NCBI RefSeq assembly: GCF_018304765.1
Contig: NZ_CP072642.1
Location: forward strand, 603,501 to 667,500
Source of the DNA: Chloracidobacterium sp. N
Lineage (GTDB): Bacteria > Acidobacteriota > Blastocatellia > Chloracidobacteriales > Chloracidobacteriaceae
Direction of reading: 5' to 3'
Length of the DNA stretch: 64,000 nucleotides
The stretch's first letter is position 1. The number at the start of each line of letters is the position of its first letter. Under the pieces are notes generated by a model that saw nothing but the letters and a program-made list of their open reading frames with translations, had not been told where the DNA came from and did not search any database. A program made the translations under genes and the position numbers. Below, piece by piece: positions 1 through 64,000 of this stretch.

Positions 1-1546
1 CTTTGAGTGCCTGAACGGCGGCCGGCAGGTCGCCGCGCCGCTCATGGACACGCCCCAGCAGCAGGTGGGCCTCGCTGTGGTCGGGCGCAAGCTGAATGAC
101 CTGCGCCAGTTTTTCGAGCGCGATGTCGGCCCGGTTTTCAAGGAAGGCGGCCTGGGCGTCGCGCATGAGTTCCGCGACCCGCTCCAGTACAGAAGTGCCC
201 AGAAAGGCTTGCTGGCGACTCTGCTCTTCGCCCCGTGCATAGCGGTGAAAGGCTTCGCGGTTGAACCGGGTCTTGACAGAGGGCAACCAGGGCGGCTTGC
301 CGGACGTTTCCCACCGGGCGAAATCCGGCGCATGGCGCTTGGCAGCATCGAGGGCGGCCGTGGCCTCCGCCGTACGTCCCAGTTTGGCATAGACCTTGGA
401 GAGCACGTACCAAGCGCGGCCATCGGTTGCCGTGCGTCTGGTGAGGGTCTCCAGCGGTGTCACCGCTTCGGCCGGACGCCCATCCCGCCACAGGGCATAG
501 CCGTAGTTGAACAGGGCTTCGTCATCGAGCGGCACGGTGTCGGCCGCCAGCTTCGTCAGACGGGCCGCTTCGGCAAAATCGCCCTTCTGCATGTAGGCCA
601 CGCCGGCGTTGACGTAGGTTTCAAACAGCGGCATTGGGGTCAGCAGCGCCGTATGTGTTTTGATGGCGGCATCGGTCTGGTTGGTCAGCAGTTGACAGAC
701 GCCCAGGTAAAACCCGGCTTCCAGCCCACGTGGGTCAGTCGCCCGGACGCGCTCGAACCACGTTGCGGCTTCACCGTAGCGCCCGGCCCGATAGTGCAGC
801 AGTCCCAGCTCGAAGTATGCCTGGGGAAAGGTGAGTTGGGCGTTGCGGGTCGCATCCTCGATGGCCCGGGTGAGCAGGCGGGCCCGGTCCGCCGGGTCTT
901 CAGTGACGAGCGCCTTGATATAGATTTCGTAGGCGCTGGGCGCGGTCCGTGTCGCCCGCGCAATGAGCCGGTCACGTGAAAACGGCAGCGCCGGATTGCG
1001 CTGGTAAAGCAGTTCCCAGGCAAGTTTGCCCTGAATGACCTGCAAATCCGCCACCGGCGCGCTCAACACGTGTTCGCTGCCGACGAGCTTGCCTTCGCGT
1101 AGCGAAATCATCTGCGCCCGTACCGTCAGGGTGCTGTCTTTGCCCTCGCCCGTCACGGTGTAGGTGCCGCGCACAAGCAAATCGGCACCCACCGCTTCAC
1201 CGAGCTTGATTTCCGTGGCGCGGGTCAGCAGCGCTGTCCGTGACAGTCCCAGCTTTTCGTAAGCCAGGTGACATTCATCGAGCGGAACGGCAATCAACCC
1301 CGGCGAATCCAGCAGCTCGGCCATGGCGACCGTAAAGCTTTCCCGAATCCAGTTGTACTCCGGGCGCGCCGTTGTATGCTCGAAGGGAAGCGTGAGAACG
1401 ACCTCCGTCGCTGTGACCATCTGACCAGGAAGGCTCAAACCGAACCAGAGCCAAAACCAGATCAGCCCTGCCCACAACCGCCCGGACGGCCAGCGTCGCC
1501 TGGTCCGTGCCTTCTGCGCTGTATCCCGCTTCTGTTCAAACGCCAT
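1..1546 (-). CDS. TPR protein with N-terminal TolB/CsgG-like domain, partial
   Basis: This minus-strand gene starts at the ATG complementary to 1544-1546 and runs off the left edge, giving about 515 visible codons without a stop. The N-terminus has basic residues (around RTRRRWPSGR) followed by a Trp/Leu-rich hydrophobic stretch, so it is probably exported or membrane anchored. Residues about 45-165 resemble the TolB/FlgO-like domain that precedes TPR arrays (a strand ending GADLLVRGTYTV, then LTVRAQMISLREGKLVGSE). From about residue 200 on, TPR-like helical pairs repeat (for example FELGLLHYRAGRYGEAATWF and AHLLLGRVHERRGDLPAAVQ). TPRs bind other proteins, so a scaffold or outer-envelope role is likely, but no specific function can be given. 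Confidence 0.75.
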   Translation of the reverse strand, partial: MAFEQKRDTAQKARTRRRWPSGRLWAGLIWFWLWFGLSLPGQMVTATEVVLTLPFEHTTARPEYNWIRESFTVAMAELLDSPGLIAVPLDECHLAYEKLGLSRTALLTRATEIKLGEAVGADLLVRGTYTVTGEGKDSTLTVRAQMISLREGKLVGSEHVLSAPVADLQVIQGKLAWELLYQRNPALPFSRDRLIARATRTAPSAYEIYIKALVTEDPADRARLLTRAIEDATRNAQLTFPQAYFELGLLHYRAGRYGEAATWFERVRATDPRGLEAGFYLGVCQLLTNQTDAAIKTHTALLTPMPLFETYVNAGVAYMQKGDFAEAARLTKLAADTVPLDDEALFNYGYALWRDGRPAEAVTPLETLTRRTATDGRAWYVLSKVYAKLGRTAEATAALDAAKRHAPDFARWETSGKPPWLPSVKTRFNREAFHRYARGEEQSRQQAFLGTSVLERVAELMRDAQAAFLENRADIALEKLAQVIQLAPDHSEAHLLLGRVHERRGDLPAAVQALK

Positions 1547-1761
1547 CGCTTCATCACGGCTGATGACATGTTTCCACTGCCAGCACTGCCAGTGTACTGA
1601 CACCCTATCCGCCGGCGCGCGGCTGTCCACTTGGCAAGGGCATCCCGGCAAGGGCTTCCCGCGTGAAATGCGCCGTGGCGCGTCGGCCGGGTGTGACCGG
1701 CCGTGGTTGGCAAGCGTAACACGTTCACGCCGGTCTCCCCAAAGTTGATGCGAAAATTTTT

Positions 1762-1781
1762 CTTGACAACGAGTGACTAAG
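1762..1781. promoter_or_regulatory. HAIR-like (HspR operator-like) dyad overlapping the clpB -35 box
   Basis: CTTGA (1762-1766), nine bases, then ACTAAG (1776-1781). The HspR operator HAIR is CTTGAGT-N7-ACTCAAG. The spacing from CTTGA to ACT is the same here, but the right arm lacks one C. The position over the -35 element would suit a repressor. The half-site GAGTG-A-CTAA also resembles half of CIRCE, but no matching left arm exists. Confidence 0.3.
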
Positions 1782-1792
1782 ATTTTTATATT
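1763..1792 (+). promoter_or_regulatory. Sigma70-type promoter of clpB
   Basis: TTGACA at 1763-1768 and TATATT at 1787-1792 are separated by 18 bp. This is close to the vegetative consensus and about 75 bp upstream of the clpB start. It reads into the heat-shock cluster. Confidence 0.6.
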
Positions 1793-1799
1793 ACCCGCA

Positions 1800-1815
1800 G
1801 GCTAAGAAATTAGCC
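1800..1815 (+). promoter_or_regulatory. Hairpin in the clpB leader
   Basis: GGCTAA-GAAA-TTAGCC is a perfect 6-bp stem with a 4-nt purine loop, placed just after the predicted transcription start. It is too short and lacks a T-tract for a terminator. It could stabilise the mRNA or bind a regulator. Confidence 0.35.
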
Positions 1816-1869
1816 GGTTCGCCATCAGGCGACACCCAAAGAGTTGATGTTCAGTGTTGAGGTTCAGTT

Positions 1870-4506
<2,637 letters not shown>

Positions 4507-4550
4507 CCAACTCAGATCAACGTCATCATGACTTTGGAGGTTAGCAAGCC

Positions 4551-5000
4551 ATGACACTGCAACGCTTGGATCCTTTCCGTGACATCGTCAATCTGCGCAA
4601 CCAGATGGATGCCCTTTTCAGCGAAATGGGGCTGTTGCCGCGGGCGGCCGGACAGGCGGAAGCCGCTGCCACGTGGTCGCCGGCGGTGGACATCTATGAG
4701 ACGGACAAGGAAATCGTCCTCAAAGCTGAACTGCCCGACATCAAGCAGGAAGACATCCGCGTCAGTGTGGATAACAACCGGTTGTCCATCACAGGCGAGC
4801 GGAAGTTCGAGTCGGAGGTCAAGCGTGAAAACTACCACCGCATCGAGCGGTCGTACGGCACGTTTGCCCGTACCTTCACCTTGCCGCCGACGGTGGATCA
4901 GGACAACATCCGGGCTGAATACAAACAGGGTGTGCTGACCGTTTCCCTGCCGAAACGGGAAGTGGCCCAGGGCAAGAACATCGCCATTCAGGTCAACTGA
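4551..5000 (+). CDS. Small heat-shock protein, Hsp20/alpha-crystallin family
   Basis: This 149-residue holdase binds unfolding proteins until ClpB and DnaK refold them. A short N-terminal segment starting TLQRLDPFRDIVNLRNQM, typical of bacterial class A sHSPs, is followed by the alpha-crystallin domain (about 45-135: WSPAVDIYETDKEIVLKAEL, then the ISITGERK-type strand). The C-terminus is short (KNIAIQVN) and carries an I-x-V-type anchoring motif. GGAGG lies about 11 nt before the ATG. The gene follows clpB by 44 bp and probably shares its heat-inducible transcript. Confidence 0.93.
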   Translation: MTLQRLDPFRDIVNLRNQMDALFSEMGLLPRAAGQAEAAATWSPAVDIYETDKEIVLKAELPDIKQEDIRVSVDNNRLSITGERKFESEVKRENYHRIERSYGTFARTFTLPPTVDQDNIRAEYKQGVLTVSLPKREVAQGKNIAIQVN

Positions 5001-5052
5001 CGGCTGGCTTGCCGCCGTTGGATTGAAACCCGTGGCGTGATAGCGTTTTATG

Positions 5053-5081
5053 AACGGTGAGCTGCCGGGCGGCTCACCGTT
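5053..5081 (+). promoter_or_regulatory. Stem-loop between hsp20 and grpE
   Basis: AACGGTGAGC (5053-5062) and GCTCACCGTT (5072-5081) form a perfect 10-bp stem with a 9-nt loop. No T-run follows, so it is not a standard terminator. It may be a processing or attenuation element that reduces read-through from hsp20 into grpE. Confidence 0.45.
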
Positions 5082-5127
5082 TGCAGAATGGAAAGAAGAT
5101 TCCACACCAAGGAGCGAAGAGCCAGGC

Positions 5128-5844
5128 ATGAGCGACGAACCACGCGAAACCGCCGGTGCGGAGGCGCCGGTCGTGAACGTGACCGACAGGCGCCGTCTGT
5201 ATATGGACACGATGGAGACGTCCGCCGACACGGCTTCGTCCGTGGAATCCTCCGTGGACACCGCATCTGTGGAAGCCGCCGCGGAAGCGCCGGCTGACGC
5301 CTCCCAGGCGGCACTGCCCACCGTGCAACAGCTTCAGATGCAGCTTCGGGAGCGCGACGCCCAACTGGCGCGCTTGCGGGCGCAGGTCGTTGAATTCGAA
5401 GCCAAAACCCAGGAAGAATTGCGTGAGACCCGCCGCCGTCTGGAGCGGACCGTCGAGCAGCGGGTGCTGCACGCGCGGCAGGCCCTGCTCGAAGACTGGC
5501 TGGCCGTGTTTGACAACCTCGACCTGATGGTGGCCGGGGCGGAGAAAGCCACCAAAGAAGACCTGCTGACCGGGATTGTGGCCATGCAGCGGATGCTCAG
5601 CCAGACGTTGCAGCGGCACGACGTGGAACGGATTGAAGCCGTCGGGCAGCCGTTTGATCCCCAGCTTCACGAAGCCATTGAAACCCTGACGGTCGCACCT
5701 GAACAGGATGGACAGGTTGTGGCCCAGACCCGTCCGGGCTACCGTCTGGGGACGCACCTGATTCGTCCGGCGCTGGTCTCGGTCGGGCGGGCTGAAACCT
5801 CGTCGGCGGTCCTTTCGGAAGCGGACGTTCCGGCGAACATTTAG
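5128..5844 (+). CDS. grpE: GrpE, DnaK nucleotide-exchange factor
   Basis: GrpE releases ADP from DnaK and so restarts the Hsp70 cycle. The 238-residue protein has a disordered, acidic, Thr/Ser/Ala-rich N-terminal third, a long coiled coil (about 70-130, QLRERDAQLARLRAQVVEFE), and the C-terminal beta domain with the conserved GQPFDPQLHEAI and the final RPALVSVG. The frame is open from 5050, but ATG 5128 (MSDEPRE) with GGAG 13 nt upstream looks a better start. dnaK and dnaJ are not next to it in this window, so the Hsp70 genes lie elsewhere. Confidence 0.9.
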   Translation: MSDEPRETAGAEAPVVNVTDRRRLYMDTMETSADTASSVESSVDTASVEAAAEAPADASQAALPTVQQLQMQLRERDAQLARLRAQVVEFEAKTQEELRETRRRLERTVEQRVLHARQALLEDWLAVFDNLDLMVAGAEKATKEDLLTGIVAMQRMLSQTLQRHDVERIEAVGQPFDPQLHEAIETLTVAPEQDGQVVAQTRPGYRLGTHLIRPALVSVGRAETSSAVLSEADVPANI

Positions 5845-5999
5845 GAAAAGAACCGTTCGCGGCAACGGCCGCCTATGGTATTCTCAGCGCTGTAGTTCAC
5901 CTGCTCCCCGGATGGCGTCCCGCTGTGTCTTCAACCGGGGTTGGTCGGCTGGAGACACATCCCACAACAACGATCACATCATCCTCACCGAGGCACGCT

Positions 6000-8297
6000 A
6001 TGATTGACTTTGGCGATTTCGCAGACCGGTTTTCAGAAAGCGGACAGCGCGTCATGCGCCGCGCCTACGAGGAATCGAAGAACCGCGAGCATAATTTTCT
6101 GGCGCCAGAACACATTTTCCTGGCCCTGACGGAAGTCGAGCGTCCCCTGATCAACGAGATCATGCAGAGCCTCAACCTCGACCCGCAGGCCATTCGCAAT
6201 GCGCTCGATGGACGGCTTTCCATCCAGCGGCAGTTCGTGGGCAAGCGGATGAAGCTCCACGATGCCACGCGCGACATCCTCAACAAGGCCATGCGTCGGG
6301 CGCGTCAGAACGGACGGCAGGCGATTGACTCAACTGACCTGCTCATTTCCCTGTTTCAGGATGAAGATGGTGTGACAGCATCCGTACTCCGGCAGTTCGG
6401 GGCTGACCCGCAGGAAGTCGTCGAGCGGGTGGGCATGCGGCTCAAATCGCGTGAGGAGCGCGAGGCCCGCATCAGCCGCAAGTTCGAGCTGCCACCCTAC
6501 ATCAAGCACTTTGGAACGAGCCTCAACAAGCTGGCCCGCGAGGGCAAGCTGCCGCCGGTCATCGGCCGGGAGCGGGAAATCCAGCAGATGATTGAAATTC
6601 TCTGCCATCGGGAGCGCGCCAACTCACCTATTCTGATTGGTGAGCCGGGGGTGGGGAAAACGGCGGTGGTCGAAGGGCTGGCCCAGATGATCGAACTCGA
6701 ACCGGACCGTGTGCCACGCCGTCTGCGCAACGCCCATATCGTCTCCATGCAAATCTCGAATGTCGTGGCCGGCACGATGCTGCGCGGCATGTTTGAAGAG
6801 CGCATCCAGGGCGTCATCAATGAAGTCAAGGAGCGGGAAAACCTCATTCTGTTCATTGATGAAGTCCATACCATCATCGGGGCCGGCTCGGCGATGGGCG
6901 CAGCCGCCGATGCCGCCAACATGTTCAAGTCGGCGCTGGGGCGCGGTGAACTGCGGATCATCGGCGCGACGACCACGACGGAATACAAGGAGTACATTGC
7001 CGAGGATGAAGCCTTGGCGCGTCGTTTCCGAACGGTATTCATTGCCGAGCCAAGTATCGAGGACACGCGCAAGATTTTGCAGGGCGTGCGTCCGCGTCTG
7101 GAGCAGAACTACTCGGTGCAGATTTCGGACGAAGCGCTCGAAACGGCCCTCGAAATGGCCCCGCGCTACATTCGCAGCCTGCACATGCCGGACAAGGTCA
7201 TCGGCTGGCTGGATACGGCTTCGGTCAAGGTGGAAATCAATCAGCCGGAAGAGCCGCTTGTGCTCAAGCAGCATGTCATTGATGTCATTGCGCAGGAATC
7301 GCGCATCCCACACGATATGATCTTCCGCGAAACGACCGAACGCTTTGCCAATATGGAAGCCGAGCTGGCCAAGCGCGTCATCGGTCAACGCGAAGCCGTG
7401 GAGAGTGTCGCCCGCCGGCTCCGCCTCAACAAGGGGCCGCTCAAGGAAAACTTCTACAAGCCGGATGGCGTGTTGTTGTTCCTCGGCCCGACGGGCGTCG
7501 GCAAGACGGAACTGGCCAAAGCCGTTGCCGAGTTTATGTTTGGCGACGAGCAGAAGATGATTCGGATTGACATGTCGGAGTACCAGGATGGCGTTGTGGC
7601 CGTGGAGAAACTCATCGGCATGCCGCGTGGGATTGTCGGCTCGGAGCGGGGTGGGATTCTCACCGAACGCCTGCGCGACAACCCCTACACCGTCCTGCTG
7701 CTTGACGAAATCGAAAAGGCGTCGCCCTACCTGCTCAACCTGTTCCTCCAGGCTTTTGACGAAGGCTGGCTGACGGATGGCCGCGGCAAGAAGGTGTATC
7801 TGTCCGATGCCATCATCATCATGACATCGAACCTGGGCAGCGAGAACTTCAAAAAGTACATGAAGCCACTTGGCTTCGGCGTCAAGTCGCTGGGCGACAT
7901 GAAGGAAATCAAAAATGAAGTGCTCAAGGCCGCCGAAACCCGTTTCTCGCCGGAGTTTCGGAACCGCATTGACGAAATTGTGGTCTTCTCGCCGCTGACG
8001 CAGGACGAGGTGCGGCAGATTGCCGTTCTCTACCTCAACAAGATCACACGGCAGATGGCGAAGTTTGGCAAATCGCTGCAGGTCACCGACGCCGCCATTG
8101 ACCAGCTCGTGCAGCAGGGCTTCAGCCCGGCATACGGGGCGCGCTTCCTCAAGCGGACCATCGATGAGAAGGTCAAGCTGCCCATCACCCTGCGGTGGAA
8201 TGCCGTCAATGCTTTCACTGTGGATGCGCGGGATGGGCAGGTGGTCGTGACGGAAGAACGTACGGAAGCCAGCCCGGCTCCGTTTTCAGTCAACTAG
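6000..8297 (+). CDS. ClpC/ClpA-like AAA+ unfoldase with divergent pore loops
   Basis: This 765-residue protein has two AAA+ modules. It shows an N-domain repeat (about 1-140), D1 with Walker A GEPGVGKT (about 214) and Walker B LFIDEVH, almost no middle domain, and D2 with Walker A GPTGVGKT (about 496) and Walker [14 protein letters not shown] triplet after TSNLGSENF matches the ClpP-docking loop position, so it may feed ClpP. Both pore-1 loops are abnormal: KYRG of D1 is MLRG (260-263) and GYVGY of D2 is GIVGS (544-548), so the substrate-gripping tyrosines are missing. ATG 6000 with GAGG six bases upstream is preferred over an in-frame start at 5925. It ends the heat-shock cluster. Partner and substrate are unknown. 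Confidence 0.85.
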   Translation: MIDFGDFADRFSESGQRVMRRAYEESKNREHNFLAPEHIFLALTEVERPLINEIMQSLNLDPQAIRNALDGRLSIQRQFVGKRMKLHDATRDILNKAMRRARQNGRQAIDSTDLLISLFQDEDGVTASVLRQFGADPQEVVERVGMRLKSREEREARISRKFELPPYIKHFGTSLNKLAREGKLPPVIGREREIQQMIEILCHRERANSPILIGEPGVGKTAVVEGLAQMIELEPDRVPRRLRNAHIVSMQISNVVAGTMLRGMFEERIQGVINEVKERENLILFIDEVHTIIGAGSAMGAAADAANMFKSALGRGELRIIGATTTTEYKEYIAEDEALARRFRTVFIAEPSIEDTRKILQGVRPRLEQNYSVQISDEALETALEMAPRYIRSLHMPDKVIGWLDTASVKVEINQPEEPLVLKQHVIDVIAQESRIPHDMIFRETTERFANMEAELAKRVIGQREAVESVARRLRLNKGPLKENFYKPDGVLLFLGPTGVGKTELAKAVAEFMFGDEQKMIRIDMSEYQDGVVAVEKLIGMPRGIVGSERGGILTERLRDNPYTVLLLDEIEKASPYLLNLFLQAFDEGWLTDGRGKKVYLSDAIIIMTSNLGSENFKKYMKPLGFGVKSLGDMKEIKNEVLKAAETRFSPEFRNRIDEIVVFSPLTQDEVRQIAVLYLNKITRQMAKFGKSLQVTDAAIDQLVQQGFSPAYGARFLKRTIDEKVKLPITLRWNAVNAFTVDARDGQVVVTEERTEASPAPFSVN

Positions 8298-8350
8298 CCC
8301 TTCCGAAACCGGCCGGGTGCACACAAACCGAACCCGGAAGTACGCAATCC

Positions 8351-8380
8351 AAAGGGGATGCCACGTGGCATCCCCTTTCT
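8351..8380. terminator. Bidirectional terminator (28-bp perfect palindrome)
   Basis: AAAGGGGATGCCAC followed at once by its exact complement (8351-8378) forms a long GC-rich hairpin with A-tract and T-tract flanks. It lies between the convergent clpC-like and aminotransferase genes, where it can stop transcription in both directions. Confidence 0.85.
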
Positions 8381-8431
8381 CGTGCCTGGGAGCTGTCTCC
8401 GCTGCCGGCTTCTGGTTGGGCCACGCGGCGG

Positions 8432-9640
8432 CTAACCAAGGATTTCCGTCAGCACGGTCGTGGCCAGAGCGATGTCCGCTTCGGTCAGGATCAGGGGTGG
8501 CAGCAGGCGGATGACGTTGGCGCCCGCGTTGATCACCAGCAGACCCCGCTCCTGGGCGGCTGCGATGTAGGGAGCGGCTGGTTCTGTCAGCTCGATGCCA
8601 ATCATATAGCCACGTCCACGCACTTCCCGGATACGGTGGCTGGGAATGGCGCGCAGCCGCTCAAAGAATAGCCCACTGAGCCGTTCAACCTGGGCCGGCA
8701 GGTTGGTTTCCGTCAGGACGCGCAGCGTGGCACGGGCGGCAGCACAGGCCAGCGGCCCCCCACCGAACGTCGTCCCGTGCTGGCCTGGAGACAGTCTGGC
8801 GACGCGCTCACCAAGGGCGACGGCACCCATCGGAAAGCCACTGGCAATGCCCTTGGCCATGGTGAGGATGTCCGGCTCGATCCCGACGGCCTGGCAGGCA
8901 AAGAACGTCCCGGTGCGTCCAAACCCGGATTGGACTTCATCCAGAATGAGCAGCGCACCACGTTCGCGGCAAAGTTGCTGCGCCCGGTGCAGAAATGCGG
9001 TCGTCCCCGGACGCACACCGCCTTCACCCTGGACGACTTCCAGGATGACCGCGCCGATCTCATCCGTGATGGCGGCATCGAGGGCGGCTTCATCGTTGTA
9101 GGGGATATAGGTGAAACCGGGGAGCAGCGGCTCGAACGGCTCACGGTACTTTGGTTCCCACGTGGCCGTCAGCGCCCCGGCCGTCCGCCCGTGGAAGCCC
9201 CGCTGGGCGGCAACCACGCCGTGGCGGCCGGTGGTCAACCGGGCAAACTTGAGGGCAGCTTCATTGGCTTCCGCCCCGGAGTTGCAGAAAAACACGCGCG
9301 TCAGTCCGTGCGGCAGGACCGTCGTCAGCTCGGCATAGAGTTGGGCGCGCTGGTCATTGCCGAATGAGCCGGAACAGGCAATGAGGGTTGCCGCCTGCTG
9401 GCTGATGGCGTCCACCACCGCCGGATGGCAGTGCCCAAGGCTGGCGACGCCATACGCGGCCGTGCCGTCCAGATAGCGCCGTCCGTCGCTGTCCCAGACG
9501 TAAGCACCTGCCCCCCGGACGAGCGTGATGCCGCGTGAGACATACAGACCCAGACCATACCGGGCTTCGAGCGTGGCCGGTGTGGCGGGCGTCGTTTCGG
9601 CTGTGGCCGTGGAAAGCCGGACGGGCGTCGGGTTAGCCAT
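8432..9640 (-). CDS. Class III aminotransferase, ArgD/LysJ type
   Basis: This 402-residue PLP enzyme belongs to the acetylornithine aminotransferase group. Visible marks are NSGAEANEAALKFAR, the LILDEVQSGFGRTG block, the PLP lysine in MAKGIASGFPMG, and HGTTFGGGPLA. The stretches RGFHGRTAGALTATWEPKYR and EVVQGEGGVRP resemble Thermus/Deinococcus LysJ (LysW-linked lysine or ornithine synthesis), so the substrate could be acetylornithine or a LysW adduct. The start ATG overlaps the stop of the upstream response regulator (ATGGCTAA, 9633-9640), so translation is probably coupled. No lysW or other arg/lys gene is in this window to settle the choice. Confidence 0.85.
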   Translation of the reverse strand: MANPTPVRLSTATAETTPATPATLEARYGLGLYVSRGITLVRGAGAYVWDSDGRRYLDGTAAYGVASLGHCHPAVVDAISQQAATLIACSGSFGNDQRAQLYAELTTVLPHGLTRVFFCNSGAEANEAALKFARLTTGRHGVVAAQRGFHGRTAGALTATWEPKYREPFEPLLPGFTYIPYNDEAALDAAITDEIGAVILEVVQGEGGVRPGTTAFLHRAQQLCRERGALLILDEVQSGFGRTGTFFACQAVGIEPDILTMAKGIASGFPMGAVALGERVARLSPGQHGTTFGGGPLACAAARATLRVLTETNLPAQVERLSGLFFERLRAIPSHRIREVRGRGYMIGIELTEPAAPYIAAAQERGLLVINAGANVIRLLPPLILTEADIALATTVLTEILG

Positions 9641-12026
9641 CGGCGTTCCGGCGCCCATTGCCGTTGGCAAGGTGTTTTTTGATGAGCAGTTCCGCCAGGT
9701 CAGGCACCACTTCCCAGGCGATTTCGCGCACAACGTGGTCGGAAATTTCAGCCACCACGCGCCGGACAATCTCATCCACGACGGCCGGGGGCAGCGTGAA
9801 CGTTGACCAGTCCACGGTTTGCGCCGGGCTCACGGCAGACGTTGCTTCCGCAACCGGGGCTGCCATGGGCGCCATGGCGGGTGCGGCCTCAACCGGAGGT
9901 TCAGGCTGCACTTCGCCGGAGTGAACTTCGGCCGGCGGCGCTTCAGGCGCTTCAAGGGAAGCTGCCTCTTCGGCCACGGCCGGTTCCTCCGTTGGCGTTG
10001 CAATGCCGGGTTCGATGGCCTCGGCTTCGGCCGTTGGCGGGGCAGGGAAGCCGACGTCCTCCAGGGGGGCGGCTTCCAGTGGTGTTGGCACAAAGGCGGG
10101 TAGGGCAGAAGCCCCTGGGGCCGCTTCGTCTGTTGCCGGAGGAGCGGTTTCCTCCAGGGCCTCCTCAAGGGCTGGAACCTCGGTCAGGCTGGTGGCAACC
10201 GCCTCGGTTGTCACCACGGCTGCCGGCATGTCCGCTTCCGTCGGGGCGGAGGGGATGTCGTCCGCCCGGTCGGTGACTTCCAACGTGAATGGTGACACCT
10301 CAGCCGCTTCCGTTGCGGTTGGGCTTGGCGTTTCCGAAACCGCTGCGGCGGGGGCAGTCTCGTTGACCGCCGGTGACGGCTGCCGCATGGCCACCAGTTC
10401 ATCAGGAAGCAAATCCGTCCCGCGAACGGGAGGCTCTTCTTCCATGACGACCTCAAACACCGGAGCCGGGGGCGGCGTGGCTGTCGGCAGCGTGGAGAAG
10501 GAGACCAGGGGAGAGGCGCTCTCCGGAGAAACGTCCGGCCGTTCCGAAGGCGGGGGCGTCGCCGTTGGAGACGACACCAGTCCGGTCAGAAAGTCCGGCG
10601 GCGGCACCGGCTCAGTGAGCAGGCTGCCCGTAGGCTGGCTTGTCAGCGGGGCGGTGAGTGGGGGCAGGGACGAGGTTTCAGGCTGTGGCTGGAAGGCGGT
10701 GGTGATGGGCGGCTCGTCGGGTTTCGGCTGCTCCCACGGTTGGGCAATCTGTGCCGGTGGCGTGATGACCGGCTCAAAGGATGGCGGCGGTGTCTCATCT
10801 GGCAAAGCCGCGCCCACCAGTGTCTCCGCAGGAGCGGCAACTGATGGCGCCGGCTCTGAAAGGACAGGCGCTGTTGGCTCGGCAGACGTGACAGCCGCTG
10901 GCAGGTCCGGGGTTGACGCTGCCGGCAGTGGGGCGAACGGGGCGACGACAAACGGCGCTGCTGCTTCATTCGGCGTTGTCGTCACTTCATCCGGCACTGT
11001 GGCCGGGGGCGTGGCGGCCGCTGTCGCTTCCGGTTCCGGCATGACCGCGGGGGCGGCAACTGGCGGTACGGCGTCATCCAGTTCCAGGGGGGAATCCAGC
11101 TCCGCCGCTGGAGGTTCCTGTTTCACGGCCGGCGGGGGCGGCACAGCCGTTGTGAGCAGTTCGGGCAGTTCAGACGGATCGAGTTTGGCCGTCGTCGTGC
11201 CGATGTTTGGCGGCGGCAGCGAGGAAAATGTCGGACGGGGAATCGGCGTCGAAAGGGTTTTGGGCGGCTCCGGGTAGCTCAGCACCGGCGGCGCCTGTTC
11301 CGGCGGTGGAAGATCGAGAATGAAATCCGTCGTATCCGTAGCCGACGCCGCCGGAGGGGGCGGCGCATCGAGCGGCAGGAGCGGGTCCAGATCAGGCAGC
11401 CGCCCGTCGTCCATCTTCGGAGAGGGAGTTATCGAGGCCAGCATCGAAGGCGTGACTTTGATGGTCGGCGGTACTTCGGCCGACGGATCAAAGCCCCCCA
11501 GATGAAACTTGGGAGGTGCTGTGCCCAACCCGGAAGGCTCTTTCGATGTGGCCGAAGGCTCTTTCGATGTGGCCGGCGGGGGAACGGAACCAAGTGCTTG
11601 GGTCTGTCCCACCGGCTGGGTGACGGTTGGCGGCGGAGTGACCGCCGGTTTCGGCGGGAATCGCTCCAGCGTCGTCCGAATCAGCGAAACAAACTCCTGT
11701 TCCGCAATCGGTTTGACGATGTGCCCATCGGCTCTGACGCGCCTGGCTTCCTTTTCGTCGTAAGGTTCAAACTTGCCGGTCAGGAGCAGCACCGGAATGT
11801 GCTTGAAATCCGGATGCTGCTTGACGTATTCGCAGACTTCATAGCCGGTCCGGCCGGGCATGAACACATCCGCCAGAATGAGATCAGGGCGTATCGTGGA
11901 AAGTCTTGAAACGGCCAACTCGCCGTTACTCATCGTAACGACGTCAATCTCGCACCTTTCAAGGTACAACCCGAACATTTTCTGAATGCTCAGGCTGTCG
12001 TCTGCAAGTAAGACTTTACGACGCAT
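9633..12026 (-). CDS. Response regulator with long Pro/Ala-rich linker and conserved C-terminal segment
   Basis: The first ~125 of 797 residues form a CheY-like receiver: DD at 9-10, phospho-acceptor Asp53 (LADVFMPGRTGYE), Thr83 and Lys105 (HIVKPIAEQE). About 600 residues of low-complexity Pro/Ala/Glu/Thr sequence follow, including a perfect tandem repeat of seven residues (ATSKEPS twice). The last ~60 residues are structured (VDEIVRRVVAEISDHVVREI, then AWEVVPDLAELLIKK). The layout, receiver plus flexible tether plus a short interaction module, recalls polarity or motility regulators such as RomR, but homology is not shown. AGGGGAGAG precedes the ATG. The cognate kinase is not next to it. Confidence 0.85.
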   Translation of the reverse strand: MRRKVLLADDSLSIQKMFGLYLERCEIDVVTMSNGELAVSRLSTIRPDLILADVFMPGRTGYEVCEYVKQHPDFKHIPVLLLTGKFEPYDEKEARRVRADGHIVKPIAEQEFVSLIRTTLERFPPKPAVTPPPTVTQPVGQTQALGSVPPPATSKEPSATSKEPSGLGTAPPKFHLGGFDPSAEVPPTIKVTPSMLASITPSPKMDDGRLPDLDPLLPLDAPPPPAASATDTTDFILDLPPPEQAPPVLSYPEPPKTLSTPIPRPTFSSLPPPNIGTTTAKLDPSELPELLTTAVPPPPAVKQEPPAAELDSPLELDDAVPPVAAPAVMPEPEATAAATPPATVPDEVTTTPNEAAAPFVVAPFAPLPAASTPDLPAAVTSAEPTAPVLSEPAPSVAAPAETLVGAALPDETPPPSFEPVITPPAQIAQPWEQPKPDEPPITTAFQPQPETSSLPPLTAPLTSQPTGSLLTEPVPPPDFLTGLVSSPTATPPPSERPDVSPESASPLVSFSTLPTATPPPAPVFEVVMEEEPPVRGTDLLPDELVAMRQPSPAVNETAPAAAVSETPSPTATEAAEVSPFTLEVTDRADDIPSAPTEADMPAAVVTTEAVATSLTEVPALEEALEETAPPATDEAAPGASALPAFVPTPLEAAPLEDVGFPAPPTAEAEAIEPGIATPTEEPAVAEEAASLEAPEAPPAEVHSGEVQPEPPVEAAPAMAPMAAPVAEATSAVSPAQTVDWSTFTLPPAVVDEIVRRVVAEISDHVVREIAWEVVPDLAELLIKKHLANGNGRRNADG
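11533..11574. repeat. 21-bp perfect tandem duplication in the response-regulator linker
   Basis: The same 21 bases occur twice in a row (11533-11553 and 11554-11574), in frame, adding seven residues to the linker. This is one of several short tandem duplications in the window. Confidence 0.95.
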
Positions 12027-12106
12027 CGGCCGCTCTCTCCCCTCTCACGGCGAGAACTGGTATCCGCTTTGAATACGAAGCAGAAAGCAGAGGAAAGCTA
12101 ACACCC

Positions 12107-13549
12107 TTGTCGAAGCCTGTCAAAACCTTCACCACGCCGAAGCCGTCGTCCAAACGGTTGTCGGGAAAGTCATCCAGCCGCCTTTCGCCGCGCGCCAGAA
12201 CGATTCGGGCCAAAACGATTCGGGATGCCATCCACGGCGACATGACCTTTTCGGCTGCTGAGGTCCGTCTGCTTGACACCCAAGCGATGCAGCGCCTGCG
12301 CGGTATCAAACAGCTTGGATTGAGCCATCTGGTCTATCCTTCGGCGGTGCATACCCGCTTCGAGCATTCCCTGGGAGCCTGTCATCTGGCTGGAAAAATC
12401 ATTGAGAGCCTTGAACAAAGGGGTGTTCACCGCTTCACCGAGGATGAGCGGCAGCGCATTCGGACGGTGGCTTTGCTGCACGACATCACACATGTGCCCT
12501 TTGGTCATACCTTTGAGGATGAGCGACGGATTGCGCCACGCCATGACGCTGACATCCAGCGCCTCGACACCATGCTGTCCGGCGACCTGGGGGAGGAACT
12601 GGAGCGGCAGGGGCTGCTGACCACGGTTCGTTCCCACCTTCTGGGCGAAACGCCCCTGGCGCGGGACGACGACTTCATCCGCGACATCTTTGCCGGCACC
12701 ATCTGCGCCGACCTGCTGGATTATCTCCGCCGGGATGCGCGCTTCTGTGGGCTGACCGTGGATTACGACGACCGCCTGCTGGCGCTGTTCACGCGGTTGG
12801 GTGGGCGTTTGGCCCTTGACCTGCAACGCCACGGCCTGTTCCGGCACGATGCCCTTTCGGAAGTCGTCCACGTACTGCGCATGCGCTACCTGCTGACCGA
12901 ACGGGTGTACTTTCACCACGCAAAAATTGCGGCCGGCGCCATGCTTTCCAAGGCCCTGGAAATGGCCATCGCGGCCGGGCGGTTTGCCTACGCCGAACTG
13001 TTTGCGCTCCGCGATGACGCCTTCCTGCATGTGCTTCGGGAGCGGGCGGTGGGCTTGCCGGAGGTCCAGCGGCTCCTGTCGGCCCTGGCGACGCGCCAGC
13101 TTTACAAACCCGTTTTCCGGGCGAGCCGGGACGGCCTGACGGAAAGCGAACTCGACCGGCTCAAGCGCCAGTTCTATGAGAATGCCGGGGGCGCCCGGGA
13201 GCAGATGGAAGCCGCCCTGTGCGACGACCTGGGACTGCCCGCCGGCAGCGTGATTGTCTATTGCCCCTCGCCGGACATGGCGCTCAAGGAAGCCCACGTC
13301 ACGGTACAGTTGTCGGAACACGAATCCGCCCAGCTTTCATCACTGGCGCATCCTGAGATTGAAACCCTGCTGCTGCGCCATCGTCAGCTCTGGCGACTGG
13401 TGGTGCTGGCGACCCCGGATTTGGGACGCCACGCCGCCAAACGGCACCGCATCCTGACGCGCTGCTGCGAAGCCCGCCTGGCCCTGCCGGACCGGACCGG
13501 TGAGGGGCCCTCCAGTCTGCTGTTTTTTCCAGCCAGCGTCGGGAAATAG
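12107..13549 (+). CDS. HD-superfamily phosphohydrolase (SamHD1/dGTPase-like)
   Basis: This 480-residue protein is of the COG1078 type: HTRFEHSLG (first metal-binding His) then LLHDITHVPFGHTFEDE (the HD pair), and a further Asp in ICADLLDYLRRD. Relatives cleave dNTPs or other nucleotides; the substrate here is unknown. The start appears to be TTG at 12107 (TTG TCG AAG) with GAGGA 12 nt upstream, as no in-frame ATG occurs before 12242. The N-terminal 35 residues are basic and likely disordered, containing a small internal repeat (RTIRAKTIR). It is divergent from the response regulator, separated by 80 bp. Confidence 0.85.
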   Translation: MSKPVKTFTTPKPSSKRLSGKSSSRLSPRARTIRAKTIRDAIHGDMTFSAAEVRLLDTQAMQRLRGIKQLGLSHLVYPSAVHTRFEHSLGACHLAGKIIESLEQRGVHRFTEDERQRIRTVALLHDITHVPFGHTFEDERRIAPRHDADIQRLDTMLSGDLGEELERQGLLTTVRSHLLGETPLARDDDFIRDIFAGTICADLLDYLRRDARFCGLTVDYDDRLLALFTRLGGRLALDLQRHGLFRHDALSEVVHVLRMRYLLTERVYFHHAKIAAGAMLSKALEMAIAAGRFAYAELFALRDDAFLHVLRERAVGLPEVQRLLSALATRQLYKPVFRASRDGLTESELDRLKRQFYENAGGAREQMEAALCDDLGLPAGSVIVYCPSPDMALKEAHVTVQLSEHESAQLSSLAHPEIETLLLRHRQLWRLVVLATPDLGRHAAKRHRILTRCCEARLALPDRTGEGPSSLLFFPASVGK

Positions 13550-13587
13550 TCTGCCCGCCGTGACTTTTTTCACGGCCGACGGCTGCG

Positions 13588-13615
13588 TTGACAATCCGCC
13601 GGGCTGTCTTATAAT
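13588..13615 (+). promoter_or_regulatory. Near-consensus promoter for rpmF-plsX
   Basis: TTGACA at 13588-13593 and TATAAT at 13610-13615 with a 16-bp spacer match both consensus hexamers. The start of rpmF is 62 bp downstream. Strength fits a ribosomal protein operon. Confidence 0.8.
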
Positions 13616-13677
13616 CCTGTGCTTTTGCGTTTCCCGCGAAAGCTTCTGAATGTGCTTCCGAAAGGCGGTTTGAACCT

Positions 13678-13872
13678 ATGCCGAATCCGAAACGACGCCA
13701 CTCCTCGTCGCGGCGCGGCAAGCGCCGTGCGCACGATGCCCTGCCGAAACTGACCCTGGTCCGCTGCCCGAACTGTGGTGCGCCCCGCCTGCCGCACCGG
13801 GTGTGCGGTGAGTGCGGCTACTACCGTGGCCGTCAGGTGATAACGATTCGTCAAAAAGGGGCTGAAGAGTGA
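13678..13872 (+). CDS. rpmF: 50S ribosomal protein L32
   Basis: This 64-residue protein starts [20 protein letters not shown], the L32 signature, and keeps the four zinc-binding cysteines as [19 protein letters not shown]32 is part of the large ribosomal subunit near the peptidyl-transferase region. As in many bacteria it is directly upstream of plsX, linking ribosome and membrane-lipid synthesis. Confidence 0.97.
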
Positions 13873-13938
13873 ACTGAAGAAGAGTGAACTGAACCGGCGG
13901 TTGCCTGCCGCAACCGGCTGCATTGCGACGAGACGGCG

Positions 13939-14994
13939 ATGTTGCAAATTGCTCTCGATGCCATGGGCGGAGACCATGCCCCGGCACCGGAAATCGAAGG
14001 GGCGCTGCTGGCAGCCCGCCAGCTTGGCGTCAAGGTGCTGCTGGTTGGCCAGCCGGACCGGCTGCATCCGGCCCTTCAGGAGGCTGGCTGGACGACCGAA
14101 CCCATTGAAATTCTGCCGGCCCGTGAGGTCGTCGCCATGGATGAAACCGCCCGGCAGTCCATCCGTACCAAACGCGACTCGTCCCTGCGCGTCGGGATCG
14201 AGGCGCTCCGGCAGGGGTTGGCGGTTGGTTTCGTCAGCGCCGGAAACACCGGCGCCATCGTGGCGGCAGCCACCCTGTGGCTGGGCACCATACCCGGTAT
14301 TGCGCGTCCGGCGCTGGCCACGGTTCTCCCGACGTTATCCGGGCGCGGCACGCTGCTGCTCGACATTGGAGCCAATGCGGATTGCAAGCCCGCCATGCTC
14401 GACCAGTTTGCCGTCATGGGCGCGGCCTATGTCGAGCAGATTCTCGGCGTTGAGCGACCGCGGGTGGGACTGCTTTCCATTGGAGAGGAAAGTATCAAGG
14501 GCAATGCGCTGACGCGCGAAGCCCACGCCCTGCTGTGCCAGCATGCGCCCCAGCGCCACTTCACCTTCGTGGGCAATGTCGAAGGGAAGGACATCTACAC
14601 CGGTGCGGTGGATGTCACTGTCTGTGACGGCTTTACGGGAAATATCGTCCTCAAGACCAGCGAAGGGCTGGCAACGGCCCTGCTGACCATGCTTCAGGAA
14701 GCGTGGCGTCAGTCAGCGCCGCCCGCGCGGGACGCCCTGGCTGGCCTGCAGCAGGTGCGCTCCCGGTTCGACTATGCGGAATATGGCGGGGCGCTTCTGC
14801 TGGGCGTGCCGCAGCCGGTCATCGTGGCCCACGGCCGCTCCACCGGGCGTGCCATCTACAATGCCATTCGGGTGGCGCAGGAAGCGCACCTGCGTCGCCT
14901 GAGCCACCAGATTGCTGCTGACCCGGCGGTGGTGGCGATGTTGCACCATCCACACCACAACGGTGTGGCCCAAGACCTCTCTGGACTGGCATGA
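13939..14994 (+). CDS. plsX: Phosphate acyltransferase PlsX
   Basis: PlsX makes acyl-phosphate from acyl-ACP, the first step of PlsX/PlsY phospholipid synthesis, at the inner face of the membrane. The 351-residue protein has IALDAMGGDHAP at the N-terminus, SAGNTGAIVAA, and NVEGKDIYTGAVDVTVCDGF, all family hallmarks. It follows rpmF by 66 bp. The usual next gene, fabH, is absent; instead the stop overlaps the start of a peroxiredoxin gene (ATGA). Confidence 0.96.
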   Translation: MLQIALDAMGGDHAPAPEIEGALLAARQLGVKVLLVGQPDRLHPALQEAGWTTEPIEILPAREVVAMDETARQSIRTKRDSSLRVGIEALRQGLAVGFVSAGNTGAIVAAATLWLGTIPGIARPALATVLPTLSGRGTLLLDIGANADCKPAMLDQFAVMGAAYVEQILGVERPRVGLLSIGEESIKGNALTREAHALLCQHAPQRHFTFVGNVEGKDIYTGAVDVTVCDGFTGNIVLKTSEGLATALLTMLQEAWRQSAPPARDALAGLQQVRSRFDYAEYGGALLLGVPQPVIVAHGRSTGRAIYNAIRVAQEAHLRRLSHQIAADPAVVAMLHHPHHNGVAQDLSGLA

Positions 14995-15491
14995 CTTCTT
15001 CCACAGCACGGTTGACAGTTGGTGATCCGGCGCCCCCCTTTGCTTTGAGCGACGCCACGGGGCAAACGGTCAGACTCGCGGATTTTGCCGGGCAGCGGGT
15101 GGTGCTGTACTTCTACCCACGTGACAACACCCCCGGCTGCACCAGGGAAGCCTGCGCCTTCAACGCTGTCCGCGACGAGCTTGCCGCGCACAAGGCCCAG
15201 GTCATTGGCATCAGCCCGGACAGCGTCACTTCGCACGAAAAGTTTGCCGCGAAGTTCGAGCTGGCATTTCCCTTGCTGTCTGATCCCGAACACGTCGTGG
15301 CCGAACAGTACGGCGTCTGGCAGGAAAAGAAAAACTACGGCAGGACGTACTTTGGCATTGTCCGCACCACGTTCATCATTGACGAGCAGGGACGGATTGC
15401 CCGCATCTTTCCCAACGTCAAGGTTGAAGGTCACGCGGCGCAGGTGCTGCGGGCGCTGGCCGAAATGGATCAGAAGGCGAAGCCGGAGTAA
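14991..15491 (+). CDS. bcp: Peroxiredoxin, BCP/PrxQ type
   Basis: This thiol peroxidase of 166 residues reduces hydrogen and organic peroxides using thioredoxin. The peroxidatic cysteine lies in YPRDNTPGCTREACAF with the resolving cysteine five residues later, the PrxQ arrangement. The conserved ISPDSVTSHEKFAAKF and FPLLSDPEHVVAEQYGVW follow. Its ATG overlaps the plsX stop by 4 bp, so it is probably translated from the rpmF-plsX transcript and may protect membrane lipids. Confidence 0.95.
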   Translation: MTSSTARLTVGDPAPPFALSDATGQTVRLADFAGQRVVLYFYPRDNTPGCTREACAFNAVRDELAAHKAQVIGISPDSVTSHEKFAAKFELAFPLLSDPEHVVAEQYGVWQEKKNYGRTYFGIVRTTFIIDEQGRIARIFPNVKVEGHAAQVLRALAEMDQKAKPE

Positions 15492-15496
15492 ACAGG

Positions 15497-16123
15497 ATGC
15501 GGTGCCGAAGCAACATCGGGCTGGCCTGCCTGGTGTGGGGTCTGGTGTGGGGTCTGGTTTGGGGTCTGGTTTGGGTCCTGCTTTGGGGCTGGCCGGCGAT
15601 CCCCGTCAGGGCGCAGGGCATTCCGCTTCCCACGACTGCGCCGGCCGGCGAACCGACGGCCGCCACGCGCCGGTTTGCCGACCCGGAGGCCGGTTTTGAG
15701 CTCGAACTCCTGCCCGGCTGGCGTTCCGAACATACCGTTGAGAATGACGGGCGGCGGGTTCTGGAAATCATTTACCGCGACCGCAGTCAGTCGTGGCTCC
15801 GGGTCCGACGCGAAGCCATCCCGCCGGACTGCGCCGATGAGCCGCACCGCTGTCTGGCCGAGCGCGAGGCGACGGATTCACTTCAGTTCCGCCCCGACTT
15901 CCAGTTGAAAAAGCGCGAGCGGTTTTCCACCTCCATGGCCCGTGGGACACTCCTGACCTTTACCTTTCGCCGGGTGGGAAAGCCCATGACCGGACGTTAC
16001 TACTACCTTCAGACGGACGATCAGACGGTATGGGTGCTGCGTTTCGAGGGGGAGACCCGCTTTCATGACACGCTGCGTTACCAGACCGACCGCCTGGCCT
16101 ACTCGTTTCGTCCCCTGCCGTGA
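15497..16123 (+). CDS. Secreted protein of unknown function with repeat-built signal peptide
   Basis: The 208-residue product starts MRCRSNIGLAC and continues with VWGL repeated three to four times as the hydrophobic core of a signal peptide, ending near VRAQG. The mature part (about 45-208) has alternating strands (FELELLPGWRSEH, VLEIIYRDRSQSWLRV, TGRYYYLQTDDQTVWVLRFE) and resembles the PsbP/DUF1795-type fold of small exported proteins, but I do not recognise the family firmly. It starts five bases after the peroxiredoxin gene. The core of the signal comes from a 12-bp tandem repeat. Confidence 0.7.
   Translation: MRCRSNIGLACLVWGLVWGLVWGLVWVLLWGWPAIPVRAQGIPLPTTAPAGEPTAATRRFADPEAGFELELLPGWRSEHTVENDGRRVLEIIYRDRSQSWLRVRREAIPPDCADEPHRCLAEREATDSLQFRPDFQLKKRERFSTSMARGTLLTFTFRRVGKPMTGRYYYLQTDDQTVWVLRFEGETRFHDTLRYQTDRLAYSFRPLP
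15530..15577. repeat. 12-bp tandem repeat, four units, inside a signal peptide
   Basis: CTGGTGTGGGGT occurs twice, followed by two copies with one or two changes (CTGGTTTGGGGT, CTGGTTTGGGTC) and a decayed fifth unit. Each unit adds the residues LVWG. The copy number sets the length of the hydrophobic core. Confidence 0.9.
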
Positions 16124-16149
16124 GGCGGCGGCCGGCTGAAAGGTTCCGG

Positions 16150-16187
16150 TTTTGTGCCGAAGCTGATGTTTTGTGCCGAAGCTGATG
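16150..16187. repeat. 19-bp perfect tandem duplication at the exonuclease start
   Basis: TTTTGTGCCGAAGCTGATG occurs at 16150-16168 and again at 16169-16187. Each copy holds a GTG and an ATG. The two copies are out of frame with each other (19 is not a multiple of three), so only the second feeds the exonuclease frame. Confidence 0.95.
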
Positions 16188-17054
16188 CCTGACGTTCTGC
16201 CCGGCCCTTCGTTTTTGCTGAAAACACTGCGCGCCCGGTTGTCGGCGGCCCGTGGGGTGGTGTCGCTGACCGATCTGGGGCGCGAGTTGCTCCGGGCGCC
16301 ACGGGCGGCACCGGAACTCGTGCGGCGGGTGCTGTTGCCGGTGCTGGCCCAGTTGCCGGAGGCTGTGCTGGAAGGGGACGACGGTCTGCGCTGGCAACCG
16401 CTGCCGACCGCGGCCCCGGAAGCGACGGCGTCCCTGCTGGAATGCCGGTTTGCCGTCGTGGATGTGGAGACGACCGGACGCCGCGCGGAGCAGGAGCGCA
16501 TCACCGAAGTGGCCTGTGTCACCATCGAGCGCGGCCGGATCACCGAAACCTTTGCGAGTCTGGTCAATCCCGGTGTGCCCATTCCGCCGCTGATTACGGC
16601 CCTGACCGGTATCAGCGACGAACTCGTGGCCACAGCGCCACCCTTTGCGGCCATTGCCGCTGAAATGCGGCAGCGGCTGAGCCAGACGGTTTTCGTTGCG
16701 CACCATGCCAGCTTCGACCGTAAATTTCTGACGGCTGAACTCAGGCGCGCCGATGAAACCTTCGTGTGGACGGCGCCCACGTTGTGTACGGTACAACTGG
16801 CGCGGCAGCTCGTTCCCGGTCTGGACAATTACCGGCTCGATACCGTCACCGCCCATTTTCGGATTTCCAATCCGGCCCGCCACCGTGCATCGGGAGACGC
16901 CCTTGCGACGGCCCAGCTTTTCCTGCGATTGTTGGAGCGGCTGATAGAACAGGACATCGTGGTGGTTGAAGCCGTGACCGCCCTTCTGGCAAAGCAGAAG
17001 CGAACGGGCAGACGGCGGCGGCCATTGCCCGGCGAGGACAGACACCATGAATGA
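16173..17054 (+). CDS. DnaQ-like DEDDh 3'-5' exonuclease
   Basis: The exonuclease core (about residues 90-260 of 293) holds ExoI VVDVETTG, ExoII HHASFDRKFL and ExoIII HRASGDALATAQLF, giving the DEDDh catalytic set. An N-terminal ~85-residue helical region (SLTDLGRELLRAPRAAPELV) precedes it and may be a small winged-helix. The protein is not fused to a polymerase or UvrC-like domain. The start is taken as GTG 16173; ATG 16185 is the alternative, and neither has a clear ribosome site. Both lie in a 19-bp tandem duplication. Its stop overlaps the next gene (ATGAATGA), so they are probably co-translated. Confidence 0.85.
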   Translation: MPKLMPDVLPGPSFLLKTLRARLSAARGVVSLTDLGRELLRAPRAAPELVRRVLLPVLAQLPEAVLEGDDGLRWQPLPTAAPEATASLLECRFAVVDVETTGRRAEQERITEVACVTIERGRITETFASLVNPGVPIPPLITALTGISDELVATAPPFAAIAAEMRQRLSQTVFVAHHASFDRKFLTAELRRADETFVWTAPTLCTVQLARQLVPGLDNYRLDTVTAHFRISNPARHRASGDALATAQLFLRLLERLIEQDIVVVEAVTALLAKQKRTGRRRRPLPGEDRHHE

Positions 17055-17568
17055 CGCGCGCGACAACTGTGAGCATCTCGAAACGACGGATGACCTGGCT
17101 GTACGTGAGGCGGCCCGCTACTTTCAGGCGGCCTATCAGCGCCAGATGGAAGGCAACCTCGACGAGGCCATCCAGCTTTACGAACGTTCGATTGCGCTGC
17201 ATCCGACGGCCGAAGCCCATACCTTTCTGGGCTGGACGTACAGTTTTCTGGGTGATCTGGATCGCGCCATTGCCGAGTGTTTGCAGGCGATTGAACTCGA
17301 CCCGGACTTTGGCAATCCCTACAACGACATCGGGGCCTATCTCATCGAGCGCGGCGATCCGCTTTCATCTGCGCTGTGGCTCAAGCGGGCCATGAAGGCC
17401 AGGCGGTATGAGTGCTACTTCTATCCGCACTTCAACTACGGGCGGGTACTTGAATGGCAGGGGCGCTGGCTCGACGCCATGCAGGAATACACGACGGCGC
17501 TGGCGTACAACCCGGATTATGCCCCGGCCAAAAAAGCCATTCGCCAGCTTCAGTGCCGGCTCAACTGA
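17047..17568 (+). CDS. TPR protein
   Basis: This 173-residue cytoplasmic protein is made almost entirely of TPR repeats: FQAAYQRQMEGNLDEAIQLY, then AHTFLGWTYSFLGDLDRAIA, AYLIERGD, and NYGRVLEWQGRWLDAMQEYT. It has no signal peptide. It overlaps the exonuclease gene by 8 bp, suggesting a shared role or complex, which cannot be named. Intergenic 17569-17711 downstream shows no gene. Confidence 0.85.
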   Translation: MNDARDNCEHLETTDDLAVREAARYFQAAYQRQMEGNLDEAIQLYERSIALHPTAEAHTFLGWTYSFLGDLDRAIAECLQAIELDPDFGNPYNDIGAYLIERGDPLSSALWLKRAMKARRYECYFYPHFNYGRVLEWQGRWLDAMQEYTTALAYNPDYAPAKKAIRQLQCRLN

Positions 17569-17711
17569 TCACCGCATAGGATAGCCGTTGTTGCATCGGG
17601 ACGTGGGTTGTATCACTTTTTGACGCGCTGCTGCGTTTTCTGCTTTGTCGCGCGCCGCGCGTCAATCTGGCGGGCAAGGCGTGCAGAGGTAAGCTCCAGG
17701 TCGCTTGCCTG

Positions 17712-18686
17712 ATGACCATGCTGGTTTCGTTTTTCCTCTCTTTCCTCAAGCGCATGGCGGTTGTCGTGCCGGTGATGTGGGCCGTGGTGACGCTGGTGTT
17801 TCTGCTTATCCATCTCGTGCCGGGCGATCCGGTGGTGATGTACCTTGGGGATAGCGCCCGGCCTGAAGACATTCAGGCGCTCCGTCACAAGCACGGCCTC
17901 GACTTGCCGCTGTGGCAACAGTACGTCCGCCTCTGGCTTGGCGCGCCGGCAAAAGACGGGCTGGACAAGCACCGGGGCCTGCTGCGCGGCGATCTGGGGG
18001 AGACCTTCGGCGGCAAAAACGTCGTGAAGGAGTTGCTGAACCGCTATCCGACGACACTCAAGCTGGCCGGGGCGGCCATGCTGGTGGCGGTCATCGTGGC
18101 CATCCCGCTGGGCATTGCGGCGGCTGTGGCGCGGGGGCACTGGCTGGATACGGCCATCTCGGTGGTGTCGCTGGGGGGCATTGCGCTGCCCAACTTCGTG
18201 ATTGGGCCGCTGGCCATTCTCATTTTTGCGGTGTATCTGGACTGGCTGCCCGTTTCCGGGAGCGAACGGCTGGAGCATTTCATCCTGCCGGCGACGACGC
18301 TGGGCCTCGCCATGGCAGCGATTCTGACGCGCCTGGTGCGTTCCAGTGTCCTTGAAGAGCTGGGCGAAGATTATGTCCGCACAGCGCGCGCCAAGGGGCT
18401 GCCCGAACGGGTCGTGTTGTTCAAGCACGTCCTCAAAAACAGCCTCATTCCGGTGGTGACCATCATCGGGTTGCAGTTCGGTATCATTCTGACCGGGGCG
18501 ATTGTCACCGAAACCATCTTTGCGATGCCGGGTGTCGGTGATCTCACGGTACGGGCCATCAACGAACGTGAATACAACCAGGTGCAGGCCAACCTGCTGG
18601 CCATTGCGCTGACGTATGTGGCGGTCAATACGCTGACGGACCTGCTGTACCGGCTCCTTGACCCGCGCATTGCCTTGGATCGCTGA
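17712..18686 (+). CDS. OppB/DppB-type ABC transporter permease, solitary
   Basis: The 324-residue inner-membrane protein has six predicted helices and the DppB-family order: N-terminal TM, the LVPGDPVVMYLG segment, then the permease domain ending with the EAA loop (EELGEDYVRTARAKGLPERV) that contacts the ATPase. Such proteins import peptides or, in some operons, nickel or sugars. The partner permease (DppC), ATPases and binding protein are not in this window, so it must pair with distant subunits or be a remnant. No strong ribosome site is seen at ATG 17712; ATG 17718 is an alternative. Confidence 0.85.
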   Translation: MTMLVSFFLSFLKRMAVVVPVMWAVVTLVFLLIHLVPGDPVVMYLGDSARPEDIQALRHKHGLDLPLWQQYVRLWLGAPAKDGLDKHRGLLRGDLGETFGGKNVVKELLNRYPTTLKLAGAAMLVAVIVAIPLGIAAAVARGHWLDTAISVVSLGGIALPNFVIGPLAILIFAVYLDWLPVSGSERLEHFILPATTLGLAMAAILTRLVRSSVLEELGEDYVRTARAKGLPERVVLFKHVLKNSLIPVVTIIGLQFGIILTGAIVTETIFAMPGVGDLTVRAINEREYNQVQANLLAIALTYVAVNTLTDLLYRLLDPRIALDR

Positions 18687-18711
18687 TGTTTTTGAAAGGA
18701 GCCAGTCCGCC

Positions 18712-19017
18712 GTGAAAGATGAAAGCCCGTCCCGTCTGCGTAGCGGCCAGGCACGGCGTCCGGCTTCGGGCGACACCCGTCCGGCGAATCGTCCCGGCCC
18801 CCCGCCAGCCACCCCGCGCATTGACCCAAGCGTGGAAGTTTCTGCCCCGCCGGCTGAGCTGGAGACGCCCATGGCAAGTCGTCTGCGCAGCCTGCGGGAG
18901 TCGCGTTCACCGGAGTCATTCCAGGAACCAGCGCCGATCCCGGAGTTCAACCAGCCTTTTGACGTTCCCAAGCCGACGCTGTGGGAACGCATCAAACGTT
19001 TTTTTGGTGGTCAGTAG
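18712..19017 (+). CDS. Small Arg/Pro-rich protein, unknown
   Basis: A GTG start at 18712 with AAAGGAG ten bases upstream gives a 101-residue protein. It is rich in Arg, Pro and Ser and probably disordered, with an amphipathic C-terminus PTLWERIKRFFGGQ that could touch membrane or a partner. It sits 25 bp after the permease and 31 bp before the SDR. No family is recognised. The ribosome site and position argue that it is real. Confidence 0.6.
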   Translation: MKDESPSRLRSGQARRPASGDTRPANRPGPPPATPRIDPSVEVSAPPAELETPMASRLRSLRESRSPESFQEPAPIPEFNQPFDVPKPTLWERIKRFFGGQ

Positions 19018-19048
19018 TCAGCATTTCAAGTCCGATGGGAGTCACAGC

Positions 19049-19909
19049 ATGGGTAAACTCGATGGAAAAGTGGGCGTCATTACCGGCGCCGCCAGTGGGA
19101 TTGGCGAAGCCACGGCACGTCTGTTTCACGCCGAAGGGGCGTTGGTTGTCCTGAGCGACATCCAGGATGAACGCGGTGCCGCGATTGCGGCCGAACTCGG
19201 TGAACGGGCCGCCTACTGCCGGGCGGATGTCACCCACGAACCGGACATTGCGGCGCTGGTGGATTTTGCCGTTGCCCGGTTTGGCGCGCTCGATGTGATG
19301 TACAACAACGCCGGGGCGCAGGGCGTTTCAGCGCCCATTGCCGAAACGCCGGCTGAGGGGTTTGACGCGACGGTCGCCCTGCTGCTGCGCAGCGTCTTTC
19401 TGGGCATGAAGCATGCGGCGCGGGTGATGCTTCCCCGGCGTACTGGAAGCATTGTCAGCACGGCCAGCATTGCCGGCCTGCGTACCGGGCATGCGCCGCA
19501 CATTTACAGCGCCTGTAAGGCAGCGGTCATTCATCTGACGCACTCCGTGGCCATGGAGCTGGGCGAGCAGGGGATTCGGGTCAACTGTGTCTGTCCGGGT
19601 TTTATTGCGACGGGCATTTTTGGCAGCGCCTTTGGTCTCCCGCCGGATGCGGCCCGGGCGCTGGCGCCGCTGATGGCGCCGATGCAGGTTCAGGCGCAGC
19701 CGTTGCGCCATGCGGGACAGCCGGTGGATGTGGCGCAGGCGGTACTGTGGCTGGCCAGCGACGATGCCCGCTTTGTCAACGGGCATGCGCTCGTCGTGGA
19801 TGGCGGTCTCATCGCCGGCCGGTCATGGACGGAATACCAGCACCTGCGTGAATCGCTGACGAAGGGGATTCAGGCCGCCCTGGGGCAGGCACCGCCGCTG
19901 ACAAGCTAA
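19049..19909 (+). CDS. Short-chain dehydrogenase/reductase
   Basis: This 286-residue classical SDR uses NAD(P)H. It has the cofactor motif TGAASGIGEA (about 14-23), an acidic residue ending strand 2 (LSDIQDE, favouring NAD), NNAG, the catalytic Ser in STASIAG, and YSACK with the Tyr and Lys. The C-terminus keeps LASDDARFVNGHALVVDGG. The substrate cannot be told. ATG 19049 has GGGAG seven bases upstream. Its stop overlaps the convergent transposase remnant by 4 bp. Confidence 0.9.
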   Translation: MGKLDGKVGVITGAASGIGEATARLFHAEGALVVLSDIQDERGAAIAAELGERAAYCRADVTHEPDIAALVDFAVARFGALDVMYNNAGAQGVSAPIAETPAEGFDATVALLLRSVFLGMKHAARVMLPRRTGSIVSTASIAGLRTGHAPHIYSACKAAVIHLTHSVAMELGEQGIRVNCVCPGFIATGIFGSAFGLPPDAARALAPLMAPMQVQAQPLRHAGQPVDVAQAVLWLASDDARFVNGHALVVDGGLIAGRSWTEYQHLRESLTKGIQAALGQAPPLTS

Positions 19910-20329
19910 TCGAGGTATTGGTTCTCAGATTGTGACACCCAAGGGGCTGGTTCGGACACGATAGCTGCCGGGTTCTCGCGGTCAGACGCCCAACGTCGGG
20001 GGTTGTCAGGGATGTATTGCTGTATCTGGTGCAAAGCTGCCCTGTTGCGGATGATGTGTTCGTAATAGTTACGTTGCCAGATGGCGATGCCTGGTGTTCC
20101 CCGGTGCTCGTTGATGCGCCGGGCGGAAAACGTTTTGAATTGACGGATGATTTCCGGCAACCCTTGGCGTTTCAATCGCACGGCAGATATGGCGGCAGGG
20201 CCGGGTGTGGTGGCTTCAATGATAGGGGCGGGTTCGGTTGCGGGTGTAATTGTGGATGTAGGGGTGGCGGTTGGGTTTTTGGCTTCGGTGGTCGGGGTGG
20301 GTTCAATTGCAGGGTTGGGTTTGGTTGTA

Positions 20330-20352
20330 GGGGCGGGTTCAGAACCCGCCCC
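20330..20352. repeat. REP-like palindrome inside the transposase linker
   Basis: GGGGCGGGTTC - A - GAACCCGCCCC gives 11-bp perfect arms around one base. Palindromes of this kind, ending in GAACCCGCCCC, are frequent dispersed elements in several phyla. The frameshift site (20349-20352) is its right end. Confidence 0.8.
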
Positions 20353-20354
20353 AA

Positions 20355-20408
20355 ACCACCCTGCGCCCCAACACCACCCTGCGCCCCAACACCACCCTGC
20401 GCCCCAAC
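20355..20408. repeat. 18-bp tandem repeat, three perfect units
   Basis: ACCACCCTGCGCCCCAAC occurs three times in a row, plus a 7-bp partial unit. On the minus strand it codes for GVGAQG repeated. It is part of the transposase linker, not a CRISPR array, since there are no spacers. Confidence 0.95.
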
Positions 20409-20810
20409 ACCACCCATCCTTACATCACCATCCGCCCCCACGGTGTTCGCCCCAGTATCATCAACAATCATGATGATTCCGTGAACGTGGTTCGGCATTA
20501 CGACAAATGTATCCAGCCTGATCCCAGCCACATGGTTGGGCAGATCGTGCCAGGTCTGTTGCACGATTGCCCCCAAGGGGTTCAACTGCATAGTCCCATC
20601 TACCACCTCGCCGAACAGACAGGCACGGTTTTGTGTGCAGATGGTGACGAAATACGCGCCCGCCTGGGAATAATCGTAACCACGTAGGCGGATGGAGCGA
20701 CGGTGGTGGCGTTCCGGATCGTACTTCATCGCCCCCTCCCCGTTGGCAACGGCTACGCCTCGCTCTCAGCCGACAGCTTGCCAGTGTTTGTATGTAACTT
20801 CCCGCCCGGT

Positions 20811-21137
20811 TCAGTAGAGCGGCACCGTCGGGTCAACCTCGTGCGACCAGGCATCAATGCCGCCGATGAGGTTGACCAGACGGGTAAACCCTTTGCTGCG
20901 CAGGTAGGCGCAGGCGTGCATGCTGCGGATGCCGTGATGACAATAGATGACGTATTCCTGGGCGGGATCAAGCTCCGCAGCCCACACCGGCAGTTGGCTC
21001 ATCGGACACAGGCGGCTGCCCGGAATGCGGTTGAACGCATATTCCCAGTCCTCGCGCACGTCGAGAAGCTGTACTGGATCGCCCGCGGCAAGACGCCGGG
21101 CCAGTTCAGGCGCCGTGATCTGCTGAATGTCTGTCAT
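20811..21137 (-). CDS. Rhodanese-like sulfurtransferase
   Basis: A single rhodanese domain of 108 residues: ITAPELARRLAAGDPVQLLD, VREDWEYAFNRIPGS, and the active-site loop CHHGIRS with its catalytic cysteine. Six-residue loops of this kind carry sulfane sulfur. It starts 23 bp after the sdhB stop on the same strand, so it may be expressed with the succinate dehydrogenase genes, for example in iron-sulfur supply, but that role is inferred. The 81 bp downstream (20730-20810) hold no gene. Confidence 0.9.
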   Translation of the reverse strand: MTDIQQITAPELARRLAAGDPVQLLDVREDWEYAFNRIPGSRLCPMSQLPVWAAELDPAQEYVIYCHHGIRSMHACAYLRSKGFTRLVNLIGGIDAWSHEVDPTVPLY

Positions 21138-21160
21138 CCCGTATCCGTCCGTGCGTGGGG

Positions 21161-21913
21161 TCAGGGCATCAGCCAGCCCAGAAGGCCGTGAATCGTCGTT
21201 TGCCGTCCCAAATCCGCAATGGATTCCGTGAGCGGAATGTTTTTGGGGCAGGCTTTGACACAGTTCTGCGCATTGCCGCAGTCGGTAATGCCGCCATCGC
21301 CCATAATGGTTTCCAGGCGCTCATCCCGGTTGAGCTTGCCGGTGGGATGCAGGTTCATCAGCCGAACCTGATTGAGCACCGAAGGCCCGACGAAAGAAGA
21401 CCGTTCGTTGTACTGCGGACACACTTCCATGCACACCGCACACGACATGCACGTGGAGAGCTTGTAGCGAATCTCCGTGGTTTTCTGGTCCAGCCGGGGG
21501 CCGGGGCCCATCGGGTACGTGCCATCAATCGGAATCCACGCCTTGACCTTCTTGAGGTCCTGGAAAAGCCGCGAGCGGTCAACCTGAAGGTCACGGATGA
21601 CCGGAAACTTGGTCAGGGGTTCGAGCGTGATGGGGCCATCTTCGAGCTTGTCCACCAGCGTGCTGCACGACTGACGCGCCTTGCCATTGATGACCATCGA
21701 GCACGAACCACAAACGTGTTCAAGACAGGAACACTCCCACACCACCGGCGTGGTCGCCTGGCCGGAAGCCGTGACGGGATTTTTCTGGATTTCCATCAGG
21801 CAACTGATGATGTTCATGTTCGGACGGTAGGGAAGCGCAAACTCCTCCCACCGGGTGGGCTTGCCGGGTTCATCCTGGCGTCTGATTCTGAGAACAATTT
21901 TTTCGCGGGTCAT
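21161..21913 (-). CDS. sdhB: Succinate dehydrogenase iron-sulfur subunit
   Basis: SdhB passes electrons from the flavoprotein to quinone through three clusters. The 250-residue protein shows the [2Fe-2S] ligands in CSCLEHVCGSCSMVINGKAR plus the later Cys, the [4Fe-4S] motif CMSCAVCMEVCP, and the [3Fe-4S] motif CGNAQNCVKACPK. The sequence DLQVDRSRLFQDLKKVKAWI is very like the Bacillus enzyme, which works with menaquinone. It is separated from sdhA by an extra gene and about 0.8 kb, an uncommon order. Confidence 0.96.
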   Translation of the reverse strand: MTREKIVLRIRRQDEPGKPTRWEEFALPYRPNMNIISCLMEIQKNPVTASGQATTPVVWECSCLEHVCGSCSMVINGKARQSCSTLVDKLEDGPITLEPLTKFPVIRDLQVDRSRLFQDLKKVKAWIPIDGTYPMGPGPRLDQKTTEIRYKLSTCMSCAVCMEVCPQYNERSSFVGPSVLNQVRLMNLHPTGKLNRDERLETIMGDGGITDCGNAQNCVKACPKNIPLTESIADLGRQTTIHGLLGWLMP

Positions 21914-22029
21914 CGAGCCATCTCCATCCGGGGGGCGGCGTCAGGTTACGGGGTTCATCTGGTGTGGCTATCCTCACAGCCTTGAACGTCACAGCTTTCA
22001 GCTCTTTTCAAGCTTGGGGCCGCGACTCG

Positions 22030-22758
22030 TTACTGAGAGAATTCCACGTAAAACTGCTTCCACTTGCGTTCGGCATGCCGGAGAAACGCGCGGTTGGCGC
22101 GCAGCCTGGCATCCGGTGTCTTTTCTCCGCCGACTGAAACATCCGGCAGCGCGATGCGGGTCGCGCCCCGCATGGCGTATTTCTGGTTGACCTCGTACAT
22201 GATGAGTTTGAGCGTCGCCGGACTGACATCACCGCGGCAGGCGGTTTTGTACATCACCCACACTTCGGCAAAGCCGTCATTGTCGAGGTCTGTCACTTCG
22301 GTTGCGTCCGGGAGGAATTCCGCCGTGAGGTCGAGCGGACAGTTACGGACGAAATCCGTCACCTGCCAGACGGGTGAAAACCGGCCGTTGACGTTGACGA
22401 AGCGGTAGGCATACAGCTCGGCGTCCTGGCTGGCATCGAAGTCCTGGCGCGCCTTGCGGCCCGGGGTCTCAAACGCACCGGTTTCGGTCAAAATCAGATA
22501 GTTCTCGCCATCGAGGTCATTCCAGCGGAAGCCCTGTTTGAAGCTGCCTTTGACCAGCCCGCGGGCAGCCGCCGGCAGGCTGGACAGCGGAAAGGCCTGA
22601 AGCGGCTCACGGTGGGATACCCCAGCCGCAGCCTTGACCGGGGAAGCCACGCCCACCGGGAGCAGCAGGAGCCAACTGCCCATCGTGCCCGTGACCAGCA
22701 GCCGGCCAAGCCACGGGCGCGGACGGGCGCTAAGCCGCTTTCTTCTTCGAGTAGTCAC
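22030..22758 (-). CDS. Secreted protein of unknown function between sdhA and sdhB
   Basis: The likely start is GTG 22758, giving a basic n-region (TTRRRKRLSARPRP), a hydrophobic core (SWLLLLPVGVASPV) and a mature part of about 200 residues; this start overlaps the end of sdhA by 29 bp. ATG 22683 is the alternative but would lose the basic region. The mature part has an FG-GAP/EF-hand-like loop TDLDNDGFAEVWVMYKTACR and CRGDVSPATLKLIMYE. It recalls a family annotated in other bacteria as M949_RS01915-type surface polysaccharide protein, from memory only. Why it is inside the sdh operon is unclear. Confidence 0.65.
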   Translation of the reverse strand: MTTRRRKRLSARPRPWLGRLLVTGTMGSWLLLLPVGVASPVKAAAGVSHREPLQAFPLSSLPAAARGLVKGSFKQGFRWNDLDGENYLILTETGAFETPGRKARQDFDASQDAELYAYRFVNVNGRFSPVWQVTDFVRNCPLDLTAEFLPDATEVTDLDNDGFAEVWVMYKTACRGDVSPATLKLIMYEVNQKYAMRGATRIALPDVSVGGEKTPDARLRANRAFLRHAERKWKQFYVEFSQ

Positions 22759-24508
22759 GCTTGCGCGGCTTGATGAGACTGACGTTGACATCTTCATAGG
22801 TCAGTTGCGGCCCTTCCGGGGTCCAGGTGGCAATGGTCGTTTTCAGAAACCGCTCGTCGTCCCGTTCAGGGAAGTCGGGTTTGTAGTGGGCGCCACGCGA
22901 TTCATCCCGGTTGAGCGCGCCCAGCGTGATGACACGCGCCAGGTGAAGCATGTTTTCCAACTGGCGGGCGTGCGGAATGGCCTGCGTTGCCCAGTAGTTC
23001 TGCTCGTTGAGGTTGATGCGCTCGTAGCGTTCGAGCAGTTCCTGGATTTTTTCGTCCGTGTACCGCAGGCGGTCGTTGTACCGGATGACGGTGACGTTCT
23101 CGGTCATGAGGCGTCCCAGTTCTTCGTGCAGCACCCGTGGGTTTTCCGTACCCCGCTTCGTTTTGAGCGCTTCGTTGAGCGCCGCCTGCCGGGCGCGCTC
23201 GCGCTCGAAAATGGGGTCCTGCAGGTCTTTGGTCGAGTTGTTTTTGGCAAAGTTGACGGCGGCCGGCCCGGCGATGATGCCCGCATAGACGCAGGACAGC
23301 AGGCTGTTGGCCCCAAGCCGGTTGGCCCCGTGGATGGAGTAGTCACACTCCCCGACGGCAAAGAGGCCGGCGACGTTGGTTTGCTGCTCATAGTCCACCC
23401 ACAGCCCGCCCATGGTGTAGTGCATGCCGGGGAACACACGCATGGGCGTTTCACGCGGGTCATCGCCAACGAACATCTCGTAAATTTCAAGGATGCCGCC
23501 CAGCTTGCGGTCGAGCTGTTCGCGTGGAATGTGCGTCAGATCGAGATAGACCTGGAACTTGCCGCCGACGCCATAGCCGTCGAGACAGACCTGGAAAATT
23601 TCACGGGTGGCAATGTCACGGGGAACGAGGTTGCCATATTCGGGATATTTTTCTTCGAGGAAGTACCACCGCTCCGCAGGCGGAATGTCTTTCGGCGCGC
23701 GCTGGTCCTTCGGCGTACGTGGCACCCAGACCCGCCCGCCTTCACCGCGTGCGCTTTCCGACATCAGGCGGAGTTTGTCTTCGCCCGGAATGGCCGTGGG
23801 ATGAACCTGGATGAACTCGCCATTGGCGTATTTGACACCCTGCCGGTAGAGCGCCCCCTGCGCGCTGCCGGTGCAGATGACGGAGTTGGTGGACTTGCCA
23901 AAAATGGCTCCAATCCCGCCCGTCGCCATGACGACGGCCGCGCCGGCAAAGGCTTTCACTTCCAGCGATTGCAGGTTCATGGCGGTAATGCCATGGCAGC
24001 GCCCGTTCTCGATGACACCCGACAGGAACTCCCAACCTTCGTATTTGCGAACCTTGCCGGCGGCTTCATAGCGCCGTACCTGCTCGTCGAGCGCATAGAG
24101 AAGCTGCTGGCCCGTGGTCGCGCCGGCAAACGCCGTGCGGTGGTGTTTCGTACCGCCGAAGCGCCGGAAGTCAATCAGCCCTTCGGGCGTGCGCGAAAAG
24201 GGAACTCCCATGCGGTCGAACATGTAGATGATGTCCGGCGCCATGTCGCACATCGCCTTGACCGGCGGTTGTTCGGCGAGGAAGTCGCCGCCATACACCG
24301 TGTCGTCGAAGTGCTCGTAGGTTGAGTCCCCTTCCCCTTTCGTGTTGACCGCGCCGTTGATACCACCCTGGGCGCACACCGAATGAGACCGTTTGACGGG
24401 GACGAGAGAGAAGAGATCAACGGTGTAACCGAGTTCACAGGCCTTGATGGTTGTCATCAGCCCGGCCAGTCCACCGCCTACGACAATGATGCTTGGTTTG
24501 TTGCTCAT
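22730..24508 (-). CDS. sdhA: Succinate dehydrogenase flavoprotein subunit
   Basis: SdhA oxidises succinate to fumarate with covalent FAD, in the TCA cycle. The 592-residue protein has the FAD-binding VVGGGLAGLMTT, the FAD-linked His region HSVCAQGGINGAV, HPTAIPGEDKLRLMSES, and the active-site RGEGGRVWVP. The Bacillus-like features (no E. coli-type spacing, KPRKRDYSKKKAA tail) agree with sdhB and sdhC. ATG 24508 (MSNKPSII) is chosen over upstream in-frame codons, which lie in the sdhC gap. Confidence 0.96.
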   Translation of the reverse strand: MSNKPSIIVVGGGLAGLMTTIKACELGYTVDLFSLVPVKRSHSVCAQGGINGAVNTKGEGDSTYEHFDDTVYGGDFLAEQPPVKAMCDMAPDIIYMFDRMGVPFSRTPEGLIDFRRFGGTKHHRTAFAGATTGQQLLYALDEQVRRYEAAGKVRKYEGWEFLSGVIENGRCHGITAMNLQSLEVKAFAGAAVVMATGGIGAIFGKSTNSVICTGSAQGALYRQGVKYANGEFIQVHPTAIPGEDKLRLMSESARGEGGRVWVPRTPKDQRAPKDIPPAERWYFLEEKYPEYGNLVPRDIATREIFQVCLDGYGVGGKFQVYLDLTHIPREQLDRKLGGILEIYEMFVGDDPRETPMRVFPGMHYTMGGLWVDYEQQTNVAGLFAVGECDYSIHGANRLGANSLLSCVYAGIIAGPAAVNFAKNNSTKDLQDPIFERERARQAALNEALKTKRGTENPRVLHEELGRLMTENVTVIRYNDRLRYTDEKIQELLERYERINLNEQNYWATQAIPHARQLENMLHLARVITLGALNRDESRGAHYKPDFPERDDERFLKTTIATWTPEGPQLTYEDVNVSLIKPRKRDYSKKKAA

Positions 24509-24537
24509 GAGTGCTCTGATTCGTAAAAGGTCGGGTC

Positions 24538-25185
24538 TTATGGAACGAAGGCAAACGCCGCCCGGACGCCAATGGCGAATACAGCTACGCCGAAAACGGC
24601 ACAGGCATAGGAAAACGCCTGCTGGGACCGCGTGCTGACGGTGATGCCCCACACGATGGCAAAGGTCCACAAACCATTGGCCAGGTGGAACGCCGCCGAG
24701 AAGATGCCCAGCACGTAAAAGGCCATGACAAAGGGCTGCGCCAGCCAGTACTGCACAATCGTGAACGCCTGGTCGGGATGATGCGCTACGGCCAGCCCCA
24801 GACCGCCGACACCAAAGCGCATCGTCAGAACGTGCGCCGTGATGAACAGCAGCAGAATTACGCCGGTGACGCGCTGCAGAAGATAGTTCCAGTTGCGTGC
24901 ATAGCCGTAGCTCAGCACGTTGCTCTTCGCCGTGTAAGCAATATAGACACCGTAAATTGCATGAAAGGCAATCGGCAGCCCAATCAGAAACAGTTCAGCG
25001 AGGGGCAACAACGGTCCGGGCAGCAGGTCCTGAATGCCTTTGACCGCGTCATTGAAGGCTGCCGGACCGGCAACGGCGTGAAAGTTGGTGTAGAGGTGTT
25101 CCAGCAGGAAAGCCCCAATCGGAATGACACCGCTCAGCGAGTGCAGCCGACGGGCGAGAAAGTGATGACTCAAGGCGACGCTCAT
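24538..25185 (-). CDS. sdhC: Succinate dehydrogenase cytochrome b558 subunit
   Basis: This 215-residue integral membrane protein anchors SdhAB and carries heme. Five hydrophobic segments and spaced histidines (SHHFLARRLHSLSG, LLEHLYTNFHAV, AFHAIYGVYI, ITAHVLTMRF, FSAAFHLANGLW) match the single-anchor, di-heme B-type of Bacillus, which reduces menaquinone. No sdhD is needed. A consensus-like promoter lies about 180 bp upstream. Confidence 0.95.
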   Translation of the reverse strand: MSVALSHHFLARRLHSLSGVIPIGAFLLEHLYTNFHAVAGPAAFNDAVKGIQDLLPGPLLPLAELFLIGLPIAFHAIYGVYIAYTAKSNVLSYGYARNWNYLLQRVTGVILLLFITAHVLTMRFGVGGLGLAVAHHPDQAFTIVQYWLAQPFVMAFYVLGIFSAAFHLANGLWTFAIVWGITVSTRSQQAFSYACAVFGVAVFAIGVRAAFAFVP

Positions 25186-25542
25186 GAGACCTCAGAAGAC
25201 CGGTGACGTAGGCGCTTTCCAGACGCTCCCACCTGACGAACACACGACGGTAATCAGGACGACTTGGGGCATCGGGCGACGACGAATCTCGGCCGCGCAT
25301 GATGCTGAGGGGAATCGGTTCCGAATCCAACATGCGCCAGCCGGCGGAGGAAGACCACGGGTGATTATAGGCCGGGCCCCGCCGATTGCAATGTGCTTTT
25401 GTGTGTGAGCGTACGTTTTGCCGGGCGACTTTTCCGCCTTCCTGCCGGATGCAGCGCCGGAAACAGGCTGCCCGTGTGACCTGCCCGCCGAGTCTGCAAC
25501 CGGACCTGCGCCGGATTGTTTGCCACAGCAGCCGGCGGTATT
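25186..25542. other. Intergenic region upstream of sdhC
   Basis: This 357-bp stretch between a response-regulator gene and sdhC holds no gene. It contains the sdh promoter and a ~170-nt leader for sdhC. No terminator hairpin for the response regulator was evident. Confidence 0.6.
25364..25391 (-). promoter_or_regulatory. Promoter of sdhCAB
   Basis: On the minus strand, TTGCAA (25391-25386) and TATAAT (25369-25364) are 16 bp apart. The -10 is perfect. The resulting leader would be about 170 nt. Confidence 0.65.
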
Positions 25543-25992
25543 TCAGACACCTGCTGTCTGGGCCGCGTCGGGCTGGGAAGGCGTCTCAGTGCGTGGCCGC
25601 GCCAGCTTTTGTCTGATCAACTGGTGCAGGCGGTCAAAGTCTATCGGCTTGGTCAGGTAATCCGACTCGCCCAGCGGGAGCCCTTCTTCCTGGACGTACT
25701 CGATGTTGGACTGCGCCGAGATGATGATCATCGGTACGTCGCGCAGCTCGCGGTAGTGTTCTTTCTCGCCGATGAGCGTCATCACGGCTGGGCCGCTGAT
25801 GTGCGGCATCATGATGTCAATGATGACCAGGTCGGGTTTGGAGCGTTTGAGGGCGCGCAAGCCGGCCAGACCGTCGGCCGCCGTTTCGACTTCGTACCCT
25901 TCAGCCGTAAGCTCGTCGTGTAGCAGGTCGAGAACATCCTGATTGTCGTCTATGACAAGGATGCGCGGTGGGGTGTTTGGTGAGCGTCCCAT
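25543..25992 (-). CDS. Single-domain response regulator
   Basis: A 149-residue CheY-like receiver with no output domain: ILVIDDNQDVLDLL, phospho-acceptor Asp in LVIIDIMMPHISG, and Lys in YLTKPIDFDRL. A long insertion (EKEHYRELRDVPMIIISAQ) is typical of regulators that act by protein contact. ATG 25992 is preferred; the frame is open to 26085. It lies 178 bp downstream of a kinase/regulator pair on the same strand and may belong to that pathway. The 178-bp gap holds no gene. Confidence 0.85.
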   Translation of the reverse strand: MGRSPNTPPRILVIDDNQDVLDLLHDELTAEGYEVETAADGLAGLRALKRSKPDLVIIDIMMPHISGPAVMTLIGEKEHYRELRDVPMIIISAQSNIEYVQEEGLPLGESDYLTKPIDFDRLHQLIRQKLARPRTETPSQPDAAQTAGV

Positions 25993-26170
25993 GGGAAACC
26001 GACGGGGACGGAAAGGTAGGCCGGCCCAGACCGGCAGATGCAGAGTTGCAGACACACTTTCCACGATTTGACAGGGCTTGTCCACCGTGAGCTGCCAGCC
26101 GGCCGACGGCTACCGGCTTGGCCCCGGGCGCAGGGTGGTGGCCGGTGCAGGTTTTTGTCGGATGGAAGTG

Positions 26171-26560
26171 TTACGACGCCTGGTGGGAGCGGTCGGGGTG
26201 GGCCAGAAGCTGCTGCACAACCCGCTGCACGGCGTCGGGGCTGGCCGGTTTGGCCAGATAGGCGTCACAGCCCGCCGCCCGGAAACGGGCTTCGTCTTCC
26301 GTCATGGCATGTGCCGTCAGCGCAATGACTGGAACGCGCGCCAACGCCGGTTGCGCCTTGATGCGGCGTGTGGCTTCCAGCCCGTCCAGATTGGGCAGGG
26401 AAATGTCCATGACAATGACATCGGGATGAAACTGCGCCGCCGCTTCCACTGCGCTGAGTCCGTCGCCCACGGCGCAGACTTCATAGCCTTCGGCTTCCAG
26501 CTCCAGCGTGAGGATTTCCCGGCTGTCAGCGTTGTCTTCCACCACGAGAATGCGCGTCAT
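26171..26560 (-). CDS. Single-domain response regulator coupled to hybrid kinase
   Basis: A 129-residue receiver: RILVVEDNADSREILTLELE, phospho-acceptor Asp in VIVMDISLPNLDGLEATR, Thr in ALTAHAMTEDE, Lys in AYLAKPASPDAV. This subtype (DISLPNLDG) is common in receivers that take phosphate from hybrid kinases or pass it to other proteins. Its ATG overlaps the stop of the kinase gene (ATGA, 26557-26560), so both are translated together and it is the likely phosphoryl partner. Confidence 0.92.
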   Translation of the reverse strand: MTRILVVEDNADSREILTLELEAEGYEVCAVGDGLSAVEAAAQFHPDVIVMDISLPNLDGLEATRRIKAQPALARVPVIALTAHAMTEDEARFRAAGCDAYLAKPASPDAVQRVVQQLLAHPDRSHQAS

Positions 26561-28731
26561 GACAGCATGTTTTCCACGGAGTCGGTGAACCGGTGGCTCT
26601 GTCCCGCCTGGTGGCGGAAGGGCGTTTCCTGTTCGATCTTCTGAAGGTTGTTGAGCAGCCACGTCCGGTCGAGCGGCTTGGGATGGTAGCCGATGACCAT
26701 GGGAAACTCGAAGGCCGTCTGGGCCATCCGCCGGTCAGCCTGGCTGACGACAATAACCGGGATGTGCTTGAGCATGGGGTCTTCCGCCAGCCGTTCGAGG
26801 TAGGTCAACCCGCTGATCCCGGGCAAAATCAGGTCAAGGACAACGACACGTGGACGTAGCACCGCCGTGAGTTCGAGACCTTCGGTGACGTTGCGTGCGC
26901 TGATGACCGTGTAACTGGTCAGGTCGAGCATGGTTTTCAACTGTTGCGCCAGGTCCGGTTCGTCATCAATGCACAGGACAATGCGGTTGTCCGGGGCAGG
27001 ACATGGCAGGGCGATCGGCTTTTCGCTGGCTTCCATCCTTTCGTGCTCCCGCAGGCGGAGGGGGAGCCGCACGCGAAACACCGATCCCTTGCCCACTTCG
27101 CTTTCGACTTCAATGGTGCCATCCAGCAGAAGCACATTTTTCCTGGCAATGGAGAGACCGAGGCCGGTGCCGCCGTACTTGCGGGTGGCCGAGCCGTCCA
27201 CCTGGCGGAATTCCTCAAAGATGTGCGGCAGGTCTTTCCCGGCGATGCCAATTCCCGTGTCCCGCACTTCGAGGGTAAAGGTTTCCCCGGACGGGTCCAC
27301 GTCGAGGGTAACGGTGACGCTGCCCTGTTCGGTGAATTTGAGGGCATTGGAAACCAGATTGGTGACGATCTGGCGCAGCCGGGCCGGGTCCGTCACCGCC
27401 GGGGGCACGTGGGACGGCGGCGTGAAGCTCAGGGTCAGGCTTTTGGCCCGGGCCAGCGCGTCAAGCGGCGCAATGGTTTCGGACAAAAACTTCACGAGGT
27501 CCAGTTCACTGACCTGAGTTTCCATCTTGCCGGCGGCAATTTTCGAGAAATCCAGGAAGGTGTTGATGAGTTCGAGCAGGTTCGTCGAATTCTCGGCAAT
27601 GCGGGTCAAAGCCCGCATCTGGGCCTCGGAAAGCGGGCCGTAGCGACCACGCTGGAGCAGCGAGGTGTAGCCAATGATGGCGTTGAGTGGCGTCCGCAGT
27701 TCGTGCGACATGTTCGCCACGAACTCGGACTTGAGCCGGTTGCTCTCCATGACCGCCAGGTTGGCGCGGCGCAGGTCTTCGTTGATTTTGCGCAACTGGC
27801 GCTGGTTTTCATACAGCTCGGAGTTGGCCAGCAGAAGTTCCTGGTTGGCGCTCATCAGGTCAACGGAACGTTCCTCGACCTTCTCTTCGAGGGTTTGGGC
27901 AAAGGATTCCAGCTCGGCGACGTAGTGCTGGAGGGTCTCGCGCGTCCGTACGAAAGCGCGCGCCAGGGCGCCGAGTTCGTCGTTGGCCGTGGTCGGGATG
28001 GGATAGGTGTAGTCGCGCCGCGCCATGGCGCGTACGCCCTCCAGAAGCTGGCCGAGCGGTTGCGTGACGAAGTACCGGAGAATGAGCGAGAAAAAGGCAA
28101 TGATGAACAATCCCGTCAGCGTCACTTCCAGAAACAGCAGCTTGAAGTGGTCAATGATGAGCATGTTCATCCGGTCGGCGCGGGTGTGGACGGCAACCAG
28201 TCCCACCACGGAGCCTTCCGGCCCGGCGCGCAGCGGGGCATAGGCGGAAATCCAGGTGCCATGCTGGTCAGTATAGACATCCGTTGCCAGTGGTCCCTGG
28301 CGCCGGAGGACCTGCCAGGCTTCCGGGCGCAGTTCATGGGAGGGGGCGCGCTCCGTAAAAACCGGCATCCAGCCTCCGTCCTGCCGGTAGAACAGATCAA
28401 TCGGCTGCTCCAGTTCGTTGGCGCGCTGAAGGTCAAGGAGTCGTGATCGCACCACCGCGGGCAGGCGGGTTTCAGCGTCCTGTTCCAACGGGATGAGGGG
28501 CGCGTCAATCACCGCCGCGGCCGTGGCGGCAATGTGCTGCAAGTGGCGGCTTTGCTCGGCAATCTTGTCGCGCCGGAGGTTGCGGTAAAACAGGTAGTCC
28601 ACGCCAAAGATGAGCGGCGCAGCGCACAGCAGTGTGGTGAGCAGGATTTTGTAGTGCAGGCGTCCGTGGAGCGGCGGCTCCTCGCTGACCTGCCCGGCGG
28701 TTTGTTCCGTCGTGGTTGGAACTTCGCTCAT
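26557..28731 (-). CDS. Membrane hybrid sensor histidine kinase
   Basis: The 724-residue kinase has TM1 (about 27-49), an extracytoplasmic sensor of ~150 residues, TM2 (about 198-222), HAMP, a coiled coil, HisKA with phospho-His343 in FVANMSHELRTPLNAIIGY, an ATPase domain (N-box NLVSNALKFTE, DTGIGI, GGTGLGLSI) and a C-terminal receiver (VVVLDLILPGISG, YHPKPLD). The sensor looks like a single or double CACHE fold (LFYRQDGGWMPVFTE, GTWISAYAPL). The ligand is unknown. The ATG at 28731 starts just after serS (33-bp gap). Confidence 0.92.
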   Translation of the reverse strand: MSEVPTTTEQTAGQVSEEPPLHGRLHYKILLTTLLCAAPLIFGVDYLFYRNLRRDKIAEQSRHLQHIAATAAAVIDAPLIPLEQDAETRLPAVVRSRLLDLQRANELEQPIDLFYRQDGGWMPVFTERAPSHELRPEAWQVLRRQGPLATDVYTDQHGTWISAYAPLRAGPEGSVVGLVAVHTRADRMNMLIIDHFKLLFLEVTLTGLFIIAFFSLILRYFVTQPLGQLLEGVRAMARRDYTYPIPTTANDELGALARAFVRTRETLQHYVAELESFAQTLEEKVEERSVDLMSANQELLLANSELYENQRQLRKINEDLRRANLAVMESNRLKSEFVANMSHELRTPLNAIIGYTSLLQRGRYGPLSEAQMRALTRIAENSTNLLELINTFLDFSKIAAGKMETQVSELDLVKFLSETIAPLDALARAKSLTLSFTPPSHVPPAVTDPARLRQIVTNLVSNALKFTEQGSVTVTLDVDPSGETFTLEVRDTGIGIAGKDLPHIFEEFRQVDGSATRKYGGTGLGLSIARKNVLLLDGTIEVESEVGKGSVFRVRLPLRLREHERMEASEKPIALPCPAPDNRIVLCIDDEPDLAQQLKTMLDLTSYTVISARNVTEGLELTAVLRPRVVVLDLILPGISGLTYLERLAEDPMLKHIPVIVVSQADRRMAQTAFEFPMVIGYHPKPLDRTWLLNNLQKIEQETPFRHQAGQSHRFTDSVENMLS

Positions 28732-28763
28732 GCGCGACTCCCGAAGCGGTGCGGTGCCAGGTC

Positions 28764-30041
28764 TCAGGCCAACCGTTCGCGTCCCTCCAGGTAGGGGCGC
28801 AGCGCCGGTGGAATGACCACCGAGCCATCGGCCTGCTGGTGATTTTCGAGCAGCGCCAGCCACGTCCGCCCAACCGCCAACCCGGAGCCGTTGAGCGTGT
28901 GGACGAACTCCGGCTTCATACCAGGTTCGCGCCGGAAGCGGATGTCGGCGCGGCGTGCCTGGAAGGCTTCAAAGTTGCTGCACGAAGAAATTTCCCGGTA
29001 GGTCTGCTGGCTGGGCAGCCAGACTTCCAGATCGTAGGTTTTGGCCGCCGCAAAGCCCAGATCGCCGGTGGCCAGCACGACCTTGCGGTAGGGCAGTTCC
29101 AAACGCTGCAACACCGCTTCTGCGTTGGCCGTCAGGCGTTCGAGTTCCGCGTAGCTGTCTTCGGGTTTGACAAACGCCACGAGTTCGACCTTGTCAAACT
29201 GGTGCTGGCGGATAAGCCCACGGGTGTCGCGGCCATAACTGCCGGCTTCGCTGCGAAAGCAGGGCGTGTAGGCAACATACCGGATGGGTAGTTGCGCGCC
29301 GTCGAGCACTTCACCCCGGTGCAGATTGGTGACCGGGACTTCAGCCGTGGGAATCAGGTACAGACCGCGCTCATCGGTCAGCTTGAACAGGTCCGGCTCG
29401 AATTTGGGAAGCTGTCCCGTGCCAAACAGGGCCTCGCCATTGACGATGAACGGTGGGAGCACTTCCGTGTAGCCGTGTCCGGTCAGGTGCAGGTCGAGCA
29501 TGAAGCTGATGAGCGCCCGTTCCAGTTTGGCTCCCAGCCCCTTGAGGACGGCAAAGCGCGCGCCTGACACCTTGGCAGCGCGTTCCAGGTCCAGAATACC
29601 GAGCGCCGTGCCAAGTTCGACGTGGTCCTTGGGGGGGAAGTCGAAGTGGCGCGGTTCGCCCCAGCGCGCGACTTCCTGGTTGGCCGATTCATCGCCGACC
29701 GGGACAGACTCGTGGGGCACGTTCGGAATGATGCGCACGAGTTCCTGCAGGCGCTGTTCGACACTTTCCCGTTCAGCTTCGAGGGCTTCAATGCTGGCCT
29801 TGAGTTCCCGCATTTCAGCACGTTTGGCTTCCGCTTCGTCCTGCTGCCCGGCCTTGAGCAGCGCGCCAATCTGGGGACTGACCCGGTTGAGCGCAGCTCT
29901 GCGCTGTTCGACTTCCGCAATCAGCCGCCGGCGCGTGGCGTCGAGTTCGGTGAAGCTGTCAAGCGTGAGATCGGTGCGGCGGTTGAGCAGGGCGCGACGA
30001 ACGAGGTCGAGGTGCTGGCGGATGAAATCAAGGGCAAGCAT
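28764..30041 (-). CDS. serS: Seryl-tRNA synthetase
   Basis: SerRS charges tRNA-Ser and also provides Ser-tRNA for selenocysteine insertion. The 425-residue class II enzyme has the N-terminal coiled-coil tRNA-binding arm (about 25-105), motif 1 region, motif 2 [20 protein letters not shown], and motif 3 [22 protein letters not shown] 30041 (MLALDFIRQ) is the standard start. It lies between the methylmalonyl-CoA mutase and sensor kinase genes with no functional link evident. Confidence 0.97.
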
Positions 30042-30133
30042 GGCTGTGAAATGGGTTGCGGAAAGAAAACCGGGTTCACCGGCCGGAAATACGGTTTCAG
30101 ACCGTCGGGACACCGCCCGGAAGCGGTTCCGGC

Positions 30134-31723
30134 CTAGAAGACAACCGTTTCCTGGTATTCACCGAAGACGCGGCGCAGGCGGTCGGAAATTTCGCCTACG
30201 GTGGCGTACCGTTCAACAGCATCGAGAATGTAGGGCATCAGGTTGTCCGTCCCACGGGCGGCGGCTTCAAGGGCGTCGAGGGCAGCCGTGCAGGCGGCTG
30301 TGTCGCGCCGTGCCCGCAGACTGCGTACCCGTTCAACCTGCGCGCGTTCGATTTCGGGATCAATGCGCTGGATGGGAATGGGGTGCTCTTCGGCAACCTG
30401 GAAGCGGTTGACGCCGACGACAATGGCTTCGTTCCGCTCCACGGCGCGCTGGTAGTCAAAGGCGGCCTGCTGGATTTCACGTTGCGGGAAACCCTGCTCA
30501 ATGGCCGCCAGCATGCCGCCCAGCGTGTCAATCTTTTCAATGTAGGCGGTGGCCTGCCGTTCGAGTTCATCGGTCAGGGCTTCGATGAAGTAGGACCCGC
30601 CGAGGGGGTCAGCTACGTCGGCGACACCGGACTCATAGGCGAGCACCTGCTGGGTACGCAGGGCAATCCGGGCGGATTCCTCCGTCGGCAGTCCCAGGGC
30701 CTCGTCTTTGCCGTTTGTGTGCAGCGACTGCGTACCGCCCATCACCGCCGCCAGCGCCTGCACCGTCGTGCGAATGACGTTGACTTCAGGCTGCTGGGCC
30801 GTGAGCGTGCTGCCGGCCGTTTGCGTGTGGAAGCGCAACTGCCACGCCTTGGGCTGGGTGGCTTTGAACCGCTCGCGCATGATGCGGGCCCACATGCGCC
30901 GGGCCGCGCGGAACTTGGCGACTTCTTCAAACAGGTTGTTGTGCGCGTTGAAGAAAAACGACAGGCGCGGGCCAAAGGTATCCACGTCGAGGCCGGCGGC
31001 AATGGCAGCTTCGACGTAGGCAATGCCGTCGGCCAGCGTGAAGGCAATTTCCTGGGCGGCCGTCGCCCCGGCTTCCCGGATGTGGTAGCCCGAAATCGAA
31101 ATGGTGTTCCAGTTGGGCACCTCGCGGGCGCAGTAGGCAAACAGGTCGGTGATGAGCCGCAGGGAGGGGCGGGGCGGATAGATGTACGTCCCGCGCGCAA
31201 TGTATTCCTTGAGAATGTCGTTCTGGACCGTGCCGTTGAGTTTGTCGGGGGTGACGCCCTGGCGCCGGCCGACGGCGATGTAGAGGGCAAGCAGAATGGG
31301 GGCCGTGGCGTTGATCGTCATCGAGGTCGAGACCTGGTCGAGCGGAATACCGTCAAACAGCACGGCCATGTCTTCGAGGGAATCAATGGCGACGCCGACC
31401 TTGCCCACTTCTCCCAGGGCGAGGGGGGAGTCGGAGTCCAGCCCAATCTGGGTCGGCAGGTCAAAGGCCACGCTGAGACCGGTCGTGCCCTGCGACAGCA
31501 GGTAGCGGTAGCGGGCGTTGGATTCCGCCGCGGTGGCAAAGCCGGCGTACTGCCGCATCGTCCACAGCTTGGCGCGGTACATCGTTGCGTGAATGCCGCG
31601 CGTGAAGGGGTACTCGCCGGGCTTTTCGTCGGTGGGGGGCGGGGCGTCGGCAGGCAGGTAGTAAGGCTTCAGCTCGATACCCGATGCGGTCCGCCGCTTG
31701 GTCTCAGCTTTTTTGGATGACAT
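30134..31723 (-). CDS. Methylmalonyl-CoA mutase large-subunit type, catalytic domain only
   Basis: This 529-residue TIM-barrel protein belongs to the B12-dependent acyl-CoA mutases that interconvert methylmalonyl-CoA and succinyl-CoA. The motifs [34 protein letters not shown], and [16 protein letters not shown] are present. The C-terminal cobalamin-binding domain (DxHxxG) of fused mutases is absent, so a separate small subunit encoded elsewhere is required. Isobutyryl-CoA mutase is the main alternative; Tyr in ATMYR favours methylmalonyl-CoA. It could be part of propionate or branched-chain amino acid breakdown. Confidence 0.9.
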
Positions 31724-31909
31724 AGGGCTATGTGTTCACAGGACGTATGCAGAACAACGTCCGTCGGGTGGCGCACCGGCCATACCCAACGGCGCGTGAC
31801 AAGATGATAGTGTGTCGTTGGCGTGTTTGCTACATTGTCATCCCACACTGCCACCCTTGATTTCCCTGATCAGGTCGTACTTCCGGGGCTGATACTGTGA
31901 GCTTTGTGT

Positions 31910-33829
31910 ATGCCGTCGCGCTTTGCCCGAACGCCCTTTGGGCTGCCCTACAAGCTGCTGATATGGGGACTCGGCCTCGCTTTCTGGTCGCTGGTCATCG
32001 TCATCGAACTGAAAGTGCTGCGGGGGCTGTGGGGTGATCTGTTCGGACTCTTTCGCCAGCGCGATGGGCTGGCCGCGGCGGTGTTTCTGCTGCTTCTGAT
32101 GGTGTGTGCCTTCCTGCGCCGCCGGTCGGACGCCTACGCCCATCTGCTGGCCGAAGACGGATTGATGGTGCTGTTCGTGCTGGTTTTCCCGACGGAACTG
32201 ACCATCACGCTGCTCGGTCTCGCCGGCGTACTGGAATCCATCAGTCAACACGCCGAACGCTTGCAGCGACGACTCCCGATGGGCGACTGGTTGATCGTTT
32301 TGGGCGAGATCATCTTTCAGGGAGGTGTCGCTGCCTTCATCGGACTGACCGGAAGCACCGTTGAGCAGGCCGGCCATTTCAGCGAATGGCACCTGGCGCC
32401 TCGGTTTGGTCTGCGGGAACTGGTGGTGATTCCGCTTATCTACCTTTCCATCTTTACCATGCGGGTGAGCGTTTCGTTCCTGACCCTGTGGACGCGGGGC
32501 ATCTCGCTGACACTGTTTCTTCAGGACGTGCGCGCGACCCAGTCGGTCATCACGTTTCTGGCTGAATTTGCCACCGTGGTGCTGTCCATCATGATTGCCG
32601 TGGTCTATGCGCGGCTGGACTTTCTGCCCGTGGTGGCGCTGGGCACGGTGCTGGTGGCGTTGGTGGCGCTGCTGAGCAAACAGGCCGAGGCAGCGGCGCG
32701 CCAGCAGCGGACGATTGCCGAGATGAAGATTCTCGTCGGAGTCGGGCGCGCCCTGAGTAATCCGGCGCAAACCCGCCGGGAGTTGCTCAAAACACTCTAC
32801 CAGGAAGGGCGTGACCTGTTCCGCGCCGATTCGTTGGCGGTGTATCTGTTTCCCGAAGACGACCACCGGCCCCAGACGCTCGAATGGCAGTCGGTGACAA
32901 CGGCGCGCCCGAAGTCAGAACGCCGGGGAACAAACGTGCCGGATTTCCAGCAGAGCGGGAACTGGACGGCGAACAGTTCCACCGGAGAGCAGGTGGCGCT
33001 CCTGCCCGAAATGGATGCCCTGGGTTTGGCTGAATGGTGTGTGCAGCACAAGCAGGCGCTGCGGCTTCAGGACATCGAGCGCGAGGCGGCGTTGTACAAC
33101 TACCGGTGGCTGACCGAACGCCTGCCCTATCGCTCCTGGATGGGCGTGCCACTGGAGGCCGAAAAAAAAGTGCTGGGTGTCATCAGCGTGGCCAGTCAAC
33201 AGCCGCAGGCTTTTTCCGAACAGGACGAAGAAATGCTCCGCGCCCTGGGACAGCAACTGGTCGGGGCGCTCGAAAAGGCCCGGCTCTATGAACTGGCCAC
33301 CATAGACGGGCTGACCGGGTTGCTCAATGCCCGTGCTGTCCGGGCCAGACTGGCTGAGGTCTTTGCCAAAACCCTGGCTGATAATGGTCAGATGGGTGTC
33401 CTGATGTTTGACATTGACTTTTTCAAAAAGGTCAACGACACCTACGGCCACGAAGTCGGCAACGAGGTGTTGCAATACCTGTCCAAGCTGGTCAGAAGCA
33501 AACTGCGGGATACCGACATTGCCGGACGCTACGGCGGTGAGGAATTCATCGTGATTTTGCCACAGACGCCGGTCAAAGGAGCGCTCGATGTCGCCGAACG
33601 CCTCCGCCGGCATATTGCCGCCCGTCCCGTTCCGACGACCGCCGGAGAACTGCCCATCACGGCCAGCTTTGGGGTGGCCTACCTTCCCATGCCGGGAGTG
33701 ACAACGCCCGACAAACTCGTGGAGGTGGCCGACCAGGCACTCTATGCCTCAAAGCGCAACGGACGCAACCGGGTCACATTGGCGTCGGAGCCGGGTGTGT
33801 CGGAGTCCGAAACCTCGGCTCCGGCGTAG
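31910..33829 (+). CDS. Membrane diguanylate cyclase with GAF domain
   Basis: This 639-residue enzyme makes c-di-GMP. About six to eight N-terminal hydrophobic segments (residues 15-260) form a membrane sensor of MASE type, a GAF domain follows (about 280-460, FRADSLAVYLFPEDD, RSWMGVPLEAEKKVLGVISV), then a GGDEF domain with the active GGEEF and an intact inhibitory I-site RDTD five residues before it. It is thus predicted to be active and product-inhibited. The start is ATG 31910; an in-frame TTG lies at 31904, neither with a strong ribosome site. Confidence 0.93.
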   Translation: MPSRFARTPFGLPYKLLIWGLGLAFWSLVIVIELKVLRGLWGDLFGLFRQRDGLAAAVFLLLLMVCAFLRRRSDAYAHLLAEDGLMVLFVLVFPTELTITLLGLAGVLESISQHAERLQRRLPMGDWLIVLGEIIFQGGVAAFIGLTGSTVEQAGHFSEWHLAPRFGLRELVVIPLIYLSIFTMRVSVSFLTLWTRGISLTLFLQDVRATQSVITFLAEFATVVLSIMIAVVYARLDFLPVVALGTVLVALVALLSKQAEAAARQQRTIAEMKILVGVGRALSNPAQTRRELLKTLYQEGRDLFRADSLAVYLFPEDDHRPQTLEWQSVTTARPKSERRGTNVPDFQQSGNWTANSSTGEQVALLPEMDALGLAEWCVQHKQALRLQDIEREAALYNYRWLTERLPYRSWMGVPLEAEKKVLGVISVASQQPQAFSEQDEEMLRALGQQLVGALEKARLYELATIDGLTGLLNARAVRARLAEVFAKTLADNGQMGVLMFDIDFFKKVNDTYGHEVGNEVLQYLSKLVRSKLRDTDIAGRYGGEEFIVILPQTPVKGALDVAERLRRHIAARPVPTTAGELPITASFGVAYLPMPGVTTPDKLVEVADQALYASKRNGRNRVTLASEPGVSESETSAPA

Positions 33830-33877
33830 CCCCTGGGGGCGCCGTCCCAAGCCCAACGCTTTTTCGGGAGAAATGCC

Positions 33878-34429
33878 ATGTCGGAGTTTAGCCAGCCGCA
33901 GTTGACCGTGCTGTTTGATGCCGGGCAGATACAGGCGCGGATTCGGGAACTGGGCGCGGCCATCACCCGCGACTACGCCGGGCAGTCGCCGCTGCTCGTG
34001 GTGGTGCTCAAGGGGGCCGTCCCGTTTGGGGCCGATTTGGTACGCGCCATTGACCTGCCCATCACGCTCGATTTCATCGCCGTGTCCAGCTATGGCATGG
34101 CGACCAAGTCATCGGGCGAGGTGCGCCTGCTCAAGGACCTCGACAGCAGCCTGCGGGGGCAGCCGGTCATCATCGTGGAAGACATCGTGGATACGGGGCT
34201 GACCCTCGCCTACCTGCTCGACATGTTCCGCCGCCGCGAAGCGGCCTCGGTGCGGGTGGCGGCCCTGCTGGACAAACCCGAACGTCGCCAGCGGGAGGTG
34301 GAGGTATCCTATGTCGGGTTCACCATTCCCAATGCCTTTGTCGTCGGTTTTGGGCTGGATTATGCCGAGCGGTACCGCAACCTGCCGTACGTGGCCATTC
34401 TCGATCCAGCGGCTGTAACCGAAGGCTGA
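33878..34429 (+). CDS. hpt: Hypoxanthine phosphoribosyltransferase
   Basis: Hpt salvages hypoxanthine and guanine to IMP and GMP. The 183-residue protein has the PRPP-binding motif VIIVEDIVDTGLTL (about 100-113), the flexible loop SSYGMATKSSGEV, and VVGFGLDYAERYRNLPYVA at the C-terminus. It follows the diguanylate cyclase by 48 bp and may share its transcript; a link through GTP supply is possible but speculative. Confidence 0.96.
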   Translation: MSEFSQPQLTVLFDAGQIQARIRELGAAITRDYAGQSPLLVVVLKGAVPFGADLVRAIDLPITLDFIAVSSYGMATKSSGEVRLLKDLDSSLRGQPVIIVEDIVDTGLTLAYLLDMFRRREAASVRVAALLDKPERRQREVEVSYVGFTIPNAFVVGFGLDYAERYRNLPYVAILDPAAVTEG

Positions 34430-34453
34430 AAGGGCGGGCGGTGTTGCCGGTGA

Positions 34454-36211
34454 TCAGGTGGCCAGGCGGATGTCGGTGGCGATGAACTGAAGGCTGGTTC
34501 GGCCCTGCCACACGTTGATGTCCGGCCGGCCGAGGACCTCGACTTTGGCCTGCCGGGGGAGTTGTTCGGCATATTCCCGCCGCTGCCACCACAGCACTTC
34601 GGCCCGGTGCGGCCCGTCGCCAAGGATGAGCTTGAGGTGCTGATCCTTGAGGATGCGCTGTTCCAGGATGTGACCGCGCAGGATGAACCGTGGGTGTGGG
34701 TTGCCGATGCCGTGGGGTTCGAGTTTGGCAAGGCTTTCGACCAGCGGGAGGGTCAGTTCGCCCAGCGGCAGCTCGCCATCGGCAACATACACGCGGGTCA
34801 GGGCGTCCGGCGGCAGGACCTGCCGGGCGTAGGCATTGATGCGCTGCTGCAACTCCGGCAACCGTTCAACCGGAAGGCAGAAACCGGCGGCGGCCGGGTG
34901 TCCCCCGTAGCGGAGAAAAAGCCCATCCTGGCCAATGGTCTGAAGCGCCTCGATGAGATTGAACTGGGGGATGCTGCGCCCGGAGCCGTGGGCGATACCG
35001 TCCCGAATGCTACAGACCAGCGCCGGGTGGTGATGGCTTTCCACGACCTTCGAGGCCGCAATCCCGACCACGCCCTGATGCCAGCCGTCGGTATGGTTGC
35101 CGGCCAGGACATAAACCGGATCATCCTGCGGTTGGCTGGCAATCCGGGCTTCGAGCTGGTCCACCAATTGCCGTTGAATGGCCTGGCGTTCGGTATTCCA
35201 GGCGTCAATCTGTTGCGCCCGCTGCCGGGCCTCATCCGGTGTGAGGCTGTCGAACAACTGGATGATGCCCACGGTGGTGCCTTCAATCCGCCCGGCGGCA
35301 TTGATACGCGGCCCGAGGCGGAAGCCAAGGTCGCCGGCCCCGATGGGACGTTCCCTGAGTCCCGCCACTTCAAGGAGCGCGGACAGACCGGGATTTTTCG
35401 AGCCGCTGTTGAGACCGCGCAGCCCTTCCGCCACGATGGCCCGGTTGGCCGGGCTGGAGAGGGGAACGAGATCGGCATACGTGCCGATGGCGACGAGCTT
35501 GGTCAGGGAGCGGAGAAATGCCTCCCCATTGGGGCGTTCGCCGAGCAGGGCGCGGGCCATCTGCCAGGCCAGCCCACAGGCGGCGAGGTCTTTCTCCGGG
35601 TAGGCGTCGCCGACCTGTTTCGGGCAGACCACGACGGCATCCGCCGGAACCCGGCTGCCCAGCGCCGTATGGTGGTCAATGCACACGCCGACGATGCCCT
35701 GCGCCCGCGCCATTTCCCATTCGCGGTGGGCGGTGATGCCGATGTCCACCGACACGAGCACCTGAACGCCATCGGCGGCCGCCTGCCCGATGATGCCGGG
35801 ATTGAGTCCGTAACCTTCCTGTTCCCGGTCGGGAACGTAGTAGGAAACGAAGTCGTCCGTCTGGACGCCGAGTTGCCGCAGCACATTGCGGAGCGTGACC
35901 AGCCCGGTCGTGCCGTCGCAGTCGTAGTCTCCGACGATGCGGATGCGCTCCCGGCGCTCCACGGCCCGCCCGATGATATGCAGGGCTTCTGTGAGGTTGC
36001 GCATCGGGCGCGGGTCGGGCACGTGGGTCAAATCCGGTGTGAGAAAGGCGGCCGCCTGTTCCGGTGTCGTCAGTCCCCGGTTGATGAGGCAGGTGGCGAC
36101 GAGCGGGTGAATGTCCAGCGCCTGCGTCAGGCGCTTCACGGCATCCGCCGGCGGGGTGGCTTGTTTCCAGAGAGCGCCGCTGAGGGAGCGGCGGGGGGCA
36201 TGGACGGACAT
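34454..36211 (-). CDS. recJ: Single-strand DNA exonuclease RecJ
   Basis: RecJ degrades single-stranded DNA 5'-3' in recombination and mismatch repair. The 585-residue protein has motif I VGDYDCDGTTG, a DHH motif in CIDHHTALGSRVP, GTYADLVPL, and the DHHA1 glycine motif YGGHPAAAGF, followed by the OB-fold C-terminus. In motif I the DYD and DG of the usual DYDADG are kept with Cys between. ATG 36211 (MSVHAPRR) is preferred; the frame is open to 36394. It converges on hpt. Confidence 0.95.
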   Translation of the reverse strand: MSVHAPRRSLSGALWKQATPPADAVKRLTQALDIHPLVATCLINRGLTTPEQAAAFLTPDLTHVPDPRPMRNLTEALHIIGRAVERRERIRIVGDYDCDGTTGLVTLRNVLRQLGVQTDDFVSYYVPDREQEGYGLNPGIIGQAAADGVQVLVSVDIGITAHREWEMARAQGIVGVCIDHHTALGSRVPADAVVVCPKQVGDAYPEKDLAACGLAWQMARALLGERPNGEAFLRSLTKLVAIGTYADLVPLSSPANRAIVAEGLRGLNSGSKNPGLSALLEVAGLRERPIGAGDLGFRLGPRINAAGRIEGTTVGIIQLFDSLTPDEARQRAQQIDAWNTERQAIQRQLVDQLEARIASQPQDDPVYVLAGNHTDGWHQGVVGIAASKVVESHHHPALVCSIRDGIAHGSGRSIPQFNLIEALQTIGQDGLFLRYGGHPAAAGFCLPVERLPELQQRINAYARQVLPPDALTRVYVADGELPLGELTLPLVESLAKLEPHGIGNPHPRFILRGHILEQRILKDQHLKLILGDGPHRAEVLWWQRREYAEQLPRQAKVEVLGRPDINVWQGRTSLQFIATDIRLAT

Positions 36212-36655
36212 CGGGAACAGGCATCGGGACGGAATGGGGCACCAGTCACGCGGAGACGCGGAGGCACAGAGATGACACGTTCCACTTACCACGTGACGCA
36301 CGCCCGATATGACTATCACCAAGAACAGCCGGCAGGTCAAACGGTGGGCATCCGTCGGCATCCGGGGCGCTGCGCGTCCTGCGCGCCCCACCAATCGCTG
36401 GCGGGGGCATCAGGGTTGGGGCTTCTCCAGACTGGTTTCGATTCAGTAAGGTGGAAGTGTCGTCGGGCGGGCGGCGGGTTGGCCGTTTTTGTTTCACATG
36501 TTACGCTTGCTGACTTTGAACAACACTCAGCCCGATTTTCAACGATGGTTTTTGGTTGCATGCATCTGGACGGTCGGCGGTTGGCTTCAGGCCTTGGCCT
36601 TGCGCTGGATGGTGTGGCGCGCATCCAAAACCGCGCATTTTGTGGAGGGTAGGCT
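36212..36655. other. 444-bp intergenic region upstream of metK
   Basis: No gene is supported here. No SAM riboswitch fold could be recognised by eye. The string CTTTGAACAAC occurs at 36523-36533 and again at 36653-36663, the latter spanning the metK TTG start codon. GGAGGG at 36644-36649 is the metK ribosome site. Confidence 0.55.
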
Positions 36656-37804
<1,149 letters not shown>

Positions 37805-37874
37805 GTTGCCTGCCCGTGAGTGGTCTGCAAGTCGTTGGCGGCCGGGCCCGGCTCCGTGGGGTGTCCGGCTGTGA

Positions 37875-39206
<1,332 letters not shown>

Positions 39207-39232
39207 GCCGGCGTAAGCTGATGCCTGCCGGG

Positions 39233-39275
39233 GCCGCCGTCCTTTCTGATTCAGGAAGGGACGGCGGCTGTTTTT
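39233..39275 (+). terminator. Rho-independent terminator after ahcY
   Basis: GCCGCCGTCCTTTC (39233-39246) pairs with GAAGGGACGGCGGC (39255-39268) with one G-T wobble across an 8-nt loop, followed by TGTTTTTG. It lies 26 bp after the ahcY stop. Its right half overlaps the 3' end of the convergent membrane-protein gene. Confidence 0.85.
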
Positions 39276-40339
39276 GTTGGTGGTGATATGGCCGGCGGTG
39301 GCGCCGGGCGGCTGACGCTGGGCCGTACCGATGCGCTGGCCGGTACGCCGGCGGTGCTTTCGAGCCGTGCGCCGAGCAGTTCGACATCGTAGCCTTCCCG
39401 GCGTACCCGCATGTCGAAATACAGCAGGCAGTAGGCAATGGTCGCCATGGGCAGGGTCAGCAGCTTGCCAAGCTGGTCGGCCACATTGAAGGCCAGGATG
39501 AACCAGGTCGGCGTGCGGGTCAGGTCCTCGAAATAGCCGTTGAGAATGACGTACACGAGAAACGGAATGCCAATGGCCGAGATGGCCGCCGACGCAATCG
39601 CCAGATCGAAGAGCGTAATCTGAACGACCCGCCAGATCGTTCCCCGCGCCAGTTGCAGGGCGCGAACGATGCTGTCCCACGTCGCGCGGCCCTCGATCAT
39701 GACCACGCTGGGGATGAGCGCAACCTGCGCCACAGCGGCACAATACCCGACGAAGCCCAGGGCAGTGAGGGCAAACAGCAACAGGGTGAAGAGTCCGCCG
39801 GCAAGCACGGACGGGAGATAGCCAAACACCAGGAACGACATGGCGATGGCCGTCCACGCAATGATCATCCCAACGAAGAACAGGCCCGAGATCACCATTC
39901 CAAACAGGACATACCCGATAAGTTGCGTCAGAATGAGCGGCCACAGGCGGACGCCTACCATGCGCCAGGTGCGCCAGAAGCCAATTGGCACGTCGAGCAT
40001 GACGAAATCGGCCACCGTCCGGGTCAGCCCGCCGGTGATGAGCATCAGCAGCAGCGGGCTGATCAGGTAGGTCAGGGAGTAACCAAGGGTCATCCCCAGG
40101 ATCAGGACAGGCAGTGTGGCGGCCGATTCCCGCAGCCCGGTGAAGGTGTAGGCGATCAGGAGGGTTCCCGTGCAACTGGTCACGACCGGGATGGCCGCCA
40201 GCGCCAGCAGGGGAGCGAAGTTGTGCCGGTAGATGTGAACCGCCCGGTCAATGAGATCGCCAGTGGAGAGGGGCTCAAGATCGACCAGTTGGTGCAGGCT
40301 CGGCAGTTCGGACGACCGACCGGGAGACAGCGTACCCAT
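39251..40339 (-). CDS. Polytopic membrane protein, unknown
   Basis: The 362-residue product has about six to eight hydrophobic helices (for example LLALAAIPVVTSC, LWPLILTQLIGYVLFGMVI, LAGGLFTLLLFALTALGFV) preceded by LSTGDLIDRAVHIYRHNFAP, the opening seen in DUF7544/GDPD-membrane-domain-type proteins. It ends with a Pro/Ser-rich tail that runs through the ahcY terminator. No enzymatic motif is visible. It overlaps the upstream kinase-like gene by one base (TAATG), so the two are coupled. Confidence 0.75.
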   Translation of the reverse strand: MGTLSPGRSSELPSLHQLVDLEPLSTGDLIDRAVHIYRHNFAPLLALAAIPVVTSCTGTLLIAYTFTGLRESAATLPVLILGMTLGYSLTYLISPLLLMLITGGLTRTVADFVMLDVPIGFWRTWRMVGVRLWPLILTQLIGYVLFGMVISGLFFVGMIIAWTAIAMSFLVFGYLPSVLAGGLFTLLLFALTALGFVGYCAAVAQVALIPSVVMIEGRATWDSIVRALQLARGTIWRVVQITLFDLAIASAAISAIGIPFLVYVILNGYFEDLTRTPTWFILAFNVADQLGKLLTLPMATIAYCLLYFDMRVRREGYDVELLGARLESTAGVPASASVRPSVSRPAPPPAISPPTKTAAVPS

Positions 40340-40797
40340 TATCGTTCCGCCTTTTTCTTCATCCGCACCTGATTCCCACGGGCGTTGTACTCGACCTCAT
40401 CCATAATGTGGTAGATGAGCATGACGCCGCGCCCGCAGGTACGCATCAGGCAACTCGGATCGGTTGGGTCGGGCAGGGCATTGAGGTCGAAGCCGTCGCC
40501 TTCGTCGGTGATGGTGAACGTCACTTCATCGTGCGTAAACTCGACGACGACGTGAACCTGCTTGGTCGGGTCTTCGTGGTTGCCATGCTTGATGGCATTG
40601 GCAATGGCTTCGTCCAGCGCCAGAACGATGTTGGAGTTCGGTTCGGCAATGCCGCGGGCTTCGAGCAGGTTCATCAATTCCTGCAACAGCTCGTGCATGC
40701 GCGGGATGACACTGGGGATGACGAACTCCAGGCGGTCAAGCTGCGGGGCCGGGGCGGTCGTCCGGTCGGCAGAATGTCCTCCCATGGGGCCAGGCAA
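40339..40797 (-). CDS. RsbW-like anti-sigma factor / serine kinase (HATPase)
   Basis: This 152-residue protein has a GHKL ATPase fold of the RsbW/SpoIIAB class: N-box LALDEAIANAIKHGN, G1 DEGDGFD, G2 CGRGVMLI. Such proteins bind a sigma factor or phosphorylate an anti-anti-sigma partner with an STAS domain. No sigma factor, STAS protein or phosphatase is next to it. Coupling to a membrane protein gene suggests a membrane-linked partner switch, which is inference. The 75-bp gap upstream holds no gene. Confidence 0.85.
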   Translation of the reverse strand: MPGPMGGHSADRTTAPAPQLDRLEFVIPSVIPRMHELLQELMNLLEARGIAEPNSNIVLALDEAIANAIKHGNHEDPTKQVHVVVEFTHDEVTFTITDEGDGFDLNALPDPTDPSCLMRTCGRGVMLIYHIMDEVEYNARGNQVRMKKKAER

Positions 40798-40872
40798 GTC
40801 CTTCGGTCTGGGATCGAGGTGGCATGCCCCGGTAGGCTAACACAGTTTGCCCACCGCGCCTATGCCGCGCCG

Positions 40873-41667
40873 TCACACGGGCTGGGCCTGTCCGGCCAGG
40901 GCCAGCGCCCGGCGCTCATTCCGGGTGTCCGTGGCGATGCGTCCGTCGCGGATGGTCAGGACCCGGTGGGCATACGCGGCGATGTCAGGCTCGTGCGTCA
41001 CCACGATGATGGTGTTGCCGCGTTCGTGAAGGACATCGAGCAGCGCCATGATTTCCCGGCTCGTGGCCGAGTCGAGGTTGCCGGTTGGTTCATCCGCCAG
41101 AATGATGGAGGGATTGTTGACCAGCGCCCGCGCAATGGCGACCCGTTGCCGCTGTCCGCCGGAGAGTTCATTCGGGCGGTGGTGCATGCGGTGCGCCAGG
41201 TCAACCTGTTCGAGCGCCCGCCTGGCGCGTTGCAGCCGTTCAGCCGCCGGCACGCCGCTGTAGATGAGGGGCAGTTCGACATTGTGCAGGGCCGTGGCAC
41301 GGGGCAGCAGGTTGAAGGTCTGGAAGACAAACCCGATTTCCTGATTGCGCACCCGGGCCAGTTCATCATCGTTCATGGCCGAAACGAGTTTGCCGTTGAG
41401 CCAGTATTCACCTTTGGTCGGCGTGTCGAGGCAGCCGATGATGTTCATCAGGGTGGTTTTTCCTGACCCGGACGGCCCGATAATGGCGATGTACTCGTTG
41501 CGCTGGATGGTGAAACTCACCCCGTGCAGCGCGTGGATGACCTCATCCCCCATCCGGTAGGTTTTCCACACGTCTTTGGTCTCGATGAGCGCGGCCGACG
41601 GTGTTACGGATTGCGGGCGCAGGGCCGTGGCCGGTGCGGCTTCAAGCGACACAGTGGTACTTTCCAT
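40873..41667 (-). CDS. ABC transporter ATPase, MacB/LolD family
   Basis: The 264-residue ATPase has Walker [14 protein letters not shown]-loop [14 protein letters not shown], signature [14 protein letters not shown], Walker [12 protein letters not shown] and the switch VVTHEPD. The family drives FtsX-type permeases (MacB, LolCDE), not import. It follows the MacA-like adaptor by 12 bp, so the two form an efflux or envelope-lipid complex, but no FtsX-type permease is in the neighbourhood. A ~30-residue N-terminal extension is Ala/Thr-rich. Confidence 0.93.
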
Positions 41668-41679
41668 GAGGTTTCCGCT

Positions 41680-43152
41680 TCATCCTTTGCCTTGGTTGGT
41701 CGTTTCCGCCTTGGCGTCGCGGGTGATGGACGTTCCCGGCCGGAGCGTGCGAAGCAGGCGGTAGGGGCCGGTCACGACCAACTGCCCTTCCGACAGGCCC
41801 TCGACAACTTCGATGTCCGTTTCACCCAGAATACCCGTCGTGACGGGCACAAACCTCGCCTTGCCGCCTTCCTCGACGAAAACACCGGAAACCTCGTTGC
41901 GCTTGGCCGGCTTTTTGTCACCTTCACCGCTGGCGGGAGGCGGCGTTGGAGCGGGGGGCGTCGTCTGAGACATCTCGGATGGGTCGCGGCTGACCAGGGC
42001 TTGCAGCGGAACGACGAGGACATTGCGCCGGGTATCGGTGGTGATGACGGCCGTGGCCGACATGCCGGGACGAAGCCGCGCCCGGTCTTTTTCAGATGGT
42101 TCAAGGCGAATTTTGACCTTGAAGTTCTTGGCTTCCTGGGAAGTCGTGTTGGCCGCAATCGTCTGCCCGGAGCGGGTCACGGCGCTTTGTCCGACTTCGG
42201 CCACCTGGCCGGGAATCTCGGTGTCGCCCAAAGAGTCCACCTTGACCTTGGCCGGCTGTCCAATCCGAACGTTGGCAATGTCGGTTTCGTCCACCTGGAC
42301 TTCGACGTTGATTTCCGACATGTCAGCAATCGTCATCAGGGGCGTAGTATTGAAGTTGGCAACGGCAAATTCGCCGACCCGCACGGGCAGGCTCGACACC
42401 ACACCATCAATGGGCGACTTGCGAATGGTCTGGTCGAGGAAATACTGCGCATTCGTCAACTGTGCCTGGGAGGCTTTGACGCGCTGCCAGGCCGATTTGC
42501 TGGATTCTTCAGCCCGCTGAACCGCAATCTCGGCGTCCTTGACAACCTGCCGGAGGCGTTCGATCTGAACGAGCTGGGCGTCGTAGGCGGCCTTGGCGAC
42601 CTCGTAGTTGGCCTGCGCCGTGTCAAACTCGGCGCGTGACACCACGCCTGCCTCAAGCAACTCGGTGGTGCGCTGCAACTGAACCTTCTGCAAGTCGAGC
42701 TGGGCTTTGAGCCGGTTGAGATCAGTTTCGGCCGCAATGAGCTGTGCCTTGTTCTGGGTGACGAGATTGCGGGCGCTCAGAACCTGGGTCTCAGTGGCGC
42801 GGGCATCCTGCTCGGCCGCGCGATAGTTGGCTTCGGCGCTCTGCTGCGAGGTCAACTGCTGGGTGGGGTCCACCTTGACCAGGGGTTGCCCTTTGCGAAC
42901 CACGTCACCCTCTTTGACAAAAATATCCGTCACGCGCCCCGGAACTTCGGCCGTGAGGTTGTACAGCGCCACCGGACGCACTTCGCCGGAGGCTGAGACT
43001 TTGGCCTCAAGCAACTCACGCCGTCTGACCGGCTCAATCTGGACGCTCAGCGCATCGGTCCGCCGCGTCAGGAGGCTGGCCGCGACGATTCCGGCGATGA
43101 GCAGGGTCACGCCGCCAACGATGAAAAGTTTTTTGGTTCGACTCAGTGCCAT
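41680..43152 (-). CDS. MacA-like periplasmic adaptor (HlyD/RND-MFP family)
   Basis: The 490-residue protein has a single N-terminal TM anchor (KKLFIVGGVTLLIAGIVAAS), a split biotinyl-lipoyl domain (AEVPGRVTDIFVKEGDVVRK, then TIRKSPIDGVVSSLPVRVGE), a long coiled-coil hairpin between them, and beta-barrel and membrane-proximal domains with PGMSATAVITT. A Pro/Gly/Lys-rich insert near residue 410 (PPAPTPPPASGEG) is unusual. It links an inner-membrane ABC pump to the outer membrane. ATG 43152 (MALSRTKK) is the preferred start. Confidence 0.9.
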   Translation of the reverse strand: MALSRTKKLFIVGGVTLLIAGIVAASLLTRRTDALSVQIEPVRRRELLEAKVSASGEVRPVALYNLTAEVPGRVTDIFVKEGDVVRKGQPLVKVDPTQQLTSQQSAEANYRAAEQDARATETQVLSARNLVTQNKAQLIAAETDLNRLKAQLDLQKVQLQRTTELLEAGVVSRAEFDTAQANYEVAKAAYDAQLVQIERLRQVVKDAEIAVQRAEESSKSAWQRVKASQAQLTNAQYFLDQTIRKSPIDGVVSSLPVRVGEFAVANFNTTPLMTIADMSEINVEVQVDETDIANVRIGQPAKVKVDSLGDTEIPGQVAEVGQSAVTRSGQTIAANTTSQEAKNFKVKIRLEPSEKDRARLRPGMSATAVITTDTRRNVLVVPLQALVSRDPSEMSQTTPPAPTPPPASGEGDKKPAKRNEVSGVFVEEGGKARFVPVTTGILGETDIEVVEGLSEGQLVVTGPYRLLRTLRPGTSITRDAKAETTNQGKG

Positions 43153-43418
43153 AAATGTGGGAGCCTCAGACCCCTGCCAGGTTGGAAGATATTGGCTATG
43201 CACCGGGCTGGAATGTAACGCGGATGTTTACGCCGCAGGGGTACGGAGAGTTTCATGAAAAAAATGCACCGTCGGGCAGAGGTGGGGCAGAAGTCAGGTC
43301 GAAATGCTGCGCCGGGGCAGGTTTTTTAAATCGCCTTGGGCATGATAATCCGTCGGACAGGCAGACTGTGTGTGGCGGCATACTTTGATGCCGGTGACTT
43401 CATTCCGGGCAGGCGCAC

Positions 43419-44780
43419 ATGACAGTTCTTTACACAGCCCAGTGGGTGCTTCCGGTGGCCACCTCGCCAATTCAGGACGGGGCCGTTGCCGTCGCCGAGG
43501 GGCGCATCGTGGCGGTGGGGTCCGAAGCCGAAGTGCGTGCCCGCCTGGCGCGCCTGGGGGCGCTCGAAACCGTGGCCCTGGGACGCGCCGCCCTGTGCCC
43601 CGGTTTCGTCAATGTCCACAGCCACCTGGAGTTGACGGCGCTGCGCGGCCGCCTGGAAGACCTGTCGTTCTTCGACTGGATTCGGACCCTGACCCGTCTG
43701 CGCGGCGAGCAGATGGCGGCCGCGGATTTGGAAGTCTCGGCGCAGTGGGGTGTTGTCGAGGCGGCCCGGGCCGGCATCACGACCCTGGCCGATACGGAAA
43801 CTTCCGGCGCAGGTTTTCGCGCCCTGTGCCAGGGTGGACTGCGCGGCATCGCCTATCAGGAAGTCTTCGGCCCTGACCCGATGCAGGCCAAAAAAAGTCT
43901 CACCGGCCTCAAGCGGCGGCTGGAAGCCCTGCGCCCGGCGGAAACCGACCTGGTGCGGCTCGGCATCTCTCCCCACGCCGTTTATTCCGTGTCGTCCCTG
44001 CTGTTCCGGCTCGTCATCGAATACGCCGAACGGCAGGCGCTTCCGGTGGCGATTCACTGTGCCGAATCCCAGGCCGAGGATGATTTTCTGCGGAGCGGAC
44101 AGGGACCCTTCGCGCAGTTTCTGCGGGAGCGCGGCATTGCCTGGACGCCGCCCCGGGTGTCAACCATCCGGTATCTCAGCGACCTGAATGTGCTGCGGGT
44201 CAAGCCACTGCTCATTCACGCCGTACGCGCCACGGAAGAGGACATCGGCCTGCTGACCTTCCACGGCGCCAGCGTGGCTCACTGCCCAAAATCCAATGCC
44301 AAGTTCGGGCACGGCATCGCTCCGGTCAGCCGGATGCGCCAGCGGGGCGTGCGCGTCGGGTTGGGCACGGACAGCGTGGCCTCCAACAATGTCTGCGACC
44401 TGCTCGATGAAGGGCGGTTCGCCCAGCTTCTCAGCCGCGCCACCCAGGGCGACGGTCAACTGCTGCCGGCGGCCGCCCTGCTCCAGTGGATGACGCTGGA
44501 TGGCGCGTGCGCCCTTGGGCTGGATGACCGCATCGGCACGCTCGAAGTCGGCAAGGAAGCCGACCTCGTGGGGATTTCCCTCGCCGGCCCGCATCTCGAA
44601 CCGGTCTATGACCCGGTGGCGGCGCTTGTGACGGCGGCCACCGGACGGGATGTGGTGCTGACGGTTGTCCAGGGGCGGGTGATTTACGACGGTCAACGGG
44701 TGCTGACCCTGGACGAAGACCGGCTTCGGGAGCATTTGCGGCAGTTTGCCGGGCGGCTGGGTACGGTTCACGGAACGTGA
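43419..44780 (+). CDS. Amidohydrolase of the TRZ/ATZ/MtaD (COG0402) group
   Basis: The 453-residue metal-dependent deaminase has the first metal motif NVHSHLEL, then AIHCAES, the His in LIHAVRA, and the metal/catalytic Asp in GLGTDSVASNN. Relatives deaminate adenosine-like compounds, guanine or triazines. The VHSHLELTALRG start and the presence of MqnE at 53-54 kb make aminofutalosine deaminase (menaquinone pathway) a reasonable guess, but MTA/SAH deaminase is equally possible. Intergenic 43153-43418 upstream holds only control sequences. Confidence 0.8.
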   Translation: MTVLYTAQWVLPVATSPIQDGAVAVAEGRIVAVGSEAEVRARLARLGALETVALGRAALCPGFVNVHSHLELTALRGRLEDLSFFDWIRTLTRLRGEQMAAADLEVSAQWGVVEAARAGITTLADTETSGAGFRALCQGGLRGIAYQEVFGPDPMQAKKSLTGLKRRLEALRPAETDLVRLGISPHAVYSVSSLLFRLVIEYAERQALPVAIHCAESQAEDDFLRSGQGPFAQFLRERGIAWTPPRVSTIRYLSDLNVLRVKPLLIHAVRATEEDIGLLTFHGASVAHCPKSNAKFGHGIAPVSRMRQRGVRVGLGTDSVASNNVCDLLDEGRFAQLLSRATQGDGQLLPAAALLQWMTLDGACALGLDDRIGTLEVGKEADLVGISLAGPHLEPVYDPVAALVTAATGRDVVLTVVQGRVIYDGQRVLTLDEDRLREHLRQFAGRLGTVHGT

Positions 44781-44918
44781 GGGGCGTTACCGGAAGAGGT
44801 CAGTCCGGTGCTGCTGGGCCGGTGATGTCCAGGAATACCGGGTTTTTGGTATAGTGCGCCCTCTGACAACACCACAGTCCGGCTGCCAGCCTGCGGAGAT
44901 ACGAAAGGATACCGGCCG

Positions 44919-45800
44919 ATGAACAGCATGACCGGCTTTGGCCGTGCCAGCCTTACCACCGATGAGTTCTCCCTGACGGTCGAGCTGCGGACGGTCAACA
45001 ACCGGTTTCTCGACATTCAGGTGCGGTTGCCCTCCGAGTTGGCAGCGGCTGAAGTGCCGTTGCGCAAGCTCATCCAGGCGCGGCTGCAACGGGGGCGGGT
45101 TGAAGCCACAGTGAGTCTGGTTCAGCAGCGCCCGGTGACGTTTCAGGTCAACCTGCCGCTCGTGCAGGGCTATGTGGCGGCGCTCCGGCAGGCGCAGGCA
45201 GCAACCGGCGTGGCCGGGGACTTTGACCTCAGTCTGATTGCACGGCTGCCCGGCGCAATCCAGCCGGTCACGGAGACCGATGCCGCCTTTACCGCGCGTC
45301 TTGCAGAAGGGCTGCTGACCGCAGCCGGACAGGCCCTCGACGCCCTGACGGCGATGCGCCAGACGGAAGGCGCGGCCCTGGCGCAGGAGATTGCCGCCCG
45401 ACTGGAACAGATTGCCGCGCGCATTCCCGAAATCGAAGCGGCGGCGGCACTGGTGTTCGAGAACCAGCGCGCCCGGCTGGAGCGCCGGATGCAGGCCCTG
45501 CTCCGTGACCTCGGCAGCCTGGATGAGACCCGCCTGGCGCAGGAAGCCGCCTATGCCGCGGAACGCTGTGACATTACGGAAGAAGTCGCCCGTCTGCGGA
45601 GCCACGTGGCGCAGATGCGTGACCTGCTGACCAGTGACGCCGCCGGAGTCGGCAAGGCAATGGATTTTCTCTTACAGGAAATGAACCGCGAAGTGAATAC
45701 GATGCTGTCCAAAACCAGTGACACCACGGTTCACGACGTGGCGCTTTTCATCAAGACCGAAGTCGAGAAAATCAAGGAGCAGGCCCAGAATGTCGAGTGA
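44919..45800 (+). CDS. yicC: YicC-family endoribonuclease-like protein
   Basis: This 293-residue protein starts MNSMTGFGRAS with ELRTVNNRFLDIQVRLP, the YicC N-terminal signature, and ends in the DUF1732 segment with GKAMDFLLQEMNREVNTMLSKTSD. YicC proteins have been linked to RNA cleavage and stationary-phase survival. The order yicC-gmk-rpoZ is widely conserved. The end overlaps the gmk start by 11 bp. A TATAGT -10-like hexamer is at 44850-44855, without a clear -35. Confidence 0.94.
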   Translation: MNSMTGFGRASLTTDEFSLTVELRTVNNRFLDIQVRLPSELAAAEVPLRKLIQARLQRGRVEATVSLVQQRPVTFQVNLPLVQGYVAALRQAQAATGVAGDFDLSLIARLPGAIQPVTETDAAFTARLAEGLLTAAGQALDALTAMRQTEGAALAQEIAARLEQIAARIPEIEAAAALVFENQRARLERRMQALLRDLGSLDETRLAQEAAYAAERCDITEEVARLRSHVAQMRDLLTSDAAGVGKAMDFLLQEMNREVNTMLSKTSDTTVHDVALFIKTEVEKIKEQAQNVE

Positions 45801-46458
45801 CCGGCCGCATTCTCTTCGTCGCGGCATGCTGGTGGTTGTCTCCGCGCCGTCGGGGGGAGGGAAATCCACGCTCCTGAGTCGTCTGCTGAAGTCAGTGGAC
45901 AATCTCTACTATTCGGTTTCCTACACCACACGCCCGCCACGTCCCGGCGAACGGCACGGCGAGCACTACTACTTTGTCTCGCCGGACGACTTCGAGCGCA
46001 TGCGCGAGCACGGGGAGTTCCTGGAATCAGCGCTGGTGCACGGTCACTTTTACGGTACGCACCGGAAGTTCGTCGAAACGCGCCTGGAACAGGGCCACGA
46101 TCTCATTCTCGACATTGATGTGCAGGGCGCGGAAAGCGTGGCCAACATCATGCCGGAAGCGACCCGGATTTTCATCATGCCACCCAGTTACGAGGTGCTG
46201 CGCCAGCGGCTCTGCGCCCGTGGGAGCGATCAGCCCCAGGTCATCGCCCGGCGGCTGCGCAATGCCACACAGGAAGTGCGGCGCTTTCGGGAGTTTCACT
46301 ACGTCATCGTCAACGATGACCTTGACCGTGCGCTCCGGTCGCTCATCTGCATCATTACCGCCGAGCGCGAGCGATGGCGCCTGTCGGAAAAATGGCTCGA
46401 AGCCATCGTGGACACGTTTGATGCTGAATCTTTGCCACTGGAGGGAGAGAAGCTATGA
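45790..46458 (+). CDS. gmk: Guanylate kinase
   Basis: Gmk phosphorylates GMP/dGMP. The 222-residue protein has the P-loop SAPSGGGKSTLL, the GMP-binding SYTTRPPRPGERHGEHYYFV, and LDIDVQGAESV. The start at 45790 lies within the 3' end of yicC (overlap 11 bp) and the stop overlaps rpoZ (ATGA), so the three are one translationally coupled operon. Confidence 0.96.
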   Translation: MSSDRPHSLRRGMLVVVSAPSGGGKSTLLSRLLKSVDNLYYSVSYTTRPPRPGERHGEHYYFVSPDDFERMREHGEFLESALVHGHFYGTHRKFVETRLEQGHDLILDIDVQGAESVANIMPEATRIFIMPPSYEVLRQRLCARGSDQPQVIARRLRNATQEVRRFREFHYVIVNDDLDRALRSLICIITAERERWRLSEKWLEAIVDTFDAESLPLEGEKL

Positions 46459-46727
46459 CGACGCCGACAACGACCAATGAAATGGAAACCAAGCCGACTG
46501 AAAACCACATTCACCGTTTTCCCGACAGCAAGTATCGCCTGATCCTGGTGGCGGCGGCGCGCAGCAAGCAGCTTCAGAAGGGACGCGAGCCGCGTCTGCG
46601 CTCTTCCAGCCACAAGCCAACCCGCATTGCGCTGGAAGAAGTCAGCCAGGGGTTGGTGCCCTTTGAGGTCCTTCCGCCGCGTCAGTCCACCATCCCCCAC
46701 CATGAGGATGGCATTATCAGCGTTTGA
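46455..46727 (+). CDS. rpoZ: RNA polymerase omega subunit
   Basis: Omega, 90 residues, helps assemble RNA polymerase and binds ppGpp in some bacteria. The core SKYRLILVAAARSKQLQKG and KPTRIALEEVSQGLVPFEV is present; the usual MAR-like N-terminal ppGpp motif is replaced by a Thr/Glu-rich start. It shares the ATGA overlap with gmk. The 252 bp downstream to 46979 hold no gene. Confidence 0.9.
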   Translation: MTTPTTTNEMETKPTENHIHRFPDSKYRLILVAAARSKQLQKGREPRLRSSSHKPTRIALEEVSQGLVPFEVLPPRQSTIPHHEDGIISV

Positions 46728-46979
46728 AGCGGATGACCGGTTTCGCGCCGTGGTCGCAACCGGTGCGAACCACCGGGCGGTGGGCTACGGCCCACGCTCC
46801 CCAACTGAGGTCGGTACATCATCCTGCCCCCGGATGACGACCGGACTTTTCCATGGTGAAGCGTCCTCACTTCGCCGAACTTCTGTGGATGAACGGCCTC
46901 CGGTGGGTCAGCCCCGAAGTGCGTATCACTGCGCCGATGGAGGGTTTGCCCGGACCAACCTGGGGGTGCTGCCAAATCT

Positions 46980-48131
46980 ATGCGAATGATAGCCAGCCGC
47001 ACCGAAGACGCCTGGCACGGGCTACGTCAGCCGGGCGCTTACGAGTGGTGGTATTTCGATGCCCTGTCTGAAGACCGCGAGTATGGGTTGGTGGCGATCT
47101 GGTTCTGTGGCATTCCTTTTTCGCCCGACTACAACGCCCACTTCGAGGCTTACGAACGTGGGCGCGCCCTGCCGCCCGACCCGTGTGACTACGCGGCCTT
47201 TTCCTTTGCGCTCTATCACCGTGGGCGGCCGATTGCCTACGCGCTCGTCGAGTACGACACCTTCACCGCCTCGACGACCCGGCCGATGGTCAGCGCCGGG
47301 CGCAACCTGTTGACCTACGACCCGGCAACGGCGACCTATCACCTGAACGTGGATGTGGATTTGACTGAAGTCACCACGCCCATTCCGGTCGCCATTGGCC
47401 GCCGGCTGACCGGAACGTTCAGCTTTCGCAATCTGAACGAGAACTGGCTTTCCCCCGAGTTGGTGGCTTCCAGCCGGGGGCTGATGGAGCAGGCGCTGGG
47501 AACACACACCTGGAATCTGGTGGCGCCGGTCTGTGCAACGCAGGGCGCGCTGGAAATCACCGGAGCGAACGGGCGGTGTGAACGGCGTGTGGCCTTTGCC
47601 GGGCGTGGCTACCACGACCACAACTACGATCCCGTTCCGATGTCGCGCGCCATCAACCGCTGGCACTGGGGACGCTGCTGGCGCGGCGACCGCATGCTGA
47701 TTTACTACCGCAACGAACCGCTGCCCGGACAGCCCGGCGCGTTTTCATTCGGAGCCGTTTTTGACGGCGAGCGCCCGGAACTCGTCACCGACGCCATCGA
47801 GGTGACGTTCGAGGCCCAGCGGCGCAACTGGCTGGGGCTGAAGTATCCGCACCGTCTGCATGTAACCCTGCCTGCGACCGGCGAAACCTGGACCATTCGC
47901 CAGCAGCACATGGTGGATTCCGGGCCCTTTTACATCCGCTTTCTCAGCGGAGCGGGCCCGGATGACGATGCCCATGGCGTTTCAGAAACGCTCGATGGCC
48001 GGCGGCTGCGGTGGCGACTGTTTCGCCCGATGATCAACACCCGCATCCAGCGGCCGCCCAGCCGCGCCAACCTGCTTCCAGCGCCAGTTGTGCGGTTGGG
48101 GCGCACGGCGCTTATCTGGCTGGTTTCCTGA
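46980..48131 (+). CDS. CrtC-like carotenoid 1,2-hydratase / hydroxyneurosporene synthase family
   Basis: The 383-residue protein has the family opening GAYEWWYFDALSED and GRGYHDHNYDPVPM, with a further RWHWGRCWRGDRMLIYY. CrtC adds water to the terminal double bond of acyclic carotenoids, giving 1-hydroxy products; relatives (AttH type) act on other lipids. Hydroxylated monocyclic carotenoids would fit a phototrophic acidobacterium, which is inference. No other carotenoid gene is nearby. The last 150 bp overlap the convergent amidohydrolase gene. Confidence 0.8.
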   Translation: MRMIASRTEDAWHGLRQPGAYEWWYFDALSEDREYGLVAIWFCGIPFSPDYNAHFEAYERGRALPPDPCDYAAFSFALYHRGRPIAYALVEYDTFTASTTRPMVSAGRNLLTYDPATATYHLNVDVDLTEVTTPIPVAIGRRLTGTFSFRNLNENWLSPELVASSRGLMEQALGTHTWNLVAPVCATQGALEITGANGRCERRVAFAGRGYHDHNYDPVPMSRAINRWHWGRCWRGDRMLIYYRNEPLPGQPGAFSFGAVFDGERPELVTDAIEVTFEAQRRNWLGLKYPHRLHVTLPATGETWTIRQQHMVDSGPFYIRFLSGAGPDDDAHGVSETLDGRRLRWRLFRPMINTRIQRPPSRANLLPAPVVRLGRTALIWLVS

Positions 48132-49919
48132 GCCTGTCCCGGCCGGGGCGCTGTTGCCGGTTGTGGGTTCCTGAGCGCGGAACACGACCTCGCCGCCAAT
48201 GATGGTCATCCGGCAGCGTGCCCGGAGGATGTCCGTTTCCGGGATGGTGAGCAGGTCAGCGGAAAGAACGGTGAAGTCAGCGCGCTTGCCGACGGCTATC
48301 GTGCCGGCAAGGTCTTCTTCAAAGGCCGCATAAGCTGGCCAGAGGGTCAGCATTTTCAACGCTTCCAGGCGGCTGACCGCCTGCTTTGGATGCCATCCCG
48401 CACCGGAAAACCCGGTCAGGTCTTTCCGTGTCACAGCCGCATAAAACTCGATGAGGGGTTCACCGCGTTCGACGGGCGCATCCGAGCCGCCGGCAATGAT
48501 GGCTTTGCCATCGAGCAGCGACCGCCAGGCATAGGCTCCGGCCAGACGTTCCAGCCCCAGCCGGCGCGGGGCAAAGTGCAGGTCACTGATGGCGTGCGAG
48601 GGCTGCATGGACGCAATGACACCGAGTTGGGCAAAGCGCGGGATGTCGGAAGGATGCAGAATCTGGGCATGCTCGATGCGCCAGCGCGGATCGCGCACCC
48701 GGCGCTGGGCTGGCGGCACTTCAGCAAACACCTGCTCGTAAATGTCCAGTACCTGGCGGTTGGCCCGATCCCCAATGGCATGCGTCTGGATTTGAATGCC
48801 GGCGCGCAGCGCCTGCCGGCACAGGGCGCGCAGTTCGTCCGGTGGAGTGAGAAACAGACCTGTGGTGTCGGCGTCGGCGTAGGGGGCCAGCAGGGCTGCG
48901 CCGCGTGACCCCAGTGCGCCGTCCATGTACGCCTTGATTGTCCGCATGGTGAAGCGTCCGTTGGCTTCGCCGATGATGGGGCCGCGGCGGAGCAGGGCCG
49001 CGACTTCCGCCGGACGGTTGGCCGCCGCGTTGTACACCCGGAGCTTGATAGCACCCGTGCGGCAGAGGCGGCGCAGCAGGTTCGTTTCCAGAAGGGAGCT
49101 GCCGGCGTTGTGAATGGTGCACCAGCCGAGCGACAGCTCACGCTGCGCACCGGCCATGGCCGCGCGCTCGTAATCTTCGGGCGACAGGCGGGGCAGCAGC
49201 CGCCGGACGAGGTCCTGGGCGCGGTCAATGAGCATCCCGGTTGGTTGGCCGGTGGTCGCGTCCCGCAGGATGTCGCCGCCGGGTGGGTTGGGCGTCTGTG
49301 CGTCAATCCCGGCCTGCCTGAGCGCCAGGGTGTTGACCACGCTGGCATGCCCGTCCGCCCGTACCAGAAACACCGGATGCTCCGGCGCGATGGCATCGAG
49401 TTCTGCCGCGGTCGGAAAGGTGGGCGGCGTCCAGAAGGTCTCAATCCAGCCGCGCCCAACGATCCATTCGCCTTTGGGTGTCTGGGCAACGCGGGCGGCA
49501 ACGGCAGCCAGAAAGGCGGCGCGGGTGTTGGTTCCTTCCAGATTCAGGGTCAGTTCGCGTTCGCCGATGCCAAACAGGTGGCAGTGGGCATCGGTGAAGC
49601 CGGGGTACATCACGGCTCCGGCCAGGTCCACAAGGCGCGTTTTGGGGCCACGGTAGGTCATGGCTTCGGCCGTGGACCCGACAAAAACGATACGCCCGCG
49701 CCGGACGGCAACGGCCTCGGCCCGGGGTTGCCGGTCATCGAGGGTGTGCACGGTGCCGTTGATGAACAGGACATCGGCCGGCGGCGTCCGCCCCGGCGCG
49801 GCGGCAGACAATCCCAGCAGTATCCCCAGCAGCATCCCTGGCAGCCACCATCCGGTCGTCCGGTCGGTCGTCCAGCCGTACGTCATCCAGTGCGTCATCC
49901 AGTGCGTCATACGCAGCAT
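47982..49919 (-). CDS. Secreted amidohydrolase, YtcJ-like
   Basis: The 645-residue protein starts with a repeat MTHWMTHWMTYGW and a hydrophobic segment (LPGMLLGILLGLSAAAPG), so it is exported. The amidohydrolase domain shows DAHCHL (metal), THAIGDRANRQVL, RIEHAQIL, and the Asp in IAGGSDAPVERGEP. The reaction is unknown; YtcJ relatives hydrolyse amides, carbamates or formamides. After the normal family end (near IIGGEVVFRAQ) about 60 further residues are read from DNA antisense to the crtC-like gene. The start is one base past the stop of the MFS gene. Confidence 0.85.
   Translation of the reverse strand: MLRMTHWMTHWMTYGWTTDRTTGWWLPGMLLGILLGLSAAAPGRTPPADVLFINGTVHTLDDRQPRAEAVAVRRGRIVFVGSTAEAMTYRGPKTRLVDLAGAVMYPGFTDAHCHLFGIGERELTLNLEGTNTRAAFLAAVAARVAQTPKGEWIVGRGWIETFWTPPTFPTAAELDAIAPEHPVFLVRADGHASVVNTLALRQAGIDAQTPNPPGGDILRDATTGQPTGMLIDRAQDLVRRLLPRLSPEDYERAAMAGAQRELSLGWCTIHNAGSSLLETNLLRRLCRTGAIKLRVYNAAANRPAEVAALLRRGPIIGEANGRFTMRTIKAYMDGALGSRGAALLAPYADADTTGLFLTPPDELRALCRQALRAGIQIQTHAIGDRANRQVLDIYEQVFAEVPPAQRRVRDPRWRIEHAQILHPSDIPRFAQLGVIASMQPSHAISDLHFAPRRLGLERLAGAYAWRSLLDGKAIIAGGSDAPVERGEPLIEFYAAVTRKDLTGFSGAGWHPKQAVSRLEALKMLTLWPAYAAFEEDLAGTIAVGKRADFTVLSADLLTIPETDILRARCRMTIIGGEVVFRAQEPTTGNSAPAGTGSGNQPDKRRAPQPHNWRWKQVGAAGRPLDAGVDHRAKQSPPQPPAIERF
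49875..49910. repeat. 12-bp tandem repeat in the amidohydrolase start
   Basis: CCAGTGCGTCAT occurs twice (49887-49898, 49899-49910) with a third changed copy at 49875-49886. On the coding strand each unit reads ATGACGCACTGG, so three in-frame ATG codons are offered within 40 bp. Confidence 0.9.
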
Positions 49920-49920
49920 T

Positions 49921-51279
49921 TCACTCCGGTGTGTTTTTATCCGTCATCCGGTCTGGCGGAGGGAACGTCATCACCCGCCAGTTGAGAAAGGCCCAGGCGC
50001 CTGCCAGCGCCAGTCCCAGCCCGGCCAGACCGAACGCGGCAGTGACCCGCCACCAGTGCGCCAGGCTGCCGGCCAGCAGTCCCCCAATGGCCATTCCGCC
50101 CCGGAAACAGACCATGTAGAGACTCACGGCCCGCCCCCGCATGTCATCCGCGACAACCTGCTGAAAACAGGTCGTCACCAGCGCGTAGGTGGCCACCAGA
50201 AGCGCCCCGCCAATGAACAGCCACAGACAGGCCAGCCAGAACCAGCCCGTGGCCGCCAGCAGCAGCATGCAGAGACCGAGCGCCGCCTGCGTCGCCAGAA
50301 TCAACGGCAGGGACTGCGCTTTTTTGGCGACGGTGGCGACCACGATGGCGCCCGTCACTGCGCCCAGCCCTGAACAGGCTGCCAGCCGTGAAAACAGCAC
50401 TTCATCCCCGTGCCAGATGATCCGGGTGTATTGCGGAAGCAGGGTTGGAACGGCAACGCCCAGGCTGGTCGTCAGGGTGGCCAGAAAGCACAGCCGTCGC
50501 CGCATCCGGTCGCCGAAGACATAGCGCATGCCGGTCGCAATTTCCTGCCGCCACGAGGGGCCGGGTGTCGCCGGTATCTGTTGTGGCGGGCGAATGGTGG
50601 CCAGGGCAGCCATCACGGCCAGAAACGACAGAGCGTTCAGGGCGAAACAGGTCGCCGCGCCAAAGCGCGCCAGGACCAATCCGGCAACCATCGGCCCGAC
50701 AACCCGCGCCAGATTGAACTGGATGGCATTGCCGGCAATGGCCTGCGCGACAAACGGTTGCGGCACCAGGTTGGGGAGCAGCGCCAGATAGGCCGGCCCG
50801 CTCAGCGCCTGCGCCGTTCCGGTCAGAAAGGACAGCGCCAGGATGGCATACACGAGGGGCAGCCCCATGGCAACGTGCAGCCCAACCAGCAGCGCCAGTG
50901 TCAGTGCGCTGGACATTTGCACTGCCTGGGAAAACAGGAGTAGCTTGCGGCGGTCGAACCGGTCGGCCACGGCGCCGCCCACCAGCGATAATCCCAGCAT
51001 CGGTGCCATGCCCAGAAAGGCATCGAGACCGAGATAAAACGGGCTGCCGGTCAGGTCGAGGACGAGCCAGGCCTGGGCAACCTGCTGCACCCAGCTTCCG
51101 ATGCTGGAAGTAAAAGCGCCGGCCCACTGGAGGCGGTAATCGCGGAAGGCAAAGGCGTGCAGCGCCTGGGGCAGCCAGGCTGGTATCCCGCTGGACGCAG
51201 ATGGGTGGGTGGCTTGGGGTGGGTCCGAAAGTGAGGATGTCGGGACGAGCGGCGGCGCTGCCGGTGGAAAACTTGGCAT
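49921..51279 (-). CDS. MFS transporter (EntS/MFS_3-like)
   Basis: The 452-residue protein has about 12 hydrophobic segments. FRDYRLQWAGAFTSSIGSWV, GGAVADRFDRRKLLLFSQ and ALLPNLVPQPFVAQAIAGNA are typical of the enterobactin-exporter-like MFS_3 group, which exports siderophores or drugs by proton exchange. ATG 51279 is preferred over an in-frame TTG at 51315. The N-terminal ~30 residues are Pro/Ser-rich. It is directly followed by the secreted amidohydrolase and probably forms a two-gene operon with it. Confidence 0.88.
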   Translation of the reverse strand: MPSFPPAAPPLVPTSSLSDPPQATHPSASSGIPAWLPQALHAFAFRDYRLQWAGAFTSSIGSWVQQVAQAWLVLDLTGSPFYLGLDAFLGMAPMLGLSLVGGAVADRFDRRKLLLFSQAVQMSSALTLALLVGLHVAMGLPLVYAILALSFLTGTAQALSGPAYLALLPNLVPQPFVAQAIAGNAIQFNLARVVGPMVAGLVLARFGAATCFALNALSFLAVMAALATIRPPQQIPATPGPSWRQEIATGMRYVFGDRMRRRLCFLATLTTSLGVAVPTLLPQYTRIIWHGDEVLFSRLAACSGLGAVTGAIVVATVAKKAQSLPLILATQAALGLCMLLLAATGWFWLACLWLFIGGALLVATYALVTTCFQQVVADDMRGRAVSLYMVCFRGGMAIGGLLAGSLAHWWRVTAAFGLAGLGLALAGAWAFLNWRVMTFPPPDRMTDKNTPE

Positions 51280-51443
51280 ACTTCTATCGTGTGTCGGAGA
51301 GTCCCTTTCAGGCAAGAGCCGTGATAATCACAGTTCCGGCACAGATGAAGACGGCCGGACGACGCCGGATGGGTTTGCCTGGAGGGGGCCTCGTGCGGCA
51401 TGAACGACGCACAGCTTTCGGAAAGGTCGTTGAATAAAGGGTT

Positions 51444-52562
51444 ATGGAGTATCCGCTTGTGACACACCACGCGACACTTGGCGCCGTGCTGCGCCCTGAA
51501 GGTGACGGGTCCGTGCCAGCGCACTATGGCCGGTTGGCGGCCGAATACACGGCGCTGGTCAAGCACGCCGGGATCGTTGACCTCAGCGCGCGCGGCTGCT
51601 TTGCCGTTGGAGGACGTGACCGGACAACGTTCATCAACGGCTGGGTCAGCCAGCACGTCAAGCCGCTCGTGCCGGGCACCGGGGTCACTGCTCTTTTTCT
51701 GACGCCACAGGGAAGGGTCATTGCCGATGTCACGCTGGACTGCCTGCCCGATGAGTTCTGGCTGACGACCGAGCCGGCTGCGGCTGCCATCGTTCACAAA
51801 AAGTTGTCCCCGCTGGTGCGCGCCGGTGATTTCCGCTTGACCGATCTGCGCGCCACCCATGCTCTGCTTGGTCTCGTCGGGCTGGCTGCTCCGGCGCTGA
51901 TCGAGTCGTTGACCGGCGCGCCGCTTGCCACTTGGCGCACCAGCCTGATGGTTGAAAAGGTCGGCGGTGGCACAGAATCTCTCCCGGTTTTTGCACACGA
52001 GCGGCTGTCTATTGGCAATGCCGGCGTGCTCGTTGTGCAGCGTCCCCGCTACGGACAGCCGGCCTTTGATCTGTTCGTTCTCCACGAGGCGGCCGTGGAG
52101 GTCTGGGCGCACCTGACCGGGGCCGGAGCCACGCCGGTCGGCTGGGATGCCCTGGAAGTGTGCCGCATCGAGCATGGCACCGGCCGTTTTGGGCAGGACT
52201 TTGACGACACCACCCTGGCGCCCGAAGCCGGGCTGGGGCATGCCATCAGCTACACCAAGGGCTGCTATGTCGGGCAGGAAACCGTGGCCAAAATCCACTG
52301 GCGCGGCCATGACCAGACCGCGCGGCGGCTGACACCGCTGCGCATCGCCAGCGACACCGGTACGGACACCGCGCTGCCGGGGAAAGGCACGCCCATCCTT
52401 GCCGATGGAAAGGAAGTTGGACAGTTGACCAGCGTCGTCCGCCATCCCGTGACTCAGGAAGTGCTGGCGCTGGGGTATCTCCGTTCGGCAGTGCTGGCGC
52501 AACCCACGGCGCTTGTGGCGGATGGCCGCCCGGTTCACATCCGGGAAGGAGCGGCGGCGTGA
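51444..52562 (+). CDS. ygfZ: YgfZ/GcvT-like folate-binding protein
   Basis: The 372-residue protein has the YgfZ signature KGCYVGQETVAKIHWRGH, with the redox-active Cys, in a GcvT-type fold (VDLSARGCFAVGGRDRTTFI at the N-terminus). YgfZ/IBA57 proteins help mature some iron-sulfur enzymes, for example radical SAM tRNA-modifying enzymes, with tetrahydrofolate. The stop overlaps the GTG start of the next gene (GTGA). Confidence 0.92.
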   Translation: MEYPLVTHHATLGAVLRPEGDGSVPAHYGRLAAEYTALVKHAGIVDLSARGCFAVGGRDRTTFINGWVSQHVKPLVPGTGVTALFLTPQGRVIADVTLDCLPDEFWLTTEPAAAAIVHKKLSPLVRAGDFRLTDLRATHALLGLVGLAAPALIESLTGAPLATWRTSLMVEKVGGGTESLPVFAHERLSIGNAGVLVVQRPRYGQPAFDLFVLHEAAVEVWAHLTGAGATPVGWDALEVCRIEHGTGRFGQDFDDTTLAPEAGLGHAISYTKGCYVGQETVAKIHWRGHDQTARRLTPLRIASDTGTDTALPGKGTPILADGKEVGQLTSVVRHPVTQEVLALGYLRSAVLAQPTALVADGRPVHIREGAAA

Positions 52563-52924
52563 CCCAGCCTTCAGACGTGCCACCGACGGCGCGCAACCCG
52601 TCCGAAAGAGCATCTGCCCCGGCGCTCGACTGGGCGACGGCGGAAGATGCCTATCATCTGGTCAATGCGTTGCTGTCGCAGGTCACGGCGGCCAACGATC
52701 TCATCGTGTTGCTGGCCACCCTGCTTGGGGAAGCGTCCCTCAAGCGCGTCGTGGAAACCCACCAGTGGGTGCAGTACCAGTCCAGCCGCCGGCACATGGA
52801 GTCCCTGCAAGCTGACTTGGAACGTTTTGCCGCCACGATGCAGCGGCTGGCGGCCGCACAGCCCGACCGCCCTGCCGACTGCCCGGAAGAAGAAACCGGC
52901 GTGCCGCCCGACGATGCCACGTGA
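52559..52924 (+). CDS. Hypothetical helical protein coupled to ygfZ
   Basis: A GTG start at 52559 overlaps the ygfZ stop by 4 bp and gives 121 residues. The centre is helical (DWATAEDAYHLVNALLSQVT, HMESLQADLERFAATMQRL), flanked by Pro/Asp-rich disordered ends. No family is recognised. Coupling suggests a helper for YgfZ function, which is inference. Confidence 0.65.
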   Translation: MTQPSDVPPTARNPSERASAPALDWATAEDAYHLVNALLSQVTAANDLIVLLATLLGEASLKRVVETHQWVQYQSSRRHMESLQADLERFAATMQRLAAAQPDRPADCPEEETGVPPDDAT

Positions 52925-52965
52925 GGCGTCCGCGCCGGAAAATCCGCACCGGAAAAGCTGTGGGT

Positions 52966-54075
<1,110 letters not shown>

Positions 54076-54176
54076 AAGTACAGGTTGAAAACGTGTGAAA
54101 TGCACCAGACGGGGGTATGGCGACAAGGCATCTTAGCGACCACCGTGCAGCGCGGCAACGCGCCGTGGCAGGCGCA

Positions 54177-54205
54177 TTGACGCACGGAAAAATCCTGTGT
54201 TAACT
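54177..54205 (+). promoter_or_regulatory. Possible promoter of the FNTDI-type gene
   Basis: TTGACG (54177-54182) and TTAACT (54200-54205) are 17 bp apart, about 80 bp before ATG 54285. Both hexamers are near-consensus, but the evidence is position and sequence only. Confidence 0.4.
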
Positions 54206-54284
54206 TCCTTGCGTATCCTTCCAGTTGGCAAAACCTCATCCACGACGGTTTTCTTTCACCCGCTCTGCTGAATCACCGTTGCTT

Positions 54285-55316
54285 ATGCTGACCGGCTTCA
54301 ATACCGACATCACCTACAACGGTGTCGTGTATCACGTACAGACCGAGGACAAAGGGCCGGCCAACCCGCTGATTCTGTCTCTTGTGTATGTTGGAGGGCA
54401 GATTCTGGCGTCGAAGCGCACCTACTACGTGAAGGAACTGGAAGAGGGGGTCACGCCGGCCGAGTTGCAGAAAAAGCTGGAGAAGCAGCACAAGGCTATC
54501 CTGGCGCTCATTGCGCGGGGACGGGTGGAGGAGTTGATCCACAAGCGGGAGACCGCGGCCAACCGGTCTCCGGTAGAACCTCCGCCGCTGCCGCCGGCGC
54601 CGCCGGCCCTTCCACCTCATCCCTCGGCTACGGAATCCCTTTCGCCTGCGTTGACCAAATCATTTTCTGAAGGACCTCCGGCGCCAGTCACCGGCAGCCT
54701 TCCCCCGCCGCCGCCCCCGCCACCACCGATTCCGGGATTGACGCGGGTCACTTCGGCGCTCGATAGCGTGCTGGCCGGCATAAGTGACCCGCTGCACCGT
54801 GCGCCTTCCACACCGCCGCCCCCACCACACCCGGCCCCTTCATCCTCCGGTCCGGCGGTAACGACGATGCTCGGCAATCTCCTGCCGCCGCTTGGTCAAC
54901 CGGGAGCTTCTTCTGATTGGTCGCCTTCGACGACCGGCGGAACGCCAAAGGCTTCGATTGACCTCAACAGCATGGTCAATCAGTACGTGGCCAGCAACCT
55001 GCAATCCGAAAAGCCAGTCATCACCCTGCTTGGCAACCCGGCGTTTTATGCTGGAGAGACGGTTGTTATCCAGGTGCATGTCACCCGTGGCGTCAACGGT
55101 CCTCCCATCCCCAATGCACCGGTCATCGTCAAGGTCTTCGGTACCCATGACCGTCCGCACCGCAGCTCAGCGTCAACGGGGCAGGATGGGACAGCGGTTC
55201 TGACACTGACCCTGCCCAACATCCACGCTGGAACGGCGGCGGTGGTCATCAGCGTGATGACCGAGTCCGGCGAAGCCGAAGTCAAACACCTGATCCGGCG
55301 TCGCAAGATTGGCTGA
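54285..55316 (+). CDS. FNTDI-type protein: conserved N-terminal domain, Pro-rich linker, Ig-like C-terminus
   Basis: The 343-residue protein has three parts. Residues 1-80 (LTGFNTDITYNGVVYHVQTE, DKGPANPLILSLVYVGGQIL) are compact and strongly conserved-looking. A linker of about 160 residues has runs of proline (nine in one place). The last ~90 residues (NPAFYAGETVVIQVHVTRGV to AAVVISVMTESGEAEVKHLI) look like an immunoglobulin-like fold. No signal peptide is seen with this start. ATG 54285 is favoured; TTG 54225 is in frame. It is 69 bp before an AAA+ ATPase. The function is unknown. Confidence 0.7.
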   Translation: MLTGFNTDITYNGVVYHVQTEDKGPANPLILSLVYVGGQILASKRTYYVKELEEGVTPAELQKKLEKQHKAILALIARGRVEELIHKRETAANRSPVEPPPLPPAPPALPPHPSATESLSPALTKSFSEGPPAPVTGSLPPPPPPPPPIPGLTRVTSALDSVLAGISDPLHRAPSTPPPPPHPAPSSSGPAVTTMLGNLLPPLGQPGASSDWSPSTTGGTPKASIDLNSMVNQYVASNLQSEKPVITLLGNPAFYAGETVVIQVHVTRGVNGPPIPNAPVIVKVFGTHDRPHRSSASTGQDGTAVLTLTLPNIHAGTAAVVISVMTESGEAEVKHLIRRRKIG

Positions 55317-55385
55317 ACCCCGGCGTTCTTTTCTGTTTTCCTGACTCCCCCGGCATCTTGATGGTCTCTTACAGGTTTTGTTGCC

Positions 55386-56882
55386 ATGGCTTTGCCTGCT
55401 ACCTTCGGTGAACTCAAAAACAGCCCGTGGGGTGATCCCGCCCGGTGGCGTCGCTCGGTCAAGGACGAAATGCGCGCCAATCTCATCGCCAAGCTCGAAC
55501 GGGGCGAAAAGGTCTTTCCGGGCATCGTGGGCTATGAAGATTCCGTTGAACCCCACCTCATCAACGCCATTTTGTCGCGGCACAACCTGATTCTGCTGGG
55601 GCGGCGGGGGCAGGCCAAAAGCCGTATCCTGCGTTCTCTGACCAGCCTGCTCGATGAGGCAATCCCCATCGTGGCCGGCTCGGAAATCAACGACAACCCC
55701 TTTGCGCCCATCAGCGCCTACGCGCAGCGCGTCCTGGACGAGCAGGGGGATGCCACGCCCATTGCCTGGCGAACGCGCGCGGAGCGGTACATCGAAAAAC
55801 TGGCCACGCCGGATGTCACCATTGCCGACATCATCGGGGACATTGACCCCATCAAGGCGGCGAAGAGCGGCAACCTGCTCAGCGACGAGACCACCATGCA
55901 CTTTGGTCTGCTGCCCCGGGCCAACCGCGCCATCTTTGCCATCAACGAGTTGCCCGATCTGGCCGGTAAAATCCAGGTTGGGTTGTTCAACATCATGCAG
56001 GAAGGGGACGTGCAGATTAAGGGCTTTCCCGTCCGGCTCAAGCTGGATGTTGCCCTGGTGTTTTCGGCCAACCCTGAAGACTACACGGCGCGCGGCAAGA
56101 TCATCACGCCACTCAAGGACCGGATCGGTTCGGAAATCCTGACCCACTACCCACAGACCATCGAGGAAGGCGCACGGATCACGGCGCAGGAAGCCTGGAC
56201 TGACCGCGCGGCCCACGCGCCGATCCACATCCCGAAGTTCGTCCGGGAAATCGTGGAAACCATTGCGTTCGTTGCCCGTGAGGACCAGCGGATTGACCGG
56301 CGTTCAGGCGTCAGCCAGCGATTGCCCATCTCGCTGCTCGAAAATGTCGTCAGCAGCGCCGAGCGCCGGGCGTTGCGCCACCACGAAACCATCATCGTGC
56401 CGCGCATTTCGGACATCTACGCTTCACTGCCGGCGATCACCGGCAAAATCGAACTGGAGTACGAAGGCGAACAGGTCGGCGCGGAACGCATTGCCCGCGA
56501 ACTCATCCGAACTGCCTGCGGACGGGTTTATGACAACTACCTGGCGCTGGCCGAAACCGGGCGCATCGTTGAGTGGTTCAATCAGGGCCACAGTCTGAAG
56601 GTGTCTGAGACAGATTCCTCAGCCACGATACTGGAAAAGATGCGTACCATTCGGACGCTCATCGAAGTTGCCGAAATGGGCGGTTACGCTGAAGGCCGCA
56701 CGCCGGCGCACCTGGTTTCCGCCGCCGAGCTGATTCTGGAAGGGCTGCACGCCCAGCGCAAAGTCAGCCGTTCGGAAGAGCGTGGCTACGGCAAGGCCGC
56801 TCCGGCTGACCGGCGGCGCGGACGACGTGGCGACGACGAGGATGACCTCGGCAACTGGGGTGGTTTCGGAAGCCTCAACTAG
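55386..56882 (+). CDS. MoxR/ChlI-like AAA+ ATPase
   Basis: The 498-residue AAA+ protein resembles magnesium-chelatase subunit I and MoxR chaperones. Walker A is GRRGQAKSR (about 72-80), Walker B region IFAINELPDLAGKIQVGLFN (Asn in place of the usual Asp before Glu, seen in this subgroup), sensor SANPEDYTARGKIITPLKDR. Such ATPases usually act with a von Willebrand A protein to insert cofactors or remodel proteins; no VWA gene is adjacent. The C-terminus is charged (DRRRGRRGDDEDDLG). It follows the FNTDI-type gene and may serve it. Confidence 0.88.
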   Translation: MALPATFGELKNSPWGDPARWRRSVKDEMRANLIAKLERGEKVFPGIVGYEDSVEPHLINAILSRHNLILLGRRGQAKSRILRSLTSLLDEAIPIVAGSEINDNPFAPISAYAQRVLDEQGDATPIAWRTRAERYIEKLATPDVTIADIIGDIDPIKAAKSGNLLSDETTMHFGLLPRANRAIFAINELPDLAGKIQVGLFNIMQEGDVQIKGFPVRLKLDVALVFSANPEDYTARGKIITPLKDRIGSEILTHYPQTIEEGARITAQEAWTDRAAHAPIHIPKFVREIVETIAFVAREDQRIDRRSGVSQRLPISLLENVVSSAERRALRHHETIIVPRISDIYASLPAITGKIELEYEGEQVGAERIARELIRTACGRVYDNYLALAETGRIVEWFNQGHSLKVSETDSSATILEKMRTIRTLIEVAEMGGYAEGRTPAHLVSAAELILEGLHAQRKVSRSEERGYGKAAPADRRRGRRGDDEDDLGNWGGFGSLN

Positions 56883-56935
56883 GCTCAACCAGGGCCGGGA
56901 ATATCAGCCCGGAAGCCGTCTGGCGCGCGCAGCCG

Positions 56936-57676
56936 TTATGCCTGTCCGGTGAAGCGTTCCGCGCTGCCGGCTTCCGCGGCCAACGCCGCCAGCCAGTCCT
57001 CGTAACCTATCGGGTAAAAGCACACTTCATCGCCGGGCTGCAAGCGCGCCGGCTGCGGTGCAAACGGTTCAAACATCCGTACCGGTGTCCGTCCGATGAG
57101 TTGCCAGCCGCCGGGTGATGCCGTCGGGTAAATGCCGGTTTGACGCCCGGCGATGCCGACGCTGCCGGCTGGCACATGTGGGCGCGGCGTCGGACGGCGC
57201 GGTGTGGCAATCCGCTCATCCACAAGTCCCAGGTAGGCAAAACCCGGCAGAAAGCCCAGCATGAAAACCCGATAGACCGGGGCGGTGTGGCGGGCGATGA
57301 CTTCTTCAACGGACAGGCCGTGCTGCTGCGCCACGAAGGGCAAATCGGGTCCACAACGAAGGTCATAGCACACGGGCAATGTGATTCGCCGCCGGGAAAA
57401 GCCGTCCGCCGGGGGCAGATCACGGAGTAATCCCTCGATGTGGCTGATGACGGCCGCCTGGGCGCTGGGATATGTCGGGTAGGCGCGGGCCACCTGGTCG
57501 GGCGCGTAAAACACGCCGAGCGAAGCATAGGCCGGGACGGTTTCCCGAAGTCCGGCAAAGGGTTGGGCCGCCAGCGCCTGATCGAGCCGGCATACCTGTT
57601 CGTGCAGTGCCGGTGAAATGGACTGTCCGAACTCAACCGTCAGCGCATCGTCGGCAATGGGAAATATGCGCATCCT
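56936..57676 (-). CDS. pxpB: 5-oxoprolinase subunit B
   Basis: PxpB (KipI-like) with PxpA and PxpC hydrolyses 5-oxoproline to glutamate using ATP. The 246-residue protein has LPVCYDLRCGPDLPFVAQQH, VYRVFMLGFLPGFAYLG and TASPGGWQLIGRTPVRMF, all family blocks. ATG 57676 (MRIFPIADD) is preferred over an in-frame TTG at 57697. It follows pxpA closely. The pxpC subunit, normally next, is not here. Confidence 0.93.
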   Translation of the reverse strand, partial: RMRIFPIADDALTVEFGQSISPALHEQVCRLDQALAAQPFAGLRETVPAYASLGVFYAPDQVARAYPTYPSAQAAVISHIEGLLRDLPPADGFSRRRITLPVCYDLRCGPDLPFVAQQHGLSVEEVIARHTAPVYRVFMLGFLPGFAYLGLVDERIATPRRPTPRPHVPAGSVGIAGRQTGIYPTASPGGWQLIGRTPVRMFEPFAPQPARLQPGDEVCFYPIGYEDWLAALAAEAGSAERFTGQA

Positions 57677-57703
57677 GGTCGGCAGTGGGCTGGGCAACGA
57701 TGT

Positions 57704-58483
57704 TTACCCATTGGCCGGATACCCGTTGGTCGGAGCTGCGATGCGTACGCCGTCGGCTTCGAGGGCACGCCGGATGGCCCGCGCAAAATCGAGCGCGTGG
57801 GGGCCGTCGCCGTGCAGACAGAGCGTTTCCGCCCGCAGTGCCACGACGTGATTCTGCGCGGCAATGACGGACTGCTGATGAACGATGCGCCGGGCCTGGG
57901 CCACGGCTTCGTCCACGTCCGCGATGAGCGCGTCCGTCCGGGAGCGCGGCACAAGCGTTCCTTCCAGGGTGTAGCGCCGGTCGGCAAAGGCTTCCCCAAC
58001 CGCCCGCAGTCCGATCTTTTCGGCTTCCGCCACCAGGCAGCTCCCGGCCAGTCCGTACAGGATAAGTCTGGGATTGATGCACTGTACGGCCCGGGCAATG
58101 GCCGCGGCACAGTCGGCATCGCGCGCGGCGCGGTTGTACAGTGCGCCGTGGGGCTTGACGTGGTGCAGGCAGCCGCCCAGTGCGGTACACATCCCCTGAA
58201 CGGCCGCGACCTGATAGAGCACGCAGTCGAAGACTTCTGCGGGAGTGAGCGCCATGTCACGGCGTCCAAAGCCGAGCAGGTCGGGATAGCTCGGATGCGC
58301 CCCGATGGCGACGCCCTGTGTCAGCGCCCGCTGAATACTTGCCCGCAGCGTATGCGGATCGCCGGCGTGGAAGCCACAGGCCAGATTGACGGATGAGACA
58401 TAGGGCAGAATGGCTTCATCCGCGCCCATAGACCAGGCGCCGAAGCTTTCGCCTAGGTCGGCATTCAGATCAATCGTTACCAT
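57704..58483 (-). CDS. pxpA: 5-oxoprolinase subunit A (LamB/YcsF family)
   Basis: The 259-residue protein opens with TIDLNADLGESFGAWSMG and has SVNLACGFHAGDPHTLRASI, GAHPSYPDLLGFGRRDM, HVKPHGALYN and LCLHGDGPHALDFAR, the LamB/YcsF signatures. It acts with PxpB and PxpC in removing 5-oxoproline, a damage product of glutamine and glutamate that rises with temperature. Only 27 bp separate it from pxpB. Confidence 0.94.
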   Translation of the reverse strand: MVTIDLNADLGESFGAWSMGADEAILPYVSSVNLACGFHAGDPHTLRASIQRALTQGVAIGAHPSYPDLLGFGRRDMALTPAEVFDCVLYQVAAVQGMCTALGGCLHHVKPHGALYNRAARDADCAAAIARAVQCINPRLILYGLAGSCLVAEAEKIGLRAVGEAFADRRYTLEGTLVPRSRTDALIADVDEAVAQARRIVHQQSVIAAQNHVVALRAETLCLHGDGPHALDFARAIRRALEADGVRIAAPTNGYPANG

Positions 58484-58516
58484 GTTCGGCTTGATGACCG
58501 GTTCAGTACTGGGGCC

Positions 58517-58831
58517 TTACCGGTCGTTGGGCTTCCGATCTTCCTTTTTCCGGTCGTTTTTGTCGTCCTTGCGGTCGTCGTCCTTCAACTTTTTGTCAAT
58601 GTAGCGCGGCTCTTTTTTCTTGTCGTCTTTCCTGTCGTCGGCTTTGTCCTTCTTGTCCCTGTCGTCCCGCTTCTGAATGCCGGCCACAAGACGCAGCGCC
58701 GCCGTGCTGTCCGCCAGAACGACGTGGGAAACGGGTATGGGGGAAGGGCCCTCGTGAGAAAGTGCAGCGAGGCCCAAAAAACAACTCACCACAACGAACA
58801 GCCTGACAATGCTACGCCTGCGGAATGTCAT
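58517..58831 (-). CDS. Small secreted Lys/Asp-rich protein
   Basis: The 104-residue product has a signal peptide (TFRRRSIVRLFVVVSCFLGLAA) and a mature part that is mostly charged low-complexity sequence: DRDKKDKADDRKDDKKKEP followed by KDDDRKDDKNDRKKEDRKP. It is likely disordered in the periplasm or outside the cell and could bind metal ions, polyanions or surfaces. No family is recognised. ATG 58831 is chosen for the signal peptide; the frame is open to 58876. Confidence 0.65.
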   Translation of the reverse strand: MTFRRRSIVRLFVVVSCFLGLAALSHEGPSPIPVSHVVLADSTAALRLVAGIQKRDDRDKKDKADDRKDDKKKEPRYIDKKLKDDDRKDDKNDRKKEDRKPNDR

Positions 58832-58925
58832 GATGTCCTCAACGGGCGACACTTTACCGGGTGGGATGCCAGGCAACGTTCGGCCGGTTGCATAAGCGCC
58901 CTGGCTTTTGGTGAACTGTCACCGT

Positions 58926-59423
58926 ATGCATACCGCCGATAAAGTGTGTTCTCTAACAGAACTCGCGGCGCGCGTCACGGCCTGGCGGCGCGAGGGCAAG
59001 CGGATTGTGCTGGCGAACGGGTGTTTTGACCTGCTGCACGTCGGTCACGTGCGGTATCTGCAGGCGGCGCGGGAACAGGGCGATGTGCTGGTTGTCGGCG
59101 TCAACGGCGATGCCGCTGTGCGTGAACTCAAAGGACCCGGACGGCCGGTGATGCCTGATGTCGAGCGGGCTGAAATCCTGGCTGCGCTGGCCTGCGTGGA
59201 TGCCGTGGTGATCTTTCACGAGCGGACAGTGGAAACCCTGCTGTGGACGCTGCGCCCGGAAGTTCACGCCAAAGGGACGGACTACCGCCCGGAGACCGTC
59301 CCCGAACGCGACGTTGTCCGGGCGTATGGCGGGCAGGTGGTGATTGTTGGTGATCCCAAAGATCACTCGACAAGCAACCTGCTCCAGCAGCTCCGTGCCA
59401 GACCGCTGCCTGATCGGTCGTAA
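58926..59423 (+). CDS. rfaE2: D-glycero-beta-D-manno-heptose 1-phosphate adenylyltransferase
   Basis: The 165-residue nucleotidyltransferase has [18 protein letters not shown] (HxGH) and the [16 protein letters not shown] block of the HldE C-terminal domain. It makes ADP-heptose for lipopolysaccharide inner core. The kinase half of HldE is absent, so a separate kinase is expected. Other HxGH cytidylyltransferases are possible, but [16 protein letters not shown] fits this group. This supports a Gram-negative envelope. Confidence 0.9.
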
Positions 59424-59461
59424 GCATGTCGTGTCCCGGCTGCAACGTCCGGTGCAGGTTT

Positions 59462-60748
59462 TCAGGCTGTCCCGCCGGCCGGCGCGGCGTCCACATCGTC
59501 CGGCGTCGGCCCCTGGGCTGCGACAAAGTACGCCACGAGCCGCCCCACCGTCAGCCCCTGCACGAGAATCGAGAAGACCACCACCACGTAGGTGGCGGCC
59601 ACGATGATGTCCCGCGCCGGAGAAGGGGGCAGCGCCAGCGCCAGGGCAATCGAAATTCCGCCGCGCAAACCGCTCCAGGTGAGAATGCGAATCGTGCCCG
59701 GCGGAAGCCACTGCCGCAACCGCAGCGTCGTAATTGTCAGTCCGACCCCGGCCGCCCGTCCGACCAGAGAGGCCACTGTTGCCAGCAGTCCGATGACGAA
59801 GTAGGAGGGCTGAAGGGCAATGACGATGAGTTCGAGGCCAATCAGGAAAAACAGCACGGCGTTGAGAATTTCGTCAATCAGTTCCCAGAAGACATCGAGA
59901 CGCAAGCGCGTTTCTTCGGACATGGCTTGGATGCGCGCCCGATTGCCGATGAACAGACCGGCCACGACCACGGCAATCGGCGCCGACAGGTGAAGCGTCT
60001 CGGCCAGGGCATAAGTGCCCGTCACCAGCGCCAGGGTGATCAGCACCTCGACCTGGTAGGCATCCACGGTCTTGAGCATCAGGTAAGCGGCCCAGGCCAG
60101 GACAAAGCCCAGCACCGCGCCCCCAATGGCTTCCTGGACAAAGAGTTTGGCGACGCCAGCGGCACTCAGGGATTCCGGCCGCCGGTACACTTCCAGCAGG
60201 GTGAGAAACACCACAACGCCAACACCGTCGTTGAAAAGCGATTCTCCCGCAATCTTGGTTTCAAGCTGTTTCGGGGCGCCCACCCGTTTGACAATGCCCA
60301 GCACGGCAATGGGGTCGGTAGGCGCAATCAATGCTCCAAACAGCAACGCTTCCAGGTAGGTGAGCGGCAACCCCAGAAACCCGGTGGCATAGTAAAACAG
60401 CGTCCCGGTGACGAACGTCGAGAGCACAACGCCCACGGTTGAGAGAATTCCAACCGGATACTTGGCCAGCCGGAGGTCTTCGACGTGAACGTGCAGCGCG
60501 CCGGCAAAAAGCAGAAACCCCAGCATGCCGTGCAACAGCACGTCGCCAAAGTCAATCGAACTGACAAACTGGGCAAAGCTCCGCAACGGGATGAGACCCA
60601 TTTCACCCAGGATGACCAGCACGACCGAAATGAGCAGGGAAATGGCCATCAGCCCAATCGTTGCCGGCAGGCGAATCCAGCGGATGTTGACATAGGCTGC
60701 CAGGGCTGCCAGCGTGAGCAGGATGGCTATCGTGTGGTAGGCAGACAT
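59462..60748 (-). CDS. Na+/H+ antiporter, CPA1 family
   Basis: The 428-residue protein has about 12 hydrophobic segments and the CPA1 features APTDPIAVLGIVKRVGAPK, ETKIAGESLFNDGVGVVVFL (with the ion-binding ND) and LTWSGLRGGISIALALALP. It exports Na+ or K+ in exchange for protons at the inner membrane. ATG 60748 has AGGAA about 8 bases upstream. There is no C-terminal regulatory domain. Confidence 0.93.
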   Translation of the reverse strand: MSAYHTIAILLTLAALAAYVNIRWIRLPATIGLMAISLLISVVLVILGEMGLIPLRSFAQFVSSIDFGDVLLHGMLGFLLFAGALHVHVEDLRLAKYPVGILSTVGVVLSTFVTGTLFYYATGFLGLPLTYLEALLFGALIAPTDPIAVLGIVKRVGAPKQLETKIAGESLFNDGVGVVVFLTLLEVYRRPESLSAAGVAKLFVQEAIGGAVLGFVLAWAAYLMLKTVDAYQVEVLITLALVTGTYALAETLHLSAPIAVVVAGLFIGNRARIQAMSEETRLRLDVFWELIDEILNAVLFFLIGLELIVIALQPSYFVIGLLATVASLVGRAAGVGLTITTLRLRQWLPPGTIRILTWSGLRGGISIALALALPPSPARDIIVAATYVVVVFSILVQGLTVGRLVAYFVAAQGPTPDDVDAAPAGGTA

Positions 60749-60940
60749 CGGTATTGTTCCTGTGGTGAGATGTTCAGCACTCTGGCTTTGGGCGGAACAT
60801 ATTGGTTCAGGTCGGCAAAGGCTGTGCCGAAAGCCACACGGTTTACAGGTGCGTATGGCATCAAGCCATGCCAAAATCGAGGCGAGGTTGGTTATGGCTC
60901 CAGTTTTGACTATTGGGTTGGCATCAGAGGTAAGCATCAC

Positions 60941-61426
60941 ATGACTGACCGTGTATTGCATCCGCCGGTTTCGCTCGAAGCCACGAATGGCAGGCATCAG
61001 GGGGAACTCCATCAGGCTGAGCGTCTGTCCGCCAAATCTTCGGGCCCGCTGCGCCGTCTGGCGCGTGAAGCCCTGCGTTTTCTGCCCAACCTGCTCAAGC
61101 TGGCCTACCGTCTGGCACGTGACTCGCGCGTTCCACAGGCGGACAAGATCATTCTGGCGGCCACGATTGCCTACGTGCTCACCCCGCTCGATGTGTTTCC
61201 CGATTTCATCCCGTTCTTCGGGCAGATTGACGACAGCTACCTGCTCGCGGTCGCCCTGTTGCGCCTGCTCAGCCGGACGCCCGGCGAGGTGTTGGCCGAA
61301 CACTGGGAAGGCCCCGGCGACATTCGCCCCCTGCTCAACCGGATCATCGTGCTGACGACCTTTTTCCTGCCCAAGCGGGTGCGGCGGGTGGTCGTGGCGC
61401 AGGTCGAGCCGTTGACGCAACCCTGA
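60941..61426 (+). CDS. DUF1232 (YkvA-like) membrane protein
   Basis: The 161-residue protein holds the DUF1232 core KIILAATIAYVLTPLDVFPDFIP (first 19 residues of it quoted by family) with FFGQIDDSYLLAVALL, a short membrane hairpin family of unknown function. ATG 60941 has AGAGG ten bases upstream. The N-terminal half is basic and soluble. The divergent gap to the antiporter gene (60749-60940) holds no gene. Confidence 0.85.
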   Translation: MTDRVLHPPVSLEATNGRHQGELHQAERLSAKSSGPLRRLAREALRFLPNLLKLAYRLARDSRVPQADKIILAATIAYVLTPLDVFPDFIPFFGQIDDSYLLAVALLRLLSRTPGEVLAEHWEGPGDIRPLLNRIIVLTTFFLPKRVRRVVVAQVEPLTQP

Positions 61427-61647
61427 GTTGGCTGATTTCCGCAGTCTATGCTGCGGCCGTACTGACTGAAGTCAGAGCAGCCGCTCATGCCAGAACTGCC
61501 ACCCAGCCGTGGATGGGGCTGGGGGCGGGAAATCAGCCGTGACAGGCTGAACATTCAAATCACAACCCAATCGAAAGAAAACAAGGACGGTTCGGAGTGG
61601 AGACTGCCGGGCCTTGACGGCAAACGTGTTATTTTGTACCTTTGTTT

Positions 61648-61662
61648 TGAAAATCGTTTTCA
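61648..61662. promoter_or_regulatory. Fur-box-like dyad upstream of a small ORF
   Basis: TGAAAAT-C-GTTTTCA is a 7-1-7 dyad (six perfect pairs) like the Fur half-site pattern TGATAAT-N-ATTATCA. It is in an AT-rich patch 26 bp before ATG 61688. Confidence 0.3.
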
Positions 61663-61687
61663 TTTTCTTGAAAGGCTGTTTCACTCC

Positions 61688-61885
61688 ATGGCGTTCTCCC
61701 CGGCACTGGACATCCGCATCTATGTCACGGAGTGGGGTGATGTCCGCATCGAGACCCCGCACTGGCGACATACCCTGCCCCCGGCTGATTTTGTGCGTTG
61801 GCTCCGGTCTGCCCGGTCAGACCGTCCGCGCGCTGTGAACCCGGCCCCGCTGCCGAACGGTCTGCGGCGTGAATCCGGGCGTTGA
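61688..61885 (+). CDS. Small hypothetical protein
   Basis: ATG 61688 gives 65 residues (MAFSPALDIRIYVTEWGDVR, then HTLPPADFVRWLRSARSDRP). GAAAGG is about 11 bases upstream. The predicted strand-rich start and charged C-terminus do not match a family I know. Coding is supported only by the upstream AT-rich control region and a ribosome site. Upstream 61427-61647 has no other gene. Confidence 0.4.
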   Translation: MAFSPALDIRIYVTEWGDVRIETPHWRHTLPPADFVRWLRSARSDRPRAVNPAPLPNGLRRESGR

Positions 61886-62011
61886 CCGGATGCTGCTGTT
61901 TCCGGTCATCGTGTTTTGGGGTTGGTGACGACGGCGCTGCCCCTCTCCTCTCACCAGCCGTTTTTCCGGCGGCTGCTTGCGTACGGTTGGTACGCGGAAA
62001 GGTTTTCTGCC

Positions 62012-62371
62012 ATGACACCATTTGAGCATCTGACCAGCGCCGCTTTGGCGTGTTCGCACCAGCGGGCATTTGTCGGGGGCGTCGTCCAGCACCCACAAAC
62101 CGGGAAGTTCCAGCTCTGGTTTTTGCCGACCGGACGGGACATCGAGCCACTGCGGGCTTACGAGTCACAGGCGCAGGCGGCCGCCAGCTATCACGCTTTG
62201 CGGCGCGCATTTTCGAGCGGAAATCCAACCCGTCTGGCTGAAGCCTTTGCGGCCGTGTCGGCAACCGGTGAAAACCCGGCGTCGTTTCCGCCTGATTTTC
62301 TGGAACGCCTGCGCCTTGGCGTGCAGAAAGCGCTTGCGGCGCGTGGGATCACCGTCTGTTTTGCGCCGTAG
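62012..62371 (+). CDS. Hypothetical protein upstream of the Fic gene
   Basis: ATG 62012 gives 119 residues: TPFEHLTSAALACSHQRAFV, then GKFQLWFLPTGRDIEPLRAY and a helical C-terminus (FLERLRLGVQKALAARGITV). The frame is open back to 61916. The strand-helix pattern looks like a small folded domain, but I cannot place it. Its 3' end (from 62341) lies in the left copy of the segment that flanks the Fic gene. Confidence 0.5.
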   Translation: MTPFEHLTSAALACSHQRAFVGGVVQHPQTGKFQLWFLPTGRDIEPLRAYESQAQAAASYHALRRAFSSGNPTRLAEAFAAVSATGENPASFPPDFLERLRLGVQKALAARGITVCFAP

Positions 62372-62437
62372 CCGGTGGGCGTGGATTGCGGGCGGTGACA
62401 TGGATGACGACGGCCATCACCGCGACGCCGGCCGGCA
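62341..62437. repeat. Left copy of a ~100-bp imperfect direct repeat flanking the Fic gene
   Basis: Aligned by eye with 63901-64000: 81 identical of 97 paired positions, with one 3-bp gap. The left boundary is sharp at 62341/63901. The right boundary of the second copy is beyond the window. Confidence 0.85.
62349..62437 (-). pseudogene. C-terminal remnant of the gene at the right edge
   Basis: On the minus strand this reads LPAGVAVMAVVIHVTARN plus a Pro-rich tail, ending at TGA 62351-62349. The gene at 63909-64000 ends LAGVAVMAVVINQVTTRH plus a similar tail, with the stop at the same alignment position. Several differences fall at third codon positions. Beyond 62437 similarity cannot be followed, and the frame closes with TAG near 62525. 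It appears to be a cut-off duplicate. Confidence 0.5.
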
Positions 62438-62610
62438 GAAGCAGTGTCACCGCCGCACAAGTGGCTGATTGCGCTGGAAAAACGGATTCCAGACCTGCCC
62501 GGATATGCGTCGGGATTGGCTATTCAACGAATTTGCTGTTTTGTTTAATAGCCGGCCGTTGTATTCAACGATCCTTGAATACATCTCACATCCATGAAGA
62601 CGGCAGGCCT
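62372..62610. other. AT-rich region upstream of the Fic gene
   Basis: After the remnant, this stretch is AT-richer than its surroundings. GGCTATT (62518-62524) and AATAGCC (62547-62553) form an inverted repeat, and TATTCAACGA occurs at 62521-62530 and 62562-62571. These could be operator or promoter parts for the Fic gene. Confidence 0.45.
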
Positions 62611-63774
62611 GTGCAACGCGGACTGACAGGGTACTACAAGACACTTTCCGTGGCTGGGGAGACGGTTCGTGCTTTCGTCCCCCATCCCCTGCCACCTCGC
62701 CCTTCCCTGGAATTTGACAGCCGGCGGCAACGTCTCCTGGAAGAGGCCACCTTGTCTTTGGGCCGGCTGGACAGTGTAACCCTGCTCCTGTCGGAGCCTG
62801 ATCTCTTTCTCTATGCCTATGTTCGTCGTGAAGCCGTGCTTTCTTCCCAGATTGAAGGTACCCAATCATCTTTGGCGCATTTACTTCTCTTTGAGCTGGA
62901 AGAAGCGCCGGGTGTTCCGCTGGATGATGTGACAGAGGTTTCCAACTATGTTGCGGCGTTGGATCACGGACTCAACCGTCTCAAGGGGGGATTCCCACTC
63001 TGTAACCGCCTGCTTCGGGAGATGCACCGCATCCTGCTTTCGCGTGGGCGGGGAAGTGGGCAGTCTCCGGGGGAGTTTCGGCGCACGCAAAACTGGATCG
63101 GGGGGACTCGTCCCGGCAATGCGCACTTTGTGCCGCCGCCGCCCGATGTCCTGGAAGATTGCCTGTCTGATTTTGAGCGATTTCTCCATGACGAGACGTT
63201 GCCGTATCCAACGCTGGTGAGGGCTGCCCTGGCACACGTCCAATTTGAAACAATTCATCCGTTCCTTGACGGCAACGGACGTATCGGCCGGCTGCTGATT
63301 GCCTTTATTCTGCATCACGAAGGGGTTTTACAGCGCCCTTTGCTCTACCTGAGCCTGTATTTCAAACAGCATCGCCGCGAGTATTACCGGCTGCTCGATG
63401 TCGTACGTTTCGAGGGAGACTGGGAAGCGTGGTTGGATTTCTTTCTGGAAGGGGTCATCCAGACGGCACGAAATGCCGTTACCACGGCCCAGCGCCTGGT
63501 GATGCTGTTCAAGGAAGACACCCAAAAAATCCAGATGTCCAAACTCGGCGTCAACAGTGCGCTGCGGGTGTTCAATGCCTTGTGCGCCCGGCCGGTGCTG
63601 TCCTTGCCGGAGTTGGTGCGCCGGACCGGGCTGACATTTCCCACCGCCGCCAAGGGCGTGGATGTCCTCATCCGCCTGAACATCGTGCGGGAACTCACCG
63701 GACGTAAGCGAAACCGCATCTTTGCCTATGACTCTTACGTGGCCCTTCTCAATGAAGGCACTGAGCCGGTATGA
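62611..63774 (+). CDS. Fic-family AMPylase with N-terminal inhibitory motif
   Basis: The 387-residue protein has a Fic N-terminal region (LTGYYKTLSVAGETVRAFVP), the inhibitory motif SSQIEG (S/TxxxEG), the catalytic HPFLDGNGRIGR (about 220-231), and a C-terminal winged helix (LSLPELVRRTGLTFPTAAKG). Fic enzymes transfer AMP to target proteins; the inhibitory glutamate keeps them off until needed. The winged helix suggests DNA binding or self-regulation. GTG 62611 is the best start; no ATG is in frame upstream within reason. It lies between two copies of a ~100-bp segment. Confidence 0.88.
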   Translation: MQRGLTGYYKTLSVAGETVRAFVPHPLPPRPSLEFDSRRQRLLEEATLSLGRLDSVTLLLSEPDLFLYAYVRREAVLSSQIEGTQSSLAHLLLFELEEAPGVPLDDVTEVSNYVAALDHGLNRLKGGFPLCNRLLREMHRILLSRGRGSGQSPGEFRRTQNWIGGTRPGNAHFVPPPPDVLEDCLSDFERFLHDETLPYPTLVRAALAHVQFETIHPFLDGNGRIGRLLIAFILHHEGVLQRPLLYLSLYFKQHRREYYRLLDVVRFEGDWEAWLDFFLEGVIQTARNAVTTAQRLVMLFKEDTQKIQMSKLGVNSALRVFNALCARPVLSLPELVRRTGLTFPTAAKGVDVLIRLNIVRELTGRKRNRIFAYDSYVALLNEGTEPV

Positions 63775-63900
63775 AGCGGGGTGGGGGTTGTGGTGAGAAG
63801 GTGATACGTCTCCCGATGACAGCCGCATAGCCTCACTCTGGCCGGAGGCCGGGAAAACACCCGTGCCAATCCAGGCCGTGGACTGTCGTCTTTGGAAGCT

Positions 63901-64000
63901 GCGCGGGATCAGCGTGGGTTTGGCGCCGGAGCCGGTGGGTGCTGGTGGCGGGTGGTGACCTGGTTGATGACGACAGCCATCACCGCGACACCGGCCAGCA
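63901..64000. repeat. Right copy of the ~100-bp imperfect direct repeat
   Basis: See 62341-62437. It carries the 3' end of the minus-strand gene at the window edge. The 63775-63900 stretch before it holds no gene. Confidence 0.85.
63909..64000 (-). CDS. C-terminal end of a membrane protein, partial
   Basis: Twenty-nine codons and the stop (TGA, 63911-63909) are visible: LAGVAVMAVVINQVTTRHQH followed by a Pro/Ala tail. The hydrophobic stretch is probably the last transmembrane helix. A near-copy ends at 62349. The body of the gene is outside the window. Confidence 0.5.
   Translation of the reverse strand, partial: LAGVAVMAVVINQVTTRHQHPPAPAPNPR

Follow-up and report, generated by a model that had tools for sequence, protein, structure and literature searches.

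The gene at positions 6000–8297 of the window, the stretch of 64,000 nucleotides analysed here, encodes a two-ring Clp/Hsp100 ATPase that has no aromatic residue in the pore-1 loop of either ring. The protein belongs to a family, termed here the GIVGS family after its D2 pore-1 loop, which is apparently an ancient, undescribed branch of the bacterial protein-unfolding ring motors. It is probably an active translocase that feeds ClpP through an aliphatic, weakly gripping channel and receives its substrates from chaperones. A pore-1 aromatic has been reported in all AAA+ unfoldases (PMC9663308) and is described as their main grip. No description of the GIVGS family was found in the open-licence papers searched, and its novelty is provisional to that extent.

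The open reading frame is unbroken, and the ATG at 6000 agrees with the conserved N-terminus of the family. The product contains the Pfam domains Clp_N, AAA, AAA_lid_9, AAA_2 and ClpB_D2-small and shows what characterizes a two-ring Clp/Hsp100 AAA+ protein: two AAA+ modules, Walker A and B motifs, an Arg finger, sensor-2 and a Clp N-domain. The Walker motifs of both rings, which an earlier note on this DNA had described as retained, are intact, as are the Arg fingers and the GAR sensor-2. An AF2 model (48 sequences) had a pLDDT of 83.8 and gave ClpC, ClpB and ClpA as top PDB matches. In this model, residues 546-549 form a low-pLDDT loop ahead of a helix, as a D2 pore-1 loop should. Residues are numbered from the ATG as residue 1, except in the D2 hairpin discussed below (W591, Y601), where a version with one more residue at its start was used and the values exceed the ATG count by 1. 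The features of the gene are:

6000..8297, + strand: two-ring Clp/Hsp100 ATPase of the GIVGS family, 765 aa, with a double Clp_N, D1 and D2 and without M-domain
6639..6662, + strand: D1 Walker A, GEPGVGKT
6777..6788, + strand: D1 pore-1 loop MLRG in place of KYRG, residues 260-263
6846..6863, + strand: D1 Walker B, ILFIDE
6879..6911, + strand: D1 pore-2 loop GAGSAMGAAAD, with the tip changed from Glu/Asp/Ser to Met/Leu/Ile and a one-residue insertion
7485..7508, + strand: D2 Walker A, GPTGVGKT
7584..7604, + strand: D2 pore-2 loop QDGVVAV, with the canonical M-E-K-H gone and one Ile/Val inserted
7629..7643, + strand: D2 pore-1 loop GIVGS in place of GYVG[YHF], residues 544-548, inside the invariant GMPRGIVGS
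7692..7709, + strand: D2 Walker B, VLLLDE
7764..7799, + strand: D2 hairpin GWLTDGRGKKVY before sensor 1, with a family-specific aromatic pair, W/F and Y
7869..7877, + strand: LGF, a tripeptide of the ClpP-docking type, residues 624-626

Alignment with the solved ClpC proteins of S. aureus and B. subtilis, with E. coli ClpA and ClpB and with 54 canonical Clps placed MLRG and GIVGS exactly on KYRG and GYVG[YHF]. This confirms that both lie at the true pore-1 sites, as had been claimed, and an aromatic pore-1 loop elsewhere, which the earlier note had named as a refutation, was not found in the alignments. Among 139 non-chimeric members from three phylum-level groups, which are phylogenetically non-independent, the D2 loop reads GMPRGIVGS in every case, while the D1 aromatic position is occupied by Leu in 90, by Phe in 49 and by Tyr in none. 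Since GIVGS is invariant and D1 mostly has Leu, a pore-1 aromatic is missing from both rings in this protein and in the majority of its class. The claim of a loss in both rings thus stands for this protein and for most members from Acidobacteriota, but not for the approximately one-third of the family that retains Phe (never Tyr) in D1. Nor is the loss specific to one gene, as had been supposed; it is fixed across the GIVGS family.

The DNA encoding the GIVGS loop comprises 119 different 30-mers across 130 loci, so that the identity of the loop reflects constraint at the protein level and not chance. Its invariance in the 139 members indicates a loop under selection rather than a decayed one. 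The mean frequency of the top residue was 0.96 at D2 pore-1 compared with 0.72 for the whole protein. One locus (L099:2153-4526) with GYVGY in D2 was considered as an exception and rejected. Its D1 is 99% identical to that of a family member from Pyrinomonas, and from the D2 Walker A onwards the sequence is a canonical Clp D2; most likely it is a MAG assembly chimera, and it was left out of the counts. A plasmid search yielded only relatives with less than 60% identity; the loops were read in six of these and had the canonical form.

In trees of D1, D2 and D1+D2, the GIVGS family was split from ClpA, ClpB, ClpC and ClpK with UFBoot 100 and separated by branch lengths of 0.84-1.0. The window protein scored 630 bits against the ClpA model TIGR02639 (NCBIfam; cut-off 993, ClpA of the same genome 1091) and 646 bits against the ClpB model TIGR03346 (cut-off 1232). 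The alignment revealed no counterpart to the M-domain of ClpC (residues ~420-472). The separate clade, the scores below both cut-offs and the missing M-domain point to an Hsp100 lineage of its own, and the designation ClpC-like therefore does not hold by descent. With ClpC (B. subtilis, S. aureus and M. tuberculosis ClpC1), its best PDB match by sequence and by fold, the protein shares two AAA+ rings, a double Clp_N and a docking tripeptide ([LMV]GF). It differs in clade, in the short M-domain that ClpC carries between D1 and D2, in having MLRG/GIVGS where ClpC has KYRG/GYVG[YH], and in being encoded in a chaperone operon. ClpA likewise has two rings, no M-domain and a ClpP-docking loop (IGL/IGF), but the GIVGS family forms a separate clade with pore residues unlike those of ClpA, and none of the 23 outgroup genomes checked yielded a ClpS. 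ClpB/Hsp104 shares the two-ring architecture and the genomic association with DnaK/GrpE/Hsp20, whereas the GIVGS protein lacks the long M-domain, carries the docking tripeptide and has a different pore chemistry.

The distribution of the family was surveyed in Acidobacteriota and two further phylum-level groups, with presence and absence judged partly from draft genomes. Of 98 Blastocatellia genomes searched, nearly all contain an orthologue or at least a fragment of it at the edge of a contig, and orthologues in other genera of this class are 64-78% identical to the window protein. The genomes without it (e.g. G008, G034 and G036) may reflect draft gaps or real losses. More distant orthologues (53-61% identity) are scattered among other Acidobacteriota and were also detected in 28 of 198 genomes from a phylum with members deposited as 'Deltaproteobacteria' and in eight of nine from a small phylum.

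In the window, the GIVGS gene follows three chaperone genes, of which the latter two were assigned from sequence and stand in the same order in relatives:

1870..4506, + strand: clpB, with the canonical pore loops KYRG and GYVGY, first gene of the chaperone cluster
4551..5000, + strand: Hsp20 small heat-shock protein gene
5128..5844, + strand: grpE-like gene

The normal loops of this clpB had been recognized correctly in the earlier note, which was silent on the chaperone operon and on the further pore-loop changes described below. A common order in Blastocatellia is clpB-hsp20-grpE-groEL-GIVGS gene, and one in the 'Deltaproteobacteria' lineages is (clpB)-dnaK-dnaJ-GIVGS gene-(usp, degP). Among the 78 GIVGS loci with enough flanking sequence (a few of them counted twice), 53 have a chaperone gene on the same strand within 6 kb, compared with none of 12 canonical ClpA/ClpC loci; the other 25 have no chaperone gene nearby. 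Proximity of genes to chaperones does not prove functional coupling.

The ClpP-docking tripeptide, in the form [LMF]G[FY], is present in all readable members of the family, and the loop around it varies. The docking-like LGF noted earlier is thus borne out, and the loss of its conservation that was to speak against it was not seen. ClpP was detected in all sampled genomes, in the draft genome G363 by a weak match only. The chaperone cluster and the double Clp N-domain would also suit a chaperone or disaggregase that cooperates with ClpB/DnaK independently of ClpP and bears the LGF-like triplet by coincidence. This is unlikely, because the tripeptide persists in a variable loop and is missing from ClpB and ClpK in the comparison set, and because the GIVGS protein has no M-domain. 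ClpB binds DnaK via its M-domain.

Other positions lining the channel are altered as well. The D1 loops of ClpB are stapled across by the pairs K250-E254 and R252-E256 (PMC6546751). In the GIVGS family, the first of these pairs has changed from Lys-Glu to [MIV] and M (Met-Met), hydrophobic on both sides, and the R and E of the second are invariant. The altered tip of the D1 pore-2 loop touches the substrate in ClpA/ClpB (PMC9663308, PMC6546751). E-K-H of the D2 pore-2 loop, equivalent to E639/K640/H641 of ClpB, which project into the channel (PMC6546751), is replaced by D-G/S-small plus the inserted Ile/Val. Together with their conservation, these coordinated changes indicate that the substrate path was remodelled as a whole and has since been fixed.

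In the hairpin that precedes sensor 1 of D2, the GIVGS family carries W/F and Y at sites occupied mostly by R and D in canonical proteins. W/F is present in 137 of 137 readable members and Y601 in 64 of 65 representatives, compared with D/N in canonical proteins, and hairpin strands are predicted at 591-593 and 599-601 in the AF2 model. The aromatic grip might thus have moved to this pair as a putative substrate contact replacing the pore-1 tyrosine. We regard this as distinctly improbable, since the pair may be structural and the reach of the hairpin into the channel is conjectural.

The genome from which the window derives (two contigs, 3.7 Mb; closest named relatives Chloracidobacterium, Blastocatellia) also encodes ClpA, a ClpC, ClpB and one clear ClpP, and the D1 aromatic is most often lost where a genome also has ClpA/ClpC, which is a trend only. 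A strict rule, by which Phe in D1 occurs only where ClpA/ClpC is absent, was rejected: G158 and G120 have Phe together with ClpC, and G403 has Leu with no ClpA/ClpC found. The coexistence and the trend would be expected of a subunit of mixed rings with ClpA or ClpC, or of a regulator of these. However, the GIVGS protein is the sole ClpA/ClpC-type ATPase in 21 of 21 outgroup genomes examined, with ClpB alongside in nearly all; in G394 and G489, two more such genomes, it is accompanied by another Clp-like protein. As many genomes with the family thus lack both potential partners, and as the window protein is only 36-39% identical to the paralogues of its own genome, has intact ATPase sites and has relatives that keep Phe next to ClpC, mixed rings are very improbable. 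Among the three options of the earlier note, that of another grip fits best, and that of a partner in mixed rings fits poorly in view of the outgroup genomes. A non-translocating, ATP-driven scaffold or holdase with degenerated pore loops, for which the missing aromatic and charged channel residues might speak, is scarcely credible, because few parts of the protein are as well conserved as these loops, the opposite of degeneration.

An active motor feeding ClpP is thus our preferred reading, supported by ATPase and docking motifs, conservation and gene context, all taken from sequence. As a member of a separate Hsp100 lineage, the GIVGS protein would act as an ATP-driven two-ring translocase and dock on ClpP; along its channel, Met, Leu, Ile and Val take the place of Tyr and charged residues. 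Threading of the polypeptide would still proceed hand over hand, with contacts that are shallow, weak and tolerant of sequence. The best-suited substrates would be those already loosened by the co-encoded DnaK/GrpE/ClpB/sHsp/GroEL chaperones, and stable folded domains would be less suitable to pull apart. We infer all three elements, ClpP docking, weak grip and chaperone hand-off, from these features. A precedent for a weak aliphatic grip is the D1 ring of p97/Cdc48, in which pore-1 is Leu278-Ala279, substrate is bound more weakly and an aromatic substitution is lethal in yeast (PMC9098461). Msp1, with two aromatics that serve strong extraction, stands at the opposite end (PMC7018516). The precedent is limited, as p97 belongs to another AAA+ clade and its second ring keeps aromatics (Trp-Phe in D2), whereas the aromatic of the GIVGS D2 is lost. 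Furthermore, ClpB is less active when the charges of the D1 staple are reversed or D2 pore-2 is changed (PMC6546751), and a channel altered to this extent might not translocate.

Tentatively, the family may represent an undescribed Hsp100 class that translocates without a pore-1 aromatic in either ring, with all four sets of pore loops turned from aromatic or charged to aliphatic or small, encoded in chaperone operons, coupled to ClpP and present in several phyla, in some instead of ClpA/ClpC. With such a natural, deeply conserved Clp lineage, one could test directly whether threading as such requires the aromatics or whether these serve strong unfolding only. The family also suggests that Acidobacteriota and related lineages have a third ClpP-type unfoldase, so far overlooked and linked with the heat-shock operon.

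Some further observations were made around the Clp genes. A perfect palindrome, GGCTAAGAAATTAGCC, lies at approximately 1800-1815 of the window, with a good sigma-70-like promoter on one side and the start of clpB on the other, and is a possible operator of the chaperone cluster. A CIRCE element was not found in the window, and none was listed in the scan of the other family loci. In G358, the sole ClpB-like match (L202, G358 C1:2036688-2037962) is a 623-aa open frame with no D2 match, and clpB may be truncated or split in this genome. In the 'Deltaproteobacteria' loci L086, L088, L090, L091, L113 and others, a universal stress protein gene is located immediately 3′ of the Clp gene, and several loci of this group have a DegP-type protease further downstream. 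A conserved, predicted secreted protein of ~285 aa is encoded directly 3′ of the Clp gene at L109:8615-9467 and approximately 35 other loci; it occurs in many Blastocatellia, is absent from this position in Chloracidobacterium and looks like a protein of the outer-membrane lipoprotein-sorting type.
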